Positions 1-64,000 of a stretch of 64,000 nucleotides of DNA are shown here, one piece after another. Below the pieces are notes generated by a model. The model saw only the letters and a list, made by a program, of their open reading frames with translations, was not told the origin of the DNA and ran no database searches. The stretch comes from a bacterium (GTDB taxonomy: Bacteria > Actinomycetota > Acidimicrobiia > Acidimicrobiales > CATQHL01): positions 1-64,000 of the forward strand of contig JAPOVS010000026.1 in assembly GCA_026708055.1 (NCBI GenBank). Direction: 5' to 3'. How positions within the stretch are numbered: position 1 is the first letter of the stretch; each line of letters starts with the position of its first letter. The translations under genes and the position numbers were made by a program.

Positions 1-63
1 CCGCCGGCGCCCCAAGCCCCGACACCGACCCCACTTGCTCAGCAGTCTCCTAGCCGAAGCAAC

Positions 64-450
64 GTGGTCCCCGCCCATGCGGGGGTGAGCCCCGGTAAAG
101 GTTTCCGCGGTTGCCGGGAAACGAGTGGTCCCCGCCCATGCGGGGGTGAGCCACGGAAGGCGTAGGCGAAGCGTTGCGGCCGAAGCGTGGTCCCCGCCCA
201 TGCGGGGGTGAGCCCTGCCCCAATTGATTGCCGATGCCAAGATCAAGGTGATCCCCGCCCATGCGGGGGTGAGCCCATCTAGACGCCTGCCATCTGGCTG
301 TAGGGACTGTGGTCCCCGCCCATGCGGGGGTGAGCCCCTGTCCAGTGACGCCCGCTGCCTCTGATCCTTGTGGTCCCCGCCCATGCGGGGGTGAGCCCCC
401 GGGGCGCCTACTCGCGCAGCCGCGGCCGCGGTGGTCCCCGCCCATGCGGG
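64..450 (+). CRISPR. Type I-E-like CRISPR array, 7 repeats
   Basis: Seven copies of a 28-bp repeat that begins GTGGTCCCCGCCC and ends GGGGGTGAGCC start at 64, 125, 187, 248, 309, 370 and 431. They are separated by 33-34 bp spacers. The repeat has an internal palindrome (CCCCGC, CCAT loop, GCGGGG), as in type I-E repeats of actinobacteria. Repeat 4 has one G-to-A change at its fourth base. Repeat 7 loses its last 8 bases, which marks the leader-distal end, so the leader should lie to the left, where only 63 bp are visible. No cas gene is in the window; any cas operon would have to be upstream of base 1. Confidence 0.95.
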
Positions 451-464
451 TGCCGGCTCACCCG
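447..464. repeat. Hairpin at the CRISPR array end
   Basis: CGGGTG (447-452) pairs with CACCCG (459-464) around a 6-nt loop. The 5' arm is the truncated end of the last CRISPR repeat. The 3' arm contains the reverse complement of the repeat terminus (GGCTCACCC). It may stop array transcription or be a rearrangement scar. The rest of 465-581 shows nothing recognisable. Confidence 0.4.
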
Positions 465-581
465 GTGGATGGCGACCCCAGCACCCGGCCCTCGGGCCGC
501 GTGAGCATTGAACTCGCCCGCGATTGGCCCACAACAGCCCCGCTCCCGTCCCTCGCCGCCACGCCTGCCGGAACGTAGGCT

Positions 582-1598
582 GTGGACATGGCCGTTGTTG
601 CGCCAGCGGGTGCGCCGAGTCTGGTTGACGCGGAGGCGGCGGCGGCGGCGCTGATCGAAGCCGGCGTTGCCGAGGTGTTGCTGTTCGGGTCGGTGGCCCG
701 CGGCACCGCCACCGACGACAGCGACATCGACCTAGTGGCGATCTTCGCCGACCTGGATTATGCGGTCCGCGATGTGCGCCGCCGGGAGTTGGAGGCCGTC
801 GCCACCGCCGCGGTGGCATGGCCGGTGCAGGTGCACGTGACGGATCGTCCGGAGTGGCGTGCCCGTATCAAGCGAGTGTCGTCCTCATTCGAGCGCCGCA
901 TCGCCGCCGACACGGTCCCCCTCGCCGCCGCGGCGAGCGAGAGTGCAGCGGATTGGGACAAGGAGATGGTGTTGCCGATGAGTAATCCCCAGGAGGCTCT
1001 GGGCCAGTTCCGTACGTGGGTGCTGCCCGCCCTGGAAGGCCTCGCCAACGACACCCGCCGGAGTATCACCGAAGAGGACCCCGACGCGACCCCAGAGGAC
1101 CAGGAGACCGCCCGCCTGAACCGGCTGGTGCGCGTCTGCGCGGCCGCGGCGATGACCGTCGAGACCTCCCTGAAAGCCCTGGCGGTGTTGTACGCCGAGA
1201 AGTCCCCGACGAAGCAGGATCTGAAACGAAACGGCCACAAGATCCGGCGAGGCCTCGCCCGCCTCGAGCGGGACGTCCCCGAGCCCGCCCGCTCGGCGGT
1301 CAGGGAAGTCCTCGAGCGCTACGGCGTCGACATCGACGTCCTGTCGTCGTGGCGCGAGGAGGGGACCTACCCCGATGATGCGCCCCTGGTTTGGGCCAGG
1401 GCGGATCGTCTTGCCGGCTCCTACGCCGTGATGGCCCCGGATGTCGCCGCCGTGCTCGCCGAGCACCTACAGCGCAATATCGACCCAGGCGATCCCAAAC
1501 TGGCCGCCGCTGCCGCCAGCCGAGATCGCCTGGCAGCCCTCATTGCGGCCCAGGATGTGCGCGCGGGCGTCCCTGCAGTTAGCGGCCTGGACGTCTAG
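582..1598 (+). CDS. Fused MNT nucleotidyltransferase / HEPN-like protein
   Basis: 338 residues from GTG 582; ATG 588 in the same frame is an equally possible start. The N-terminal half carries a minimal-nucleotidyltransferase signature, GSVARG at 36-41 followed by D48 and D50 (SDIDL), the metal-binding aspartates of DNA polymerase beta-like enzymes. The C-terminal half is a helical region with the pattern ALAVLYAEKSPT...GHKIRRGL (about 195-225) and a later SWREEGTYP, resembling HEPN domains. MNT and HEPN proteins are usually encoded as two-gene toxin-antitoxin pairs in which MNT modifies and silences the HEPN RNase; here they are one chain. No clear Rx4-6H RNase motif is visible (only R216-x2-H219), so RNase activity is doubtful. 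It lies 130 bp downstream of the CRISPR array. Its function is inferred from fold only. Confidence 0.75.
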   Translation: MDMAVVAPAGAPSLVDAEAAAAALIEAGVAEVLLFGSVARGTATDDSDIDLVAIFADLDYAVRDVRRRELEAVATAAVAWPVQVHVTDRPEWRARIKRVSSSFERRIAADTVPLAAAASESAADWDKEMVLPMSNPQEALGQFRTWVLPALEGLANDTRRSITEEDPDATPEDQETARLNRLVRVCAAAAMTVETSLKALAVLYAEKSPTKQDLKRNGHKIRRGLARLERDVPEPARSAVREVLERYGVDIDVLSSWREEGTYPDDAPLVWARADRLAGSYAVMAPDVAAVLAEHLQRNIDPGDPKLAAAAASRDRLAALIAAQDVRAGVPAVSGLDV

Positions 1599-1740
1599 CC
1601 GCTTCCCGCGGGCCTTCTCGCCCGCGATGGCCCAATAACACCCCGCAGCCCCTGGCCCTCGGGTCGGATGAGGCTTGGCCGGGAAGATCATGATGGCCAG
1701 AATCGCAGTGGCATCGCGCCGGACTGATCAACTGCACAGG

Positions 1741-1842
1741 TCAAATGAACTCGAACACACCTCGCCGTATCGCGAAGTCGTGGTCCGCCAGATAGTCCAT
1801 CCCCAGCACTTGGCTAGTCGAGGAGTTGGCCACCTTGCTTAC
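1741..1842 (-). pseudogene. Remnant of a retropepsin-like aspartic protease gene
   Basis: Directly after the stop of the upstream minus-strand gene, a different frame reads VSKVANSSTSQVLGMDYLAD and then HDFAIRRGVFEFI before a stop. The LGMDYL...DF pattern resembles the C-terminal end of retropepsin-like clan AA proteases. No start codon and no catalytic DTG/DSG segment are present, so only the last 30 or so residues survive. The rest of 1599-1740 shows nothing recognisable. Confidence 0.4.
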
Positions 1843-2195
1843 GCGGGCAGGAGTGACATGCCGAGGCAGCCGAGTCGTGTCGGGGGATGACCGATGGGGT
1901 GGGTGGAGAATCGGCCGGCGGGGAATCTGTTGAATCCTGCGCGCGAGGCGGTGTAGTCGTCGTCGAAGATGTCGACTACCTGCCCGTCGTGCATCAGCGC
2001 GACGCGACCGAGATCGGTGCACTCCAAGTCCCGGCGGTACTTCGCCTCGAAGATCTCCCGGTTGTCCGAGACCTGGCCGTAAATGCCGGACTCTTTCACG
2101 GGCCGCCCCCCCCCCGTGCCTTGCGCAACCAGCGACTCTTGAGCCACCGCCAAACGCGAGGGCGACGTGCCAATAGTGGGTTCACGATATATCAA
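1839..2195 (-). CDS. Small hypothetical protein (DUF5678-like)
   Basis: 118 residues. The segment GRVALMHDGQVVDIFDD followed by an aromatic/glycine-rich ...AGFNRFPAGRFSTHPIG tail resembles small bacterial proteins that couple a 'GRWVAL.DGEVV' strand-turn-strand unit with a short helix, often encoded next to a retropepsin-like protease. Here a protease remnant follows immediately. A run of ten C (2106-2115; ten G in the coding strand) lies near residues 27-30. The N-terminal 30 residues upstream of ESGIYGQVSDNREIFEAKYR look arbitrary, so the true start may be displaced by an indel in this tract. Confidence 0.5.
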   Translation of the reverse strand: MIYREPTIGTSPSRLAVAQESLVAQGTGGGRPVKESGIYGQVSDNREIFEAKYRRDLECTDLGRVALMHDGQVVDIFDDDYTASRAGFNRFPAGRFSTHPIGHPPTRLGCLGMSLLPA

Positions 2196-2217
2196 CCGCT
2201 ACAGCGGATAGCGGTTG
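2193..2217. repeat. Perfect 8-bp hairpin
   Basis: CAACCGCT (2193-2200) and AGCGGTTG (2210-2217) form a perfect stem around a 9-nt loop, between the hypothetical gene and the SDR gene. It could be a terminator for the SDR transcript, which ends at 2395. The remaining bases 2218-2394 hold no gene I can support. Confidence 0.45.
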
Positions 2218-2394
2218 CGTGGCGGCAGGGTCCCGACAGCGGCACCGACCAGCGGAGACCGGCCCGGCGGTGGACCGACCGCCGGTTGCACGGCGAACGA
2301 CAGTCTGCCCGGCGCTGCGAATTCCCGGCCGGGGCGGCAGCACCGAGCAGCGGTTGCCCAGCAGTCGGCGGTCGCCCCGACGGACAGGCGACGC

Positions 2395-3189
2395 TCAGGT
2401 CAGGTGGGCTCGGCCCCTGTTGATGATGGCGGCCATGCGGCGGTTGACGGTGCGGGGCATCACCTCGGCGAGGCTCGAGGCGATCCGGTAGCCCAGGCCG
2501 GGGACGTAGACGACCTTCCGGCGCGCCGCGGCCCGGAGCGCCAGGTGGGCGACCTGCTCGGCCTCCATCCACAGCCAGCCGGGGGCCTTGCTGATCTGGC
2601 GCTGCTGGCCGGCGCGGGCGTGCAGCTCGCTGCGGGTGAGGCCGGGTGCCACCGTAGTGACCGTCACACCGGTGTCGCGGAGTTCCTCGTGGAGTCCCTG
2701 CCCGAAATAGGTGACGAATACTTTCGAGGCGGCGTAGACGGCCTCGTAGGGCAGCGGCTGTGACCCGGCGATGGAGGAGACGTTGAGGATGGATCCGCGG
2801 CCCTTGGCGACCATCTGGCCGGCGGCGGCCCGGCTGAGCGACACCACGGCCGCCACGTTGAGCGCCACCATCTCCTCGGCCACATCGCCGGCAGGACCGG
2901 TGAGGGGGCCGAAACTCCAGATGCCCGCGTTGTTGACGAGCAGGTCGATGGGCTCATCGGCGGCAGCGCAGCGGCGAGCCACGGCATCGAGTTGCGCCGG
3001 ATCGGTGAGGTCGGCCGGAAGCACCTCGGCCGGGACCTCCAGCGACGCGGCGAGCTTCCCGAGGCGCTCGGCGTTGCGCGCCACGAGGACCAGGTGGGTG
3101 CCTCGGCGCGCCAACTCCCCGACCATGGCCTTGCCGATGCCAGCCGATGCCCCCGTCACCAGCGCCCGGCTCCACATGATTCGCTTCAT
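2395..3189 (-). CDS. Short-chain dehydrogenase/reductase (SDR)
   Basis: 264 residues, the usual length for a classical SDR. The Rossmann cofactor motif TGASAGIG is at about residues 13-20, NNAG near 107-110, and the catalytic Ser and YAASK (Tyr-x3-Lys) around 143-160. It should oxidise or reduce a carbonyl/alcohol with NAD(P)(H); the substrate cannot be told from sequence. The C-terminal segment (MPRTVNRRMAAIINRGR) resembles SDRs grouped with DltE-type proteins. It is alone on the minus strand, 228 bp downstream of atpC, and probably not part of the atp operon. Confidence 0.9.
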   Translation of the reverse strand: MKRIMWSRALVTGASAGIGKAMVGELARRGTHLVLVARNAERLGKLAASLEVPAEVLPADLTDPAQLDAVARRCAAADEPIDLLVNNAGIWSFGPLTGPAGDVAEEMVALNVAAVVSLSRAAAGQMVAKGRGSILNVSSIAGSQPLPYEAVYAASKVFVTYFGQGLHEELRDTGVTVTTVAPGLTRSELHARAGQQRQISKAPGWLWMEAEQVAHLALRAAARRKVVYVPGLGYRIASSLAEVMPRTVNRRMAAIINRGRAHLT

Positions 3190-3370
3190 CGGGTGATCTC
3201 CTCTGAGGGCACACCGTCCGGAACGGCCGCCCTTGCAACCGTCCGCAGGCTACGCAGTACCGGTCAGAATGCCCCAGCCAGCCGCCCGGCAAGTGAGTTG
3301 CTCCCAGGCAGTGCCCCCTTGGACGTGCGCTGCGCGATCCACTGGAGACGCTGATCAGGCCGCTGGCGTG

Positions 3371-3398
3371 TGGATTCTGGGCTTCGCCGGAATGACGA
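3371..3398. repeat. REP-like palindromic intergenic repeat, copy 1
   Basis: Imperfect palindrome TGGATTCTGGGCTTCGCCGG followed by AATGACGA. It is one of six copies in the window sharing the core GGATYCCGGCCTNCGCCGG-RATGACG. It lies between atpC and the SDR gene. Confidence 0.75.
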
Positions 3399-3417
3399 AT
3401 CGAGTACGCCGCAGCAG

Positions 3418-3816
3418 CTAGATCACCGTCCCGGCGGCCACGGCCAGGCGCACCTCGGCTCGCTTGAGAGCCGCCGCCGCCTCGGTGTCGTCGGGCTCCT
3501 CAACGAGCGCGGCCCTCGCCCGCTCGGCGGCCGCCGTCGCACGGTCCACATCGATCTCGGCCGCCAGCTCTGCCGCGTCGGACAGGATCGCCACCTTGTC
3601 CCCCGAGACCTCCACGAAGCCGCTGTGCACGGCGATCATCCGGGTCTCGCCGTCGGTGGTGTAGATCCGCACCCGCTCGGGCAGCAGCACCCCCACGAAC
3701 GGAACGTGGCCGGGCTGGAAGGCGATGTCCCCGTCGGTGGTGCGGACCAGCACCATCGAGGCGGTCGCCTCCAGGACGACCTCCTCGGGGGAAACCAACT
3801 CGACCCGCAGGGACAC
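3418..3816 (-). CDS. atpC: ATP synthase F1 epsilon subunit
   Basis: 132 residues, last gene of the atp operon, two bases after the atpD stop. The N-terminal beta-sandwich carries the typical LVSPEEVVLE start, a DGDIAFQPGHVPFVGVL block (about 27-46) and a GFVEVSGDKVAILSD strand (about 66-80). The C-terminal helical hairpin is rich in Ala, Glu and Arg. Epsilon sits on the central stalk with gamma and modulates ATPase activity. The start is ATG at 3816. Confidence 0.96.
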   Translation of the reverse strand: MSLRVELVSPEEVVLEATASMVLVRTTDGDIAFQPGHVPFVGVLLPERVRIYTTDGETRMIAVHSGFVEVSGDKVAILSDAAELAAEIDVDRATAAAERARAALVEEPDDTEAAAALKRAEVRLAVAAGTVI

Positions 3817-3817
3817 G

Positions 3818-5305
<1,488 letters not shown>

Positions 5306-6205
5306 CTAGCCGGCGCTGCGCAGGGCCTCGGCCCCGCCCACGATCTCCATGATCTCGGTCGTGATGGCGTCCTGGCGGGCGCGGTTCATCATGCGGGTCA
5401 GCTTCACGATCAGTTCCTCGGCGTTGTCGGTGGCGGCCTTCATGGCCCGCTGCCGGTTGGCGTGCTCGGAGGCGGCGGCGTCCAGCAGGGCCGAGAAGAG
5501 CCGGCTCTCCACGTAGCGGGGCAACAGCACTTCCAGCACCCCCGAGGGCGAGGGCTCGAACTCGAAGGCGGCGCGCGCCTCGGCGCTGCCGCCGCCCAGT
5601 GCGGCGATCTCCTCGATGGTGGCGAGGGGCAGGAAGCGGCGCACGGCCACCTTCTGCGACCCCAGTGAGATGAACTCCATGTAGACCAGGATCACCTGGT
5701 CGACATCTCCTGAGACGAAGCGGCCGGACACCTCTTCGGACAGCCTCCGGGCGTCGGCGTAGCGCGGGGTGTCGCTCATGCCCTCGAACGAGGCGTCTAT
5801 CCGGTAGTTGCGGAACCTGAAGTAGTCCCGCCCCTTCCGTCCGACCAGGAGCAGGGAGTAGTCCCGACCCTCGCGGGTGCCGGCCATGATCTCCCGCTCG
5901 GCGGCCCGGATCACTGAGGAGTTGTAGGGGCCGGCCAGGCCGCGGTCGGAGGTGATGATGACGTAGGCCACCCGGCGGATCTCGTCGCTCTGCCGCAGCA
6001 GGGCGTGCTCGGTGGCCGCCCCGGCGGCGGCGAGGTCCTCGATGACGCTCGTGATCCGGTTGGCGTAGGGGCGGGCGGCGTGGGCGCGCTGTTGGGCCTT
6101 GACGACCCGCGTGGCGGCGATCAACTCCATCGCCCGCGTGATCTTCTTCGTGGATTGGACCGAAGAGATCCGACGCCGGAGGATCCGTTCCTCGCCGCCC
6201 GGCAC
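5306..6205 (-). CDS. atpG: ATP synthase F1 gamma subunit
   Basis: 299 residues from GTG 6205. The conserved N-terminal helix reads RRRISSVQSTKKITRAMELI, and the C-terminal helix contains MKAATDNAEELI and RARQDAITTEIMEIVGGAEA. Gamma is the rotating central shaft of F1. The 126 bp between atpA and this gene contain an intergenic palindromic repeat, unusual inside an atp operon. Confidence 0.97.
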   Translation of the reverse strand: MPGGEERILRRRISSVQSTKKITRAMELIAATRVVKAQQRAHAARPYANRITSVIEDLAAAGAATEHALLRQSDEIRRVAYVIITSDRGLAGPYNSSVIRAAEREIMAGTREGRDYSLLLVGRKGRDYFRFRNYRIDASFEGMSDTPRYADARRLSEEVSGRFVSGDVDQVILVYMEFISLGSQKVAVRRFLPLATIEEIAALGGGSAEARAAFEFEPSPSGVLEVLLPRYVESRLFSALLDAAASEHANRQRAMKAATDNAEELIVKLTRMMNRARQDAITTEIMEIVGGAEALRSAG

Positions 6206-6269
6206 GACCCGACCCGCCTAGGAGGCCTTCGCAAGAACCGTCCGCAGCCCCAGCCGGGCCGCCGGGCGG

Positions 6270-6296
6270 TGGATACCGGCCTCCGCCGGAATGACA
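6270..6296. repeat. REP-like palindromic repeat, copy 2 (inside atp operon)
   Basis: TGGATACCGGCCTCCGCCGG followed by AATGACA, in the 126-bp gap between atpA and atpG. The same family occurs at 3371, 15744, 17477, 18792 and 50352. Confidence 0.75.
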
Positions 6297-6331
6297 ACAG
6301 GGGTGGTCCTCACCATGCCCGAGCCCCCCGC

Positions 6332-7963
<1,632 letters not shown>

Positions 7964-7970
7964 GTCTCTC

Positions 7971-8498
7971 CTAGAACGCTTCACGCAGTTGGTTGATGCG
8001 GGTGCGGACGCTGCCGTCGATGACCTCGTCGCCGATGCGGGTGACGAGACCGCCCATGACGTTGGCATCCACGATCACCTTGACCGTGACGTCCTTGCCG
8101 GTGGCCCGCCGCAGCGCCTCGGCCAGGCGTTGCTGCTGATCGTCGCTGAGAGCGATCGCCGAGCGGACCTCCGCCACAGCCTTGTTGCGGAGGCCGGCGC
8201 TGCGCTCCACGGCCGCCTCGATGATCCGCACGAGGTCGCTGCCGCGCCCGGCACCCACCACCATCGACACGAGCGCCACGGTGGTCTCGGCGGCGTGGCC
8301 CCCGAGCAGATCCTCCACGATCTGCTGCCGGCGGGCGGCGGGGATGCGCCGGTCGGCAAGCACCTCTCGCAAATCGTCGGAGTCGGCCAGCGCCCGCGCC
8401 ACGGCGAACAGTTCGTCCTCGGTGGCGGCCAGGTCTCCCTCGGCCTGCACCACGGCGACCAGCGCCTCGGCGTAGCTGCTGACCTTCTCGGCGGACAT
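7971..8498 (-). CDS. atpH: ATP synthase F1 delta subunit
   Basis: 175 residues from ATG 8498 ([13 protein letters not shown]). The N-terminal helical bundle starts with the typical YAEALV motif, and the C-terminal part has the conserved [31 protein letters not shown] pattern. Delta links the b-subunit stalk to the top of F1. It lies between atpF and atpA as expected. Confidence 0.95.
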
Positions 8499-8532
8499 CG
8501 GGGCCTTCCTGGGTGGCGACCGTTGCGGCGGG

Positions 8533-9327
8533 CTAGTTACGCGACCCGACGTCGTCGATGTAGCTCTCGATGAGCTCCACCTGCGTGTCGTGGTCGAGGT
8601 TCCGTCCGATGACCGTCTCGGCGGCGCCGATGACGATTGCCGAGACCTCACTCTGCATGTCGCTGAGCGCCTGGCGCTTGGCCGCTTCGACGTCCTGGTC
8701 CGCGCGCTGCCGCAGTTCGGCGGCCTCCGCCTCGGCGCGGGCGATCAGATCGGCCCGCACACCCTCGGCGTCGCTCCGGGCCGCGTCGATGATGCGGCCG
8801 GCCTCGGCGCGAGCGTCGGCCAGTTCGGCCTCGTAGCCCGCCTTGACCTCGAGCGCCTCGGTCCGCGCCGTCTCGGCCGCGTCGAGGTCGTCGCGGATCT
8901 TCTCGGCGCGCCGGTCCATGCCCCGCTTGACGGCCGGGAACAGCTTCCACTGCATCAGCGCCAGCAGCACCACGAAGGCGATGCCGCCCCAGATGATCTC
9001 GGTCACCTCGGGAATAATCGGGTTCGGAGCGTCGAGGCAACTCTGCAGTTTCTTCTCGAAGGACTTGAACTTCTCCTCGGCGCCCTCGTCGACGCCCCTT
9101 GCGGCGGTCTCCTCGAGGAGCGCCAGCGCCTCGCCGCCGTGACGGCCGCCGAACTCGAGGGCTTCGACCTTCTCGACGACGCAGGCTCCGGGCGTCTCGC
9201 CCGCGGCGATCACCGGTGAGGTGCCGAGCCCGGTGGCTACGAGGAATATCAGCGCGCCGGCGATCGCTCGCCGTCGCAGCCGCGACGGGCGCCTCGCCCG
9301 TCCGCCGTCCTGGATGCGTGCTCTCAT
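8533..9327 (-). CDS. atpF: ATP synthase Fo b subunit with N-terminal extension
   Basis: 264 residues from ATG 9327, about 90-100 longer than a usual b subunit. The stretch IAGALIFLVATGLGTSPVIA (about 18-37) looks like a signal peptide or first membrane segment. It is followed by a soluble segment of about 65 residues (ETPGACVVEKVEALEFGG...KKLQSCLD) that contains two cysteines. The usual b transmembrane helix (EIIWGGIAFVVLLALMQWKL) and a long coiled coil rich in Ala, Glu and Arg come next. The second half is normal peripheral-stalk b. The first half would face outside and its role is unknown. It lies between atpE and atpH. Confidence 0.93.
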   Translation of the reverse strand: MRARIQDGGRARRPSRLRRRAIAGALIFLVATGLGTSPVIAAGETPGACVVEKVEALEFGGRHGGEALALLEETAARGVDEGAEEKFKSFEKKLQSCLDAPNPIIPEVTEIIWGGIAFVVLLALMQWKLFPAVKRGMDRRAEKIRDDLDAAETARTEALEVKAGYEAELADARAEAGRIIDAARSDAEGVRADLIARAEAEAAELRQRADQDVEAAKRQALSDMQSEVSAIVIGAAETVIGRNLDHDTQVELIESYIDDVGSRN

Positions 9328-9344
9328 GGCGTGGCCCCCGCCGG

Positions 9345-9683
<339 letters not shown>

Positions 9684-10448
9684 CTAGTGCTCCGGATGCA
9701 GGGAGCCGCCGATGTACACGGCGGTGAGGATCGTGAAGATGAAGGCCTGCAGGGCGCTCACGAAGATCTCGAAGGCGGTCAGCAGCACCAGCATGAAGAA
9801 CGGCAGCAGCCCCGGCACGTAGCCGAAGCCCCAGAGCGCGGCCGACAGCACGGCGAAGGTGACCAGCAGCAGGTGCCCCGCCATCATGTTGGCCCAGAGC
9901 CGGATCGCCAGGCTGAGAGGCCGGATCAGGAAAGTCGAGAACAACTCGATGGGGGCCACGATGAGGTACAGCGCCTTGGGCACCCCCGGCGGGAACAGCG
10001 AGTTCTTGAGGTAGCCGCCCAGACCCTGGCTGCGGATCCCGATGTAGTTGTAGATCACCCAGACGACGAGGGCCAGCAGCAGCGGAACCGCCATCCGGGA
10101 ATTGCCCGGGAACTGGATGAACGGGATGACCTCGAAGATGTTGATGAAGAAGATGAAGAAGAACAGCGACGTGAGGAACGGCATGAACCGCCGGCCGTCG
10201 GAACCGATGGTCTGCATCACGATGTTCTGCTCGACGAAGTTGATGCCGCCCTCGGCAACGTGTTGTACGCCGCTGGGCACGAGGGCACGCTTCCGGGCGG
10301 CCAAGCCGAAGGTGACCACGGTGAGGATCATCCCCGCGAGGTAGATCAGCGACGTCTTGTTGAGCGCCAGGTAGGTGTCGCTGAAGGCGATGTCGGGCCA
10401 CTCGAAGAGATGGGTGACCGCCGGGAAGTCCAGGGCGAAGATGCTCAT
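9684..10448 (-). CDS. atpB: ATP synthase Fo a subunit
   Basis: 254 residues with five to six hydrophobic segments. The conserved helix RPLSLAIRLWANMMAGHLLL (about 180-199) has the essential Arg of the proton channel. The start overlaps the end of the upstream atpI-like gene by 4 bp (ATGA at 10445-10448). Confidence 0.96.
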   Translation of the reverse strand: MSIFALDFPAVTHLFEWPDIAFSDTYLALNKTSLIYLAGMILTVVTFGLAARKRALVPSGVQHVAEGGINFVEQNIVMQTIGSDGRRFMPFLTSLFFFIFFINIFEVIPFIQFPGNSRMAVPLLLALVVWVIYNYIGIRSQGLGGYLKNSLFPPGVPKALYLIVAPIELFSTFLIRPLSLAIRLWANMMAGHLLLVTFAVLSAALWGFGYVPGLLPFFMLVLLTAFEIFVSALQAFIFTILTAVYIGGSLHPEH

Positions 10449-10984
10449 GCCGTCACGCTCGCGTCACTTGCCGGAGCGGTCTGGGTGCCCGGATCTGCGC
10501 CGCGCCCCCGGCGGGGACGCTTGCGTGCGCCGGTACGGAACAGGCCCGTACCAGGATGCAGGTCGGGGTGCGCCAGCGAGGCCGCCACATGGCGCAACTC
10601 CCAGATCAGCAGGCCGATGTGCAGCACCAGCAGCACGATGGCGAACGGCACCGCGTCGAACCACGCCTCATTGCGGATCGGCACGACCACCGCGGTGATG
10701 ATCCCGAGGCGCAGGAAGTAGCCGACGAGCACGCCGGCCATCAGCACCGTCGGGGAGACGCGGGCGCACAGCCCGATGATGGCCGCCCCCGCCAGGAAGT
10801 TGAAAAGCACCAGGCCCAGCGCCAGCAGGGCCGACCAGAGCCCGTCCAGCCCCCAGCCGAGTGCGCAGAACAGCACCAGCGGCGGACCTGCCAGGAGGCC
10901 CCTGCGGGCGATGTCGCCGGCGACCCTCCGCTCGGGAGCGTCGGGCGCCGGACCCGCTGCGGGTGTGGGGATCCGCTCAGACAT
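10445..10984 (-). CDS. AtpI-like membrane protein of the atp operon
   Basis: 179 residues with four predicted membrane segments (about 29-50, 52-74, 80-103 and 110-128) and a basic, proline-rich C-terminal tail. Size, topology and position before atpB match ATP synthase subunit I, which assists c-ring assembly or Mg transport in other bacteria. Sequence conservation in this family is weak, so the assignment rests mainly on context. It overlaps both neighbours by a few bases. Confidence 0.7.
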   Translation of the reverse strand: MSERIPTPAAGPAPDAPERRVAGDIARRGLLAGPPLVLFCALGWGLDGLWSALLALGLVLFNFLAGAAIIGLCARVSPTVLMAGVLVGYFLRLGIITAVVVPIRNEAWFDAVPFAIVLLVLHIGLLIWELRHVAASLAHPDLHPGTGLFRTGARKRPRRGRGADPGTQTAPASDASVTA

Positions 10985-11342
10985 CGGAGCCTCGCCGTCC
11001 CGGCAGCCTGCTCTCGAAGGTCTGCATCCGCTGCTCGTAGCGCTTGAACGCCTTCCAGGTGGTGTAGGCCAGCACGATCGACATGAACAGCAGCGTGAAG
11101 AGCGGCGTCGTGCCGACGCCCCTGTCGAGCAGCAGACCGAAGAAGGCGAACAGTGCGGGCGTGGCGATCATCTCGAAGGCCGTGGACAGCGCGTCGCCGG
11201 CGCCGTGCGGCCTCACGTGCGCGCCGTGCTTGCGGAGGTCGCGCCGGCCCATGCCCGTCTCTTCGCCCAACCTGTCAGCCACCTGCGATGATCCCCACCT
11301 GCCGCGCACGGCCCGAGCAGCCGCTTGTGAAACCACGCGCAA
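10977..11342 (-). CDS. AtpZ/AtpI-family small membrane protein
   Basis: 121 residues as drawn; an internal ATG at 11252 (MGRRDLRKHG) would give about 91 residues. Two hydrophobic helices (about 57-73 and 81-96) flank a short polar loop with LDRGVGTTP, the 'G..LD...GT.P' pattern of AtpZ-type proteins, which are encoded at the front of many atp operons. It overlaps the next gene by 8 bp. Bases 11343-11486 hold no recognisable gene. Confidence 0.65.
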   Translation of the reverse strand: MRVVSQAAARAVRGRWGSSQVADRLGEETGMGRRDLRKHGAHVRPHGAGDALSTAFEMIATPALFAFFGLLLDRGVGTTPLFTLLFMSIVLAYTTWKAFKRYEQRMQTFESRLPGRRGSDV

Positions 11343-11486
11343 GCTACCGGCGACCGGTTCGGCTCACAACCCCCGCCGCCCCGGCCGCTCGTGCCGATCC
11401 GCCCTTTGAGCGGTGCAGGCGACCCGCATCGCCCGAGCCCTTGGGAGTAGCGCCCAGGAGTACGCCGACGCCGGCCGTGGGTCATT

Positions 11487-12011
11487 TCAATAGCTGTACC
11501 AGCACTCGACGCGGCCGTCGGGGCGGAGGGCGCAGGTGTGCCATTGGCCGGCGGCGACCTGGGTGTAGGGCCCGGGGGGCGGCGCGGCGGGCGCGCCGGG
11601 GGGCGGGGCGTCGTAGAGGGTGTATTCGCCGGCGTAGTGGTCGCCCCAGCATTCCACGTCGCCGTCGGGGCGGAGGCCGCAGGTGTGCCACATCCCGGCG
11701 CTGAGCTGCGTGAACGGGCCTGGGGGCGGGTCGGTCTGGCCGTATGTCTTGTCGCCCCAGCAGAGCGCCTCGCCGCGGCGGTCCAGGGCGCAGGTGTGCT
11801 TGTATCCGGCGGCGACATCGCCGTAGGGGGCGGCGTCGAGCCACGGAGGCGGGGGCGTCGTCTGGCCGAGAGAGTTGTTTCCCCAGCAGGCGAGGCCGCC
11901 GGCGGCGTCGATGGCGCAGGCGTGCTGTCTGGTGGGGTTGCGGCTCCAGGCGTCGATGCTTCTGGGGTCCCGCCAGAGGCGCCCGTAGCCGACGCTCAGC
12001 TTCGTGTACAC
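11487..12011 (-). CDS. RCC1-repeat protein, C-terminal piece (after frameshift)
   Basis: 174 residues from GTG 12011. It continues the RCC1-like repeats of the gene upstream in another frame: ACAIDAAGGLACWGNNSLGQ, TCALDRRGEALCWGDKTYGQ, TCGLRPDGDVECWGDHYAG and a last TCALRPDGRVECW. The same frame stays open upstream to about 12104 (RVGVACGHDTGWGRVGETPP), so the ancestral gene was continuous across the break. No independent ribosome site is evident at 12011, so this part is probably expressed only if the frame is restored. Confidence 0.65.
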   Translation of the reverse strand: MYTKLSVGYGRLWRDPRSIDAWSRNPTRQHACAIDAAGGLACWGNNSLGQTTPPPPWLDAAPYGDVAAGYKHTCALDRRGEALCWGDKTYGQTDPPPGPFTQLSAGMWHTCGLRPDGDVECWGDHYAGEYTLYDAPPPGAPAAPPPGPYTQVAAGQWHTCALRPDGRVECWYSY

Positions 12012-13573
12012 GCCGTCCTGGGGGCTGTCGGCCTCGCGGGGCGGTGTCTCGCCGACCCTGCCCCATCCTGTGTCGTGACCGCAGGCGACGCCGACCCGCT
12101 CACCGACACGAACGCGCCGGTCGCCCGGGCGAGCGGCGCCGTCGGCGGCTCGGGCTCCCCTTCCTGGCCGTAGTAATGAGCCTTGGAGTAATCGAAACCG
12201 GGGGGGCCGTCAGGGGGGGAATGGACGTAGTGGCGCCTGTGCACCTCCGGTGCCAGGCAAGCCAGCCGCCCGTCGGGGCGCAGCCCGCAGCCGTGCCCGT
12301 CGAGGCTCAACGACCCGAAGGCGCCCGTCAGGGCGTGGTCGGAGGCGCGCAGGCCCCAACACTCCGCCGCCCCGCCGGGGCGTATGCCGCAGGCGACCTT
12401 CCTCCCGGCGGCCACCGCGCTGAACCGCCCCGGCGGCGGGCTCGCCGCCCACCACGAGTTGTCGCCCCAGCATTCCGCCTCGCCGCCGGGGCGCAGCCCG
12501 CAACTCAAGTCCGACCCGGCCGAGACCGCCGCGAACGCCCCGCCGGGCGCCCGCGTCTCCCCCCAGTCGTCCCGCCCCCAACACTCCAGGCCGCCCCCCA
12601 CGCGCAGCCCGCACGTGAACATCCCCGTGGCGTGGATCTCCGAGAACCGGCCCCCCGGCGGCGACGACTGGCCGAACCGGTCATCCCCCCAACACGCCAC
12701 CTCCCCGCCTTCGCGCAGCGCGCAACCGTACCGATACCCCAGCACCACCGACACGAAACCCCCGCCGGGCGGCGGCGCGAAATCATGCCGCGGACTCGAA
12801 TTGCACATCAGCCGGCCCGCGCCGGTGACGAGACACGACGCGAAGCTCTCCACCGCCAGCGCCACCGCAGGCACCCCCACGGTCCACCCGGGCACCCAGG
12901 GAGCGTAATCGTCGCGATAATCGCCCGAACACACCACGGTCCCGCCCGCCCGGCGGATACCGCAGACGACGTCCACACCGGCCTCGACCGCGGCCAGTTC
13001 CCCCTCCAACACAGCCGTGTACTCCTCGCCATGCCTGCCCCAACACTCCCCCCGGCCGTCGACGCGCAACCCGCACGCCGTGCCCAGAACATCGGTCACC
13101 ACGTCGACGAACCGGCCCCGCGGCGCGTCGGTCTGGCCGAACTCGTTGTCGCCCCAACACACCACCGACCCATCGGAACGAACCGCACACCCGAACCTGT
13201 AACCCACCGCCACAGCCGAAAAACCCGACCCGCCCGAAACGGAACCGCCCATTCCGCCAGCGGGCCCCTCCGACACCGCGACCAAACCCTCAACCGCGAC
13301 CGGACCCGAGCCCGCGGAGCCGTCCAACGATGTATCCGGCTCCGGTTCCAGGACCTCGGCCAACCCATCACCTGCAGCCACGCCCCCAGAACCACCGACA
13401 CGCCCCTCAGGCCCTGGTGCCGCCGCGCCGGACAAGCTCTCGCTTCCGGTCACCGAGCCCGCTTGAGAGGTGCGACCAGAACCCGCACAAGACCCCGCCA
13501 CCAACCACACCACCACCACGACACCGACCAAGCGCCGCCGCCTCACGGCTTCCGACCACAACCGCCCGACCAT
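11996..13573 (-). CDS. RCC1-repeat lipoprotein, N-terminal piece (frameshifted)
   Basis: 525 residues as read; the last 35 or so after GAFVSVS are out of register. The N-terminus has a basic start, a hydrophobic stretch VVVVVWLVAGSC and a possible lipobox Cys, then a Ser/Gly-rich linker to about 120. At least eight RCC1-like units follow, with the pattern CGLR.GG.ECWGDN..G...PPG.F..V.AG (for example about 205-240 and 290-450). Such propeller repeats occur in secreted proteins of Acidimicrobiia and related groups. The frame breaks near 12100-12110, where one indel joins it to the C-terminal piece; the full product would be about 690 residues. The function is unknown; a cell-surface role is inferred. 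Confidence 0.75.
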   Translation of the reverse strand: MVGRLWSEAVRRRRLVGVVVVVWLVAGSCAGSGRTSQAGSVTGSESLSGAAAPGPEGRVGGSGGVAAGDGLAEVLEPEPDTSLDGSAGSGPVAVEGLVAVSEGPAGGMGGSVSGGSGFSAVAVGYRFGCAVRSDGSVVCWGDNEFGQTDAPRGRFVDVVTDVLGTACGLRVDGRGECWGRHGEEYTAVLEGELAAVEAGVDVVCGIRRAGGTVVCSGDYRDDYAPWVPGWTVGVPAVALAVESFASCLVTGAGRLMCNSSPRHDFAPPPGGGFVSVVLGYRYGCALREGGEVACWGDDRFGQSSPPGGRFSEIHATGMFTCGLRVGGGLECWGRDDWGETRAPGGAFAAVSAGSDLSCGLRPGGEAECWGDNSWWAASPPPGRFSAVAAGRKVACGIRPGGAAECWGLRASDHALTGAFGSLSLDGHGCGLRPDGRLACLAPEVHRRHYVHSPPDGPPGFDYSKAHYYGQEGEPEPPTAPLARATGAFVSVSGSASPAVTTQDGAGSARHRPARPTAPRTACTRS

Positions 13574-13602
13574 CCGACAGATGAGGGTCCCGGGCTGTGC
13601 CC

Positions 13603-14841
<1,239 letters not shown>

Positions 14842-14929
14842 CGCCTGCTCCTTATGCATGCTCCGCGGATGTCGGGGGAAGTATGACGCCGGTGTGACCG
14901 CAGCGGGTGGCGGGCTTCGATCGAGAGCG

Positions 14930-15679
14930 CTACTGCAGACCCTGGGCGAGGCCGCCGTCGACGGGGACGGCCGCGCCGGTGACGTAGCCGGCCCACTCCG
15001 AGCACAGCAGGGCGGCGACACGCCCGAAGTCGCCAGCGTCGCCGAGCCGGCCGGCCGGCACCCTCCGGGCAACCACCGCCGGGAGATCCTCACCCCACAC
15101 CGAGCGGAGCCTGGCCGTGTCGTGCAGGCCAGGTTGGATGGAGTTGACGGTGACGCCGTCGGCGGCGAGCTCGGTCGCCAGCGTCTTCAGGAACCCCGTG
15201 GCGCCGGCGCGCGCGGTGTTGGAGAGGATCAGGCCGGGCAGGGGGTGGCGCGCCGTGACCGAGGTGATCGCCAGGATCCGACCCCAGCGGCGCGCCCGCA
15301 TCTCACCGGTGACGGCGTAGCACATGGCCACCACCGACATCAGGTTGAGGTGAACCGCCTCGAGGTAGTCCGTCGGCTCGCAGGACTCGTAGCCGCCGTC
15401 GGGCGGGCCGCCCGCGTTCGCCACGAGGATGTCGATCCCCCCGCCGAGAGCGTCGCGGGCGTCCCGCACGAACACCTCGGCCCCGGCTGCGTCGGACACG
15501 TCGGCCACGACCGGGACAGCATCGGGAATGCCCTCGACCGCGCGCGCCAAGCGCTCGGGATCCCGCCCGGAGACGACGACGCTGCAACCTTCACCGGCCA
15601 GCGCCTCCGCCACGGCCAAGCCCAGCCCGGCTGAGGAAGCGGCGACCGCGGCTCGTCGCCCTCGCAACCCCAGATCCAT
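14930..15679 (-). CDS. SDR-family protein lacking the Tyr-x3-Lys motif
   Basis: 249 residues from ATG 15679 ([10 protein letters not shown]). The cofactor site is an [10 protein letters not shown] variant of TGxxxGxG at about 14-23, with NAGGPP near 85-90. In the catalytic stretch [20 protein letters not shown] the Ser is kept but the Tyr and Lys are replaced by an SNxxR pattern. The C-terminus [15 protein letters not shown] is normal. A subgroup of SDRs annotated as 3-oxoacyl-ACP reductase-like shares this 'LSNxxRAG' signature; the chemistry there is unclear. Confidence 0.85.
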
Positions 15680-15743
15680 GCGCCGATAGTACCGAGGTGT
15701 GTGCTGAGCAATCCACAGGCAGCGCCAGTCGGGTAGCTGAAGG

Positions 15744-15772
15744 CTGGATTCCGGCCTGCGCCGGAATGACGC
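15744..15772. repeat. REP-like palindromic repeat, copy 3
   Basis: TGGATTCCGGCCTGCGCCGG followed by AATGACGCG, between the SDR gene and the divergent amidohydrolase gene. Apart from this copy, 15680-15953 shows nothing recognisable. Confidence 0.8.
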
Positions 15773-15953
15773 GCGGGTCGAGGCGTCCGCAGCATGGCTC
15801 AGCAGGCTCCGAAGGCGCCGGACCGCACAGATTCCCTCGGCACCCGGTCGGGGGGCGGGAGATCGAGGCGGCGCGGGCTGTGACAGGGCACCGGACCGCG
15901 CGGGCTCCCGCGGCATCCGGGGCTCGCCGCAGGCTCAACTACCCTGCCAGGGA

Positions 15954-17414
15954 ATGGCGGGTACACCAGAGCCCGACTCCTCGGTGGGGACCGCCCGCAC
16001 GGATACACCCGCCGAGCGCCCGAGCGGGGAGGCCCTCCCCGCCGCGCTGGCGATCAGCGGCGGTGACGTGGTGACGATGAACGCCCGCCGGGACGTGCTG
16101 GTGGGCGGCACCGTCGTGATCGCCGGCGACCGAATCGTGGCGGTCGGCTCAACGGCGGCGCTGCGGTCGGCCTACCCGGATGCTGCCGAGCTGGACGCAT
16201 CCGGGTGCATCGTGACGCCAGGGCTGATCAACGCGCATCAGCACCTCACCGGCGACCCCCTCGTGCGCAGCTGCATCCCCGACCTGCTGGCACCCGGCGA
16301 GTCAATCTTCTCGTGGTCGGTGCCGCTGCATGCCGAGCACACGCCCGACGACGATGAACTGTCGGCCACGCTCACGGCCGCGCAGAGCGCGCTTTGCGGC
16401 GTCACCACTCTCGTGGAGGCGGGCACCGTGGCGAACCCCGACCGGGTGTCCGCGGGAATGGCGGCCGTGGGTGTGCGCGGCACCGTGGGCACTTGGGGGT
16501 GGGACATCGCCGACGCCCCGTTCGCAGCGCCCGCCGACGAGGTGCTGGACCGCCAGCGGCAGGTCCTGGCGGCGCACCCGGCGGGCGGGCTCGTGGAGGG
16601 CTGGGTCACGCTGGTCGGACACGATCTGGCGAGCGACGAACTGCTCGTCGGCGCTGCGGACCTAGCACGCGGCACCGGCTGCGGCATGACCATGCACATC
16701 TCGCCCACCTCCGCGGACCCCGAGAGCTACCTGCGCCAGCGCGGTGCCCGGCCCCTCGTGCACTTCGACCGGCTGGGGATCCTGGGCCGTCACCTGCTGC
16801 TGGCCCACGGCGTGTGGCTGGACGACGACGAAGTGGAGCTCGTGCTGACCACGGAGACCGCCGTCGCCTACTGCCCGTGGGCCTACCTGCGGTTGGGCCA
16901 GGGCGTCACGGTGGCCGGGCGACACCTCGAGTTGGCGCGCCGGGGCGGCCGTCTGGCGCTGGGATGCGATGCGGGCAACGCCGGCGACCTGCCCGATGTG
17001 CTGCGGGCCGCCGCGCTGGCGGCCGGACTGGCGCGGGACATGCCGGTGGATCCCGAAGGATTCGGAGCGCACCACGCATTCGAGTTGGCCACCATCCGGG
17101 GCGCCGAGGCTATCGGCAAGGGCGCCGAGATCGGTTCGCTGGAGGTGGGCAAGCTGGCCGACGTGGTGATCTTCGACTGCGAGGCGTCGGCCTTGACGCC
17201 CCGCGGTGACGTGGCTCTGCAGTTGGTGTGGGGCAGCGACGGGCGCGACGTACGCGACGTGTTCATCGGGGGACGGGCCGTGGTGCGCGACGGCCGCTGC
17301 AGCACCGTCGACGCGGCCGAACTCCGCAGCGCCGCTGCCGAGGCTCAGCGGGATCTCTTGCACCGCGCGGGCATCGAGGTGCCGCACACCTGGCCGCAGG
17401 TGCCCGCCGGCTGA
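15954..17414 (+). CDS. Amidohydrolase (SsnA / 8-oxoguanine deaminase-like)
   Basis: 486 residues. Metal-binding and catalytic motifs of the amidohydrolase superfamily appear in order: NAHQH (H95, H97), MTMHIS (about 245), LLLAHGVWL (about 283) and LGCDAGN (about 340). The closing strand LADVVIFDCEA and a C-terminal DVFIGGRAVVRDG are typical of the ATZ/TRZ-type deaminase subfamily. It should hydrolyse an amino or chloro group on a heterocycle such as a purine or guanine analogue; the exact substrate cannot be read. The first 30 residues are poorly conserved, so a later start is possible. It is monocistronic on the plus strand. Confidence 0.85.
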   Translation: MAGTPEPDSSVGTARTDTPAERPSGEALPAALAISGGDVVTMNARRDVLVGGTVVIAGDRIVAVGSTAALRSAYPDAAELDASGCIVTPGLINAHQHLTGDPLVRSCIPDLLAPGESIFSWSVPLHAEHTPDDDELSATLTAAQSALCGVTTLVEAGTVANPDRVSAGMAAVGVRGTVGTWGWDIADAPFAAPADEVLDRQRQVLAAHPAGGLVEGWVTLVGHDLASDELLVGAADLARGTGCGMTMHISPTSADPESYLRQRGARPLVHFDRLGILGRHLLLAHGVWLDDDEVELVLTTETAVAYCPWAYLRLGQGVTVAGRHLELARRGGRLALGCDAGNAGDLPDVLRAAALAAGLARDMPVDPEGFGAHHAFELATIRGAEAIGKGAEIGSLEVGKLADVVIFDCEASALTPRGDVALQLVWGSDGRDVRDVFIGGRAVVRDGRCSTVDAAELRSAAAEAQRDLLHRAGIEVPHTWPQVPAG

Positions 17415-17476
17415 TTGCGGCCGGCCGCGGAGCCGGTGCCGGGGATGCAGCGACGATGAGGCGCCCTGCCGGCAAC

Positions 17477-17502
17477 TGGATCCCGGCCTCCGCCGGGATG
17501 CC
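17477..17502. repeat. REP-like palindromic repeat, copy 4
   Basis: TGGATCCCGGCCTCCGCCGG followed by GATGCC, downstream of the amidohydrolase gene and directly in front of a 20-bp tandem repeat. Confidence 0.75.
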
Positions 17503-17564
17503 GAGCGAGAGACCGAGACGACGAGCGAGAGACCGAGACGACGAGCGAGAGACCGAGGCGACGA
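17501..17564. repeat. Three 20-bp tandem repeats
   Basis: Three head-to-tail copies of a 20-bp unit (ACGAGCGAGAGACCGAGACG, with 1-2 changes) start at 17501, 17521 and 17541. They lie in the convergent gap between the amidohydrolase and DM13 genes. Confidence 0.85.
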
Positions 17565-17591
17565 CGGTGAGGCCGACAGGAGCGGAACGGG

Positions 17592-18560
17592 TCAGGCCAG
17601 GGGAGCCGTCCCGAAGGCCACGCTGAAGCGCACGCACCAGACGATCACGGTGGAGTAGTGATCGAGGTCGACGCTGGGTGGGATCTCGTAGTTCTGGGCA
17701 CCGACGTTGCCCTTCAGGTCGCCGAGATCGACCCAGTCGTTCAGGAAGTCCCCGGCCGGGGCGTCGGGCGGTGCCGAGGACAGCCACACGTTGAGGTCCG
17801 GGCCGTTATCGGTGCGGAAGTTCTCGAAGCGCAGGAAACGCTGCTCGGAGCCGTCGTTCAGCACCAGCACCCGGCCCTCGGTGGGGTGGCTGCGGCTCAT
17901 GAACTCGCCCGAGGCGAGCGTGACGATCTGCGGCGCCACCGGCATGGGCCGCTCCTCGTTCATGACCACCTCGCGGGGCATCGCTCCCGAGGCAATGGCC
18001 TCGTTCGTCTCATCGGCCATCTCCGGGGTGATCTCGTCGCCGGGCATTCCCGAGGCCCCCGGGCCGGCCACCAGCTCTCCCTCGGCGGGGGCCGGCGGCG
18101 CTGCCGGGGCGGGTTCGGCGGGAGCAGGAGCCGGCGTGGCGGCGGGTGCGTCGGCGGCCGTCTCGCCCGCAGGGGCAGGGGCGGGGACCTCGCCGGCCGG
18201 GGGCGCGGCGGCGGGCGCGGAGCCTTCGGCAGGGGCCGGCGCCGCAGACGCCGCCGTCTCCCCATCGGAGGTGGCCGCAGGCGCTTCGGCGGCCGCTGGG
18301 GCAGGCGCCGGAGCCGCCGGCTCGGCGGCGGGAGCCGGGGCCGGGGCCTCGGCCGGAGCCGCCGGGGCGCCGAAGGTCGGCAGCGCCTCGTCCACCTCCT
18401 CGTCGATGAAGAGCGTCTGCACAGCGAAGAAGAAGAAGATCAGCCAGATCCCCAGGCCGATGGCCGCGGCGAGGGCGATCGTGGTGATGACCCAATGGCG
18501 CCGGGCCCAGCCCCACAGGCGCCGGATGAGAGAGTTCGCTGCGTCGGGTGATGCGTCCAT
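17592..18560 (-). CDS. Membrane-anchored DM13-domain protein
   Basis: 322 residues from ATG 18560, with GGGAGGTG 6 bp upstream. A single membrane helix is at about 24-48. A low-complexity Ala/Pro/Glu linker (about 65-170) follows, and the C-terminal 110 residues match a DM13 domain: SGEFMSRSHPTEGRVLVLNDG, FLRFENFRTDNGPDLNVWLS, LGDLKGNVGAQNYEIP, and VIVWCVRFSVAFGTAPL with one Cys. DM13 domains are secreted or cell-surface modules proposed to act in electron transfer. The linker would carry the domain outside the membrane across the wall. No partner gene is obvious. Confidence 0.88.
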   Translation of the reverse strand: MDASPDAANSLIRRLWGWARRHWVITTIALAAAIGLGIWLIFFFFAVQTLFIDEEVDEALPTFGAPAAPAEAPAPAPAAEPAAPAPAPAAAEAPAATSDGETAASAAPAPAEGSAPAAAPPAGEVPAPAPAGETAADAPAATPAPAPAEPAPAAPPAPAEGELVAGPGASGMPGDEITPEMADETNEAIASGAMPREVVMNEERPMPVAPQIVTLASGEFMSRSHPTEGRVLVLNDGSEQRFLRFENFRTDNGPDLNVWLSSAPPDAPAGDFLNDWVDLGDLKGNVGAQNYEIPPSVDLDHYSTVIVWCVRFSVAFGTAPLA

Positions 18561-18716
18561 GCCTTCACCTCCCTGGTGCGGGATCCGCCCCGCCGGGCGG
18601 CCCCGCCAGGAGCGTCGTGCGCTGGCGGCGTTCCTGGCGGTTGCTTCTGCGGTCCAGTCTCACAGACCCGCGCCCCGACCTCCCGGCGCGGCGGGACGAA
18701 AGATCCGCTCGATGAA

Positions 18717-18877
18717 TTAGAGCAGTAGCGGATAGGCTCTGACCAGGCGCTTTGCAGTCGACTACAGCGACGCGAATCGCGTCGCCGGAGCCTGGATTCC
18801 GGCCTTCGCCGAAATGACGAGAGTTCGCGGATTGGAATCCCAAGTCGGTGGCGGTCGCCTATCCGCTAACGCTCTTA
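18717..18877. mobile_element. 161-bp inverted-repeat-bounded element (MITE-like)
   Basis: The ends are imperfect 20-bp inverted repeats: TTAGAGCAGTAGCGGATAGG (18717-18736) and CCTATCCGCTAACGCTCTTA (18858-18877), 17 of 20 positions matching. The interior contains a copy of the REP-like palindrome and no ORF. It is the main content of the 345-bp gap between the DM13 gene and the PLP enzyme gene. A small non-autonomous element is one reading; a long imperfect hairpin is the other. Confidence 0.45.
18792..18820. repeat. REP-like palindromic repeat, copy 5
   Basis: CTGGATTCCGGCCTTCGCCG followed by AAATGACGA, inside the 161-bp inverted-repeat element. Confidence 0.75.
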
Positions 18878-18905
18878 GCCGCTCTCAATGAGTCTGCGGC
18901 ACTCC

Positions 18906-20135
18906 TCAGGCGCTGCGGTCGGCCCCCGTGAACAGCACGCCGACGCGCGCTCCGTCGGCCACGAGTCCCGCGCCGCGAGCCGCCAGCAGCCCGGCCAGGC
19001 CGGCCGTGCCCGTCGGATCCACCGGCACGTCTGTCCAGCGCCGGGCCAGTGCGTGGGCCTCGGCCACCAGGCGCTCCGGCGCCACCACCACGTCGCCTCC
19101 CGTTGCCGCCACGCCCCAGGCGACCGGCAGCCAGTCGTAGGTGACGTCGTCCAGGATGCCCGTGGCGATGCTCTGGGGCGTATCGCCCTCCGGCGGCGCC
19201 CACGGCTGCATGAACCGCTCGGGCTGCGCCACGGCGGCCTCGAGGGCCGCTTCCATGCCCAGCTGCTCGCCCAACGACGAGAGCCGCTCCCAGGCCTGCC
19301 GCAGCGGCGCGCATCCCTCGGTCTGCACCATGTAGAACGCCGGTAGCCGGCCCACGACACCTGCGTCGGCGGCCTCGACGAAACCCTGCACCACACTGGA
19401 CGCCAGCGCCCCGCCCCCCACCTGCACGAACAGCGCGTCCAGCTCCCCCGCTCCGGCGAGCGACTCGATCATCTCGAACGCCAGCGTGCGGCCGCCGTCG
19501 ATGGTCCAGAGATTCTCGACGGCGACGGCGCAGAACGGCAGCGAGCCGGCCGCCGTGGCCTCGCGGAACCGGCTGAAGCAGGGATCGCCGAGCTCACCGG
19601 GCCGCCGGGGGCAGACCCCGATGTCGGCGCCCAGAGTCTCGAGGGCACCCACGATGTAGGCGTCGGCCCACGGCGGGATGAACACGTCCAGGGGACGGTC
19701 GGCGGCTCGGGCCACGGTGGCCGCCGCCAGGGCCGCATTCCCGCAGGAGGCGATGGCCAGCCGGTGCTGCGGGGCGTCGGCGTCGGCCTCGAGGTGCAGC
19801 GCCAGGCCCATGAGATGGCGCGCCTTGTGCGTGCCGGTGACGTTGCCCGTCTCGTCCTTCACCCAGAGCTCCACGCCGAGACGCCTGCTCAACTCCGGTG
19901 CGGGCGCGCTGGGCGTCACCCGGAACCCCCGCCCGTCGATCTCGGCGACCCGGCGGTCGAGCCGCTCCACGGCCGCCACGAAGTCGCCGTCGGAGCGGCC
20001 CGACTCGGCGAACCGCCGGTGTGCCCACAGCAGGCGTCGATACCGCAGGAAGGGATTGTCACTGCCGTCGTCCACGTCGAAGAATGAACCGGCCGGCGAC
20101 CCCAACCAGCCGCTCTCAGCCGTGAGACGGTTCAT
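18906..20135 (-). CDS. Fold-type-II PLP enzyme (threonine synthase/ammonia-lyase-like)
   Basis: 409 residues. The PLP lysine is in DETGNVTGTHKARHLMGLAL (about 95-114), followed by the phosphate/substrate-binding ASCGNAALAAA (about 128-138) and the glycine-rich VQVGGGALASSVVQGF (about 240). The early motif PELSRRLGVELWVKDE also fits threonine synthase and diaminopropionate ammonia-lyase relatives. It probably performs beta-elimination or replacement on an amino acid; the substrate is unknown. A second PLP enzyme of the same fold lies 81 bp upstream on the same strand, suggesting a shared pathway. Confidence 0.8.
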   Translation of the reverse strand: MNRLTAESGWLGSPAGSFFDVDDGSDNPFLRYRRLLWAHRRFAESGRSDGDFVAAVERLDRRVAEIDGRGFRVTPSAPAPELSRRLGVELWVKDETGNVTGTHKARHLMGLALHLEADADAPQHRLAIASCGNAALAAATVARAADRPLDVFIPPWADAYIVGALETLGADIGVCPRRPGELGDPCFSRFREATAAGSLPFCAVAVENLWTIDGGRTLAFEMIESLAGAGELDALFVQVGGGALASSVVQGFVEAADAGVVGRLPAFYMVQTEGCAPLRQAWERLSSLGEQLGMEAALEAAVAQPERFMQPWAPPEGDTPQSIATGILDDVTYDWLPVAWGVAATGGDVVVAPERLVAEAHALARRWTDVPVDPTGTAGLAGLLAARGAGLVADGARVGVLFTGADRSA

Positions 20136-20216
20136 CGGCCGATCCCGCCCCGGACGGACCGCTGAGCCGTGGTCTCGTCGATCAGCACAATGCCATCAAC
20201 CGGCCGCCACGCGTGC

Positions 20217-21734
<1,518 letters not shown>

Positions 21735-21746
21735 AGGCGTCACACG

Positions 21747-22313
21747 CTACCGGCCGGCGGCATCGCCGACCGCGTACATCGCGCCGCTGCGTCCCCCCAG
21801 GTAGATCACGCCGTCCCACATCACCGGCGAGGACTCGAAGCGCCACTCGTTGCCGACGTGCAACTGCCAGATGACCGGTGGCTCCACGGACGTGTCGCTG
21901 ACGTCGTAGGCGGTGATCCGCCCCGCCCCGTCCGCCAGGATCAACGCCTCGTCGATCACGATCGGGCTGCTCCACAGCAGGTCGTTGAACCGCTTCTCCC
22001 AGCGGATCTCGCCCGTCCGGCGGTCGACGCCCCAGAACCTGCCGGTGTGGGTCGTAGCGAACACCATGTCGCGCCACACGACCGGCGTGCTCCACACGCC
22101 CCGCTGGGGAAACTCCGAAGGGTCGTGCACCGACCAGACGATGGGATCGTCGGGGAGGGACGGGTCGAGCTTCACGAGCTGGCCCACCTCCCGGGCGCGC
22201 GCCGTGTCGCGCTCCTCGTACTCCACGCCCAGGTACAGGTACCCCTCGGTGTCCACGACCGGTGTGGCGTCGATGTCGTCACCCGCCCAGAACCGGAAGA
22301 CCTGCTCGGGCAT
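21747..22313 (-). CDS. Beta-propeller (PQQ-like) protein, C-terminal piece
   Basis: 188 residues. It continues the propeller of the upstream frame: repeats DDIDATPVVDTEGYLYLGVE, GVWSTPVVWRDMVFATTHTG, LLWSSPIVIDEALILADGAG and RFESSPVMWDGVIYLGGRSG share the BamB/PQQ-type 'SSPVV.DG.VY.G...G..YA.D' pattern. The frame joins the N-terminal piece exactly at a run of nine C (22316-22324). It ends 3 bp before the PLP enzyme gene. Confidence 0.7.
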   Translation of the reverse strand: MPEQVFRFWAGDDIDATPVVDTEGYLYLGVEYEERDTARAREVGQLVKLDPSLPDDPIVWSVHDPSEFPQRGVWSTPVVWRDMVFATTHTGRFWGVDRRTGEIRWEKRFNDLLWSSPIVIDEALILADGAGRITAYDVSDTSVEPPVIWQLHVGNEWRFESSPVMWDGVIYLGGRSGAMYAVGDAAGR

Positions 22314-23413
22314 GACCCCCCCCCGTCGAGACGCGAGATGTCCCAGCCGGTCACGAGACCACCCGAGTTGGCGAAGTAGAGCGTGTTCTCCCAGATCGCC
22401 GGAGAGGACTCGATGGCCACGTTGAAGTGGCCCTCATCGGGCTCGGCCAGATCCGCCAGCAGTTGGTCGTCCCAACCCGCCCAGTGGAACAGCAACTCGG
22501 GAGCCACCGTCACGAGACCGTCGGCGTCGTAGCCCCGGTTCAGGCGGACGACGAAGAACCGGCTGTTCTCGCCGCCCAGGAACAGGTGGTCGTCGATCAC
22601 CAGCGGGCTGGAGTCCCAGTCGTCGTTCCACAGCGTGGGCGATACGTCGTAGGCACCCAGCCGCCACAGCTCCGTCGGCTCGGCCCTGTCGAAGGCCACG
22701 ATCCGGAAGTAGTTGTCCCGGGACCCGAAGTACGCCAGCGGGAACTCATCGGGATCGATCGTCACCGAGGTCTTGATGAGGTCGCCGGTCTCGAACTGCG
22801 GGAGCAGCTGCTGCCCGGTGTCGGCGTCGAGGAAGTGCACGTTGTTGTCGAACGCCCCGAACACCAGCCAGGTGCGCCCGTTGCGTTCGAACACCGCCGT
22901 CTGACCGGTCCAACCCGTGCCACACCACCGCACGATCTCACCGTGATAGCTGGACTCGGCGCACATGTCGCTGTGCTGCGGATACCGCCAGAGCAACCGC
23001 GGGTCGCGCGGCACGGGGCCGGTCCCGTACCAGCTGCGAGTCGGCGAGCCGCGGAACGTGAGCACCCCCCGCGTCACATCGGCAGGGGGCTGGCCGAACG
23101 ACGCGCCGTCCACCCAGGGCTCCGGCTCCTCAGCGGCGCCGGTGTCCGGCGGTAGCTCGGGAGACACCGGCGGGGGAGTAGCCGGCGCGGTGGTCGGCAG
23201 TTGCGGGGGCGGCACGGGCGGCGGTGCGGGATCCGGTGCCGGCCGCGGGTCGTGCGTCGAGTCGGTGGACACCTCGCCGGCACGCTCGGCGGTGCCGGCG
23301 AGCAGGACCGGCAGCACCAGGGCCAACAGCGCGGAGATCCCGAGCAACGTGACGCGCACCGGGACGGCGCGGGCGCGCGAAGAGGTGTTCACCGAGTCAG
23401 GAGTGTGCCGCAC
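22172..23413 (-). CDS. Beta-propeller (PQQ-like) protein, N-terminal piece (frameshifted)
   Basis: From GTG 23413 (VRHTPDSVNT), just after the DUF3499 stop; the frame is open further back but would overlap that gene. One membrane/signal segment (VTLLGISALLALVLPVLLAG) is followed by a Pro/Thr-rich linker and propeller blades such as WLVFGAFDNNVHFLDADTG and DWDSSPLVIDDHLFLGGENS. After ISRLDGGG the reading is out of register; changing the nine-base poly-G tract (22316-22324 on the plus strand) by one base would fuse it to the C-terminal piece, giving about 555 residues. An anchored extracytoplasmic propeller of unknown ligand is the inferred product. Confidence 0.7.
   Translation of the reverse strand: MRHTPDSVNTSSRARAVPVRVTLLGISALLALVLPVLLAGTAERAGEVSTDSTHDPRPAPDPAPPPVPPPQLPTTAPATPPPVSPELPPDTGAAEEPEPWVDGASFGQPPADVTRGVLTFRGSPTRSWYGTGPVPRDPRLLWRYPQHSDMCAESSYHGEIVRWCGTGWTGQTAVFERNGRTWLVFGAFDNNVHFLDADTGQQLLPQFETGDLIKTSVTIDPDEFPLAYFGSRDNYFRIVAFDRAEPTELWRLGAYDVSPTLWNDDWDSSPLVIDDHLFLGGENSRFFVVRLNRGYDADGLVTVAPELLFHWAGWDDQLLADLAEPDEGHFNVAIESSPAIWENTLYFANSGGLVTGWDISRLDGGGSCPSRSSGSGRVTTSTPHRSWTPRGTCTWAWSTRSATRRAPGRWASS
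22316..22324. other. Nine-base C tract at a frameshift
   Basis: Homopolymer of nine C on the plus strand (G in the coding strand), exactly where the propeller gene changes frame. Either an assembly/sequencing error, a true mutation, or a slippage switch. Confidence 0.8.
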
Positions 23414-23426
23414 CTGGGCGGCGGCG

Positions 23427-23870
23427 TCAGATCGCGGAGTGAGCAGTCGTGCGGAACGCCCGGGTGAGCAGCGGCGTCGGCGCCGGCTCGCGGGCGGGCG
23501 CGGGTTCACCGGTTGTCGAATCGTCCTCGGATTCGACAACCGACGCCGCCGGCTCCGAAGCCGGCGAGACCTCGCTGCCGGACCGCTGCCGGCGGCTCGG
23601 GCTTCGCTGGTCGGACAGAATCCAGCCGACGGGCGGCCGGAACCGGTTGGCGTGCGCCGCGCACATGGGCAGGCCGCGCCAGGCCTTGCCCTCGAGGTCC
23701 ACGAGCCAGGCCGCCGTCACGCGGGCGTCGAAGAGGAGCAGCGCCGTTGCGGGCTCAGGACACAGCATGTGGGCGCAGCCGACCGCTTCGGGGCCCCCGT
23801 TGCGCGGTGGCGTCACGACATTCCCGGTCGCGATCGCGGCCGCTCCACCTCCGGAGCGCATTCCGTCCAT
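23427..23870 (-). CDS. DUF3499 family protein
   Basis: 147 residues. The core (about 32-85) has CAHMLCPEPATALLLFDARV, a short tryptophan segment and LPMCAAHANRFRPPVGWIL. The Cys pairs with CxxH resemble a small zinc-binding fold and match the DUF3499 family common in Actinomycetota. The C-terminal 60 residues are Ser/Glu/Pro-rich and low complexity. Function unknown. It precedes the propeller gene by 13 bp on the same strand. Confidence 0.75.
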   Translation of the reverse strand: MDGMRSGGGAAAIATGNVVTPPRNGGPEAVGCAHMLCPEPATALLLFDARVTAAWLVDLEGKAWRGLPMCAAHANRFRPPVGWILSDQRSPSRRQRSGSEVSPASEPAASVVESEDDSTTGEPAPAREPAPTPLLTRAFRTTAHSAI

Positions 23871-23967
23871 GCAACAAACGTAATGTCACGACACGCCCGA
23901 CCGGGGGATTTGTCCACCCCTCATTGCATCCCTGAGTTGCCCCGGTGGCGGGTGTAGGCTTCACGCC

Positions 23968-24417
23968 ATGTCTCATGCGCGTCCTCGCAGGCGAATCACA
24001 CTGATCGCACTCACCGTTGTCATGGCGCTGGTCCTCACCTCATGCTTCGGCGACGATGACCCCGACGAGACGACAACGACGACGACCCAGCAGTCGTCAA
24101 CTCCACCACCTCCCCCGGAGACGACGCCGACGACGCAGGCAGCCGTCGTTGAACCCCCGACGACCACGGCGGTGATCGTCGTCCCGCCGCCCGAGGAGCC
24201 GGAGGTGGTCCCACCGGAGCCGCCGCCAACTCCTCCGGAGGATCCGGTGGTGGATGAGAACGGAATCCTCCTCTACACGGTGCAGGCCGGTGACACCCTG
24301 TTCAGCATCGCCCAGCGGTTCGGCGTCAGCTTGGACGACGTCATCGAGGCCAACAACATCAGCAATCCCGACGTCATCTTCGAGGGCGACACGCTGACCA
24401 TCCCGCCTGCCGGCTGA
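23968..24417 (+). CDS. LysM-domain lipoprotein (paralog 1)
   Basis: 149 residues. A basic start and hydrophobic stretch end at lipobox LTSC (Cys26). A Thr/Pro/Glu-rich linker (about 30-95) leads to one LysM domain at about 101-147 (YTVQAGDTLFSIAQRFGVSL, then ...NNISNPDVIFEGDTLTIPP). LysM binds peptidoglycan-type GlcNAc polymers, so this is likely a cell-wall-contacting lipoprotein. A paralog follows 103 bp downstream. Confidence 0.9.
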   Translation: MSHARPRRRITLIALTVVMALVLTSCFGDDDPDETTTTTTQQSSTPPPPPETTPTTQAAVVEPPTTTAVIVVPPPEEPEVVPPEPPPTPPEDPVVDENGILLYTVQAGDTLFSIAQRFGVSLDDVIEANNISNPDVIFEGDTLTIPPAG

Positions 24418-24430
24418 CCGGCGGTCGGGA
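24401..24430 (+). terminator. Strong hairpin at the end of the first LysM gene
   Basis: TCCCG...GCCGG-CTGA-CCGGC...CGGGA forms a stable stem with a small internal loop and overlaps the stop codon. No T tract follows, so intrinsic termination is plausible but unproven. Confidence 0.45.
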
Positions 24431-24520
24431 CATGACGCATCGCGGGGACCGGCAGTCTTCGTAGTTGCAGCCGACAGAGTCGGTTCTTCACGTGAGCCCA
24501 GATCGACTAAGTTCACCCAC

Positions 24521-24943
24521 ATGGCACGCGCCACTCCTCTCGGGCGCATAACCCTGGTCGGCCTTTCGGCCGTGCTGGTCGTCACGCTCACCGCCTGCTT
24601 CGACACCAGTGACGACACCGAGGGTCCGACCACCGACACCGGTGGCGCTGGCAGCAACACCGTCGTCACGCTCGCCCCCCCGCCGCCGGTGACCCCGGCG
24701 ACCGGCGTCGTCCAGCAGCCGCCCCCCGAGCTGCCCTCGCCCCCACCGGCAACGCCGGCGACCACCACGACGACACGGAACATCGGCGACCCGCTCATCT
24801 ACACGATCAACCCCGGCGACACCCTTTTCGGCATCGCCAGGCAGTTCGGCGTCAGCCTCGACGACCTCGTGGCGTTGAACAACATCGAGAACCCCGACAA
24901 CATCCGCGCCGGGGATCAACTGTTCATCCCGCCGCCGGAATGA
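24521..24943 (+). CDS. LysM-domain lipoprotein (paralog 2)
   Basis: 140 residues with lipobox LTAC (Cys26), a Pro/Thr-rich linker and a C-terminal LysM domain (about 91-138: YTINPGDTLFGIARQFGVSL, NNIENPDNIRAGDQLFIPPP). It has the same architecture as the gene 103 bp upstream and is most likely a tandem duplicate. Its likely role is wall-associated. Confidence 0.9.
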   Translation: MARATPLGRITLVGLSAVLVVTLTACFDTSDDTEGPTTDTGGAGSNTVVTLAPPPPVTPATGVVQQPPPELPSPPPATPATTTTTRNIGDPLIYTINPGDTLFGIARQFGVSLDDLVALNNIENPDNIRAGDQLFIPPPE

Positions 24944-24949
24944 GCGGGT

Positions 24950-24979
24950 TCCGGCCGTCCGCGCAGCCCGCCGGCCGGA
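24950..24979 (+). terminator. Hairpin after the second LysM gene
   Basis: TCCGGCCG (24950-24957) pairs perfectly with CGGCCGGA (24972-24979) around a 14-nt loop, 7 bp after the stop. There is no T tract. Confidence 0.4.
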
Positions 24980-25022
24980 CATCCACCACCCCGACAAGGC
25001 GCCTGCGTACAATCCCGCGCCG

Positions 25023-25214
25023 GTGGGCAAAGCGGACGGAGCCGAGGCCGAGACGAGCACCGAGGTCGGGGAAGCCGTCGTCGGTGTCATGGCCTGTGGC
25101 GTCTGCGACGTCACGTGGCGCGGCCGGCCCGGCGACAGTTGCTGGGCGTGCGGACACTCGGCGCACACCGTGAAGGCGCCTCCGCTGCAGGTCAAGATCC
25201 CGGCGCCGGCCTAG
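25023..25214 (+). CDS. Small zinc-ribbon-like protein
   Basis: 63 residues from GTG 25023. The central part MACGVCDVTWRGRPGDSCWA followed by CGHSAH has two Cys pairs (CxxC and CxxC) and a following His, a zinc-ribbon pattern. The flanks are low complexity. Small single-ribbon proteins of this kind are common in actinobacteria but have no assigned role. It is kept because the Cys spacing is unlikely in a random frame. Confidence 0.5.
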   Translation: MGKADGAEAETSTEVGEAVVGVMACGVCDVTWRGRPGDSCWACGHSAHTVKAPPLQVKIPAPA

Positions 25215-25276
25215 CCGGATCGGGCACCACTCACGGCTCCGGCCCTTTGGCCTGCTCAGTACCCTGATCGGGCGAA

Positions 25277-25789
25277 GTGAGCAGCGTCTACGTCCGCTAC
25301 CTCCTGCCAGCACTGGTCGTCGCCGCGTGCGCGGTGGCGGCCCTCGTCGGCCGCCGACGGCGCGGCCGCAATGACGCCGTCCTGGACAACTCCCGTCGCA
25401 TCGTCGAGTCGAGCCACACGCCGGCGCCCACCGACCCCGCTGCCGAGCAGGCTTGGCACCGACTGCACGGAGGGGTGTTGGCTGGCTGGATGGCGACGCA
25501 CGAGAACCTTCTGGACCGCGCCAGCGAGGACGATTTCAGCGGCGCCCGAGCCGCCCTCGACCTTGCCAACGAGTCGACCCTCGATCACCTCGACACCGCC
25601 GTGGCCGCCCATCCCAGCCCGCAGCGGCGCGCCGAACTCAGCGCCCTGCGGGCTGCCGCCCAGTCCACGCTGGTCGCGCTCGCGCAGGGCGACTACGCAC
25701 GGGCACGGCAGCATCACCTCGTCTACTGCGACTACCGGGATCTTTGGAGGCGACAGGCCGCGGCCGGAGACGGCCCCCGCGACCCCTGA
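25277..25789 (+). CDS. Membrane-anchored helical protein of unknown function
   Basis: 170 residues from GTG 25277. There is one N-terminal membrane helix (YLLPALVVAACAVAALVG, about 7-25) followed by a basic RRRRGR stop-transfer, then an Ala/Leu/Arg/His-rich helical region that looks soluble and cytoplasmic. I recognise no family. Its stop lies 10 bp from the converging SGNH hydrolase gene. Confidence 0.6.
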   Translation: MSSVYVRYLLPALVVAACAVAALVGRRRRGRNDAVLDNSRRIVESSHTPAPTDPAAEQAWHRLHGGVLAGWMATHENLLDRASEDDFSGARAALDLANESTLDHLDTAVAAHPSPQRRAELSALRAAAQSTLVALAQGDYARARQHHLVYCDYRDLWRRQAAAGDGPRDP

Positions 25790-25798
25790 GCGGCACTC

Positions 25799-27055
25799 TC
25801 AACGCCGCGACGCGCTGAGGGCTGCCGCCACCTCCCCGGCGATGGCGGCCATGCCGTCATCGGTGGGGTGGATGCAGTCGAACGAACTGATCCAGGATCC
25901 GCGGGGATCCTCGGTGGAGCAATAGGCCCGGACCTGCACCCCCAGGACGGTCTCGATCGGCCCGCGCAGCCAGCCCGGGCCCAGGGCGTCGCCAGCCTCG
26001 TGGCCGTTGAACAGTGCAGCCACATCCACCAGTTGCACTCGCGGGCCGTGACGTGCCGCCGCCTGCGCCAGGACAGCGTTCAGAGCATCGTGCACGACCT
26101 CGCTGACCTCCGCGAAGCACGCGCCGCGGCAACCCGCCACTCCGGTGGGGCTCACCGCGGTGGGGTTGTAGTAGTTGGTCAGCGCGATGGCGGCATCGGT
26201 CCGATCCACGAGTTCGTCCAGCAGGTATCCCACGCCACCGGCAACCGCCTCCAGCCGGAGCCGGAGTTCAGCGCGATCCAGTTCACCGCGGGCCAGAATC
26301 GACAGATCCACGACCCCCACGTCGTTGGCCCCGACCGTGACGGTGACGTAGCCGGGATTCAGGTGGACCGCCCAGTCCAGCTGGCTCCAGCCGGGTTGGC
26401 CGAGGCCCGAGGGGGCGCCCGACGGCAACCAGGTCGGGGAATCCCAGACGTCGCGAGTGGAGGTTCCCGAGCAGGCTGCCAGCACGACGGCGGCCTGGCC
26501 CCCGGGCACCTCGCCGGCGTCGACGAGGCGATCCATGACGAGCCTCGGGTAGGCGGCTGCGGGCGCCCGCCAGCAGGGATCGCCCAGCAGGACGTCGGTC
26601 AGGTCGTGGCCGAAGCCCGCCGCCACCGAGTCGCCCAGACCCACGAGTGTGTGCCGGCGATGCGGGTGGCGGGACACGAACGTGGCCAGCGCGGTGGAGG
26701 TGGCGCCCGCGTCGTCGGTGGCGGTCACCTGGACCCGCCAGGTTCCCGGCACCGGCGGGATCCAGGAGAACGTCGGGTCGGCGCCGCCTGGTGAGGTGAA
26801 TCCCGGCGGCGCGCGGTGCCAGGCGATGCGCGTCACCGTTCCGTCCGGATCGCCGACGGCCAGCCAGCCATCCAGCCGCTCGCCCACCTGCCGCACGAAG
26901 CCGTCCACGACGATCTCCGGTGGCCGGTTCGCGGGCTCGGTGGTCGAAGGCGGCGCAGCGGGGGAAATGACGTCCCCCAAGCCTGTGCCGCGATCCTCGG
27001 GACAGCCGGTCGCCGCCAGCGAGACCACCGCCAGAGCGACGGTCACCGGAAGCAC
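25799..27055 (-). CDS. SGNH/GDSL hydrolase lipoprotein with Ig-like domain
   Basis: About 418 residues from GTG 27055; the exact start is uncertain, since an open frame runs back into the divergent peroxiredoxin gene. A hydrophobic start ending SLAATGC looks like a lipobox. A beta-sandwich domain of about 90 residues (PPEIVVDG...WRVQVTATDDAGA) follows. The catalytic part has block I GLGDSVAAGFG, block III GANDVG and a final D-x-x-H in DCIHPTDDG, giving the Ser-Asp-His set of SGNH esterases. Likely a secreted, anchored esterase or lipase; the substrate is unknown. Confidence 0.8.
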   Translation of the reverse strand: MLPVTVALAVVSLAATGCPEDRGTGLGDVISPAAPPSTTEPANRPPEIVVDGFVRQVGERLDGWLAVGDPDGTVTRIAWHRAPPGFTSPGGADPTFSWIPPVPGTWRVQVTATDDAGATSTALATFVSRHPHRRHTLVGLGDSVAAGFGHDLTDVLLGDPCWRAPAAAYPRLVMDRLVDAGEVPGGQAAVVLAACSGTSTRDVWDSPTWLPSGAPSGLGQPGWSQLDWAVHLNPGYVTVTVGANDVGVVDLSILARGELDRAELRLRLEAVAGGVGYLLDELVDRTDAAIALTNYYNPTAVSPTGVAGCRGACFAEVSEVVHDALNAVLAQAAARHGPRVQLVDVAALFNGHEAGDALGPGWLRGPIETVLGVQVRAYCSTEDPRGSWISSFDCIHPTDDGMAAIAGEVAAALSASRR

Positions 27056-27185
27056 CAAGCGGCCGCGCGCCGAGTGGGTCCGTGGCCCGGTTGTGTTCCT
27101 GCTGAGGGGCGCTAACCTGATTGCCGACAAAATCGGTCTGGAATTACCGGTCACGCGACCACCGACCAAGGGAGGACACAGCAGC

Positions 27186-27821
27186 ATGACTGTGCAACTG
27201 GGGGACGTCGCCCCCGACTTTACGGCAGACACCACCGAGGGCACCATCAACTTCCACGAATGGAAGGACGGCAGTTGGGCGGTGCTGTTCTCGCATCCGA
27301 AGGACTTCACGCCCGTCTGCACGACCGAACTGGGCTACACCGCCAAGCTCCGTAGCGAGTTCGCGGCGCGCAACGTGAAGGTCATCGGGCTCTCGTGCGA
27401 CTCGGTGGAGGATCACCGGGTGTGGTCGCAGGACATCCTGGACACCCAGGGCATCTCGCCCAACTTCCCGATGATCGGCGACCCCGACGCCTCGGTGGCC
27501 AACCTCTACGGCATGATCCACCCCAACGCCAGCGACACCATGACGGTCCGCTCGGTCTTCGTCATCGGCCCCGACAATCTGGTCAAGCTGATGATCACCT
27601 ACCCGGCCAGCACCGGGCGCAACTTCGACGAGGTGCTGCGGGTCATCGACTCGCTGCAGCTCACCGCCCACCACAAGGTGGCCACGCCGGTGAACTGGCA
27701 GCACGGCGAGGACGTGATCATCGTGCCGGCGCTCAGCAACACCGAGGCCGCCGAGCGCTTCCCCGGCGGCTGGGACGAGCAGAAGCCCTACCTGCGGGTG
27801 GTCCCCCAGCCCACCGGCTGA
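27186..27821 (+). CDS. 1-Cys peroxiredoxin (Prx6-like)
   Basis: 211 residues from ATG 27186 with GGAGG about 10 bp upstream. The peroxidatic Cys is in SHPKDFTPVCTTELG (about Cys47), the usual PxxxT/SxxC motif. DHRVWSQDI and the extended C-terminal domain (TPVNWQHGEDVIIVP, about 165-180) match the Prx6/AhpC-TSA 1-Cys group. It reduces peroxides with an external thiol reductant. A perfect GC hairpin follows at 27847. Confidence 0.94.
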   Translation: MTVQLGDVAPDFTADTTEGTINFHEWKDGSWAVLFSHPKDFTPVCTTELGYTAKLRSEFAARNVKVIGLSCDSVEDHRVWSQDILDTQGISPNFPMIGDPDASVANLYGMIHPNASDTMTVRSVFVIGPDNLVKLMITYPASTGRNFDEVLRVIDSLQLTAHHKVATPVNWQHGEDVIIVPALSNTEAAERFPGGWDEQKPYLRVVPQPTG

Positions 27822-27846
27822 GCCGGATACTCATCGCTCCAACCGT

Positions 27847-27876
27847 CGCGCCCCCGGGTTCGAGCCCGGGGGCGCG
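27847..27876 (+). terminator. Perfect 12-bp GC hairpin after the peroxiredoxin gene
   Basis: CGCGCCCCCGGG (27847-27858) and CCCGGGGGCGCG (27865-27876) form a perfect stem with loop TTCGAG, 26 bp after the stop. There is no T run. It probably ends the peroxiredoxin transcript. Bases 27877-28104 show no gene. Confidence 0.65.
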
Positions 27877-28104
27877 GCGCGTCCCGCGGCGCCGACGACC
27901 TCCAGCGCTCGCTGATGAGACAGCGCAGGCGGACCCGCGCGCATCTGAGCCCCCCGGACCGCCGGCGCGACGCGTGACTGAATCCGCGGGCCGACGGGCG
28001 GACGTAAGTAAGGCGTAGGTAATTCCCGCGATGGTCGGAAGGGGCCCGAACACCGCGCCGGTAGGATCGCCGGGTCCAGGACAGTCGAGCACGGAGGGCC
28101 GACG

Positions 28105-28845
28105 GTGGCAGGCAACGGACGGGTACCGGCGGCGCGTGCCGTCGGGGCCGTGAAGATCTACGGCCGCGGCGAGACCGAGGTTCGCGCCCTCGACGGTGTC
28201 GACGTCACCTTCGACACCGGCCAGTTGACCACGATCATGGGGCCGTCGGGGTCGGGCAAGTCGACGCTCATGCACTGCATGGCGGGCCTCGACGAACTCA
28301 CCGACGGGCAGATCTTCATCGGCGACACCGAACTCGGCACCCTCAACGAGCGGGAACTGACGCTCCTGCGCCGCCGGCAGGTCGGCTTCATCTTCCAGGC
28401 CTACAACCTGCTCCCCACCCTCACCGCGCTGGAGAACATGACGCTGCCCATCGCCCTGGCCGGGGAGGACCCCGACAGCGCCTGGCTCACCGAGGTCGTC
28501 GATGCGGTCGGCCTGGGCGACCGTCTCACGCACCGGCCCAACGAACTCTCGGGCGGGCAGCAGCAGCGGGTGGCCGTGGCGCGGGCGCTCGTGAGCCGCC
28601 CGCGCATCATCTTCGCCGACGAGCCCACCGGGAATCTGGACTCTCGCACCGGGGCCGAGGTGCTGGAGTTCCTGAGGCGGGCGTCGGACCAACTCGGCCA
28701 GACGATCGTGATGGTGACCCACGACGCCGGGGCCGCCAGCTACAGCGACCGGATCGTGTTCCTCAACGACGGTCGGGTCGTGGACGAGATGCGAGATCCG
28801 ACCGTTGACGGTGTGCTCGACAAGGTGAGGACCATCGGTGCCTGA
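28105..28845 (+). CDS. ABC transporter ATP-binding protein (LolD/MacB type)
   Basis: 246 residues from GTG 28105. Walker A GPSGSGKS is at 46-53, the Q-loop IFQAYNLLPTLTALEN near 95, signature LSGGQQQRVAVARAL near 150 and Walker B IIFADEPTGNLD near 170. The combination LPTLTALEN plus DEPTGNLD is characteristic of the LolD/FtsE/MacB group that pairs with FtsX-like permeases. Its partner starts 48 bp downstream. It powers export or extraction of a membrane substrate not identifiable here. Confidence 0.95.
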   Translation: MAGNGRVPAARAVGAVKIYGRGETEVRALDGVDVTFDTGQLTTIMGPSGSGKSTLMHCMAGLDELTDGQIFIGDTELGTLNERELTLLRRRQVGFIFQAYNLLPTLTALENMTLPIALAGEDPDSAWLTEVVDAVGLGDRLTHRPNELSGGQQQRVAVARALVSRPRIIFADEPTGNLDSRTGAEVLEFLRRASDQLGQTIVMVTHDAGAASYSDRIVFLNDGRVVDEMRDPTVDGVLDKVRTIGA

Positions 28846-28893
28846 GCCGGCGAGCCGGATTCGCCTGAACGCCGCCGCGGCACGCCCGAACGT

Positions 28894-31623
28894 TTGAGCA
28901 TCGGCATGTTCCTGCTGCGACTCACCCTCAAGAACATCGCCAACAGGAAGTTCTTGTTCCTGGGCACGGCGTTGAGCGTGGTGCTGGGCGTCTCCTTCGT
29001 GGTGGGCGTCTTCATCGTCACCGACAGCCTGCGTGCCACATTCGACGACATCGCAGACGACATCGCCGGATCGATCGACCTCCGGGTGCGCAGCGAACTC
29101 GAGTTCGGCGACCGGCTGAACGCCCCCGAGGTGGACCCCGCGCTGGCCACCGAGATCGCCGGGGTCGACGGGGTAGCGGCGGTCACCGGCGGTGTGGCCG
29201 CCTGGAACGTGGTCATCATCGACCCCGACGGCGAGCCGCTGCAGTCATTGGGTCCGCCCCAGTTCGGGGTGAGTTGGTCCGACGAGGAGGCCCTGACCGA
29301 ACTGTACCTGGCCGAGGGCAGGCCGCCGGAGGGCCCGAACGAGTTCGCCGCCAACGCCGGAACCGCCGAGTTCGCCGACCTCCGGATCGGCGAGACGTAC
29401 CGCGTCAGCCTGCCCGAGGGCACGCGCCCCTTCGAGCTGGTGGGCACGGTGAACTGGGCCGACCCCGACGAGGACCAGTCACAGGGCGTTCAGTTCTCGG
29501 TCTTCGACCTGGCCACCGCCACCGAACTGCTGAACGGCGGAGGGGGCTGGGACGAGATCCTCGTGGATGTGGACCGGCAGGCCGACATCGCCACCGTCGC
29601 CGCCGCGATCAGGCAGGCATTGCCTCCGGACCGCGATCTCGAGGTGCTGACCGTCGAGGAGGTGGCCGAGGAGCAGAGCGCCGAATTCGACACGTTCATC
29701 ACGATCTTCCAGAACATCCTGCTGGCATTCGCCATCATCACGCTCGTGGTCTCGGCGTTCCTGGTGAACAACGTGTTCTCCATCGTCATCGGCCAGCGCA
29801 TCCGCGAGCTGGGCCTGCTGCGGGTCGTCGGCGCCACGGGGATCCAGATCCGGCGCTCGGTGCTGGGCGAGGCTGCCACTGTCGGCGTCATCGCCACGGT
29901 GCTGGGCGTCGGCGGCGGCATCGGTGTCGCGGCCGCGCTCAAAGCCATCTTCGGCGCGCGCGGCGGCGAACTGCCGATTGATCCGGTGCTGGTGACGGGG
30001 CGAACCGTTGGTGTGGCCATCGCCGTGGGGGTGGGCATAACCATGCTGGCCGCGCTCTCACCTGCGCTCAAGGCCCGACGGATCACGCCTGTCGAAGCTC
30101 TGCGGGAGGACGCCCGGCTCTCCACCCCGGTCGCCGCCCGGCGGCCCGTGGCGGGCGGCCTGGCCCTGATCGCAGGCCTGGTGCTGCTGGCACTGGGCCT
30201 CGCTGCCCCCGACTGGCCGGCGCTCATCCCGCTGGCGCTGCTGGCTGCGATCCTCGCCAACTGGGGGGGCAAGCGGATCGTCTGGTGGGCGGGGAGGCTG
30301 GCGGTGGCCGCCGTCGGCCTGGCGCTGCTGCTCACCACGGTGTTCGCGGATCTCGGCACGACGCACCTGCTGGTGACCCTCTCGATGGGCGTGCTGACGG
30401 TCTTCGTGGGCATCAACATGACCAGCCCGCTGTTCGCAAGACCGATGGCCCGCGCCCTCGGCGCCCCGCTGGCCCGCATAGACGGCATGCCCGGGCACTT
30501 GGCGCGCCAGAACGCGGCCCGCAGCCCGCGCCGCACGTCCTCCACGGCCGCGGCCCTCATGATCGGACTGGCGCTCGTGGTCACCGTGAGCGTCGTGGCC
30601 GACTCGTTGAAGAGCAGCTTCGCGAAGGTGCTCGACGAGCAGATCAACGCCGACTGGTTCGTGTGCATCGGCAACTGCGCCGACCAGTTCAGCGGGTTCA
30701 GCCCCCGCCTCGGCGAGGACCTCGAAGCGCTGCCGGAAGTGGGCTCGGTTGCGACGTACCGGTGGCTGACCGCAGCGTTCCGCACCCCCGGCGACGGCAC
30801 CGTGCACGGCCTGATGTCGGTGAACACGCCCGAACTCGACGCCCACGTGGACGTGGATCCCATCGCCGGAGCGGTGAACGACCTGGCCCCCGGCGCCGTG
30901 CTCGCCCACGTCGATCAGGCCGCCGAGTACGGGCTCTCGGTCGGCGACAGCCTCGATGTCGAGGTCCTCGGCGGCGAGCGAGTCACCTGGAACGTGGCCG
31001 GCATCTACTCCGACGACGCCATCGTCGGCCCGTGGGTCGTGTCGCCGAGCACGTGGCACCGCTACTTCGACACCAACGTGGACCAGTTCCTGTCGGTCCT
31101 GAACGCCGACGGGGTGAGCGAGGAGGCGGCGCGGGCGGCCATCACCGCCTCAGCGGCCGATTACCCGCAGGTGACCGTTCGCTCCCGCGCCGAGTTCCGC
31201 GACACTGCCGACGATCAGATCGACCAGGCGCTGATCGTGGTGAACGTGTTCCTGGGGCTCTCGCTGGTGATCGCCGTGCTGGGAATCGTCGCGACCCTGG
31301 CGCTGTCGGTCGTGGAGCGCACCCGCGAGCTGGGCCTGCTGCGGGCGGTGGGCATGACGCGGGGCCAGATGCGCCGCATGGTCTGCTGGGAGGGCCTCGT
31401 CGTGGCTGTCTTCGGCGGGATCCTCGGCGTGGTGCTCGGCGTGGCCTTCGGCGTGCTGGCGGCCGACATCATCCCGGACTCGGTCGTGAGCACGCTGTCC
31501 ATACCCGGCGGCCAAATCATCGTCTACCTCGTCATCGCGGCGCTCGCGGGGCTGGCCAGCGGGATCCTGCCGGCAATCTGGGCGGGCCGCCTGAAGGTGC
31601 TGGAGGCCATCGGCTACGAGTAG
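28894..31623 (+). CDS. FtsX-like ABC permease
   Basis: 909 residues with the duplicated architecture of large FtsX permeases: an N-terminal membrane helix, an extracytoplasmic MacB-like domain (about 45-255), a three-helix FtsX block (about 265-390), a central membrane pair (about 415-510), a second extracytoplasmic domain (about 565-775) and a last FtsX block (about 785-905) ending in PAIWAGRLKVLEAIGYE. Both FtsX blocks carry the 'RxRELGLLRxVGxT' signature (IRELGLLRVVGAT, TRELGLLRAVGMT). It works with the ATPase encoded just upstream. Confidence 0.93.
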   Translation: MSIGMFLLRLTLKNIANRKFLFLGTALSVVLGVSFVVGVFIVTDSLRATFDDIADDIAGSIDLRVRSELEFGDRLNAPEVDPALATEIAGVDGVAAVTGGVAAWNVVIIDPDGEPLQSLGPPQFGVSWSDEEALTELYLAEGRPPEGPNEFAANAGTAEFADLRIGETYRVSLPEGTRPFELVGTVNWADPDEDQSQGVQFSVFDLATATELLNGGGGWDEILVDVDRQADIATVAAAIRQALPPDRDLEVLTVEEVAEEQSAEFDTFITIFQNILLAFAIITLVVSAFLVNNVFSIVIGQRIRELGLLRVVGATGIQIRRSVLGEAATVGVIATVLGVGGGIGVAAALKAIFGARGGELPIDPVLVTGRTVGVAIAVGVGITMLAALSPALKARRITPVEALREDARLSTPVAARRPVAGGLALIAGLVLLALGLAAPDWPALIPLALLAAILANWGGKRIVWWAGRLAVAAVGLALLLTTVFADLGTTHLLVTLSMGVLTVFVGINMTSPLFARPMARALGAPLARIDGMPGHLARQNAARSPRRTSSTAAALMIGLALVVTVSVVADSLKSSFAKVLDEQINADWFVCIGNCADQFSGFSPRLGEDLEALPEVGSVATYRWLTAAFRTPGDGTVHGLMSVNTPELDAHVDVDPIAGAVNDLAPGAVLAHVDQAAEYGLSVGDSLDVEVLGGERVTWNVAGIYSDDAIVGPWVVSPSTWHRYFDTNVDQFLSVLNADGVSEEAARAAITASAADYPQVTVRSRAEFRDTADDQIDQALIVVNVFLGLSLVIAVLGIVATLALSVVERTRELGLLRAVGMTRGQMRRMVCWEGLVVAVFGGILGVVLGVAFGVLAADIIPDSVVSTLSIPGGQIIVYLVIAALAGLASGILPAIWAGRLKVLEAIGYE

Positions 31624-31674
31624 CCGGCCGGAGCCCCGGCCCGGAGCGCGCCGGCAGGCCCCATACTTGTCGGC

Positions 31675-32148
31675 ATGCCGGTCGCCCCGAGACGGTCGAT
31701 GAACCCGAAGCGGGCCATCGTGGTGGGCCTCGTGGGCGTCACCGCGGGGATCGCCCTGGTCTGGGGGATGAGCCGCCTGGCCAGCACCGGTGATGTGACG
31801 GTGCGGCTCGGCGACGACACTTTCGAAGCGGGCGACCCAACCGAGATGAGCCGCCTCATCGCCCACGACGGGCCGATCCTCTACGCCGACGCCGCCAGCG
31901 GCAACCGCGACATCTGGCTGCAGCACCTCGGCGGCGACCCGGCGGCCGGCTGGTACGCCTTCGACGCCCACCGCGCCGGCGCCGGACGCGACTGCACCCT
32001 CCAATGGCAACAAGCCGCCGCGGTCTTCACCGACCCCTGCGACGGCACGGTCGTCGAGGCGCACGGCGAGGGGCTGCCCGCCTACGACGTGCGCATCGAA
32101 GAGGGCGAGCTGATCGTCGACCTCAACGCCATCAGCGAGGGCGGCTAG
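31675..32148 (+). CDS. Small membrane protein, Rieske-fold-like without ligands
   Basis: 157 residues. There is one N-terminal membrane helix (about 14-31) and a small extracytoplasmic domain whose end reads VFTDPCDGTVVEAHGEGLPA and YDVRIEEGELIVDLN. The layout (Cys, Trp, FxDPCxGT, GLPxYxV, GxLxVDL) resembles the Rieske domain, but the Cys-x-His and Cys-x2-His iron ligands are absent (CTL and CDGT), so a cluster is unlikely. A decayed copy of the first part of this gene lies at 36237-36330, beyond the inserted helicase module. ATG 31675 is used; ATG 31699 is also possible. Confidence 0.65.
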   Translation: MPVAPRRSMNPKRAIVVGLVGVTAGIALVWGMSRLASTGDVTVRLGDDTFEAGDPTEMSRLIAHDGPILYADAASGNRDIWLQHLGGDPAAGWYAFDAHRAGAGRDCTLQWQQAAAVFTDPCDGTVVEAHGEGLPAYDVRIEEGELIVDLNAISEGG

Positions 32149-32229
32149 GAGGTTCCGGCGGGAGACGCCCCGACAACAGCCGCGCTCTCCCAGCCGAGTG
32201 CTCCGAGCTTGCTCTGAAAACGACACTAC

Positions 32230-32259
32230 TTTACATTTATTGGACTAACTTGATAATAT
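32230..32259 (+). promoter_or_regulatory. AT-rich sigma70-type promoter of the nuclease-helicase pair
   Basis: TTTACA (32230-32235) and GATAAT (32252-32257) are 16 bp apart in a stretch of about 60 bp that is far richer in A+T than its surroundings. The transcript would start near 32264, about 60 bp before the nuclease start codon. Confidence 0.6.
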
Positions 32260-32324
32260 GGCAAAATGTGGGAGAAACTCGGGCGGACTTGAAGGCTCAA
32301 CAACTCATCGGACGCTGAGGGGCC

Positions 32325-33092
32325 ATGCCAACTACGGTCTTCACGGGATCACAGGCCACCTGCCGATGGACGGGCAGGACGTGGACCGAGGACGAGGTCG
32401 TGGCTATGTCGGCTGGCATCACCGAGCGAGCGCTTGATGCAGGATTCGAGAGTGGCATTGCCGAGAGACTCCGGGATCTGGCTTCGACAGGCGCATCGGC
32501 CGAGTGGCTCACGCGCTTCCTCGAAGAAGCGGCCTCGCGCGAAATCCGCCCCTGGCAGGTCGGCGAGGCGATCGCCGAGGCAGTCCTCGAGAGCTCTCAC
32601 GGCGTTGTCCTACCGTGGAACCCCAGGCGCGATGAACGCAATCCGCGGGCAAGCCTCCAAGGTGCCGATCTCGTCGGGATCAGCAACGAGGCCCGTGGGC
32701 ACCGGCTTGTCTTCGGCGAGGTGAAGTCCTCCTCCGACGCGAATGCGCCGCCCAGCGTCCTTGCCGGGCGGACCGGGATGGTCCAGCAGCTCGAGCAGCT
32801 GATCGACGACGAGATGCTCCGGTTCACGCTGATCAAGTGGCTCTCGGCCCGAGTCGACGAGGGAGTGTCAGGGGATATGTTCGACAAAGCCCTCGCCGCG
32901 TTCGTCTCGACCTGCGGGGCTGCCGTGCGCTTCGTCGGGATGCTGGTACGCGATACCCCGGCCGACGAGAGGGATGTCAGCGGCCGGGGACGACAGCTCG
33001 GTGCGAGAGTCTCCGAACCTGGATCGGTCGAACTACACGTCTTGTACATGCCCAGGCCGATGGCTCGATGGATCGACTGGGTGGCCGCATGA
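32325..33092 (+). CDS. HamA-like PD-(D/E)xK nuclease candidate of a defence pair
   Basis: 255 residues from ATG 32325. A helical N-terminal half leads to a nuclease-like core: a helix with E81 and E85 (GEAIAEAVLE), then LQGADLVGI (D115) and HRLVFGEVKSS (E132, K134). This E...D...ExK arrangement is the PD-(D/E)xK pattern seen in HamA/AbpA (DUF1837) of Hachiman and AbpAB antiphage systems. The match is at motif level only, so a divergent nuclease of another family is possible. Its stop overlaps the start of the helicase gene (ATGA at 33089-33092), indicating translational coupling. Its own AT-rich promoter lies upstream. Confidence 0.65.
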   Translation: MPTTVFTGSQATCRWTGRTWTEDEVVAMSAGITERALDAGFESGIAERLRDLASTGASAEWLTRFLEEAASREIRPWQVGEAIAEAVLESSHGVVLPWNPRRDERNPRASLQGADLVGISNEARGHRLVFGEVKSSSDANAPPSVLAGRTGMVQQLEQLIDDEMLRFTLIKWLSARVDEGVSGDMFDKALAAFVSTCGAAVRFVGMLVRDTPADERDVSGRGRQLGARVSEPGSVELHVLYMPRPMARWIDWVAA

Positions 33093-36000
33093 CCGACCTC
33101 CTTCTGAGCGCCATCGACGCGGAGTCCGTCCGGTCCGCATCGCGGGACGCGGACAGCTTGGCTGCGTTGGCCATTCTCGGCGAAGAGGGTGCGCTCCGCG
33201 ATCCTGACGCCGTCACGTTCTCCGCGCACACAGTCGAGGTGGCCGCACTCCGCCTTGCGCTCGCCGGGGATGACGGAGCGACGAGGGCGTGCCGAGAGGC
33301 GTTCGAGTTACTGCGCGCGGTCCTTGAGGACGATGGATCGCGATCAAGACTCTCGGCACTGGAGGTCCAGCGGATCCGCACGAGGGCCGCGGCGTTCGGC
33401 GCACTAGGCGGACATCGCTCGCAGACAAGGCAGTTGCTCAACGGACTCCCAGGAGAGACCCTCGAGTCCACCAGATGGGACACCACAGCGGAACTGGCCG
33501 TGCTCGACGTGTGGCAGTTGCTCATCCGGAAGGACGGTTGGGGAGATCTTGACCGGCTGCACCGGATCATCGGGCAAGTCCGAGACCGGCAGGCGGCAAA
33601 CGAGCCTCGGTATCTCGAGCGTGAAGCCGAGCCCCGTGACGCGTGGAAGCTCGTTGCCGGGTACCACCTGCTGAGGGCAGCCGAGATCGTGGCCGAGTAC
33701 ACCGAGCAGGGTTCGACCGATGGTCTATTCGACCCCGTCGAGCAAGCCGAACTTCACTTCGACCGGGCGCGTGACGCTGCACAAGAGGCCGGCGACGCCG
33801 AGATGTCGTTCCTCGTCAGCTTGCTGGACCTCGCCGCTCGATCACTGGTCGAGAGAAGCATCTGGAGAATCGCGCGCGGTGCCGGAACCAGAACGACCGA
33901 CTTCGTCCGACAACTCGCGAGCCGCGAGAACGAGGAGCCGTTCCTCGAACTGCTGCCGCCGCAGAAGAAGGCGCTCGTGGATGAAGGGCTGATCGGGACC
34001 GGCAGACGATCGGTCGTCATCTCCCTGCCCACATCTGCCGGCAAGACGCTCGTCGCGGAGTTCCGGATCCTGCAGGCTCTCGACAGCTACGAGCCTCAAC
34101 GGGGCTGGGTGGCCTATACCGCCCCGACCCGCGCGTTGGTCAACCAGCTGACGGCACGTCTGCGAAGGGACTTCGCTCCGCTCGGCATACGGGTCGAGCG
34201 CTTCTCAGCGGCCCTCGAGGTCGACTCCGTAGAGGCCGAGATTCTGGCGGCCGCGGACAAACCGTTCCGCGTCGTCGTTACCACTCCCGAAAAGCTGGAT
34301 CTCCTGCTTCGAGGCGGCTGGGTGTCGGACCTGGGGAGACCTCTCAGCCTGGTCGTCGTCGACGAGGCCCACAACCTCGGCGCGAAGGGTCGAGGGCTCA
34401 AACTTGAACTGCTCCTCGCGACGATAAACCGTGAGGCGAGAGACGCCGGCTTTCTGCTGATGACACCGTTCATTCCGAACGCCTCTGAGATTGCCTCATG
34501 GCTTGATCCTTCGAATAACCAAGCAGTCGAGCTCGGCCTTGAGTGGCTACCCAACGACCGAGTGGTTGGGCTGGCGAAACTGGAGAGGACGGCCCAGCGA
34601 GGGAGTTCCCGCGTAGTCGCAGAGACCACCCTCGCTTCCGCCCCGTCGCTGCAGACCGAGCAGGCGGTCGCGTTGGCCGAAGGCCGGCCGCTAGGGCTCC
34701 CCTACTCGAGCCTCAAGGCCCCGACCGCGCTGGCGACCGCAGCAGCGCAAGCGCTGAGCCAACGCGGGCTGTCCGTCACGCTCGTCGGCCAACCCGGATA
34801 TTCGTGGTCTGCGGCCGAGCGCCTCGCCGCCACTGGGGGCTCCGAGGTGCGAGACGACCTCGTCGAGTCGATCGGCGATCTGATCGAGGACGAATACGGG
34901 CAGGACTACCCGCTCGCACGACTTCTCAGACGAGGGATAGCGGTCCACCACGCTGGGCTCTCCGACGACGTCCGCCTGATGATCGAGGCGCTCGCCGAGC
35001 GCGGCAAGCTCCGCCACGTCGTCGCCACCACAACGTTGGCCCAAGGCATCAATTTCCCGATAAGCAACGTCGTGCTCGGCAGCTACCAGTACCCGTACGG
35101 CGCAACGATGCCGACCGAGGACTTCTGGAACATCGCGGGCCGGGCGGGTCGCGCCAACCATGGCAGGCCAGGCGTGGTTCTCTTGGCAGCGCACAACGCC
35201 GAGCGGGAAGCCGCGCTTCGGGAGTACCTCAACTCCGCCGCAGTGGAGTTGAGCTCAACCCTGATTGCCATGGTCGAGGAAGCTCTGACCAAGGCCGGTG
35301 ACCTCGATCTGGCAAAGCTCAGCTTCATGGGCAGCTGGTCGAGCTTCGTCCAGTTCGTCACGCATACGTACCGGGTCGTGGGCGCCGAGGAGTTCGCGGT
35401 CCGTGTTGAGCAAGTCCTGCGCGGCACCCTCGGGTTCAGGGAGCTGCGTTCGCGTCGGCCAGAGTTGGCCGACACGCTCGTCCAGAGCGTTCAGGCCTAC
35501 ACGTCCCGACTCTCCGGGAAACCGATCTCGCTTGTTGACTCAACCGGTTTCTCGTGGGAGAGCGTGAACGCGACACTGGCCAGGATGACCGATCGCGGTC
35601 TCAACGATCGACTCCTCGGCGATGAGCTGTTCGCTGAGCGTTCGAGGGTTCTAAGCGACGCCATCGGAGTGCTCCTGCAAGTGCCCGAACTCCGCGAGCA
35701 GCTAGTCGAGCGGTTGGATCCTGCTGAATCCGAAGGCGACTTCCTGTCCCGGGTGGTCAAGGACTGGGTCGGAGGTATGTCGTTGGGCGACCTCGCAGAC
35801 AACTACTTCGCGACAGCCTCCAACGGGGGGCCGCGCGACCTTACGAAGGCGCTCACGCACTGTTGTCAACGGCTGTTCGGCTCGATCTTGCCAACCGTCT
35901 CGTGGGGCCTGTCTGCGCTGCAAGCACTCGCGATGGCCGGACGAGCCGATGAGGAGACAGCAACGCCTCCACGGGATATGCCCTCATACGTCTACTACGG

Positions 36001-36211
36001 AGTCGACACGCGCGAGGCGGTCGCATTTCGCCTGTTCGGTGTTCCCAGAGCAGCTTCGCTCGCACTGGCTCGGACGGTGGGCGAGGGCCGAGGGATAGAA
36101 GAACTCAGACGCTTTCTTGCAAACAGCTCGCCAAGTGACTGGACCGGCGCCCTCGGGAAGATCGGAGCGTCCTACTACAAAGCCTGGCGGTTGGTTGAGC
36201 CTGTCGTGTGA
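33089..36211 (+). CDS. Ski2-like DEAD/DEAH helicase of a defence pair (HamB-like)
   Basis: 1040 residues from ATG 33089. An N-terminal helical domain of about 285 residues has no recognised family. The helicase core follows: Walker A LPTSAGKT (313-320), TAPTRALVNQL (344-354), TTPEKLD (398-404), DEAH (425-428), AVHHAGL (618-624), ATTTLAQGINFP (646-657) and GRAGR (684-688), the order of Ski2-like superfamily 2 enzymes. Where these usually read SATLPN (motif III), this protein has LLMTPFIPN (456-464). The C-terminal 340 residues are unassigned. Together with the nuclease gene upstream it resembles Hachiman HamAB: in those systems the helicase senses damaged or foreign DNA and licenses the nuclease. 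That function here is inference. Confidence 0.75.
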   Translation: MTDLLLSAIDAESVRSASRDADSLAALAILGEEGALRDPDAVTFSAHTVEVAALRLALAGDDGATRACREAFELLRAVLEDDGSRSRLSALEVQRIRTRAAAFGALGGHRSQTRQLLNGLPGETLESTRWDTTAELAVLDVWQLLIRKDGWGDLDRLHRIIGQVRDRQAANEPRYLEREAEPRDAWKLVAGYHLLRAAEIVAEYTEQGSTDGLFDPVEQAELHFDRARDAAQEAGDAEMSFLVSLLDLAARSLVERSIWRIARGAGTRTTDFVRQLASRENEEPFLELLPPQKKALVDEGLIGTGRRSVVISLPTSAGKTLVAEFRILQALDSYEPQRGWVAYTAPTRALVNQLTARLRRDFAPLGIRVERFSAALEVDSVEAEILAAADKPFRVVVTTPEKLDLLLRGGWVSDLGRPLSLVVVDEAHNLGAKGRGLKLELLLATINREARDAGFLLMTPFIPNASEIASWLDPSNNQAVELGLEWLPNDRVVGLAKLERTAQRGSSRVVAETTLASAPSLQTEQAVALAEGRPLGLPYSSLKAPTALATAAAQALSQRGLSVTLVGQPGYSWSAAERLAATGGSEVRDDLVESIGDLIEDEYGQDYPLARLLRRGIAVHHAGLSDDVRLMIEALAERGKLRHVVATTTLAQGINFPISNVVLGSYQYPYGATMPTEDFWNIAGRAGRANHGRPGVVLLAAHNAEREAALREYLNSAAVELSSTLIAMVEEALTKAGDLDLAKLSFMGSWSSFVQFVTHTYRVVGAEEFAVRVEQVLRGTLGFRELRSRRPELADTLVQSVQAYTSRLSGKPISLVDSTGFSWESVNATLARMTDRGLNDRLLGDELFAERSRVLSDAIGVLLQVPELREQLVERLDPAESEGDFLSRVVKDWVGGMSLGDLADNYFATASNGGPRDLTKALTHCCQRLFGSILPTVSWGLSALQALAMAGRADEETATPPRDMPSYVYYGVDTREAVAFRLFGVPRAASLALARTVGEGRGIEELRRFLANSSPSDWTGALGKIGASYYKAWRLVEPVV

Positions 36212-36236
36212 GCGAGGTGGCGCGTCGATCGGTGCG

Positions 36237-36330
36237 GGGGTCACCCTGGTGTGAGGGATGAGCCGCCTGGCCAGCACCGGCGATGTGACGGTGCGCCTCG
36301 GCGAAGACACCGTTCGAGGAGGGTGACCCG
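36237..36330 (+). pseudogene. Decayed copy of the 31675 gene
   Basis: Bases 36241-36310 match 31751-31820 at 64 of 70 positions (for example GGGATGAGCCGCCTGGCCAG is identical). The copy has an in-frame TGA (GTG TGA GGG ATG) and an extra base that shifts the frame soon after, then ends. The nuclease-helicase pair lies exactly between the intact gene and this fragment. Bases 36331-36399 show no other feature. Confidence 0.85.
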
Positions 36331-36399
36331 AACGAAACCGCGGACCTGATGAGTGCGAGAGTCGGATCGCGCTGATTCAAGATGTGATTTTGAATTAGC

Positions 36400-37638
36400 G
36401 TGAATTCTGACGATGCCAAGGTTAGGATCGGCGCGATGATCGTTGAGCGGGACCTTGCTCCGAGGGTGCTGCAATCGGCGCGGGACATGCCGGTCGTGAC
36501 CATCACCGGTCCGCGCCAGAGCGGCAAGACGACCCTTTGCAGGGCGACGTTCCCCGAGCACCCCTACGTCAGCCTCGAGACGCCCGATGTTCGCTCGTTC
36601 GCTCGGGAGGACCCCCGCACGTTCCTGGCGCGGTTCCCGAGCGGGGCCATCCTCGACGAGATCCAGCGCGTTCCCGACCTGCTCTCGTACCTGCAGGTCG
36701 CCGTCGATGAGAATCCCGAGCCCGGCCAGTGGATCCTCACCGGGTCGCACAACCTGTCGTTGCTCGAATCGGTCGGCCAGTCGCTGGCAGGACGGACCGC
36801 TGTGCTGCATCTGTTGCCGCTGGGCCGCGGCGAGGTGCTCCGATTCGACAACCCGCCGCGGCATCTCGACGAGACGCTACTGACCGGCGGCTACCCGCGA
36901 GTGCTCGACCGCGGTCTGGACCCGTCCGACTGGCACGGGTGGTACACGGCCACATACCTCGAGCGGGACGTGAGGACCATCGGCAATGTGGGCGACCTCG
37001 GCATGTTCCACAGGTTCATGCAGCTGTGCGCCGGGCGGACGGCCCAGCTGCTGAACTACTCCGCGCTGGCCGGCGACTGCGGCATCTCCCAACCCACGGC
37101 CAAGGCCTGGCTCAGCGTCCTCGAGACGGGATTCCTCACATTCCGGCTCCCGGCATTCCATTCGAACCTGCGCAAGCGGCTGGTGAAGATGCCCAAGCTC
37201 CACTTCTACGACACCGGCCTCGTCTGCCACCTGCTCGGCGTGACCGGCACCGACCAACTGGCGTCGCACCCGCTGCGCGGCCACATCTTCGAAACGTGGG
37301 TCGCCTCGGAGATCGTCAAGCGGCGCACGAACCGCCGCGCCGCCGGCGCGCTGTCGTTCTACCGGGATCGAGGCGGCGCCGAGGTGGACATCGTGATCGG
37401 CGGTCCCCACCGCCTGTCGCTCGTCGAGACGAAGGCAGCCGCAACCCCGTCAAGCGCACTTCTCCGGCCCGCCCGCAGGGTGCGCGACCAACTCGAAGGC
37501 GGCGACTGCACGGTGTACTGCGTCTACGGCGGCGACGATCTTCAGCAGCGTCACGGTGACACCCTCCTGCCGTGGGCCCGCCTTCACGAGACCGACCTCG
37601 AACCGACTCGAGAAGGGAGAGATCCGGCGGACGGGTGA
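36400..37638 (+). CDS. AAA ATPase with DUF4143 C-terminal domain
   Basis: 412 residues from GTG 36400; ATG 36436 (MIVERDLAPR) is the more usual family start. Walker A GPRQSGKTT is at 37-45, Walker B GAILDEIQRV at about 86-95, sensor ILTGSHNLSLL near 112-122. The C-terminal DUF4143 part includes FYDTGLVCHLLG and a PD-(D/E)xK-like end (FYRDRGGAEVDIVI... LVETKAA). This widespread AAA_14/DUF4143 family is often in accessory regions; its role is unknown. It may be cargo of the same insertion region as the helicase pair. Bases 37639-37795 show nothing recognisable. Confidence 0.88.
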   Translation: MNSDDAKVRIGAMIVERDLAPRVLQSARDMPVVTITGPRQSGKTTLCRATFPEHPYVSLETPDVRSFAREDPRTFLARFPSGAILDEIQRVPDLLSYLQVAVDENPEPGQWILTGSHNLSLLESVGQSLAGRTAVLHLLPLGRGEVLRFDNPPRHLDETLLTGGYPRVLDRGLDPSDWHGWYTATYLERDVRTIGNVGDLGMFHRFMQLCAGRTAQLLNYSALAGDCGISQPTAKAWLSVLETGFLTFRLPAFHSNLRKRLVKMPKLHFYDTGLVCHLLGVTGTDQLASHPLRGHIFETWVASEIVKRRTNRRAAGALSFYRDRGGAEVDIVIGGPHRLSLVETKAAATPSSALLRPARRVRDQLEGGDCTVYCVYGGDDLQQRHGDTLLPWARLHETDLEPTREGRDPADG

Positions 37639-37795
37639 CGCCTGCGGCCGATCGCAACCCGGACCCGCACCTCCCTCCGGCTCGAAGCAGAGCTGCAGCC
37701 CGGCGATGACCGCCGTCAGGCGGGTGCCCTCCGCGGACCCGCCCCCCCGCCGGCAGCGGAGTCGCAGCCCGATCCGGGGAATACTCCGCGCCCTC

Positions 37796-40072
37796 TCAGG
37801 GCGCGGCCCGCTCCAGCGGCGCCCACGCGACCAGCAGACGCTTCTCCCCCACATCAGGGAAACGAACGGTCACTTCGGCGTCGTCGCCCGTGCCGGAGGC
37901 GTCGACGACCACGCCGGTTCCCCAGGCAGGATGCTTGACGTCGGCGCCCACCGGAAGCTCCGAGGCTCCTACACCGCGCGCCGGGTCCGGCGATTGCCCG
38001 GACCTGCCGCCCAGTGCCTGTTCGACCTGCGCCTCCCGCCTCGCTGCGCGGCGCTCGCCGAATCGGGCCGTGCTGTCGAACCGGTCCGAACCGCCGGACC
38101 GACCAGCGTGATCCTGGCGCGGGAGGCGCTCGCGGCGACCCGACACCTCGGTCAGCAACTCGGCAGGTATCTCCTTGAGGAACCGGCTCGGCCGTTGGTA
38201 CTGCCCGATCCCCCAGATGGTGCGGCGCTCGGCGTCGCTGAGGTAGAGGCGCTCGCGGGCCCGGGTGATGCCGACGTAGGCCAGGCGGCGCTCCTCGGCC
38301 AACTCCTCGGGATCGTCCAGAGCCTGCGTCGGTGGGAACACCTCCTCCTCTAGGCCGGTGAGGAACACCACCGGGAACTCCAGACCCTTGGCAGTGTGTA
38401 CTGTCAGCAACACCACCTTGGACTCATCGCTGTCCAGATCGTCGGTCGGTGACACCAGGGCGGTCTGTTCCAGGAACTCGCCCACCTGCTCATGCTCGGA
38501 CGCGCCCTCGATCAGCGTCGACAGGTTCTCGAGGCGCCCCTCGGCCTCCACGCTGCCATCCTCAGACTCCTCGTAGAGTTCCTCCAGGTAGCCGCTGCGG
38601 GTCAGCAGGAACTCGAGCACCGCCTTCGGGCCCGCGACGAGCCGGCCGGCGGCCTCATCCAGCAGGGTCGTGAAGCTCTCGATGCCCGCCAACGCGGTGC
38701 CGGACACACCCGCCTCGGCCGGCTGGCGCAGCGCCTCGTTGAATGGCAGCCCGGTGCTCGCTGCCCAGGCGTCGAGGCGTTCGACGGAGCGGTCGCCGAT
38801 GCCTCGGCGGGGCACGTTCAGCACCCGCTTGAGGCTCACCTCGTCGGCGGGGTTCACCACGGCGCGCAGGTAGGCCAAGGCGTCGCGCACCTCCCGCCGG
38901 TCGTAGAAGGCTGTGGCGCCGATGACCGCATAGGGCAGGTCCTCGGCGTTGAGCGCGGTCTCCAGCGCCCGGCTCTGGGCGTTGATCCGGTACATCACGG
39001 CGAAGTCGCTGAGCGCGTGGCCGTCGACCGCCAACCGCTGGATCTCCGCCACCACCCAGCGGGCCTCGTCGTCCTCGTCGGCGGCCCGGTACCAGATGAT
39101 CCGCTCGCCCCGCTCGGCGTCGGTCCAGAGCCTCTTGGGGTGACGGCCGAGGTTGTTGGCGATCACGGCGTTGGCGGCGTCCAGCACGGTCTGCGTGGAG
39201 CGGTAGTTCTGCTCCAACAGGATCACCGCGGCGTCCTCGAAAGCGCTCTCGAACTCCACGATGTTGCGCACGGTGGCGCCGCGGAAGCGGTAGATGGACT
39301 GGTCGGCGTCGCCCACCACGAAGACGTTGCGGTGGCGGGCGCCGAGCATCAGCACGATCTCGTTCTGCGCCCGGTTGGTGTCCTGATACTCGTCCACGAG
39401 GACGTGCTGGAAGCGCTCCTGGTAGGAGGCCAGCACGTCGGGGTGCTCGCGGAACAGGCGCACCACCAGCGTGAGCAGGTCGTCGAAGTCCATGGCGCCG
39501 GCGCGCTGGAGGCGGCGCTGGTACTCGGCGTACACCTGCGCCGTGCGGCGTCGGATCGGATCCGAGCCCATCCCCGCATCCAGGTACGACTCGGGGCTGA
39601 GCAGGTCGCCTTTGGCGGCGCTGATGCGGCCGTGGACCGCTCCGGGCGTGCTGCGCCGGGTGTCCATGCCCAGGTCGACCATGACGTAGCGCGTCAGCCG
39701 CACCGAGTCGGACTGGTCGTAGATGCTGAAGCCCGCCGGATACCCCATCCGCTCGGCCTCGCGGCGCAGGATCCGGGCACAGGCCGAGTGGAAGGTGCGC
39801 ACCCACATCCGCTCCGCCACCGGTCCGACGAGATCCACGACGCGGGCGCGCATCTCGTCGGCCGCCTTGTTGGTGAACGTGATGGCCAGGATGGCGAACG
39901 GCGAGACGACGCGGTCCGAAATGAGGTGGGCGATCCGGTGCGTGAGCACCCGCGTCTTGCCCGACCCGGCCCCTGCGCTGACCAGGAGCGGGCCCCGCTC
40001 GTGCAGAACCGCGTCGTACTGCGCTGGATTGAGTTGCACGGTGTCGTGCTGCGCAGGGTTGGGTTGCGCCAT
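37796..40072 (-). CDS. pcrA: UvrD/PcrA-type superfamily 1 DNA helicase
   Basis: 758 residues from ATG 40072. Walker A SAGAGSGKT is at 32-40, AITFTNKAADEMR near 63-75, VDEYQDTN near 225, GDADQSIYRFRGA near 252, then LEQNYRST, and LTVHTAKGLEF and YVGITRARERLYL in the second half. The extreme N-terminus repeats itself (QPNPAQHDTV, QLNPAQYDAV). The C-terminus ends in a Tudor-like DVKHPAWGTGVVVDASG module, as in PcrA, where it contacts RNA polymerase or repair partners. It acts in nucleotide excision repair and in clearing protein from DNA. Confidence 0.93.
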   Translation of the reverse strand: MAQPNPAQHDTVQLNPAQYDAVLHERGPLLVSAGAGSGKTRVLTHRIAHLISDRVVSPFAILAITFTNKAADEMRARVVDLVGPVAERMWVRTFHSACARILRREAERMGYPAGFSIYDQSDSVRLTRYVMVDLGMDTRRSTPGAVHGRISAAKGDLLSPESYLDAGMGSDPIRRRTAQVYAEYQRRLQRAGAMDFDDLLTLVVRLFREHPDVLASYQERFQHVLVDEYQDTNRAQNEIVLMLGARHRNVFVVGDADQSIYRFRGATVRNIVEFESAFEDAAVILLEQNYRSTQTVLDAANAVIANNLGRHPKRLWTDAERGERIIWYRAADEDDEARWVVAEIQRLAVDGHALSDFAVMYRINAQSRALETALNAEDLPYAVIGATAFYDRREVRDALAYLRAVVNPADEVSLKRVLNVPRRGIGDRSVERLDAWAASTGLPFNEALRQPAEAGVSGTALAGIESFTTLLDEAAGRLVAGPKAVLEFLLTRSGYLEELYEESEDGSVEAEGRLENLSTLIEGASEHEQVGEFLEQTALVSPTDDLDSDESKVVLLTVHTAKGLEFPVVFLTGLEEEVFPPTQALDDPEELAEERRLAYVGITRARERLYLSDAERRTIWGIGQYQRPSRFLKEIPAELLTEVSGRRERLPRQDHAGRSGGSDRFDSTARFGERRAARREAQVEQALGGRSGQSPDPARGVGASELPVGADVKHPAWGTGVVVDASGTGDDAEVTVRFPDVGEKRLLVAWAPLERAAP

Positions 40073-40129
40073 CGTCGGCACCCTACCGGTGGCGCGTGAC
40101 AGCGCCCCGCCGCCGGATGGGACGGCGCG

Positions 40130-41845
40130 ATGCAGGGAGCGCCAGAGGTCGGCGGTACCATCGGCGCCGTGACGGAACAAGCCGACCAGCCTGTAGCAGC
40201 GGACGAAACGGCCACCGAAGTTCCGGCACCGGAGGCTGCCGCTGAAGACGCGGCGACGCCGGATGACGGTGCGACCGCCTCCGAACAACCCGAGCCGGCC
40301 CCAACCGCAACCGACGAGCCGCCCGCCACGATCGATGAACAGCAGGCACCGCCGGCAGAGGACGAACCGGCCGTCACGGTCGACGAAGAGCCGGCACCGC
40401 CCCCAACCGACGAGCCGCCCGCCGCGATCGATGAACAGCAGGCACCGCTGGCAGAGGACGAACCGCCGGCCAGCGAGCAGCCCGAGGTGCCCGCAACTGA
40501 GGACGAGCCGCCGCCCGTGGAACAGTCCGCGGCGCAGGACGAACCGGCCGCGGAGGCCCAACCGACGAACACGGACGAACCGGCCGCGGATGAACCGAAC
40601 ACGGACGAACCGGCCGCGGATGAACCGGCCGCCGAGAGCCCGGCCGCCGAGAGCCCGGCCGCCGAGGAACCCGCCGTAGAGGAACCCGCCGCGGAGAGCC
40701 CGGCGGAGGTGATCGAAACGCAGCCGGCGGCCGAGGGCGCGCCGGGAGACGGTCAGACGGCGGTCCCGGCGACGGGCGGCGATGCCCGGGCGGCCGGAAT
40801 CGGCACCCCGATCCGCTCGGTTGCAACCACTGGAGGCCTCAACAGCGGCGACATCGTCTCCGGCGTCGTCACTTCCGTCGAGCGCCGCGAGCTCGAGTTG
40901 GACATCGGGTCGGGGCGCATCGGCGTGATCGGGAGCCGGCATTGGGCGGCAGGCCTCGACGTCGATCTCACGGCCGAGGCGAAGACCGGTGACACCGTGG
41001 AGGCGGCGGTCCTCGTGCGCGAGGACCACAAGCAGCGCATCGTCCTTTCTCGCAGCTGGGGGCGCCAGCAGCGGGCCTGGGAGTCGGCCGAGAGCGCCCG
41101 CAAGACGGGCGAGATCGTCTCCGGGGTGGTCACCGATGCGGTTGCGGCGGGCCTCACGGTGGACATCGGTGTCCGGGCATTCGTCCCGGCCTCGATGGCG
41201 GGCGATGACGATCTCGAGTCTCTGGTCGGCAGCACGGTGGAGTGCAAGGTCACCGAGGTGAACCGGCTCAAGGGCCGCTGCATCCTGTCCCGCAAGGCCG
41301 CGCTGCGAACCCGCGGGCGGCAGGCCGCCCGCAAGCGACTCTCCGAGCTGTCCCCGGGTACGAAGCTGCGCGCCCGGGTCACGAAGGTCGAGGACTTCGG
41401 GGCTCTGGTGATGGCCGAGGGAGACCTCCGGGGCCGCATCCGCCGCAGCGAGCTGAGCTGGTTCCGGGTGCGCCGACCCAGCGACGTGGTGGCGGTCGGA
41501 GACGAGGTGGAGGCCGTTGTCCTGCACACCGCTCCGGCCAAGATGAACCTCGACCTGTCGCTGCGGATCGGCGACGATCCCCTCAAGGCGATTCGTCCCG
41601 GCGAGCGCCACGAGGCCACCGTCGTCTCGCTCGCCCCATTCGGAGCGTTCGTGACCGTCGGCGACGGGATCAAGGGTCTGGTGCCGACCGCAGAACTCGC
41701 CGAGCATCCCATCCGCCATCCCCGCGAGGTGGTGGTGCCCGGGGACAGCGTGCTGGCCGAGGTCACCAAAGTGGACCGACAGCGCCGCGATCTGGAGTTC
41801 TCGGTGAATCTGGCAGTGCTGGTGCGCCCCGCCGATCAGGAGTGA
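40130..41845 (+). CDS. S1-domain RNA-binding protein with acidic low-complexity N-terminus
   Basis: 571 residues from ATG 40130; GTG 40169 (VTEQADQPVA) is an alternative. The first 220 residues are a low-complexity Glu/Pro/Ala-rich acidic region with imperfect repeats (EPPAAIDEQQAP, DEPAADEPNT, AAESPAAESPA). The rest holds four S1-like OB folds: GDIVSGVVTSVERRELELDI, GEIVSGVVTDAVAAGLTVDI, GTKLRARVTKVEDFGALVMA and GERHEATVVSLAPFGAFVTV. This resembles ribosomal protein S1 / RNA-chaperone proteins, but the order of an acidic tail first is unusual. It is divergent from pcrA and convergent with guaA. Confidence 0.85.
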   Translation: MQGAPEVGGTIGAVTEQADQPVAADETATEVPAPEAAAEDAATPDDGATASEQPEPAPTATDEPPATIDEQQAPPAEDEPAVTVDEEPAPPPTDEPPAAIDEQQAPLAEDEPPASEQPEVPATEDEPPPVEQSAAQDEPAAEAQPTNTDEPAADEPNTDEPAADEPAAESPAAESPAAEEPAVEEPAAESPAEVIETQPAAEGAPGDGQTAVPATGGDARAAGIGTPIRSVATTGGLNSGDIVSGVVTSVERRELELDIGSGRIGVIGSRHWAAGLDVDLTAEAKTGDTVEAAVLVREDHKQRIVLSRSWGRQQRAWESAESARKTGEIVSGVVTDAVAAGLTVDIGVRAFVPASMAGDDDLESLVGSTVECKVTEVNRLKGRCILSRKAALRTRGRQAARKRLSELSPGTKLRARVTKVEDFGALVMAEGDLRGRIRRSELSWFRVRRPSDVVAVGDEVEAVVLHTAPAKMNLDLSLRIGDDPLKAIRPGERHEATVVSLAPFGAFVTVGDGIKGLVPTAELAEHPIRHPREVVVPGDSVLAEVTKVDRQRRDLEFSVNLAVLVRPADQE

Positions 41846-41858
41846 CTCAAGCCACTCC
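41839..41858. terminator. Weak bidirectional hairpin between S1 protein and guaA
   Basis: GGAGTG (41839-41844) and CACTCC (41853-41858) form a 6-bp stem spanning the stop of the S1 gene; guaA ends on the other strand at 41867. It is the only structure in the 21-bp convergent gap. Confidence 0.35.
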
Positions 41859-41866
41859 GGGGCGAC

Positions 41867-43414
41867 TCACTCCCACTCGATCGTGCCGGGGGGCTTCGAC
41901 GTGATGTCGTAGGCGACCCTGTTGACCCCGGGAACCTCGGCCACGATCCGACTCGCCATGATCTCCAGCACGTCGTAGGGCAGGCGTGCAAAGTCGGCGG
42001 TCATGGCGTCCGCGCTGGTCACGGCCCGGATCACGATCGGGTGACCGTAGGTACGCTCGTCGCCCATGACACCCACCGAGCGCACCTCCAGCAGCACGGC
42101 CAGCACCTGCCACACCTCCCGGTCCAAACCGGCGCGGCGGATCTCGGCACGCACGATGGCGTCCGCGGCGCGCACCGTCTCGACCCGCTCGGGCGTGACC
42201 TCCCCGACGATGCGCACGGCCAACCCGGGACCGGGGAACGGATGACGCCAGACCACCTCGGGAGGCAGACCCAACTGCTCGCCGACCAGCCGCACCTCGT
42301 CCTTGAACAGGTCCCGCAGGGGCTCCACGAGCTCCAGCTGCATGTCGGCGGGGAGCCCGCCGACGTTGTGGTGGCTCTTGATACGGGCCGCCACGTCGCC
42401 GCCGGACTCGATGACGTCGGGGTACAGCGTCCCCTGCACAAGGAAGTCCGCGTCACCGAGGGCTCGGGCCTCCGCCTCGAAGATGCGCACGAACAACTCG
42501 CCGATGATGCGCCGCTTCGCCTCCGGGTCGGCGACGCCGGCGAGCGCCGCCAGGAACCGGTCGGCGGAATCCACGAACACGAACCCGTCGCCGCCGAACA
42601 CGTCGCGCACCTGATCGCTCTCGCCGGCGCGCATGAGCCCCGTGTCGACGAACACGCAGGTGAGTCGGTCGCCGATGGCCCGGCGCACCAGTGCCGCGGC
42701 GACCGCCGAGTCGACGCCGCCGGAGAGTCCGCAGACCGCACGACCGGTGCCCACCTGAGCCCGGATCGCCGCGACGGAGGTCTCGACGATGCAGTCCGCC
42801 GTCCACGCCGGGGCGCAGCCGCACGCCTCGTACAGGAAGTTCTCCAGCATGCGCTGTCCATGGGGGGTGTGCGCCACCTCGGGATGGAACTGGACGCCGA
42901 AGAGGCCGGCGGGATGCTCGAATGCGGCAGCGGGCGAGTCGGCGGTGACGGCCGTCACCGCCGCGCCTTCGGGCGGCCGCACGACGGCGTCACGGTGGCT
43001 CATCCAGACCTGCTGGTCGGCGGGCAGATCGGCGGAGACGACCGTCCCCGGCCCGGTCACGTGGAGTTCCACCCTCCCGTACTCCGCCAAGCCGCTGCGG
43101 TCCACCTTGCCGCCCAGTTCGTGGGCCAGGAGTTGCGCCCCGTAACAGATGCCCAGCACCGGAATCCCCAACGACAGGATCTCGGGGTCGAGACGCGGGG
43201 CGCCGGCGGTGTGCACCGACTCCGGTCCGCCGCTGAGGATCAACCCGGCCGGTTGGCGCCGGCGGACCCCTGTCGCGCTGATGTCGTGCGGGACGATCTC
43301 GCTGTAGACGCTGGCCTCGCGCACCCGGCGGGCGATCAACTGGGCGTACTGGGCGCCGAAGTCCACCACCAGCACGCCGCCGCGCCTCACGGCGGCCTCC
43401 GCCGTGGCCGTCAC
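41867..43414 (-). CDS. guaA: GMP synthase (glutamine-hydrolysing)
   Basis: 515 residues, normal length. The class I glutamine amidotransferase has nucleophile Cys90 (GICYGAQLL) and FHPEV near 180. The ATP-pyrophosphatase loop is [14 protein letters not shown] (about 232-245), and the dimerisation domain ends [13 protein letters not shown]. It makes GMP from XMP, glutamine and ATP. Its start overlaps the stop of the IMP dehydrogenase gene (ATGA at 43411-43414), so XMP synthesis and use are co-expressed. Confidence 0.97.
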
Positions 43415-44574
43415 AGCCCCATGCCGACGCCCTGGTGGCGCTGCAGAGCCTTCCCTTCGGTGGCGATCGACGGTGCCACCATCACGTCGGCCTTCTGCAG
43501 CTCCTTGAGCGTGGCGTAGCCGCTGGCCGCCATCGTGGTCGACAGGGCACCGAACAGGTTGCTGCGCCCGTCGGCCTCACGGGCCGGTCCCAAGAGGATC
43601 TCCTCCAGCGACCCCCGCCGGCCCACGTGCACACGGGCCCCGCGGGGCAACGCCGCATGCGGTGTGGCCATCCCCCAGTGGTAGCCGCCGCCGGGGGCTT
43701 CGACGGCCGCCGCCAGCGGCGATCCCAGCATCACCGCGTCGGCACCGCAGGCGACCGCCTTGGCGATGTCGCCGCCGGTGGCCATACCGCCGTCGGCGAT
43801 GAGGTGCACGTAGACGCCGGTCTCGTCGAGATGGCGCATGCGGGCGGCCCGCACATCGGCGATGGCGGTGGCCTGCGGGACACCGATGCCCAGAACGCCG
43901 CGGGAGGTGCAGGCGGCGCCGGGTCCGACGCCGACCAGTACCCCGGAGGCTCCGGTGCGCATGAGGTGCAGCCCCGCCTCGTAGCTGGCACAACCGCCCA
44001 CGACGACCGGCATGGGAAGCTCGCGCACGACCTTCTTGAGGTTCAGCGGCTTGCGGGCCTTGGACTTGTGCTCGGCTGTCACCACCGTGCCCTGGATCAC
44101 CAGCAGGTCGACCTCGGCGGCGGCGAGGTGGTCCAGCAGCTTCCTCGCCCGCTGCGGCGTCACGGCAGCGCTGACGAGGGGGGCGTACTCCCTGATCCGG
44201 CGCACCCGCTCGCCGATCAGCTCCGGGATGAGCGGCGCCGCGTAGACCTCCTGCATGCGGGCCGTGGCCTCGTCAGCGGGCGCGTTCCGGATCGCCTCGA
44301 AGGCCGGGGCCGGATCCTCGTAGCGGGTCCAGAGGCCCTCGACGTTCAGCACGCCGATGCCCCCCAGCTTCCCGATGAGCCCCGCCGTCTCAGGCGAGGT
44401 CACGCTGTCCATGGCCGAGGCCAGCAGCGGCAGCGGCAGGCGGTAGGCGTCGATCTCCCAGGAGATGTCCACGTCGTCGGGGTCGCGGGTGCGCCGGGCG
44501 GGCACGATGGTGATCTCGTCGAGCCCGTAGGCCCGCCGACCGCTCTTCCCGAAACCGATCTCGATGTCCGCCAC
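43411..44574 (-). CDS. GuaB-family IMP dehydrogenase-related protein
   Basis: 387 residues from GTG 44574 ([19 protein letters not shown]), chosen because GGGGAGG lies 7 bp upstream; an ATG at 44601 is less likely. The TIM barrel has the phosphate-binding and catalytic stretch [20 protein letters not shown] with the catalytic Cys, and [21 protein letters not shown]. The CBS domains of classical GuaB are absent, and length and ending match the actinobacterial GuaB3-type. It probably oxidises IMP to XMP, or is a paralog with a redox or regulatory role. It is directly coupled to guaA. Confidence 0.9.
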
Positions 44575-44631
44575 GCTCGCACCTCCCCTTGCAGGGAGCA
44601 TAGGCAGCGCCGCCCCGACCGGCAGGAATTC

Positions 44632-46092
44632 TCAGAGCCGGGCGGCTGCTTCGGTGATGGCCTCCCAGGCGGCCTCGACGTGGTGGGCGCGGGTTGCGAC
44701 GGTCCCCACCGAGAGGCGCAGCGTGTACTGGCCGTCGAGGACGGTGTGGGTGATGTAGAAGCGCCCCGCCTCGTTCACCGCGTCGAGGATGCGGCGGTTG
44801 GACTCGTCGCCGCCCCGGTGGCGGAAGCAGACCAGATTGAGCGGCGCCGGTGCGGCCAGGGAGAAGTCGGGATGCTCGCGTACCCAGCCGGCGAACTGCT
44901 GGGCCCAGGACACCCCTGACCGGATATGGGCCTGCAGGCCCTCCGCCCCGTACCAGCGCAGCACCAACCAGAGCTTCAGCGACCGGAAGCGGCGCCCCAA
45001 CGGCACCTGCCAGTCGCGGTAGTCGATCACCGTCCCCTTCTCGCTCTCGGGGTTGCGCAGATACTCCGGCGTGACGCTGAGGGCGCCGGTGAGGGCCTCT
45101 CGGTCGGCAACCCACATGGCCGTGCAGTCCAGGTTGGTGAGCAGCCACTTGTGCGGGTTGAAGCAGTAGCTGTCGGTGGCGGCGAGGCCCCGGTTCACGA
45201 AGCGGAACTCGGGACAGACCGCGGCGGCGCCGGCCAGGGCGCCGTCGACGTGGGTCCACATGCCCTCGGACCCGGCGATGGCGGCCAGGCGCGCAACCGG
45301 GTCGAAGGCCAGTGAGGAGGTCGTCCCGACGGTCGCAACCACCGCGCACGGCACCAAGCCCGCATCGCGGTCGGCAATGACGGCAGCGGCAAGGGCCTCC
45401 GGGCTCATGGCGTGGGTGGGGTCGCCACCGACGTAGCGGACGCGGTCGGCGCCGAAACCGGCGATGCGGGCGCTCTTGTAGATGGAGGAGTGGGCGTGCT
45501 GCGACGTGTACACAACCAGGTCGTCGATGGTCGCGCCGGCTGCGGTGTTCAGCGCACGCTCCCTGGCGGCGACCAGGGCGCACAGTGCCGCGCTGGAGGC
45601 TGAGTCCTGGATCACCCCGCCGCCGGATCCGTCGCTTCGAAACCGCTGTGGGAGGCCGCACAACTCCACCAGCCAGTCCAACACCCGGCTTTCGAGCTCG
45701 GTGCAGGCCGGGCTGCTGGCCCACAGCATGCCCTGCACCCCCAACCCCGAGGACAGCAGGTCGCCCAGGATGGCGGGACCGGTGGCCGGCGTCGGGAAGA
45801 AGGCGAAGAACCCCGGAGACTGCCAGTGGGTGAGGCCCGGCACGATGACCCGTTCGAGGTCGTCGAGCACGGCGTCGAAGCCCTCCGGCTCGGCGGGCGG
45901 TGACTGCGGCAGCCCGTCCGCCACCTCACCGGGTCGCACCTGCGAGAGGACGGGGAAGCTCTCGATCCGCTCGTGGTAGCCGGCCACCCAGTCCAGGAAC
46001 CGCTCACCCCACAGACGCAACTCGTCGGGCGTCATGTGCGGCGCCGCCGGAGTCGCCGCTCCTTGGTCGGCCTCGTGCTCCTGAGGGTTCAT
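44632..46092 (-). CDS. PLP-dependent aromatic-amino-acid-type decarboxylase
   Basis: 486 residues of the group II decarboxylase fold. VLDWLVELCGLPQRF and GGVIQDSASSAALCALVAAR (about 130-165), HAHSSIYKSARIAGFG, and the PLP-lysine motif FNPHKWLLTNLDCTAMWV (about 300-318) are typical of tyrosine, DOPA and tryptophan decarboxylases. Product amine is not predictable. Its stop is 57 bp upstream of the guaB start and its start overlaps the stop of the NUDIX gene by 4 bp (46089-46092). Confidence 0.9.
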   Translation of the reverse strand: MNPQEHEADQGAATPAAPHMTPDELRLWGERFLDWVAGYHERIESFPVLSQVRPGEVADGLPQSPPAEPEGFDAVLDDLERVIVPGLTHWQSPGFFAFFPTPATGPAILGDLLSSGLGVQGMLWASSPACTELESRVLDWLVELCGLPQRFRSDGSGGGVIQDSASSAALCALVAARERALNTAAGATIDDLVVYTSQHAHSSIYKSARIAGFGADRVRYVGGDPTHAMSPEALAAAVIADRDAGLVPCAVVATVGTTSSLAFDPVARLAAIAGSEGMWTHVDGALAGAAAVCPEFRFVNRGLAATDSYCFNPHKWLLTNLDCTAMWVADREALTGALSVTPEYLRNPESEKGTVIDYRDWQVPLGRRFRSLKLWLVLRWYGAEGLQAHIRSGVSWAQQFAGWVREHPDFSLAAPAPLNLVCFRHRGGDESNRRILDAVNEAGRFYITHTVLDGQYTLRLSVGTVATRAHHVEAAWEAITEAAARL

Positions 46093-46787
46093 GGGGCCGA
46101 TGTCCAGCGCGCCGCGAGGCCCACGGCGATCACGAGGAGTTGCCGGAGGATCGCCGCGGTGGCTCCCCAGATGGTGTCGCCGGGGATCTCGAAGAAGTTG
46201 ATCGGCCGCATCGTCCCGTCCCGGGGCCAGAGTTCCTGGTGGTAGACGTCGGGTGCCAGGAGTTCGCTCAGCGGCACGTGGAGGATCTTCTCCACCTCGG
46301 AGGGATCGGGCCGCAACCCTGCGGGACGGCCGGCGGACAATTCGGCGACGTAGGAGTGCACGAGCGAGTCGCTGCCCACGGTGAAGAACGGATCCAGCTC
46401 GCCGATGCGGGTCGCGGTGGCCGGATCCAGTCCGATCTCCTCGTGGGTCTCCCGCAGGGCCGTCTCCCAGAGGTCCGCATCACCGGGTTCCTGGCCTCCG
46501 CCCGGAAACGCCACCTCCCGGCTGTGGGTGCGCAGGTGCGCCGCCCGGCGGGTGAGGATCACGTGCGGTTCGCCCCGGTGCACGTAGAGCGGGACGAGCA
46601 CGGCCGAGAGCCGCTCGAAGGCGTCGCCGCCCGACTTCGGCCGACGCTCCCCGAGCACCTCCCGCAGAGCACCAAGATCCACCCGACGCGCCCGCAGCGG
46701 CAGGTCGGCCCACGGCGCCGCGGCGCCCGGCCGGAAACCTGCCGGTCGCGGGATGTGCTGAGGGCCTCCTCGGGCGCCGGGCGGCAT
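46089..46787 (-). CDS. NUDIX hydrolase, CoA pyrophosphatase-like
   Basis: 232 residues from ATG 46787 (MPPGARGGPQ), which overlaps the stop of the peptidase gene by one base. The NUDIX box sits in VAFPGGGQEPGDADLWETAL followed by RETHEEIGLD, and the CoA-type UPF0035 flank is visible upstream (LTRRAAHLRTHSREVAFPGG) and in a NFFEIPGDTIWGATAAIL C-terminus. It should split CoA or acyl-CoA into phosphopantetheine and 3',5'-ADP. Confidence 0.9.
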   Translation of the reverse strand: MPPGARGGPQHIPRPAGFRPGAAAPWADLPLRARRVDLGALREVLGERRPKSGGDAFERLSAVLVPLYVHRGEPHVILTRRAAHLRTHSREVAFPGGGQEPGDADLWETALRETHEEIGLDPATATRIGELDPFFTVGSDSLVHSYVAELSAGRPAGLRPDPSEVEKILHVPLSELLAPDVYHQELWPRDGTMRPINFFEIPGDTIWGATAAILRQLLVIAVGLAARWTSAP

Positions 46788-47710
46788 CAGCCGGTGGCTT
46801 GCCGGCCCGATTCGACCGCGGCCCGCACCGCGTCGTCGACGGCGACGGTTGCGGCGACGCGCACAGCGTCGAGGGAGGCATCCAGGGTGCCGACGGAGGC
46901 GGCGATCAACGCGTCGCCGTCGAAGCGGGTGTGCGCCGGCATGAGCGCGCGCGCCAGACCGTCGTGGCCACTCTGGGCAACCAGCAGACACTGGGTCTTG
47001 CTGAGTCGCACGTTCGTACAGATCACGCCGATCGTCGTGCCGGTCCCCAGCGGGGGCTTGGCGGGCGGGCGGAAGTCGCCGCGGCGCAGGGCACCGGCCA
47101 CCGAGCCGTCGTCGAGATCCCCGGCGGCGTTGACGGCCAGCAGCGCCACCACGACCGCCGCCTCGCCTCCTCCGGCGTCGAAGGACAGTTGCGCCGATCC
47201 CAACCCGGCGGGACTGCGGTCCGAACCCCAGGCGCCGACCGTGGCGCGCGCGCCCGCACCGATCCGACCTACCGGCCAGCCGCCGGCGGGACCGCAGCCA
47301 TCGGGCGGGACCGCTGCCCGTGCCGCCTCGTAGCCGGCGTCGGCACCGGGCCAGAGCGGCGCCTCACCGGGGCGCAGGTCGTACAGCGACAGGCCGGCGA
47401 CGACGGGAACCGGGCCGGCGGGCGTCGGGAAGCCTCGACCCGCCTCGCTGCAGAAGCGCACGACGCCGTCGGCGGACGCCAGGCCGAACGCCGAGCCGCC
47501 CGAGAGCACGACCGCGTCCGCACCTTCGACCAGCCGCTCCGGCGCCAGCAGATCCAACTCCCGGCTGGCCGGTGCGCCGCCGCGCACCTCCACCGACGCC
47601 ACCGTCCCGGTGGGGAGCAGCACAACGGTGCAGCCGGTGCGGCCGCTGGGATGGGTCCAGTGGCCGACGCTGACTCCCGGCAGGGACGGCGCCTCGACGC
47701 CTGAGTTCAC
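46787..47710 (-). CDS. P1-family (DmpA/BapA-like) aminopeptidase-related protein
   Basis: 307 residues. VSVGHWTHPSGRTGCTVVLL and LSGGSAFGLASADGVVRF fit the P1/DmpA alpha-beta-beta-alpha fold. GTGTTIGVICTN carries the residue at which such proteins are self-cleaved and where the N-terminal Ser/Thr nucleophile would arise. Family members hydrolyse N-terminal residues or act on D-amino acid or beta-peptides. The substrate is unknown. It lies 13 bp downstream of the alr stop on the same strand. Confidence 0.85.
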   Translation of the reverse strand: MNSGVEAPSLPGVSVGHWTHPSGRTGCTVVLLPTGTVASVEVRGGAPASRELDLLAPERLVEGADAVVLSGGSAFGLASADGVVRFCSEAGRGFPTPAGPVPVVAGLSLYDLRPGEAPLWPGADAGYEAARAAVPPDGCGPAGGWPVGRIGAGARATVGAWGSDRSPAGLGSAQLSFDAGGGEAAVVVALLAVNAAGDLDDGSVAGALRRGDFRPPAKPPLGTGTTIGVICTNVRLSKTQCLLVAQSGHDGLARALMPAHTRFDGDALIAASVGTLDASLDAVRVAATVAVDDAVRAAVESGRQATG

Positions 47711-47722
47711 CGGGTGCCCATC

Positions 47723-48886
47723 TCAGCGGTAGTGGCGGCGCACTCGCCGGCCGATGTCACAGACCACCTCGTAGGGAATCGTGCCGAGACGATCCGCCAC
47801 CTCTTCGGCAACGATGCTCTCGTCGCCCTGGCTGCCGATCAGGACGACCTCGTCGCCGGCCACCACCCCCTCCCCCGAGGCACCCTCGTCAGGACCGCAG
47901 TCGACCATGAGCTGATCCATCGTGACCGTCCCCACGACGGACCGGCGCCGCCCGCGGATGAGCACCTGCCCGCCGCGCAGGCCGTAGTCACGGCGCGCTC
48001 CGTCCGCGTAGCCGATGGGCACCGTCGCCACTTGGCGATCAGAGTCGAACCGGTGGGCGAGTCCGTAGGAGACCGCCTCGCCGGCTCGAACGGTCTTGAC
48101 GTAGGCCACCTCGGTCCGGAGTCCCATCACCGGCCGCAGCCCGGCGATGTCCCCCACCAGATCGGCCCCGGGCGACAGGCCGTAGAGGGCGATGCCGGCC
48201 CGGACCATGTCGTAGCGCCCCCGGCGCCGGATCGGCGAGGCGTCCGGGCGGCACCCGGACAGCAGCAGTGCCGAATTGGCCGCGTGTCGCCGCAACGGAC
48301 CCGGCACTCCGTCTCGGGCGGCCAGCAGTCCCAGTACGTGCTCGTAGCGCTCCAGCTGCGCCTCGGTGAACGGGTTGTCCAACTCGTCGGCGACCGCGCA
48401 GTGAGTCCACACGCCCTCCAGTTGCAGGTCGGACTTGGCGGCAATGGCACGCGCCAGCAGCGGGGCGTCGGCGGGACGGGCACCCACCCGGTTCATGCCC
48501 GTGTCGATCTTGAGGTGCACCGGCAGGTGACGGCCGGCGGTAGCGGCCGCCGCGGCCGCCGCGGCCAGACCCTCCGGGCTGTACACCGAGGGGCGCAGGT
48601 CATGCGCCACCACCTCCACCATCTCGTTGGGCCGCGGCTCGGACAGCAGCAGGACCGGCGCCGTCACGCCCGCCTGGCGCAACTCCACGCCCTCCTCCAC
48701 GAGAGCCACCCCCAACCAGGTGGCGCCACCGGCCAGCGCGGCCCGGCCCACGGCCACGGAACCGTGCCCGTAGCCGTCGGCCTTGACCACCGCGCACAGC
48801 TCGGCGGGGGCTGCCCGGCGGACGAGCTCGGCGGCATTGGCGGTGACGGCCGCCAGGTCCACGACCGCCGAGGTGGGCCGCATCAA
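47723..48886 (-). CDS. alr: Alanine racemase
   Basis: 387 residues. The PLP lysine is in CAVVKADGYGHG (Lys35), the second catalytic Tyr in AVSYGLAHRF, and the VRAGIALYGLSPG and MDQLMVD strands are typical. It makes D-alanine for peptidoglycan. Its start overlaps the stop of nnr (ATGA at 48883-48886), so the two are coupled. Confidence 0.96.
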   Translation of the reverse strand: MMRPTSAVVDLAAVTANAAELVRRAAPAELCAVVKADGYGHGSVAVGRAALAGGATWLGVALVEEGVELRQAGVTAPVLLLSEPRPNEMVEVVAHDLRPSVYSPEGLAAAAAAAATAGRHLPVHLKIDTGMNRVGARPADAPLLARAIAAKSDLQLEGVWTHCAVADELDNPFTEAQLERYEHVLGLLAARDGVPGPLRRHAANSALLLSGCRPDASPIRRRGRYDMVRAGIALYGLSPGADLVGDIAGLRPVMGLRTEVAYVKTVRAGEAVSYGLAHRFDSDRQVATVPIGYADGARRDYGLRGGQVLIRGRRRSVVGTVTMDQLMVDCGPDEGASGEGVVAGDEVVLIGSQGDESIVAEEVADRLGTIPYEVVCDIGRRVRRHYR

Positions 48887-50331
48887 CGGCTCCCGGCCCC
48901 GCCGCCGAACCCTTGGGGCGCCGGATCCAGCGCGCCGGCCAGCACGGCGGGGATGGCTCCGAGCAGGTCGCCGGCAATGAGGCCGACCGGCGGGCCCAGC
49001 GCTCCGGCCATCCCGTGCACCTGAGCCGCCAGTGCAGCCGCGTCGAGGGCTGTCAGACCCTGCGCCAGCAGGGCGCCGATCATCCCGGCCAGCACGTCAC
49101 CCGTGCCGGCGGTGGCCAACCGAGCATCCCCGGAGGTCACGAATCGGGCGGCGCCGTCCGGTGCGGCGACGACGGTGGCGGATCCCTTGAGCAGCACGGT
49201 GGCGCCCGTCGCGGCCAGCGCCCGCGCCGCCGCCAGACGATCCGCACCAGGCCGCTGCCCCGCCAGCAACTCGTACTCCCCGTCGTGCGGTGTGAGCACC
49301 ACCGGCGCGCGCGCCGCCGCCAGCGCAGTCGCCGCGTCGCCGCCGAGCGCCGCCAGGGCGTCGCCGTCCAGCACCAGGGGCACAGTCGCTCGCGTCACCA
49401 GCGCACGCACCGCGCTGGCGGTCTGCGGATCTCTTCCCAGGCCGGGACCGACCACCAGCGATGCGAACCGGGAGGTGTCCATCCGCTCGTGCCAGTCCGC
49501 GGCCGGCAGCCGGCCGAAGACCACCTCGGTCGGGACCGACGCGTCGGGCTCGCCGCCCGGCACCGAGAGGCGCACGTATCCCGCCCCCGACCGCAGCGCC
49601 GCCAGCGAGGCGAGCGACGCCGCCCCGCGCATCGGTGGCGAGCCGGCCACCACCCAGCAGGCGGAGCGCCACTTGTGGGCATCGACTTCTCGCCGGGGCC
49701 AGAGGTCGGCCACATCGGCCTCCGTGAGCAGCTGCACGGTCGCCGAGGCGACATCCAGACCGATGTCGGCGACGCTGACCGACCCGGCCAGCATGCGACC
49801 CGGCTGCAGCAGCAGACCCGGCTTGAGCGCGGCGAACGTCACGGTGCGCGCCGCCGCCGGGGCGCCGCCACGCACCTGCCCCGTGAGGCCGTCCACGCCG
49901 GAGGGGATGTCCACAGCCAGAACGCTGCCGGCGCCCTCGATGCCTGCAGGCGGGGTCCAGGACCGGTTCAGCCCGGTGCCGTAGGCCGCGTCGATCAGCA
50001 GGTCGCAGGGTGGGGCATCGGCGTCGTCGGGGGCGATGATCCGGCACTCGGCGCCGGCCCGCTGCAGGTGACGGGACGCGGCCCGGCCGTCGGCCCCGTT
50101 GTTTCCCCGACCGGCGATGACGACCACCCGGCGCCCCGCCAGCGCCTTGCGGCGAGCAGAGGAGGGTCGTCCCGCCTCGAGCACCGCCGCGGCGCCCTCG
50201 GTGGTCCCGGTCAGCATCTCCGCCGCCGCCACGGCCACCGCCGCGCCGGCCCGCTCCACCAGCACGTCGGCGCCCTCCGGTGCGGCCGCATCGACAGCCG
50301 CCATCTCGGCGGGGGTGACGACGGGGATCAC
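48883..50331 (-). CDS. nnr: Bifunctional NAD(P)HX epimerase/dehydratase
   Basis: 482 residues. The N-terminal half is the YjeF_N epimerase (VVVIAGRGNNGADGRAASRH near 69-88, then DAAYGTGLNR and VDIPSGVDG). The C-terminal half is the carbohydrate-kinase-like dehydratase (VVGPGLGRDPQ, LDGDALAAL, LTPHDGEYELLAG, TAGTGDVLAGMIGALLAQG). It repairs hydrated NAD(P)H. An acpS gene lies 67 bp upstream and the gap contains a REP-like repeat. Confidence 0.96.
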   Translation of the reverse strand: MIPVVTPAEMAAVDAAAPEGADVLVERAGAAVAVAAAEMLTGTTEGAAAVLEAGRPSSARRKALAGRRVVVIAGRGNNGADGRAASRHLQRAGAECRIIAPDDADAPPCDLLIDAAYGTGLNRSWTPPAGIEGAGSVLAVDIPSGVDGLTGQVRGGAPAAARTVTFAALKPGLLLQPGRMLAGSVSVADIGLDVASATVQLLTEADVADLWPRREVDAHKWRSACWVVAGSPPMRGAASLASLAALRSGAGYVRLSVPGGEPDASVPTEVVFGRLPAADWHERMDTSRFASLVVGPGLGRDPQTASAVRALVTRATVPLVLDGDALAALGGDAATALAAARAPVVLTPHDGEYELLAGQRPGADRLAAARALAATGATVLLKGSATVVAAPDGAARFVTSGDARLATAGTGDVLAGMIGALLAQGLTALDAAALAAQVHGMAGALGPPVGLIAGDLLGAIPAVLAGALDPAPQGFGGGAGSR

Positions 50332-50351
50332 GATGGGTCGCCCCAGGAAGC

Positions 50352-50380
50352 TAGATCCCGGCCTCCGCCGGGATGACGAT
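50352..50380. repeat. REP-like palindromic repeat, copy 6
   Basis: TAGATCCCGGCCTCCGCCGG followed by GATGACGAT, in the short gap between nnr and acpS, hence inside a likely operon. Confidence 0.75.
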
Positions 50381-50398
50381 TCGGGGTGACGACGGGGA

Positions 50399-50809
50399 TC
50401 ACGACACCTCCCCGCTCCCCGACTCGTGGTGCGGGGCGATCCCGCCGGTGCCCACGGCCACCGCCACCGCCACCGCGGAGGTGGCCGTGTGGGACAGGCT
50501 CAGGTGCCATCCCGTCACGCCGGCGCGCCGGGCGCGGTCCGCGGCACGGCCGTGCAGGACCACCTCGGGTCGGCCGCCGGGAGCGCGCACGACCTCCATC
50601 TCCCTGAACGCCACATCCCCGAAGCCCGCACCGAGCGCCTTCATCACGGCTTCCTTGGCGGCGAAACGCGCCGCCAGCCGCTCAGTGGGATCGGCGCGGG
50701 ACTGGGCGTAGGCCCGCTCGGCGGGAGTGAAGAGTCGCTCGGCAACCCGCGGGCGGCGCGCCAGCAGGGCGCGAAACCGCGGCACGTCCACGATGTCGAT
50801 GCCGATCAC
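50399..50809 (-). CDS. acpS: Holo-ACP synthase
   Basis: 136 residues. The Mg-binding N-terminus MIGIDIVDVPRF (Asp5) and the FAAKEAVMKALG helix with its catalytic Glu are typical. It transfers phosphopantetheine from CoA to acyl carrier protein. Length is about right for AcpS, with a short extra C-terminal tail. The start overlaps the stop of the glmS-like gene (50806-50809, ATGA). Confidence 0.95.
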   Translation of the reverse strand: MIGIDIVDVPRFRALLARRPRVAERLFTPAERAYAQSRADPTERLAARFAAKEAVMKALGAGFGDVAFREMEVVRAPGGRPEVVLHGRAADRARRAGVTGWHLSLSHTATSAVAVAVAVGTGGIAPHHESGSGEVS

Positions 50810-53800
50810 GGCGACGCCCCGCGCCAGCGTGCCGCCACGGCAGCAAGATCTCCGACCAATAGGTCCTCGGTCGGCACCTCGGCGAGAAGCGCCTCGTCGA
50901 AGGAGGCCTCGGTCTCGGTGACCGCGTAGCGCAGGCGGCTGAGACGATCGCGGTAGCGCCCCAGGACGTCGGCCGCCACGGCGGGCTCCAGCCGCTCGTG
51001 CAAATCGACGTGCAGTAGCACCAGGCCGACCGTGTCGCCGCCCTTGATCTCGGGGACGAGCAGGATGAGGCGCCCGTCGCGCAGTCCCCGTGTCAGCAGC
51101 AGCCGACGCTCGCGGCTGACCTGGCGCTTGGTGCCCCGCAAGGTGGGATCGCGGCCCACCCGCGACTCGAACCTCGCCGCCAGCCCTGAAAGATCGGCGA
51201 TCTCGATCCGCTCACCGTGGATGGCATAGCGGATGTGGCCGGTGACTCGCGAGACCGCCCGATCCAACCCGGCCAGAGCCGAGAGCGTGTCGTAGCTGAG
51301 GCGTTCGGCCTCGGCGCCGGCGGCCTGGACAGCCTCGGTGAGCGGCACCCGCAGCAACGCCTCCTCGCTGCGGGAGATTCCCACGGTGACCGTCTTGGCC
51401 TGGTGGCGGATGGCGTCGACCGGCCGGGTCAACTCCTCGATGGCCTCGCTGAGCCCCGCCAGCAGCCGCTCCAGGACGCCCGCCGGCGTGCCCATCTCGC
51501 CGAAGTCGAGTTCGAACGCGGCCAGCGGCAGAACCCCGAGCGCGTAGCGGAACAGCGCGTCGAGCCGCAGGGCGGTCGCCGCGGGAAGGTGCCCGTCATA
51601 GCCACCGTCTCGCAAGCGGCGCCCGAATTGCTCGGCGCCGGCGGTGATCTCGGGCGCCAGGGAGGCGAGCGTCGCCTCGGCGTCGACGACGGCACCGTCG
51701 GGCTCGGCGTCCAGCGCCGCCTCGATCGCGCCCCGGGTGTGCCGCAGCGGCTCGGCGCAGGCGTCGATGGCGAGAGCCGCCTCGTAGCCGAAGAGGTGGC
51801 CGGCCATCGTCGCCAGCACGAAGGCGACGTCGGGGTGGACCGCCGGCAGCAGCACCGCCTCCCCGGCCCCGCGGGCCAGCTCGGCGTCATCGGTGAAGGT
51901 CACCGGCGCACCGCGGTGCGCCGCGTAGATCGCCACCTCCTTGGCGACGTCATCGGCGGTGGAGCGGTCCAGGCCCGCCGCGCAGACCAGGGTGAGAGGC
52001 TCCGCCGACAGGTCGACGTGCTTCTTGTCCTCGGTGATGTCACAGGCCACCGACCGGTAGCACAACTCCGAGAGCTTGATCCGCACCTCCTCGGCGGCCA
52101 GCCGGTTGCGGCCGTTTCCGACGGTGGCCCAGTGCCGCCGCGACGGGGCGAGCCGCTGCGCGATGTCGGCGATCCGGGGGCGAGCCGCCAGCACCTCGGC
52201 CATGGCCTCGGGCAACCGCTCGAGTGCCCCGAGGAACTCCGAGCGGCGCGCCGGATCCGCCGCCACGCCGTACAGGTCGGCAATGGCGCAGGCCAGCAGG
52301 AATCCCGCCGCCACCTGGGCATAGAAGGCCTTCGTGGAGGCGACGCTCATCTCCACGTCCCGCCCGTCGGAGGTGTACAGCACCCCGTCGGCACGGGCCG
52401 CCAGATCGCTCTCGCGGCGGTTCACGACTCCGGTCACCCAGGCGCCCCGTGCCTGGACCAACGAGACGGTGCGGTTGGTGTCGGTGGTGGTGCCGGACTG
52501 GCTGATCGCCACCACCAGGTGATCGGACATGTCGTCGCGCAGGTCGAAGCCCGACAGTTCGCTGGCGAGCCGGCTCACCACCTCCACGCCGGTGCCGGCC
52601 AACTCGGCGCCGATGATCTCGGCGACGGCCCGCGCCGCCACCGCCGCGGTGCCCTGGCCGATGACCACGATCCGGCGCGGCAGCTCCCGGCCGGTCGGCA
52701 GGACGCCGTCCAGGACGACGCTGCGGTTGCCCGGGTCCCCGGCGAGCCGACCCGCCAGCGTCTTGGCGAACGATTCGGGCGATTCGCTGATCTCCTTCAG
52801 AAGGAAATGGGGGTAGCCCCTGCGATCGATGTCGCGTGTGGTGATCTCCGCCCGCGTCGCCGCCGGCAGTGGCAGTTCGGCGCCGTCGTAGGACCAGCGT
52901 GCGACTCCGGACCTCTCGCCGGCCGCGGCGGCCTCCAACCGGACGATCTCGCCGTTGCTGCTGCCTGCGGCGTCGGCGCCGTCGAAGCGCAGGTAGTCGC
53001 CAGTCTGCTCCACGAGCCCGTACGGCTCCGATGCCACCACGAAGGCATCGGGAGCGAGTCCCACGTAGAGCGCCTGGCCGCTGCCCCTGCGGGCCAGCAG
53101 CAGGTTGCCGGGGTTGTCGCTGCTGAGCGAGACGATGGCATGGGATCCTTCGAAGCTCGCCACGGCCTCGGCGAACGCCGCCCGATCGGATCGCCCCGAG
53201 AACCTCAACCGGCGCGCCAGACCCGGCGCCACCCTGGCGTCGGTCGTGACAGCCGCGGGGTAGCTCAGGTCGAAGCGACCCACGATCGCGCCGTAGTTGT
53301 CGATGTCGCCGTTCACAGCCGCCAGGACCCAGGGTTCCCCGTCAGCCGACAGCGAGGCCACGGGGTGGGCGTTGGGCTCGGTGATGAGGCCCACGCTGGC
53401 CCAGCGGGTGTGCGCCAGGACCGCACAGCGCGCTCCCGGACGCGCCAGCGTCGCCCGCAGGGCGTCGTCGCCGGCCAGCGCCGCCCGCAGCACCCGCGTG
53501 TTGTCGCCCAGTTCGCCGACCTCCACCGCCGTCTTGTGGAGGTGCACCGTCGCCCCGGCGTCTCGCCAGCGGCTGCCGGAGCGGCCCAGCGGGTCGCTGG
53601 CTCCACGGGGCCCGTCCGGCGGGTCCGTCGATGTCACCATCACGGCGACTCCCGCCGAGTCCCGCCCGCGCACCTCGAGGCGGTCCAGCGCCGAGAGCGC
53701 CACCTGGATCGCCCACCACCCCGCCACGACCTCCTCGGTTGCCTCCGGTGCGTCGGCACCGAGGAGCTCCGCCACCGCTGCGGCGGTGGCCAGCCGATCC

Positions 53801-54054
53801 TCGCGGATGCTCCAGATCGCGTCGGTGAGAGCGGCGTCGCCGGCGCCGAGCCGCCCGGCGGCCGCCACAACCTCGGCCCGCAGCCCCGCGTCCCGTACCA
53901 GGCTGGTCAGGCCGGCCGGGCCGGCGAGCCGGCTCACCACCTGCCGGGCGGCGTCAGCCCCTGCAGCGTCGCCGGCGAGCAGCCCCAGGATCTCGGAGGG
54001 CGACGGGGCCCGCCGGCTGGGCGGGCGGCTCAGCACCGCCACGATGCCGCACAT
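50806..54054 (-). CDS. Outsized GlmS-like glutamine-fructose-6-P amidotransferase
   Basis: 1082 residues, against about 610 for GlmS. It begins MCGIVAVL, so Cys2 can be the glutaminase nucleophile. An insertion of roughly 95 residues separates it from ALDRLEVRGRDSAGVAV (about 118-134). AHTRWASVGLITEPNAHPVA and NGDIDNYGAI are conserved GATase motifs. Two SIS domains follow: AISQSGTTTDTN with VEMSVASTKAF, then the second domain. About 350 C-terminal residues (after about 730) have no GlmS counterpart, and the usual DNPKNLAKSVTVE ending is not present. It overlaps glmM at ATGA, as a GlcNAc precursor pathway would predict. Confidence 0.82.
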   Translation of the reverse strand: MCGIVAVLSRPPSRRAPSPSEILGLLAGDAAGADAARQVVSRLAGPAGLTSLVRDAGLRAEVVAAAGRLGAGDAALTDAIWSIREDRLATAAAVAELLGADAPEATEEVVAGWWAIQVALSALDRLEVRGRDSAGVAVMVTSTDPPDGPRGASDPLGRSGSRWRDAGATVHLHKTAVEVGELGDNTRVLRAALAGDDALRATLARPGARCAVLAHTRWASVGLITEPNAHPVASLSADGEPWVLAAVNGDIDNYGAIVGRFDLSYPAAVTTDARVAPGLARRLRFSGRSDRAAFAEAVASFEGSHAIVSLSSDNPGNLLLARRGSGQALYVGLAPDAFVVASEPYGLVEQTGDYLRFDGADAAGSSNGEIVRLEAAAAGERSGVARWSYDGAELPLPAATRAEITTRDIDRRGYPHFLLKEISESPESFAKTLAGRLAGDPGNRSVVLDGVLPTGRELPRRIVVIGQGTAAVAARAVAEIIGAELAGTGVEVVSRLASELSGFDLRDDMSDHLVVAISQSGTTTDTNRTVSLVQARGAWVTGVVNRRESDLAARADGVLYTSDGRDVEMSVASTKAFYAQVAAGFLLACAIADLYGVAADPARRSEFLGALERLPEAMAEVLAARPRIADIAQRLAPSRRHWATVGNGRNRLAAEEVRIKLSELCYRSVACDITEDKKHVDLSAEPLTLVCAAGLDRSTADDVAKEVAIYAAHRGAPVTFTDDAELARGAGEAVLLPAVHPDVAFVLATMAGHLFGYEAALAIDACAEPLRHTRGAIEAALDAEPDGAVVDAEATLASLAPEITAGAEQFGRRLRDGGYDGHLPAATALRLDALFRYALGVLPLAAFELDFGEMGTPAGVLERLLAGLSEAIEELTRPVDAIRHQAKTVTVGISRSEEALLRVPLTEAVQAAGAEAERLSYDTLSALAGLDRAVSRVTGHIRYAIHGERIEIADLSGLAARFESRVGRDPTLRGTKRQVSRERRLLLTRGLRDGRLILLVPEIKGGDTVGLVLLHVDLHERLEPAVAADVLGRYRDRLSRLRYAVTETEASFDEALLAEVPTEDLLVGDLAAVAARWRGASP

Positions 54055-55340
54055 CAGCCGGACCTGCGGGCCACTTCGGCCGCCAGGCTCTCGGCCACTG
54101 CGCCGGCCTCCGCCTCCTCGGTGGCCTCGACCATCACCCGGATCAGCGGCTCGGTGCCCGAGCAGCGGACCAGGACACGACCTGTCTCTCCCAACGCCTG
54201 CCGCGCCCGCGCCACGGCAGGCTCGATCGCCGCCAGCACGTCGGCGGCAACGCCGGACACCCTCACGTTCCGCAGCACCTGGGGGTGGCGGGTCATGGCC
54301 GCCGCCGCCAGGTCGCCGAGGGGGGCGCCGCGCCGGACCGCCGCGTCGAGCAACTGCACGGCTGTCAGCAGACCGTCACCGGTGGTAGCCAGATCCCGGA
54401 ACACCACATGCCCGGACTGCTCACCGCCCAACTCCCAGCCGCCGGCCTCGAGCGCTTCGAGCACATGCCGGTCCCCCACCGGCACCGTCACGACATCGAT
54501 CCCCGCTGCTGCCATGGCGCGGTGCAGTCCGATGTTGCTCATGACCGTCACCACGACCGTCGAACCCGCCAAGCGGCCACGCTCGTGGCGGTCGATCCCG
54601 CACAGGGCGATGATGCGGTCACCGTCGATCAGCCCCCGATCGTAGGCCACGACCCGGTCCCCATCGCCATCGAACGCCAGGCCGACCTCTCCGGGGCGTG
54701 TCCGGGCGGCGATCAGCGCCGGCGCGGCGGCCCCGCAGCCGTCATTGATGTTCCGCCCGTTCGGCTCGCAGGCCACGGTTCGCACCGCGGCCCCCAGGCG
54801 CCGGAGCAGCGCCGGCGCCAGCGCCGAAGTCGCCCCGTTGGCGCCGTCCACCAGGACGTGCAGCCCGTCGAAGGCGTCCGGCCGGACGGTGGACGCCACG
54901 GCGTCGAGATAGGACTCCAACCGGTCGGAGGCGTCGCCGGCGGAGGCGAGGGCTCCTGTCGCCTCGCCGCCGGACCGCAGGGCGGCGGCCACGCACTCCT
55001 GCTCGTCGTCGCTGAGCTTGCGTCCCCCCGGGCCGAAGATCTTCACACCGTTGTCCTGGTACGGGTTGTGCGAGGCCGACACGACGATCCCCGGCACCCC
55101 GTCAGCGGCGCTGCAGAACGCCACCGCAGGCGTCGGAGCCACACCGAGCAGGTCCACCTCGATGCCGCCCAAACCCCGCAGCAGGCCCTGAACCAAGTCG
55201 CCCGCGGAGGATCGCGGATCGTGTCCCAGGACAACTCGCGCGCAGTCGAACATCTCGACGACTGCCGCGCCGATGCGGGCGGCGACCTCCGGGGTCACGT
55301 CCCGGTAGGCCCGCCCTCGGATCCCGTCGGTGCCGAACAC
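54054..55340 (-). CDS. glmM: Phosphoglucosamine mutase
   Basis: 428 residues. FGTDGIRG is at 2-9, the catalytic serine is in VSASHNPYQDNG (Ser90), metal-binding DGDGDR at 224-229, and the phosphate-binding loop RCSGTEPLIRVMVE near the C-terminus. It converts glucosamine-6-P to glucosamine-1-P for UDP-GlcNAc. It is tightly linked to the GlmS-like gene and follows rpsI by 47 bp. Confidence 0.96.
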   Translation of the reverse strand: MFGTDGIRGRAYRDVTPEVAARIGAAVVEMFDCARVVLGHDPRSSAGDLVQGLLRGLGGIEVDLLGVAPTPAVAFCSAADGVPGIVVSASHNPYQDNGVKIFGPGGRKLSDDEQECVAAALRSGGEATGALASAGDASDRLESYLDAVASTVRPDAFDGLHVLVDGANGATSALAPALLRRLGAAVRTVACEPNGRNINDGCGAAAPALIAARTRPGEVGLAFDGDGDRVVAYDRGLIDGDRIIALCGIDRHERGRLAGSTVVVTVMSNIGLHRAMAAAGIDVVTVPVGDRHVLEALEAGGWELGGEQSGHVVFRDLATTGDGLLTAVQLLDAAVRRGAPLGDLAAAAMTRHPQVLRNVRVSGVAADVLAAIEPAVARARQALGETGRVLVRCSGTEPLIRVMVEATEEAEAGAVAESLAAEVARRSG

Positions 55341-55387
55341 GATCGAGCCGCGGCGACGGCCGGCGGCGCCGCGAGGTGCAGGCGCTG

Positions 55388-55780
55388 CTACCTCTTGGAG
55401 TACTGCGGAGCCTTCCGAGCCTTCTTCAACCCGTACTTCTTGGACTCCTTCTTGCGCGGATCCCGGGTCAGCAGGCCGGCACGCTTGAGTTTCTCGCGGG
55501 AATCGGCGTCGAGACTCTCCAGCGACCGGGCAATGCCCAGACGCAGGGCTCCCGCCTGCCCGGTGAGGCCCCCGCCGGAGATCGTGGCATCCACGTCGTA
55601 GACCGATCCGGTGTCGGTCACGCTGAGGGCCTCGGTGGCGTGGGAGCGATGCGCGGGCGACGGGAAGTAGTCCTCGATCTCTCGCCCGTTGATGGTGACG
55701 CGCCCCTGGCCCGGCCGGACGCGGACGCGGGCGACGGCGCGCTTGCGACGACCGGTGGCCTGCACGAGCGGCGGTGTCAT
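55388..55780 (-). CDS. rpsI: 30S ribosomal protein uS9
   Basis: 130 residues from ATG 55780. ATGRRKRAVARVRVRPGQGRV at the start and the basic C-terminus KESKKYGLKKARKAPQYSKR (ending KR as uS9 does) are diagnostic. The frame is open upstream but would overlap rplM fully. The start overlaps the rplM stop by 4 bp (ATGA). Confidence 0.97.
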   Translation of the reverse strand: MTPPLVQATGRRKRAVARVRVRPGQGRVTINGREIEDYFPSPAHRSHATEALSVTDTGSVYDVDATISGGGLTGQAGALRLGIARSLESLDADSREKLKRAGLLTRDPRKKESKKYGLKKARKAPQYSKR

Positions 55781-56220
55781 GGTGCTCTCCTGGGAAGCGG
55801 CAGTGGCTGTGGCCTCTGGGCCTCGTGGGGATGGACGGGTCCGGCGTAGACCTTCAGCTTCCGCAGCATCTGCCGGCCCAACCGGGTGTGCGGCAGCATC
55901 CCGCGCACGCTGCGCCGTACGACCTCGGCGGGGCGCCGCCGCATCGCTTCGCCGAGGGTCTCCGAGCGAAGGCCCCCGGGATAGCCGGAGTGCCTGTAGA
56001 GGATCTTCCGGTCGGACTTGTTGGCGGTCGTGACGACCTTGTCGGCGTTCACGATGATGACGTGGTCGCCGCAGTCCAGGTGCGGCGTGTAGGTCGGCTT
56101 GTGCTTGCCGCGCAGGACGGTTGCCACCTCGCTCGCAAGGCGCCCGAGCACCTGGCCGTCGGCATCGACGACCCACCAGGCGCGGTCGGTCTCTGAAGCC
56201 TTCGGGCTGTAGGTGCGCAC
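55777..56220 (-). CDS. rplM: 50S ribosomal protein uL13
   Basis: 147 residues from GTG 56220 (VRTYSPKASETDRAWWVVDA). RLASEVATVLRGKHKPTYTP, CGDHVIIVNA, LYRHSGYPGGL and AVRGMLP-type motif RSVRGMLPHTRLGRQMLRKL are conserved. The usual pairing with rpsI is present. It begins 62 bp after the truA stop. Confidence 0.96.
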   Translation of the reverse strand: MRTYSPKASETDRAWWVVDADGQVLGRLASEVATVLRGKHKPTYTPHLDCGDHVIIVNADKVVTTANKSDRKILYRHSGYPGGLRSETLGEAMRRRPAEVVRRSVRGMLPHTRLGRQMLRKLKVYAGPVHPHEAQRPQPLPLPRRAP

Positions 56221-56282
56221 GGCACAAGGATACGGGCTCGCCGCCGAAATCGGCCCCCCGCCGGTGGTCGGCAACGGGCACC

Positions 56283-57056
56283 TCAGAGGTAGGCCACCGA
56301 CTCCAGGCACAGGCCGTGCGGCGGCGCCACGCCGCCGGCGGCCGCCCTGTCGCGAGTCTCCAGGACGCGGGGGATGTCGCCGGCGGGACGGCGGCCCCGC
56401 CCGACCTCGGTGAGCGTGCCGACGATCGAACGCACCATCTGCCGGCAGAACGAGTTCGCCTCGATGTCGAACAGCAGCAGCCCCGGCTGGGGTCGACTCC
56501 AGCCGGCGCGCAGCACCCGCCTCACCGTCGGCGCCACGCGCACCTCACCATCGACGACCTGCTCGGACCGGGAGCAGAAGGAGGCGAAGTCGTGCTCGCC
56601 GACCAGCAAGTCGGCGGCGTCGCCCATGGCAGCCATGTCGAGGCGCTCGGGCACGTGCCAGGCGTAGGAGCGGCGGAACACGTCGGGCTCGGCGGCGTTC
56701 CAGATCGTGTAGCGGTACGCCCGGGCCAGCGCCGAGAAACGGGCGTCGAAGTCCGCCGGCGCCGGGGTGGCCGCCAGGACCGCCACGTCGGGCCCGCACA
56801 TGCGGTTGAGGCCGCTGCGCAGGGACTCGAGCCGCTCAGTGGAGGCGTCCTCGTCGGCCACGTCCAGGCTCACGACCTGGCCGCGGGCATGCACCCCCGC
56901 ATCGGTGCGGCCGGCACAGGTCAACTGCACCGGGTAGCCGAGGCGCCGCTCGAGGGCATCGGCGAGCACGCCGGCCACGGTGCGCACGCCGGGGTTGGGG
57001 GCGAAGCCGCGGAACTCCCCGCCGTCGTAGGCAACCAGGAGGCGCAGGCGGGCCAC
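56283..57056 (-). CDS. truA: tRNA pseudouridine(38-40) synthase
   Basis: 257 residues from GTG 57056 (VARLRLLVAYDGGEFRGFAP). The catalytic Asp is in CAGRTDAGVHARGQV, and the FRRSYAWHVPERLD and EANSFCRQMVRSIVGTL blocks are typical of TruA. The frame is open further upstream but overlaps rplQ. Location after rplQ is common in actinobacteria. Confidence 0.95.
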   Translation of the reverse strand: MARLRLLVAYDGGEFRGFAPNPGVRTVAGVLADALERRLGYPVQLTCAGRTDAGVHARGQVVSLDVADEDASTERLESLRSGLNRMCGPDVAVLAATPAPADFDARFSALARAYRYTIWNAAEPDVFRRSYAWHVPERLDMAAMGDAADLLVGEHDFASFCSRSEQVVDGEVRVAPTVRRVLRAGWSRPQPGLLLFDIEANSFCRQMVRSIVGTLTEVGRGRRPAGDIPRVLETRDRAAAGGVAPPHGLCLESVAYL

Positions 57057-57070
57057 GCCGCGGCGCGCCG

Positions 57071-57424
57071 CTAGACGAGTTCGATGCGGACCATGGGGGC
57101 GTTGTCGCCGTAGCGAGGACCGACCCGCAGGATCCGCGTGCAACCGCCGGCGCGGTTGGCGTAGCGAGGGCCGATGTCGGAGATCAGCTTGTCGGCGATC
57201 TCCCGATCGTTGAGGAACGCCACGATCTGCCGGTGGTTGTGCAGACCGCCCTTGCGCGCCTTGGTGATCAGCTTCTCGGCGACGGGCTGCATCGCCTTGG
57301 CCTTGGCCTCGGTCGTGACGATCGACTCCGCCGCCACGAGGGACGCCACGAGGTTGGCCAGCATCGAGCGCTGGTGTGCGGCGCTGCCGCCGAGGCGGCG
57401 GCTCTTGGCGGGTCGGCCGGGCAT
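57071..57424 (-). CDS. rplQ: 50S ribosomal protein bL17
   Basis: 117 residues. Typical bL17 start RRLGGSAAHQRSMLANLVAS, TTEAKAKAMQPVAEKLI and a C-terminal RILRVGPRYGDNAPMVRIEL. It follows rpoA by 13 bp in the usual order. Confidence 0.97.
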   Translation of the reverse strand: MPGRPAKSRRLGGSAAHQRSMLANLVASLVAAESIVTTEAKAKAMQPVAEKLITKARKGGLHNHRQIVAFLNDREIADKLISDIGPRYANRAGGCTRILRVGPRYGDNAPMVRIELV

Positions 57425-57437
57425 GGCTGCGGCTCCC

Positions 57438-58367
57438 TCAGTCCTCGGAGGCCAGGGCGAGTCCCAACTCGTCGAGACGGGCCGTCACCTCGTCCAGGGA
57501 CTTCTCACCGAAATTGGGGATCGCCAGCAGTTCCAGCGCCGTCCGCTCCAGGAGCGCGCCGACGGTCGTGACCTGGGCCCTCTTCAGGCAGTTCCGGGGC
57601 CGCTCCGACAACCCCAGCTCGTCGATGGGGCGGAGCAGGTCCGACGATGTCTCCGTGGCCGCCGCGGGGTCCAGACTGTCGGGCAACGACACCTCGGCGA
57701 GGTTCTCCACGAGTTGCGTCAGCCGCCGCAGGATGCCACCGGCAGTGGCCATCGCCTCCGACGGCGTGACCGTGCCGTCGGTCAGCACGTCCACGATGAG
57801 TTCGTCGGCTGCCACGTCCTCTCCGGTGGTCGCCTCCACCTCGTAGGAGACGCGCCGCACCGGCGAGAAGAGGGCGTCCACCGGGACGTCGCCGATCGTG
57901 CCGCTCGACGGTCGGCTCTCCGCCCCGCTGTAGCCGATGCCCTGCTCGACGGTGACGTCGGCGGCGAACCGCGCCTGACCGTTGAGCGAGGCGACGTGCA
58001 GGTCGGGGTTAAGCACCTCCACGTCGGGGTTGACATCGAAGTGTGCGCCCGTCACCTCGCCCGGCCCGAGGACGTCGATGCGCAGCTGCACCGGCTCGGG
58101 GCTGTGGCTCCGCAGCACCAGGTCCTTGAGGTTCAGGATGACGTCGGAGATGTCCTCGACCACGCCTTGCAGGGTGTCGAACTCGTGCAGCGCCTCGTCG
58201 AACCGGACGTGGGTCACCGCCGCGCCCGGGATGGACGACAGCAGCGTGCGCCGGAGCGCGTTGCCGATCGTGTGGCCGAATCCCGGGTCGAGCGGTCCGA
58301 TGACGAACTTCTGACGGTTGACCTCGGCGACGGCCGCGGAGACCGCGGGGTGTTTGATCTCAAGCAT
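57438..58367 (-). CDS. rpoA: RNA polymerase alpha subunit
   Basis: 309 residues from ATG 58367 (MLEIKHPAVSAAVAEVNRQK). The N-terminal domain has GFGHTIGNALRRTLLSSIPG and the C-terminal domain has IDELGLSERPRNCLKRAQV and GEKSLDEVTARLDELGLAL, which bind the UP element and regulators. Slightly short of the usual 320-350. It lies in the standard rpsD-rpoA-rplQ order. Confidence 0.97.
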   Translation of the reverse strand: MLEIKHPAVSAAVAEVNRQKFVIGPLDPGFGHTIGNALRRTLLSSIPGAAVTHVRFDEALHEFDTLQGVVEDISDVILNLKDLVLRSHSPEPVQLRIDVLGPGEVTGAHFDVNPDVEVLNPDLHVASLNGQARFAADVTVEQGIGYSGAESRPSSGTIGDVPVDALFSPVRRVSYEVEATTGEDVAADELIVDVLTDGTVTPSEAMATAGGILRRLTQLVENLAEVSLPDSLDPAAATETSSDLLRPIDELGLSERPRNCLKRAQVTTVGALLERTALELLAIPNFGEKSLDEVTARLDELGLALASED

Positions 58368-58383
58368 GTGCAACCTCGCTCCG

Positions 58384-59001
58384 CTACTTGCTGTAGAGCT
58401 CGACAATCAACTGCTCACGAATCGGCACGTCGATCTGGTCGCGGGTGGGAGCCGACAGCACGTTCGCCGCCAACCCCTCCTCGACGACCTCGAGCCAGAC
58501 GGGCGGCACCCGGTCGAGCACATCCACGTTCCACTGCAGCGGCGCCATCGCCCGGGACTTCTCCCTCACGGCGACCTCGTCACCTGCCGAGACGCGGTAG
58601 CTGGGGATGCTGACACGCCGGCCGTTCACCGACATATGGCCGTGCAGCACGAACTGCCGGGCCTGCGGGCGGGTCGCCGCCCAACCGGCGCGGTAAACCA
58701 CGTTGTCGAGCCGCAGTTCGAGGTAGGTGAGCATGTTCTCACCGGTGACTCCGGTGCGGCGGCCGGCCTCGGCGTACAGATTGCGGAACTGCCGCTCCGT
58801 GAGCCCGTAGGTGAAGCGGGCCTTCTGCTTCTCCTGGAGCTGGAGCAGATACTCCGAGGCCGTGGTGCGTCGCCGCGAGCGGCCGTGCTCGCCGGGCGGG
58901 TAGGGACGCTTGTCGAGCGCCACCGTCTCGCCCTTGGTGCCGAAGATGTTCGTCCCCAGCCGGCGCGACACCCGCGCCTTCGGTCCGGTGTAGCGGGACA
59001 T
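58384..59001 (-). CDS. rpsD: 30S ribosomal protein uS4
   Basis: 205 residues from ATG 59001, overlapping the rpsK stop by one base (TGATG). [20 protein letters not shown] at the start, YLLQLQEKQKARFTYGLTER in the middle and the S4 domain (LDNVVYRAGWAATRPQARQF, VSIPSYRVSAGDEVAV) are diagnostic. No CxxC zinc ligands are seen in the N-terminus. Confidence 0.97.
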   Translation of the reverse strand: MSRYTGPKARVSRRLGTNIFGTKGETVALDKRPYPPGEHGRSRRRTTASEYLLQLQEKQKARFTYGLTERQFRNLYAEAGRRTGVTGENMLTYLELRLDNVVYRAGWAATRPQARQFVLHGHMSVNGRRVSIPSYRVSAGDEVAVREKSRAMAPLQWNVDVLDRVPPVWLEVVEEGLAANVLSAPTRDQIDVPIREQLIVELYSK

Positions 59002-59393
59002 CAGACGCGCCGCCTCTTGGGCGGCCGGCACCCGTTGTGGGGCACCGGGGTCACGTCCTTGATGCCGGTGACCTCCAGCCCCAGGTTCTGCAGCGAGCGG
59101 ATCGCCGTCTCGCGCCCCGAACCCGGGCCGCGCACCTGCACGTCGACCTTGCGAACGCCGAACTCCATGGCCCGGCGCGCCACCTCTTCCGCCGCCATCT
59201 GCGCGGCGTACGGGGTCGACTTGCGCGAACCCTTGAACCCCACGTTCCCCGCCGACGCCCAAGCGACGACGTTGCCCCGCAGATCGGTGACCGTGATGAT
59301 GGTGTTGTTGAAGGAACTCTTGATGTGCACGACGCCGTGCGCGATGTTCCTGCGTTCGCGCCGACGTGGTCGCCGTGCCTGTCTCTCTGCCAT
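59001..59393 (-). CDS. rpsK: 30S ribosomal protein uS11
   Basis: 130 residues from ATG 59393 ([20 protein letters not shown]). [40 protein letters not shown] and the C-terminus [18 protein letters not shown] are conserved. It lies in the standard rpsM-rpsK-rpsD order. Confidence 0.98.
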
Positions 59394-59496
59394 AACCCCT
59401 CGGTGCGTCTCGTGAGCGGTGCGATGCTGCGCCACCGGGCGCGGCTACCGGTCGTGGTGGCGGGGCGCCCCGATCGGCGCCCGGGCCACCGCTGCC

Positions 59497-59880
59497 TTAC
59501 TTCCTCTTCATGACGGTCTTCTTGCCCGCCACCGTTTTGCGCGGACCCTTGCGCGTCCGTGCGTTCGTGTGGGTGCGCTGGCCCCGGACCGGCAGGCCTC
59601 TGCGATGCCGGATCCCCTGGTAGCACCCGATCTCCAGCTTGCGACTGATGTTCTGACTGATCTGGCGGCGGAGGTCGCCCTCGACCTTCAGGTTGCGCTC
59701 GACATGGGCCCGCAGCCGGGCCACCTCCTGGTCGGTCAGATCCTTGATCCGCACGTCGGGGCCGATGCCGACCGCCTCGCAGGTCTGCGCCGCGATCGTG
59801 GGACCGATGCCGAAGATGTAGGTGAGCGACACCACGGCGCGCTTGTTGCGCGGGATGTCCACACCGGCGATGCGTGCCAT
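59497..59880 (-). CDS. rpsM: 30S ribosomal protein uS13
   Basis: 127 residues. [20 protein letters not shown] at the start, [30 protein letters not shown] and the basic C-terminus are conserved. It begins one base before the end of the rpmJ gene region. The 103 bp to rpsK hold nothing recognisable. Confidence 0.98.
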
Positions 59881-59881
59881 G

Positions 59882-59995
59882 TCAGCCCTGCCGCTGGCGG
59901 TGACGCGGGTTGTCGCAGATCACCCGCACGCGACCATGGCGCCGGATGACCCGGCACCGCTCACACATGGCCTTCACGCTGGGGCGCACTTTCAT
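59882..59995 (-). CDS. rpmJ: 50S ribosomal protein bL36
   Basis: 37 residues: [20 protein letters not shown] followed by [17 protein letters not shown]. The four zinc ligands Cys11, Cys14, Cys27 and His32 are all present (C+ form). It is too short for ordinary ORF callers, but every position matches bL36. It lies between infA and rpsM as is standard. Confidence 0.97.
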
Positions 59996-60069
59996 GTCCG
60001 CATCCGCCTCGTCTCGTCGTCTGCTCATCCGCCGGGCAGGCCAAGGGCTCCCACTCGGTCCGGACGCTG

Positions 60070-60291
60070 CTATTTGTACCGGTACGTGATCCGCCCGCGC
60101 TGCAGGTCGTAGGGCGTGAACTCCACCTGCACGCGATCGCCGGGAAGGATGCGGATGTAGTGCATCCTCATCTTCCCCGAGATGTGCGCCAGCACCTGGT
60201 GGCCGTTCTCGAACTCGACCCTGAACATGGCATTGGGGAGGGACTCCAGGACCTTCCCCTCCATGAGGATCGCATCTTGCTTCGATTTCGC
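60070..60291 (-). CDS. infA: Translation initiation factor IF-1
   Basis: 73 residues if initiated at the CTG codon of [19 protein letters not shown], with GGGAG 7 bp upstream; the reading frame also contains a GTG at 60324 that would add 11 residues (GRVRGGSRT). The OB fold [40 protein letters not shown] and [15 protein letters not shown] are canonical IF-1. No ATG is available near the true start. It is an essential factor, next to rpmJ as usual. Confidence 0.93.
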
Positions 60292-60328
60292 CAGAGTCCT
60301 ACTCCCGCCTCGAACGCGACCCACCAGC

Positions 60329-60910
60329 CTACCGAGACAACCTCAGTGGCACCAACCCGCCGATAGCGGCGGTGAGCCGGTCGAACACCTCCGCCGGCGT
60401 CCCGGTCCCGTCGATCCTCCAGAGCATTCCCCGCTCGGTGAACCAGTCCACCAGGGGAGCCGTCTGCGTCTCGTAGAGCTCGAGGCGCCGGGCGATGCCC
60501 GCGGCGGTGTCGTCGTGGCGACCGCGGGCCAGCATCCGTTCGGAGACCTCCTGCACGTCGACCTCCAGGAGCAGGGCGCCGAGGAGTCCGTCGGGAACGG
60601 TCATCTTCGCAAGGGACGCGGCCTGCGCCGGGGTCCGCGGGAAGCCGTCGAGCAGCACCGTGACCCCCGAATCGAGGAGCGGGCCCGTTCTCTCGGCGAC
60701 GACGTCGCACATCACGTCGTCGGGCACCAAGTCCCCGGCGGCCATGATGACTTCGGCCCGCCTGCCTAGCGCGGTGCCCGAGGCCGCCGCGTCGCGCAGC
60801 ATGTCACCGGTGGAGACGTGGGCGACCCCGTCGTAGTGCTGCTGCAGCAGAGCGCACTGCGTCCCCTTGCCCGAACCCTGGCGTCCGAGAACGACGATCA
60901 CGCCGCTCAT
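60329..60910 (-). CDS. adk: Adenylate kinase (short-LID form)
   Basis: 193 residues. P-loop GRQGSGKGT is at 9-17, STGDMLRD near 33-40, [12 protein letters not shown] near 86-97 and [16 protein letters not shown] near 129. The LID region is short, without the zinc-binding insert of long-LID enzymes. It converts AMP and ATP to two ADP. It lies between secY and infA, the standard place in actinobacteria. Confidence 0.96.
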
Positions 60911-60995
60911 GGGTGGAACGCCTCAACGCAGGCGCGGAACACCGGAACGATCGCGCTCGGGGCGGCGCTCGCCGCGGGAACACGAACTCGCACGC

Positions 60996-61127
60996 ACTTC
61001 AGGAAGCCCCCGGTGGATTCGGCGCAGCATCGACTGGCCCTTACTTCAGGAATCCCCCGGCGGTTGGGGCGGAGCATCAACTGGCCCTTACTTCAGGAAT
61101 CCCTCGTAATTGCGGAGCATCAACTGG
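60996..61127. repeat. Three 47-bp tandem copies of the secY 3' end
   Basis: The stretch ACTTCAGGAATCCC...GGAGCATCAACTGG recurs with a 47-bp period at 60996, 61043 and 61090. The third copy is the true end of secY (reverse complement reads QLMLRNYEGFLK-stop) and the first two are diverged copies downstream of it, filling the gap up to adk. Confidence 0.85.
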
Positions 61128-62416
61128 CTGTCGATCTGCTTCATGGTCTCGAGGGCGACGCCCACGGCGATCAGGATCGAGATCCCGGTGAAGCTGAAGA
61201 TGCCCTGGGTACTGGTGGGCACGATGTTCCCGATCACGACCGCGGGCGTCAGGGCGATGAGGGCCAGGAAGAGCGATCCCGGCAGGGTGATGCGCGACAG
61301 GATGTGCGCCAGGTAGCGCTCGGTGGGCCGACCCGGCCGGATGCCGGGCACGAAGCCGCCCTGCTTGCGGATGTTGTCGGCCTGCTTGACCGGATCGAAG
61401 CTGATGGCCGTGTAGAAGTAGGCGAAGCCGATTATCAGCAGACCGAAGAAGACCAGGTAGAACGGGTCGTCGTAGCGCAGCAAGTGGTCGTTCACCCAGG
61501 TGCGGGTCGCCTCACCCCAGCCGCCGGAGGGCAGCACCACGACGATCAGCTGCGGCAGGTACAGCACCGAACTTGCGAAGATGATGGGGATCACGCCCGA
61601 CTGGTTCACCTTCAGCGGGATGTAGGTGCTCCCTCCGGTTGTCATCCGGCGACCGACGACGCGCTTGGCGAATTGCACCGGGATGCGGCGCTGGCCCTGC
61701 TCCACGAACACGATGACCACGAGCAGCACCAGGTACATCGCCAGAACCTCGAACACCCCCGGCCAGCCCGAGTTCCCCTTCACCAACGAGAACTGGTTGG
61801 GCAGCGAGCTGACCACCGCCGCGAAGATGATGATGGACATGCCGTTGCCGATGCCCTTCTGGGTGATCAACTCACCCATCCACATCAGCAGGGCCGTCCC
61901 GGCGGTGAGCGTCAGCACGACCAGGCCCACCCGCGGGGCGGTGAACTCCGGTAGCAGGTCGGGGATGCCGGTGCTGCCGGCCAGGCCGCCGCCCTGGTTG
62001 TGGAACAGGAAGGCGAACCCCGTGGACTGGATGAGGGCAATGCCGATCGTCAGGTAGCGCGTCCACTGGTTGATCTTGCGCTGGCCGACCGCCCCCTGCT
62101 GCTGCCACTGCTCGATACGCGGCACCACCACGCCCATCACCTGCATGATGATCGACGCCGTGATGTAGGGGAATATCCCCAGCGAGAAGATGGCGAACTG
62201 CGTGAGCGCTCCGCCGGAGAAGAGCTGCAGGAAGTTGAGGATGCCGCCGTCCTCGGCCGCCTCCTGGAGCGGGCGGATGGCCTCGAGATTGATGCCGGGT
62301 GCGGGGATGAACGCTCCCAGCCGGTACACCACCAGCATGCCCAGGGTGAAGAGGATCTTGCTGCGCAGATCCTCGATGCGGAAGATGTTGGCGATGTTCT
62401 GCAGGATCCGGCCCAC
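61088..62416 (-). CDS. secY: Preprotein translocase channel subunit SecY
   Basis: 442 residues, with ten predicted membrane helices. The conserved cytoplasmic loop near residues 240-260 (FVEQGQRRIPVQFAKRVVGR), the plug/pore region GAFIPAPGIN near 34 and the C-terminal IGVALETMKQIDSQLMLRNY are typical. It is the protein-conducting channel with SecE and SecG. It lies between rplO and adk. Confidence 0.97.
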   Translation of the reverse strand: MGRILQNIANIFRIEDLRSKILFTLGMLVVYRLGAFIPAPGINLEAIRPLQEAAEDGGILNFLQLFSGGALTQFAIFSLGIFPYITASIIMQVMGVVVPRIEQWQQQGAVGQRKINQWTRYLTIGIALIQSTGFAFLFHNQGGGLAGSTGIPDLLPEFTAPRVGLVVLTLTAGTALLMWMGELITQKGIGNGMSIIIFAAVVSSLPNQFSLVKGNSGWPGVFEVLAMYLVLLVVIVFVEQGQRRIPVQFAKRVVGRRMTTGGSTYIPLKVNQSGVIPIIFASSVLYLPQLIVVVLPSGGWGEATRTWVNDHLLRYDDPFYLVFFGLLIIGFAYFYTAISFDPVKQADNIRKQGGFVPGIRPGRPTERYLAHILSRITLPGSLFLALIALTPAVVIGNIVPTSTQGIFSFTGISILIAVGVALETMKQIDSQLMLRNYEGFLK

Positions 62417-62446
62417 TGGAGTTCTCCCTCCGGCGTCGGCTGCGGT

Positions 62447-62935
62447 CTAGCGGTTCGTCAGGGCGTTGCCCCGTGCCGGTGGCCGGCGGTCGCCCCACGG
62501 CTTGGGCAGGACTTCGATTGTGGCGCCGGCGGCCTCCAGAGCGGCGCGGGCCGCCTCGGAGAAGGCGTGCGCCCGCACGGTGACCGAGCGGGTCACCTCG
62601 CCGCGGGCGAGCACCTTGACCAGAGCGCCCTTGCTCACCAGGCCGCCGGCGTAGAGCGTCTCGGGGGTGATCTCGTCGAGCCCTGAGGCTTCGATCACAT
62701 CCAGGTTGACCGGCTGGTAGCTCACCCGGAAGGGATTGTTGAAGCCGCGCAGCTTGGGGATCCGGCGCTGGAGGGGCATCTGGCCTCCCTCGAAACCGAC
62801 CGGCACGGTGCCCCGCGCCCTCTGCCCCTTGGTGCCGCGGCCTGCGGTCTTCCCACCCTTGCCTCCGATTCCCCGGCCGACGCGCGTGCGCGGCGTCCGG
62901 CTTCCCGGAGCACCCTTGAGGTCGTGGACTTTCAC
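62447..62935 (-). CDS. rplO: 50S ribosomal protein uL15
   Basis: 162 residues from GTG 62935. MKVHDLKGAPGSRTPRTRVG, GRGIGGKGGKTAGRGTKGQR and FEGGQMPLQRRIPKLRGFNN are the conserved glycine/basic N-terminus. The start overlaps the rpmD stop (GTGA). Confidence 0.96.
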   Translation of the reverse strand: MKVHDLKGAPGSRTPRTRVGRGIGGKGGKTAGRGTKGQRARGTVPVGFEGGQMPLQRRIPKLRGFNNPFRVSYQPVNLDVIEASGLDEITPETLYAGGLVSKGALVKVLARGEVTRSVTVRAHAFSEAARAALEAAGATIEVLPKPWGDRRPPARGNALTNR

Positions 62936-63117
62936 GATTCCGGCACCTCCTCCACTTCCACTAGGTGCGAGACAGCCGCCAGCATGCCGCGCACGTCGGG
63001 GCGATCGCTCAGGATCCGGGACTTGCCGATGCGCCCCAGACCGAGGGCGCGCAGCGTGCCCCGCTGGGGAGGCTTGCGCCCGATGCCGGACCGGACCTGC
63101 GTCACACGCAACGCCAC
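62932..63117 (-). CDS. rpmD: 50S ribosomal protein uL30
   Basis: 61 residues from GTG 63117, with GAGGAGGA just upstream. The sequence VALRVTQVRSGIGRKPPQRG, LRALGLGRIGKSRILSDRPD, and VRGMLAAVSHLVEVEEV is a complete uL30. A much longer open frame upstream is spurious. It begins one base after the rpsE stop. Confidence 0.95.
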   Translation of the reverse strand: MALRVTQVRSGIGRKPPQRGTLRALGLGRIGKSRILSDRPDVRGMLAAVSHLVEVEEVPES

Positions 63118-63118
63118 G

Positions 63119-63697
63119 TCATTCCTCCTCGCCGCGTAGCGCCAACCGCCGGCTCCGCTCCGTCTCGTTGTAGGCCGCCAGCAGACCCGGGGGAACGAAC
63201 TCGCTGGGGTCGAGACCGCGCAGGCGCGCCACGTGGTCGGGGCGCATGAGCGATTGCAGGCCGGCAATCGTGGCCCGGGCCACGTTGATGTGGTTGGCGG
63301 ACCCCAGCGACTTGCAGAGCACGTCGCCGATGCCCGCCTCCTCGAGGATGGCGCGGGCCGCGCCGCCGGCGATGACGCCGGTTCCGGGGGCGGCGGGCTT
63401 CAGCAGCACCCTGCCTGCGCCCCATTCCCCGAGCACCGGATGCACGATGGTGGTCCCTGCCAGAGGGACGGCGAAAAGCGAGTTTCGGGCCTCCTCGGTG
63501 CCTTTCTGGATGGCCAGCGGCACCTCCTTGGCCTTGCCGTAGCCGAGCCCGACGTGACCGGCACCGTCGCCGACCACCACGAGCGCCGAGAACGAGAAGC
63601 GCCGCCCGCCCTTGACCACCTTGGCCACCCGGTTGATGTGGATCACGCGGGAGTCGCGCAGTTGCAGGCGCGACGCCAGCGCTCCGGTGGCCGCCAT
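63119..63697 (-). CDS. rpsE: 30S ribosomal protein uS5
   Basis: 192 residues. [40 protein letters not shown] and the loop [20 protein letters not shown] are diagnostic of uS5. The start ATG overlaps the rplR stop by one base. Length is typical. Confidence 0.97.
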
Positions 63698-64000
63698 CAG
63701 AGTCTCATCCCGGCTTCGCGGGCGGCGTCCGCGACCGCAGCCACGCGCCCGTGGTAGCGGTAACCGCCCCGATCGAACACAACTGTCGTGATGCCGCTGC
63801 CGGCGGCACGCTCGGCAACCAGGCGCCCCACCGCGGCGGCGGCGCTGACACCGGTGGTCTCACTGCTGCGCAAGTCGGGCTCCAGCGTGGAGGCGGCGAC
63901 CAGGGTGCGCCCGCTGGTGTCGTCGATGATCTGCACCGCCGTGTGGCGGTTGGAACGGTAGACGGCCAGGCGCGGTCGCTCGGCCGTGCCGACGATCTTC
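63697..64000 (-). CDS. rplR: 50S ribosomal protein uL18, cut by window edge
   Basis: The C-terminal 100 residues are visible and the N-terminus lies beyond base 64000. [28 protein letters not shown] and [20 protein letters not shown] with the ending AREAGMRL are diagnostic. It continues the standard spc-operon order into rpsE. Confidence 0.96.

Follow-up and report, generated by a model that had tools for sequence, protein, structure and literature searches.

The 64,000-nt stretch of actinobacterial DNA analyzed here (the window) harbors, within an accessory insert, a nuclease-helicase gene pair whose products match both protein models of the PADLOC phage defence candidate PDC-M23 (PDC-M23A, 2.5e-74, residues 4-253; PDC-M23B, E = 0, residues 4-1037). 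With both proteins matching over their full length, the window pair is a member of PDC-M23; gene order and overlap are also the same, and no difference from this candidate was found. The initial annotation had reported genes of 255 and 1,040 residues overlapping by ATGA behind their own AT-rich promoter, and this arrangement is borne out by the reading frames of M23A and M23B, which share 4 nt (Table 1). The AT-rich leader (32149-32324, 55% GC) contains two overlapping sigma-70-like sites, compared with 0.4 expected, which are the only such sites of the region and match the promoter consensus only. M23B carries the helicase motifs PTSAGKT, TRAL, DEAH and GRAGR at positions 314, 347, 425 and 684, respectively.

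Table 1. Coordinates of the PDC-M23 pair, its predicted functional sites and the surrounding insert in the window.
Feature	Position	Strand	Description
Accessory insert	32149..37795	.	Between a small conserved gene and a convergent uvrD-type helicase gene; empty sites in four genus-mates
Promoter-like site TTTACA-16-GATAAT	32230..32257	+	Within the AT-rich leader preceding the pair; consensus match only
M23A gene	32325..33092	+	255 aa, predicted HamA-like D-GEXK nuclease; E81, D115, E132 and K134 invariant
D115 codon of M23A	32667..32669	+	Predicted to bind metal; aligns with HamA D119
E132-V133-K134 codons of M23A	32718..32726	+	Predicted catalytic EXK, equivalent to HamA E138/K140 in alignments
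M23B gene	33089..36211	+	1,040 aa, starting at the ATG of the ATGA overlap; HamB-like Ski2-family helicase
M23B N-terminal helical region	33335..33928	+	Related to the HamB NAH domain; about residues 83-280, extent approximate
Small-gene remnant, 97 nt	36234..36330	+	91% identity with 31744-31820 across 77 nt; scar of recombination separating the pair from the ATPase gene
AAA_14/DUF4143 ATPase	36400..37638	+	PADLOC candidate PDC-S01; co-cargo of the insert

The insert (5,647 bp, 65.5% GC compared with 70-71% in its flanks) is bounded upstream by a small conserved gene (31675-32148) and downstream by the uvrD-type gene, which ends at 37796. A compact insert between core genes had been described initially; the insert itself is confirmed, but it was drawn too small, as the real one includes the ATPase as a third gene. 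In four genus-mates (G001, G002, G004 and G006) the stop of the small gene directly abuts the uvrD end, representing empty sites. At the same site, genus-mate G007 harbors a DUF4143-family ATPase gene in the opposite orientation and without the pair, and genus-mate G005 harbors a small helix-turn-helix gene, a putative HipA-like gene and a small-gene repeat. The cargo thus differs in three of the seven genomes examined (M23AB plus ATPase, ATPase alone, or the HipA-like gene; intervals compared: window 32149-37795, L068 742-2557 and L069 778-2515), indicating that the site is an insertion hotspot. In addition, the small-gene remnant differs from the local copy by about 9%, which suggests that at least two recombination events built up the insert. 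In G005, a second copy of the final 48 nt of the small gene lies at the distal end of the HipA-like gene (L069 2516-2563), resembling an attachment-type repeat.

The downstream ATPase, which matches the PADLOC PDC-S01 model at 2.4e-104, lies on the same strand and in the same insert as the pair and could be viewed as a third component of the system. However, such a role is very unlikely, because it is set apart from M23B by 188 nt and the small-gene remnant, PDC-S01 is catalogued as a candidate in its own right (PMC12988326), and G007 has a related ATPase at the same site without the pair. Moreover, the homolog neighborhoods scanned contain restriction, BREX and other defence genes but no fixed ATPase.

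Clear M23A homologs were found in Acidimicrobiia and other Actinomycetota, in Rhodothermales (Rhodothermota), and on contigs from viral collections. M23A is directly followed by M23B at every clear homolog locus found, with the 4-nt overlap present in 10 of the 14 loci measured, and the same 4 of 395 genomes of the class carry M23A and strong M23B matches. Homologs of the two genes occurring apart from each other would have told against a functional pair, but the two were always together. A fifth M23B match among the 395 genomes (G298) has a HamA-type partner and therefore represents a Hachiman-type pair; a Pfam HamA search of 296 genomes of the phylum, run without a positive control, had returned no match before this pair was found. 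M23A was absent from all seven other genus members (0/7), and a search of phage and plasmid collections gave no match at 1e-5. A match at locus L013 (5e-4), with no helicase match beside it, was treated as chance. Interrupted copies also occur, with M23B split into three frames in L002 (3616-6758) and M23A into two in L005 (7959-8774), reflecting either decay or assembly errors.

PDC families were proposed through "guilt-by-embedding", and the majority are experimentally untested (PMC12988326). In the literature searched, a scope without bioRxiv preprints and most subscription journals, no publication naming PDC-M23 or giving a mechanism or test for it was found, nor any published statement tying it to Hachiman. 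The early suggestion of a new antiphage subtype therefore needs qualification: the pair is already catalogued as PDC-M23, whereas its relation to Hachiman is apparently undescribed in that literature.

Several relatives lie in defence islands, in line with the original view that the layout fits antiphage defence. In L024 (5773-15219), an hsdM-S fusion gene, M23A, M23B and hsdR form a single overlapping operon, and in L026 (4791-15200) the overlapping genes follow the order hsdM, hsdS, M23A, M23B and hsdR, so that hsdS and hsdR flank the pair inside a type I restriction operon in both cases. The genes hsdR and hsdS also adjoin the pair in L017, brxL lies upstream of it in L028, and a CBASS-type cyclase, a helicase-DUF2290 pair and an HKD-Snf2 protein are encoded near it in L001. 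A HamB-like helicase gene is located near the pair in L002.

For the small protein, a search of Pfam and NCBIfam gave no match, and none of nine M23A members matched Pfam HamA/DUF1837 (PF08878), compared with 13 of 13 HamA controls. The PADLOC HamA model PDLC00159 matches the window M23A at 5e-4 and seven of the nine M23A members, and in the reverse search an M23A model matches two of 13 true HamA proteins. Comparison of a profile of 10 M23A proteins with one of 13 plasmid HamA proteins yielded a probability of 96.5 (E = 9.3e-10, score 70.8) over 203 columns, against scores of at most 21.8 for 60 column shuffles and 14.5 for reversal. Controls shuffled in 20-column blocks reached scores of up to 48, indicating that a large share of the profile score comes from the active-site block. 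The N-terminal half of the nuclease, first described as unrecognized, is covered by this comparison, in which M23A aligns with HamA along most of its length; a full-length alignment to a non-nuclease family, the outcome that would have spoken against the initial reading, was not seen.

The same alignment places D115, E132, K134 and an upstream helix glutamate in register, with D115, E132 and K134 of M23A falling on HamA D119, E138 and K140, which were located by matching the 13-protein HamA set to solved HamA (2e-86). M23A accordingly carries the HamA D-GEXK motif (D115/G131-E132-x-K134, compared with D119/E138-x-K140 in HamA). The nuclease pattern of D115, E132 and K134 is exactly as first claimed, and these residues, together with E81, G113 and G131, are invariant in M23A alignments of both 9 and 10 sequences. 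In the PDB sequence-profile search, the best matches of M23A were cAMP phosphodiesterases, which aligned over 50 residues only and were judged to be chance, followed by HamA at 0.12.

In a structure model of M23A built from ten sequences (pLDDT 79), E132 and K134 lie on one strand, D115 sits immediately ahead of the strand before it, and E81 is part of a helix, a predicted active-site layout as in PD-(D/E)XK nucleases. In a viral structure library, the sole significant match of the model was an AbpA/HamA C-terminal-domain protein, aligned over its full length (E = 2.2e-6, TM 0.56). A PDB fold search returned nothing significant, with HamA (8vx9) absent among the best 50 matches listed, and the fold evidence thus consists of the one viral-library match and a ten-sequence model. 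Restriction and nicking endonucleases are among the weak best PDB fold matches. Overall, the data support remote homology of M23A to the HamA nuclease, and the D...GEXK active site is conserved in the close family of M23A. In addition, R102-D-E-R105 is a candidate for the HamA interface motif (R/K)XX(R/K). In two relatives from rhizobial plasmids (L031 3689-4549 and L075 2198-3052), the linked helicase is kept but the motif reads QVK, with glutamine replacing the catalytic glutamate, suggesting that some members of the wider clade may lack nuclease activity.

The best solved relatives of M23B by sequence are Ski2-family helicases, with PDB matches to HamB (8vx9_B) at 4e-26 and to AbpB (8zue_B) at 6e-4. 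The three best PDB matches of its structure model are all HamB (E = 1e-24, 2e-24 and 7e-23; TM about 0.63-0.64), ahead of Hel308 (E = 3e-17, TM 0.46), and a profile comparison with HamB gave E = 6.5e-71 at about 22% identity with most of the protein aligned. The N-terminal 285 and C-terminal 340 residues had been considered unrecognized, but both proved to be HamB-related when tested apart by profile, the N-terminus at E = 1.8e-4 (score 37.3, column-shuffled controls at most 18.1) and the C-terminus at E = 1.6e-9 (score 74.4, controls at most 20.1). The N-terminal region is helical in the structure model. M23B is a HamB-like Ski2-family helicase with HamB-type N-terminal helical (NAH) and C-terminal regions. 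Motif II reads DEAHN invariantly in the nine-member M23B alignment, whereas almost every sequence of the HamB set has DEGH, and in phylogenetic trees M23B separates as a fully supported clade of its own, which falls inside or beside HamB depending on the long-branch rows included.

Given that Hel308 is the nearest helicase outside defence systems, and that the HamB profile scores it at 202 bits compared with 225-327 bits for M23B, the pair could instead serve DNA repair or element maintenance, acting in Hel308/HELQ-like stalled-fork processing rather than in immunity. However, the patchy distribution of the pair across the class and its genus, the empty sites, its residence in type I restriction operons and beside BREX and CBASS genes, and its fixed linkage to a HamA-like nuclease make a repair role improbable.

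Among other helicases of this group, two HamB-like proteins (L074 1756-2631 and L077 1726-2616) have small partners that match neither HamA nor M23A profiles and carry a D plus E-I/M-KK motif, possibly representing yet another HamA-like lineage. A Nostoc plasmid gene annotated as HamA (L032 2309-6538) encodes about 1,400 aa and spans the helicase match, an apparent HamA-HamB fusion.

Homology, a conserved active site, linkage as one translationally overlapped unit, mobility and defence context are established for the pair by computation. By analogy with Hachiman, it probably constitutes a two-protein immune complex acting as a DNA-damage-triggered suicide nuclease, a reading to which we assign a probability of roughly 78%. 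Hachiman is a heterodimer in which DNA-end sensing by the helicase releases or activates the nuclease, leading to the destruction of all DNA and abortive infection, and complex formation and damage sensing by M23A-M23B are modeled on it (PMC12278908). In the proposed mechanism, the N-terminal helices of M23B would hold M23A in an inactive heterodimer until M23B encounters damaged DNA arising from phage replication, such as a free 3' single-stranded end. ATP hydrolysis would then shift the helicase domains of M23B and unleash M23A, which would degrade both phage and host DNA, so that the infected cell would die before phage release.

Alternatively, the pair may provide a restriction-like defence that is selective for incoming or phage DNA and not abortive, with the copies embedded in restriction-modification operons acting on HsdR-made ends. 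The position of the pair between hsdS and hsdR in L024 and L026 suggests such a division of labor, HamA has a type IIS restriction enzyme as its nearest structural neighbor (PMC12278908), and the endonucleases among the weak fold matches of M23A point in the same direction. However, the window copy and most of the relatives examined lack restriction-modification genes in the operon, and in the Hachiman relatives infection is abortive and host DNA is lost (PMC12278908), leaving this alternative unlikely.

Many catalogued defence candidates, PDC-M23 among them, have no assigned mechanism, and linking PDC-M23 to HamAB provides a concrete, testable one with named catalytic residues. The Hachiman-type reading extends this immunity to a clade missed by Pfam HamA, comprising Actinomycetota (Acidimicrobiia), Rhodothermota and contigs of viral collections. 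Because some copies are embedded in type I restriction operons, whether restriction cooperates with a DNA-end-sensing suicide nuclease can be tested directly. A speculative scenario, to which we give only a small chance, is that PDC-M23 is a separately evolved HamAB-type lineage incorporated between the hsdS and hsdR genes of these operons to serve as a second line of defence, in which DNA ends left by HsdR, or the failure of HsdR against modified phage, would load M23B and trigger M23A, and the stand-alone window copy would represent this module in free-living form. The informative parts are the Hachiman connection and the restriction-operon embedding, whereas the locus itself is a further member of a catalogued candidate.

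Compared with known systems, PDC-M23 shares with Hel308/HELQ the Ski2-family DNA helicase core, but the latter have no nuclease partner, lack the HamB-type N-terminal helical region (PMC12278908), and resemble the M23B model less closely than HamB does. AbpAB, which the initial annotation had named beside Hachiman, is likewise a nuclease-helicase pair; AbpA combines an extra Cap4-like N-terminal nuclease domain with a degenerate HamA-like C-terminus, and AbpB is Ski2-like (PMC12278908), so that remote similarity to the window pair is expected, and the viral-library match of M23A is named after the AbpA/HamA C-terminal domain. However, an AbpA model gave no match to the window M23A at E <= 1, the 255 residues of M23A leave no Cap4-like or other extra N-terminal nuclease domain, its HamA-like active site is intact whereas that of AbpA is degenerate (PMC12278908), and AbpB is a very weak match to M23B compared with HamB. 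The AbpAB assignment is therefore dropped as extremely unlikely.

The nuclease-helicase core is also shared with Hachiman type II (HamABC), which is defined by an added DUF3223 gene (PMC8565338), but neither of the neighbor genes scanned beside the window pair encodes DUF3223. Type I Hachiman (HamAB) shares with PDC-M23 the A-B gene order, gene sizes, overlapping genes and defence-island context, as well as the D-GEXK nuclease, the Ski2-like helicase and the HamB-type N- and C-terminal regions. The differences are that M23A lies below Pfam HamA detection, that M23B carries DEAH(N) in place of the DEGH of HamB, and that M23B forms its own clade. Because M23A does not match Pfam HamA and the clade position of M23B depends on the rows included, PDC-M23 is not filed as Hachiman. 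Nevertheless, the first description of a divergent Hachiman-like nuclease-helicase pair is upheld by the profile homology of M23A to HamA and by HamB as the best PDB match of the M23B model, and PDC-M23 probably works like Hachiman.
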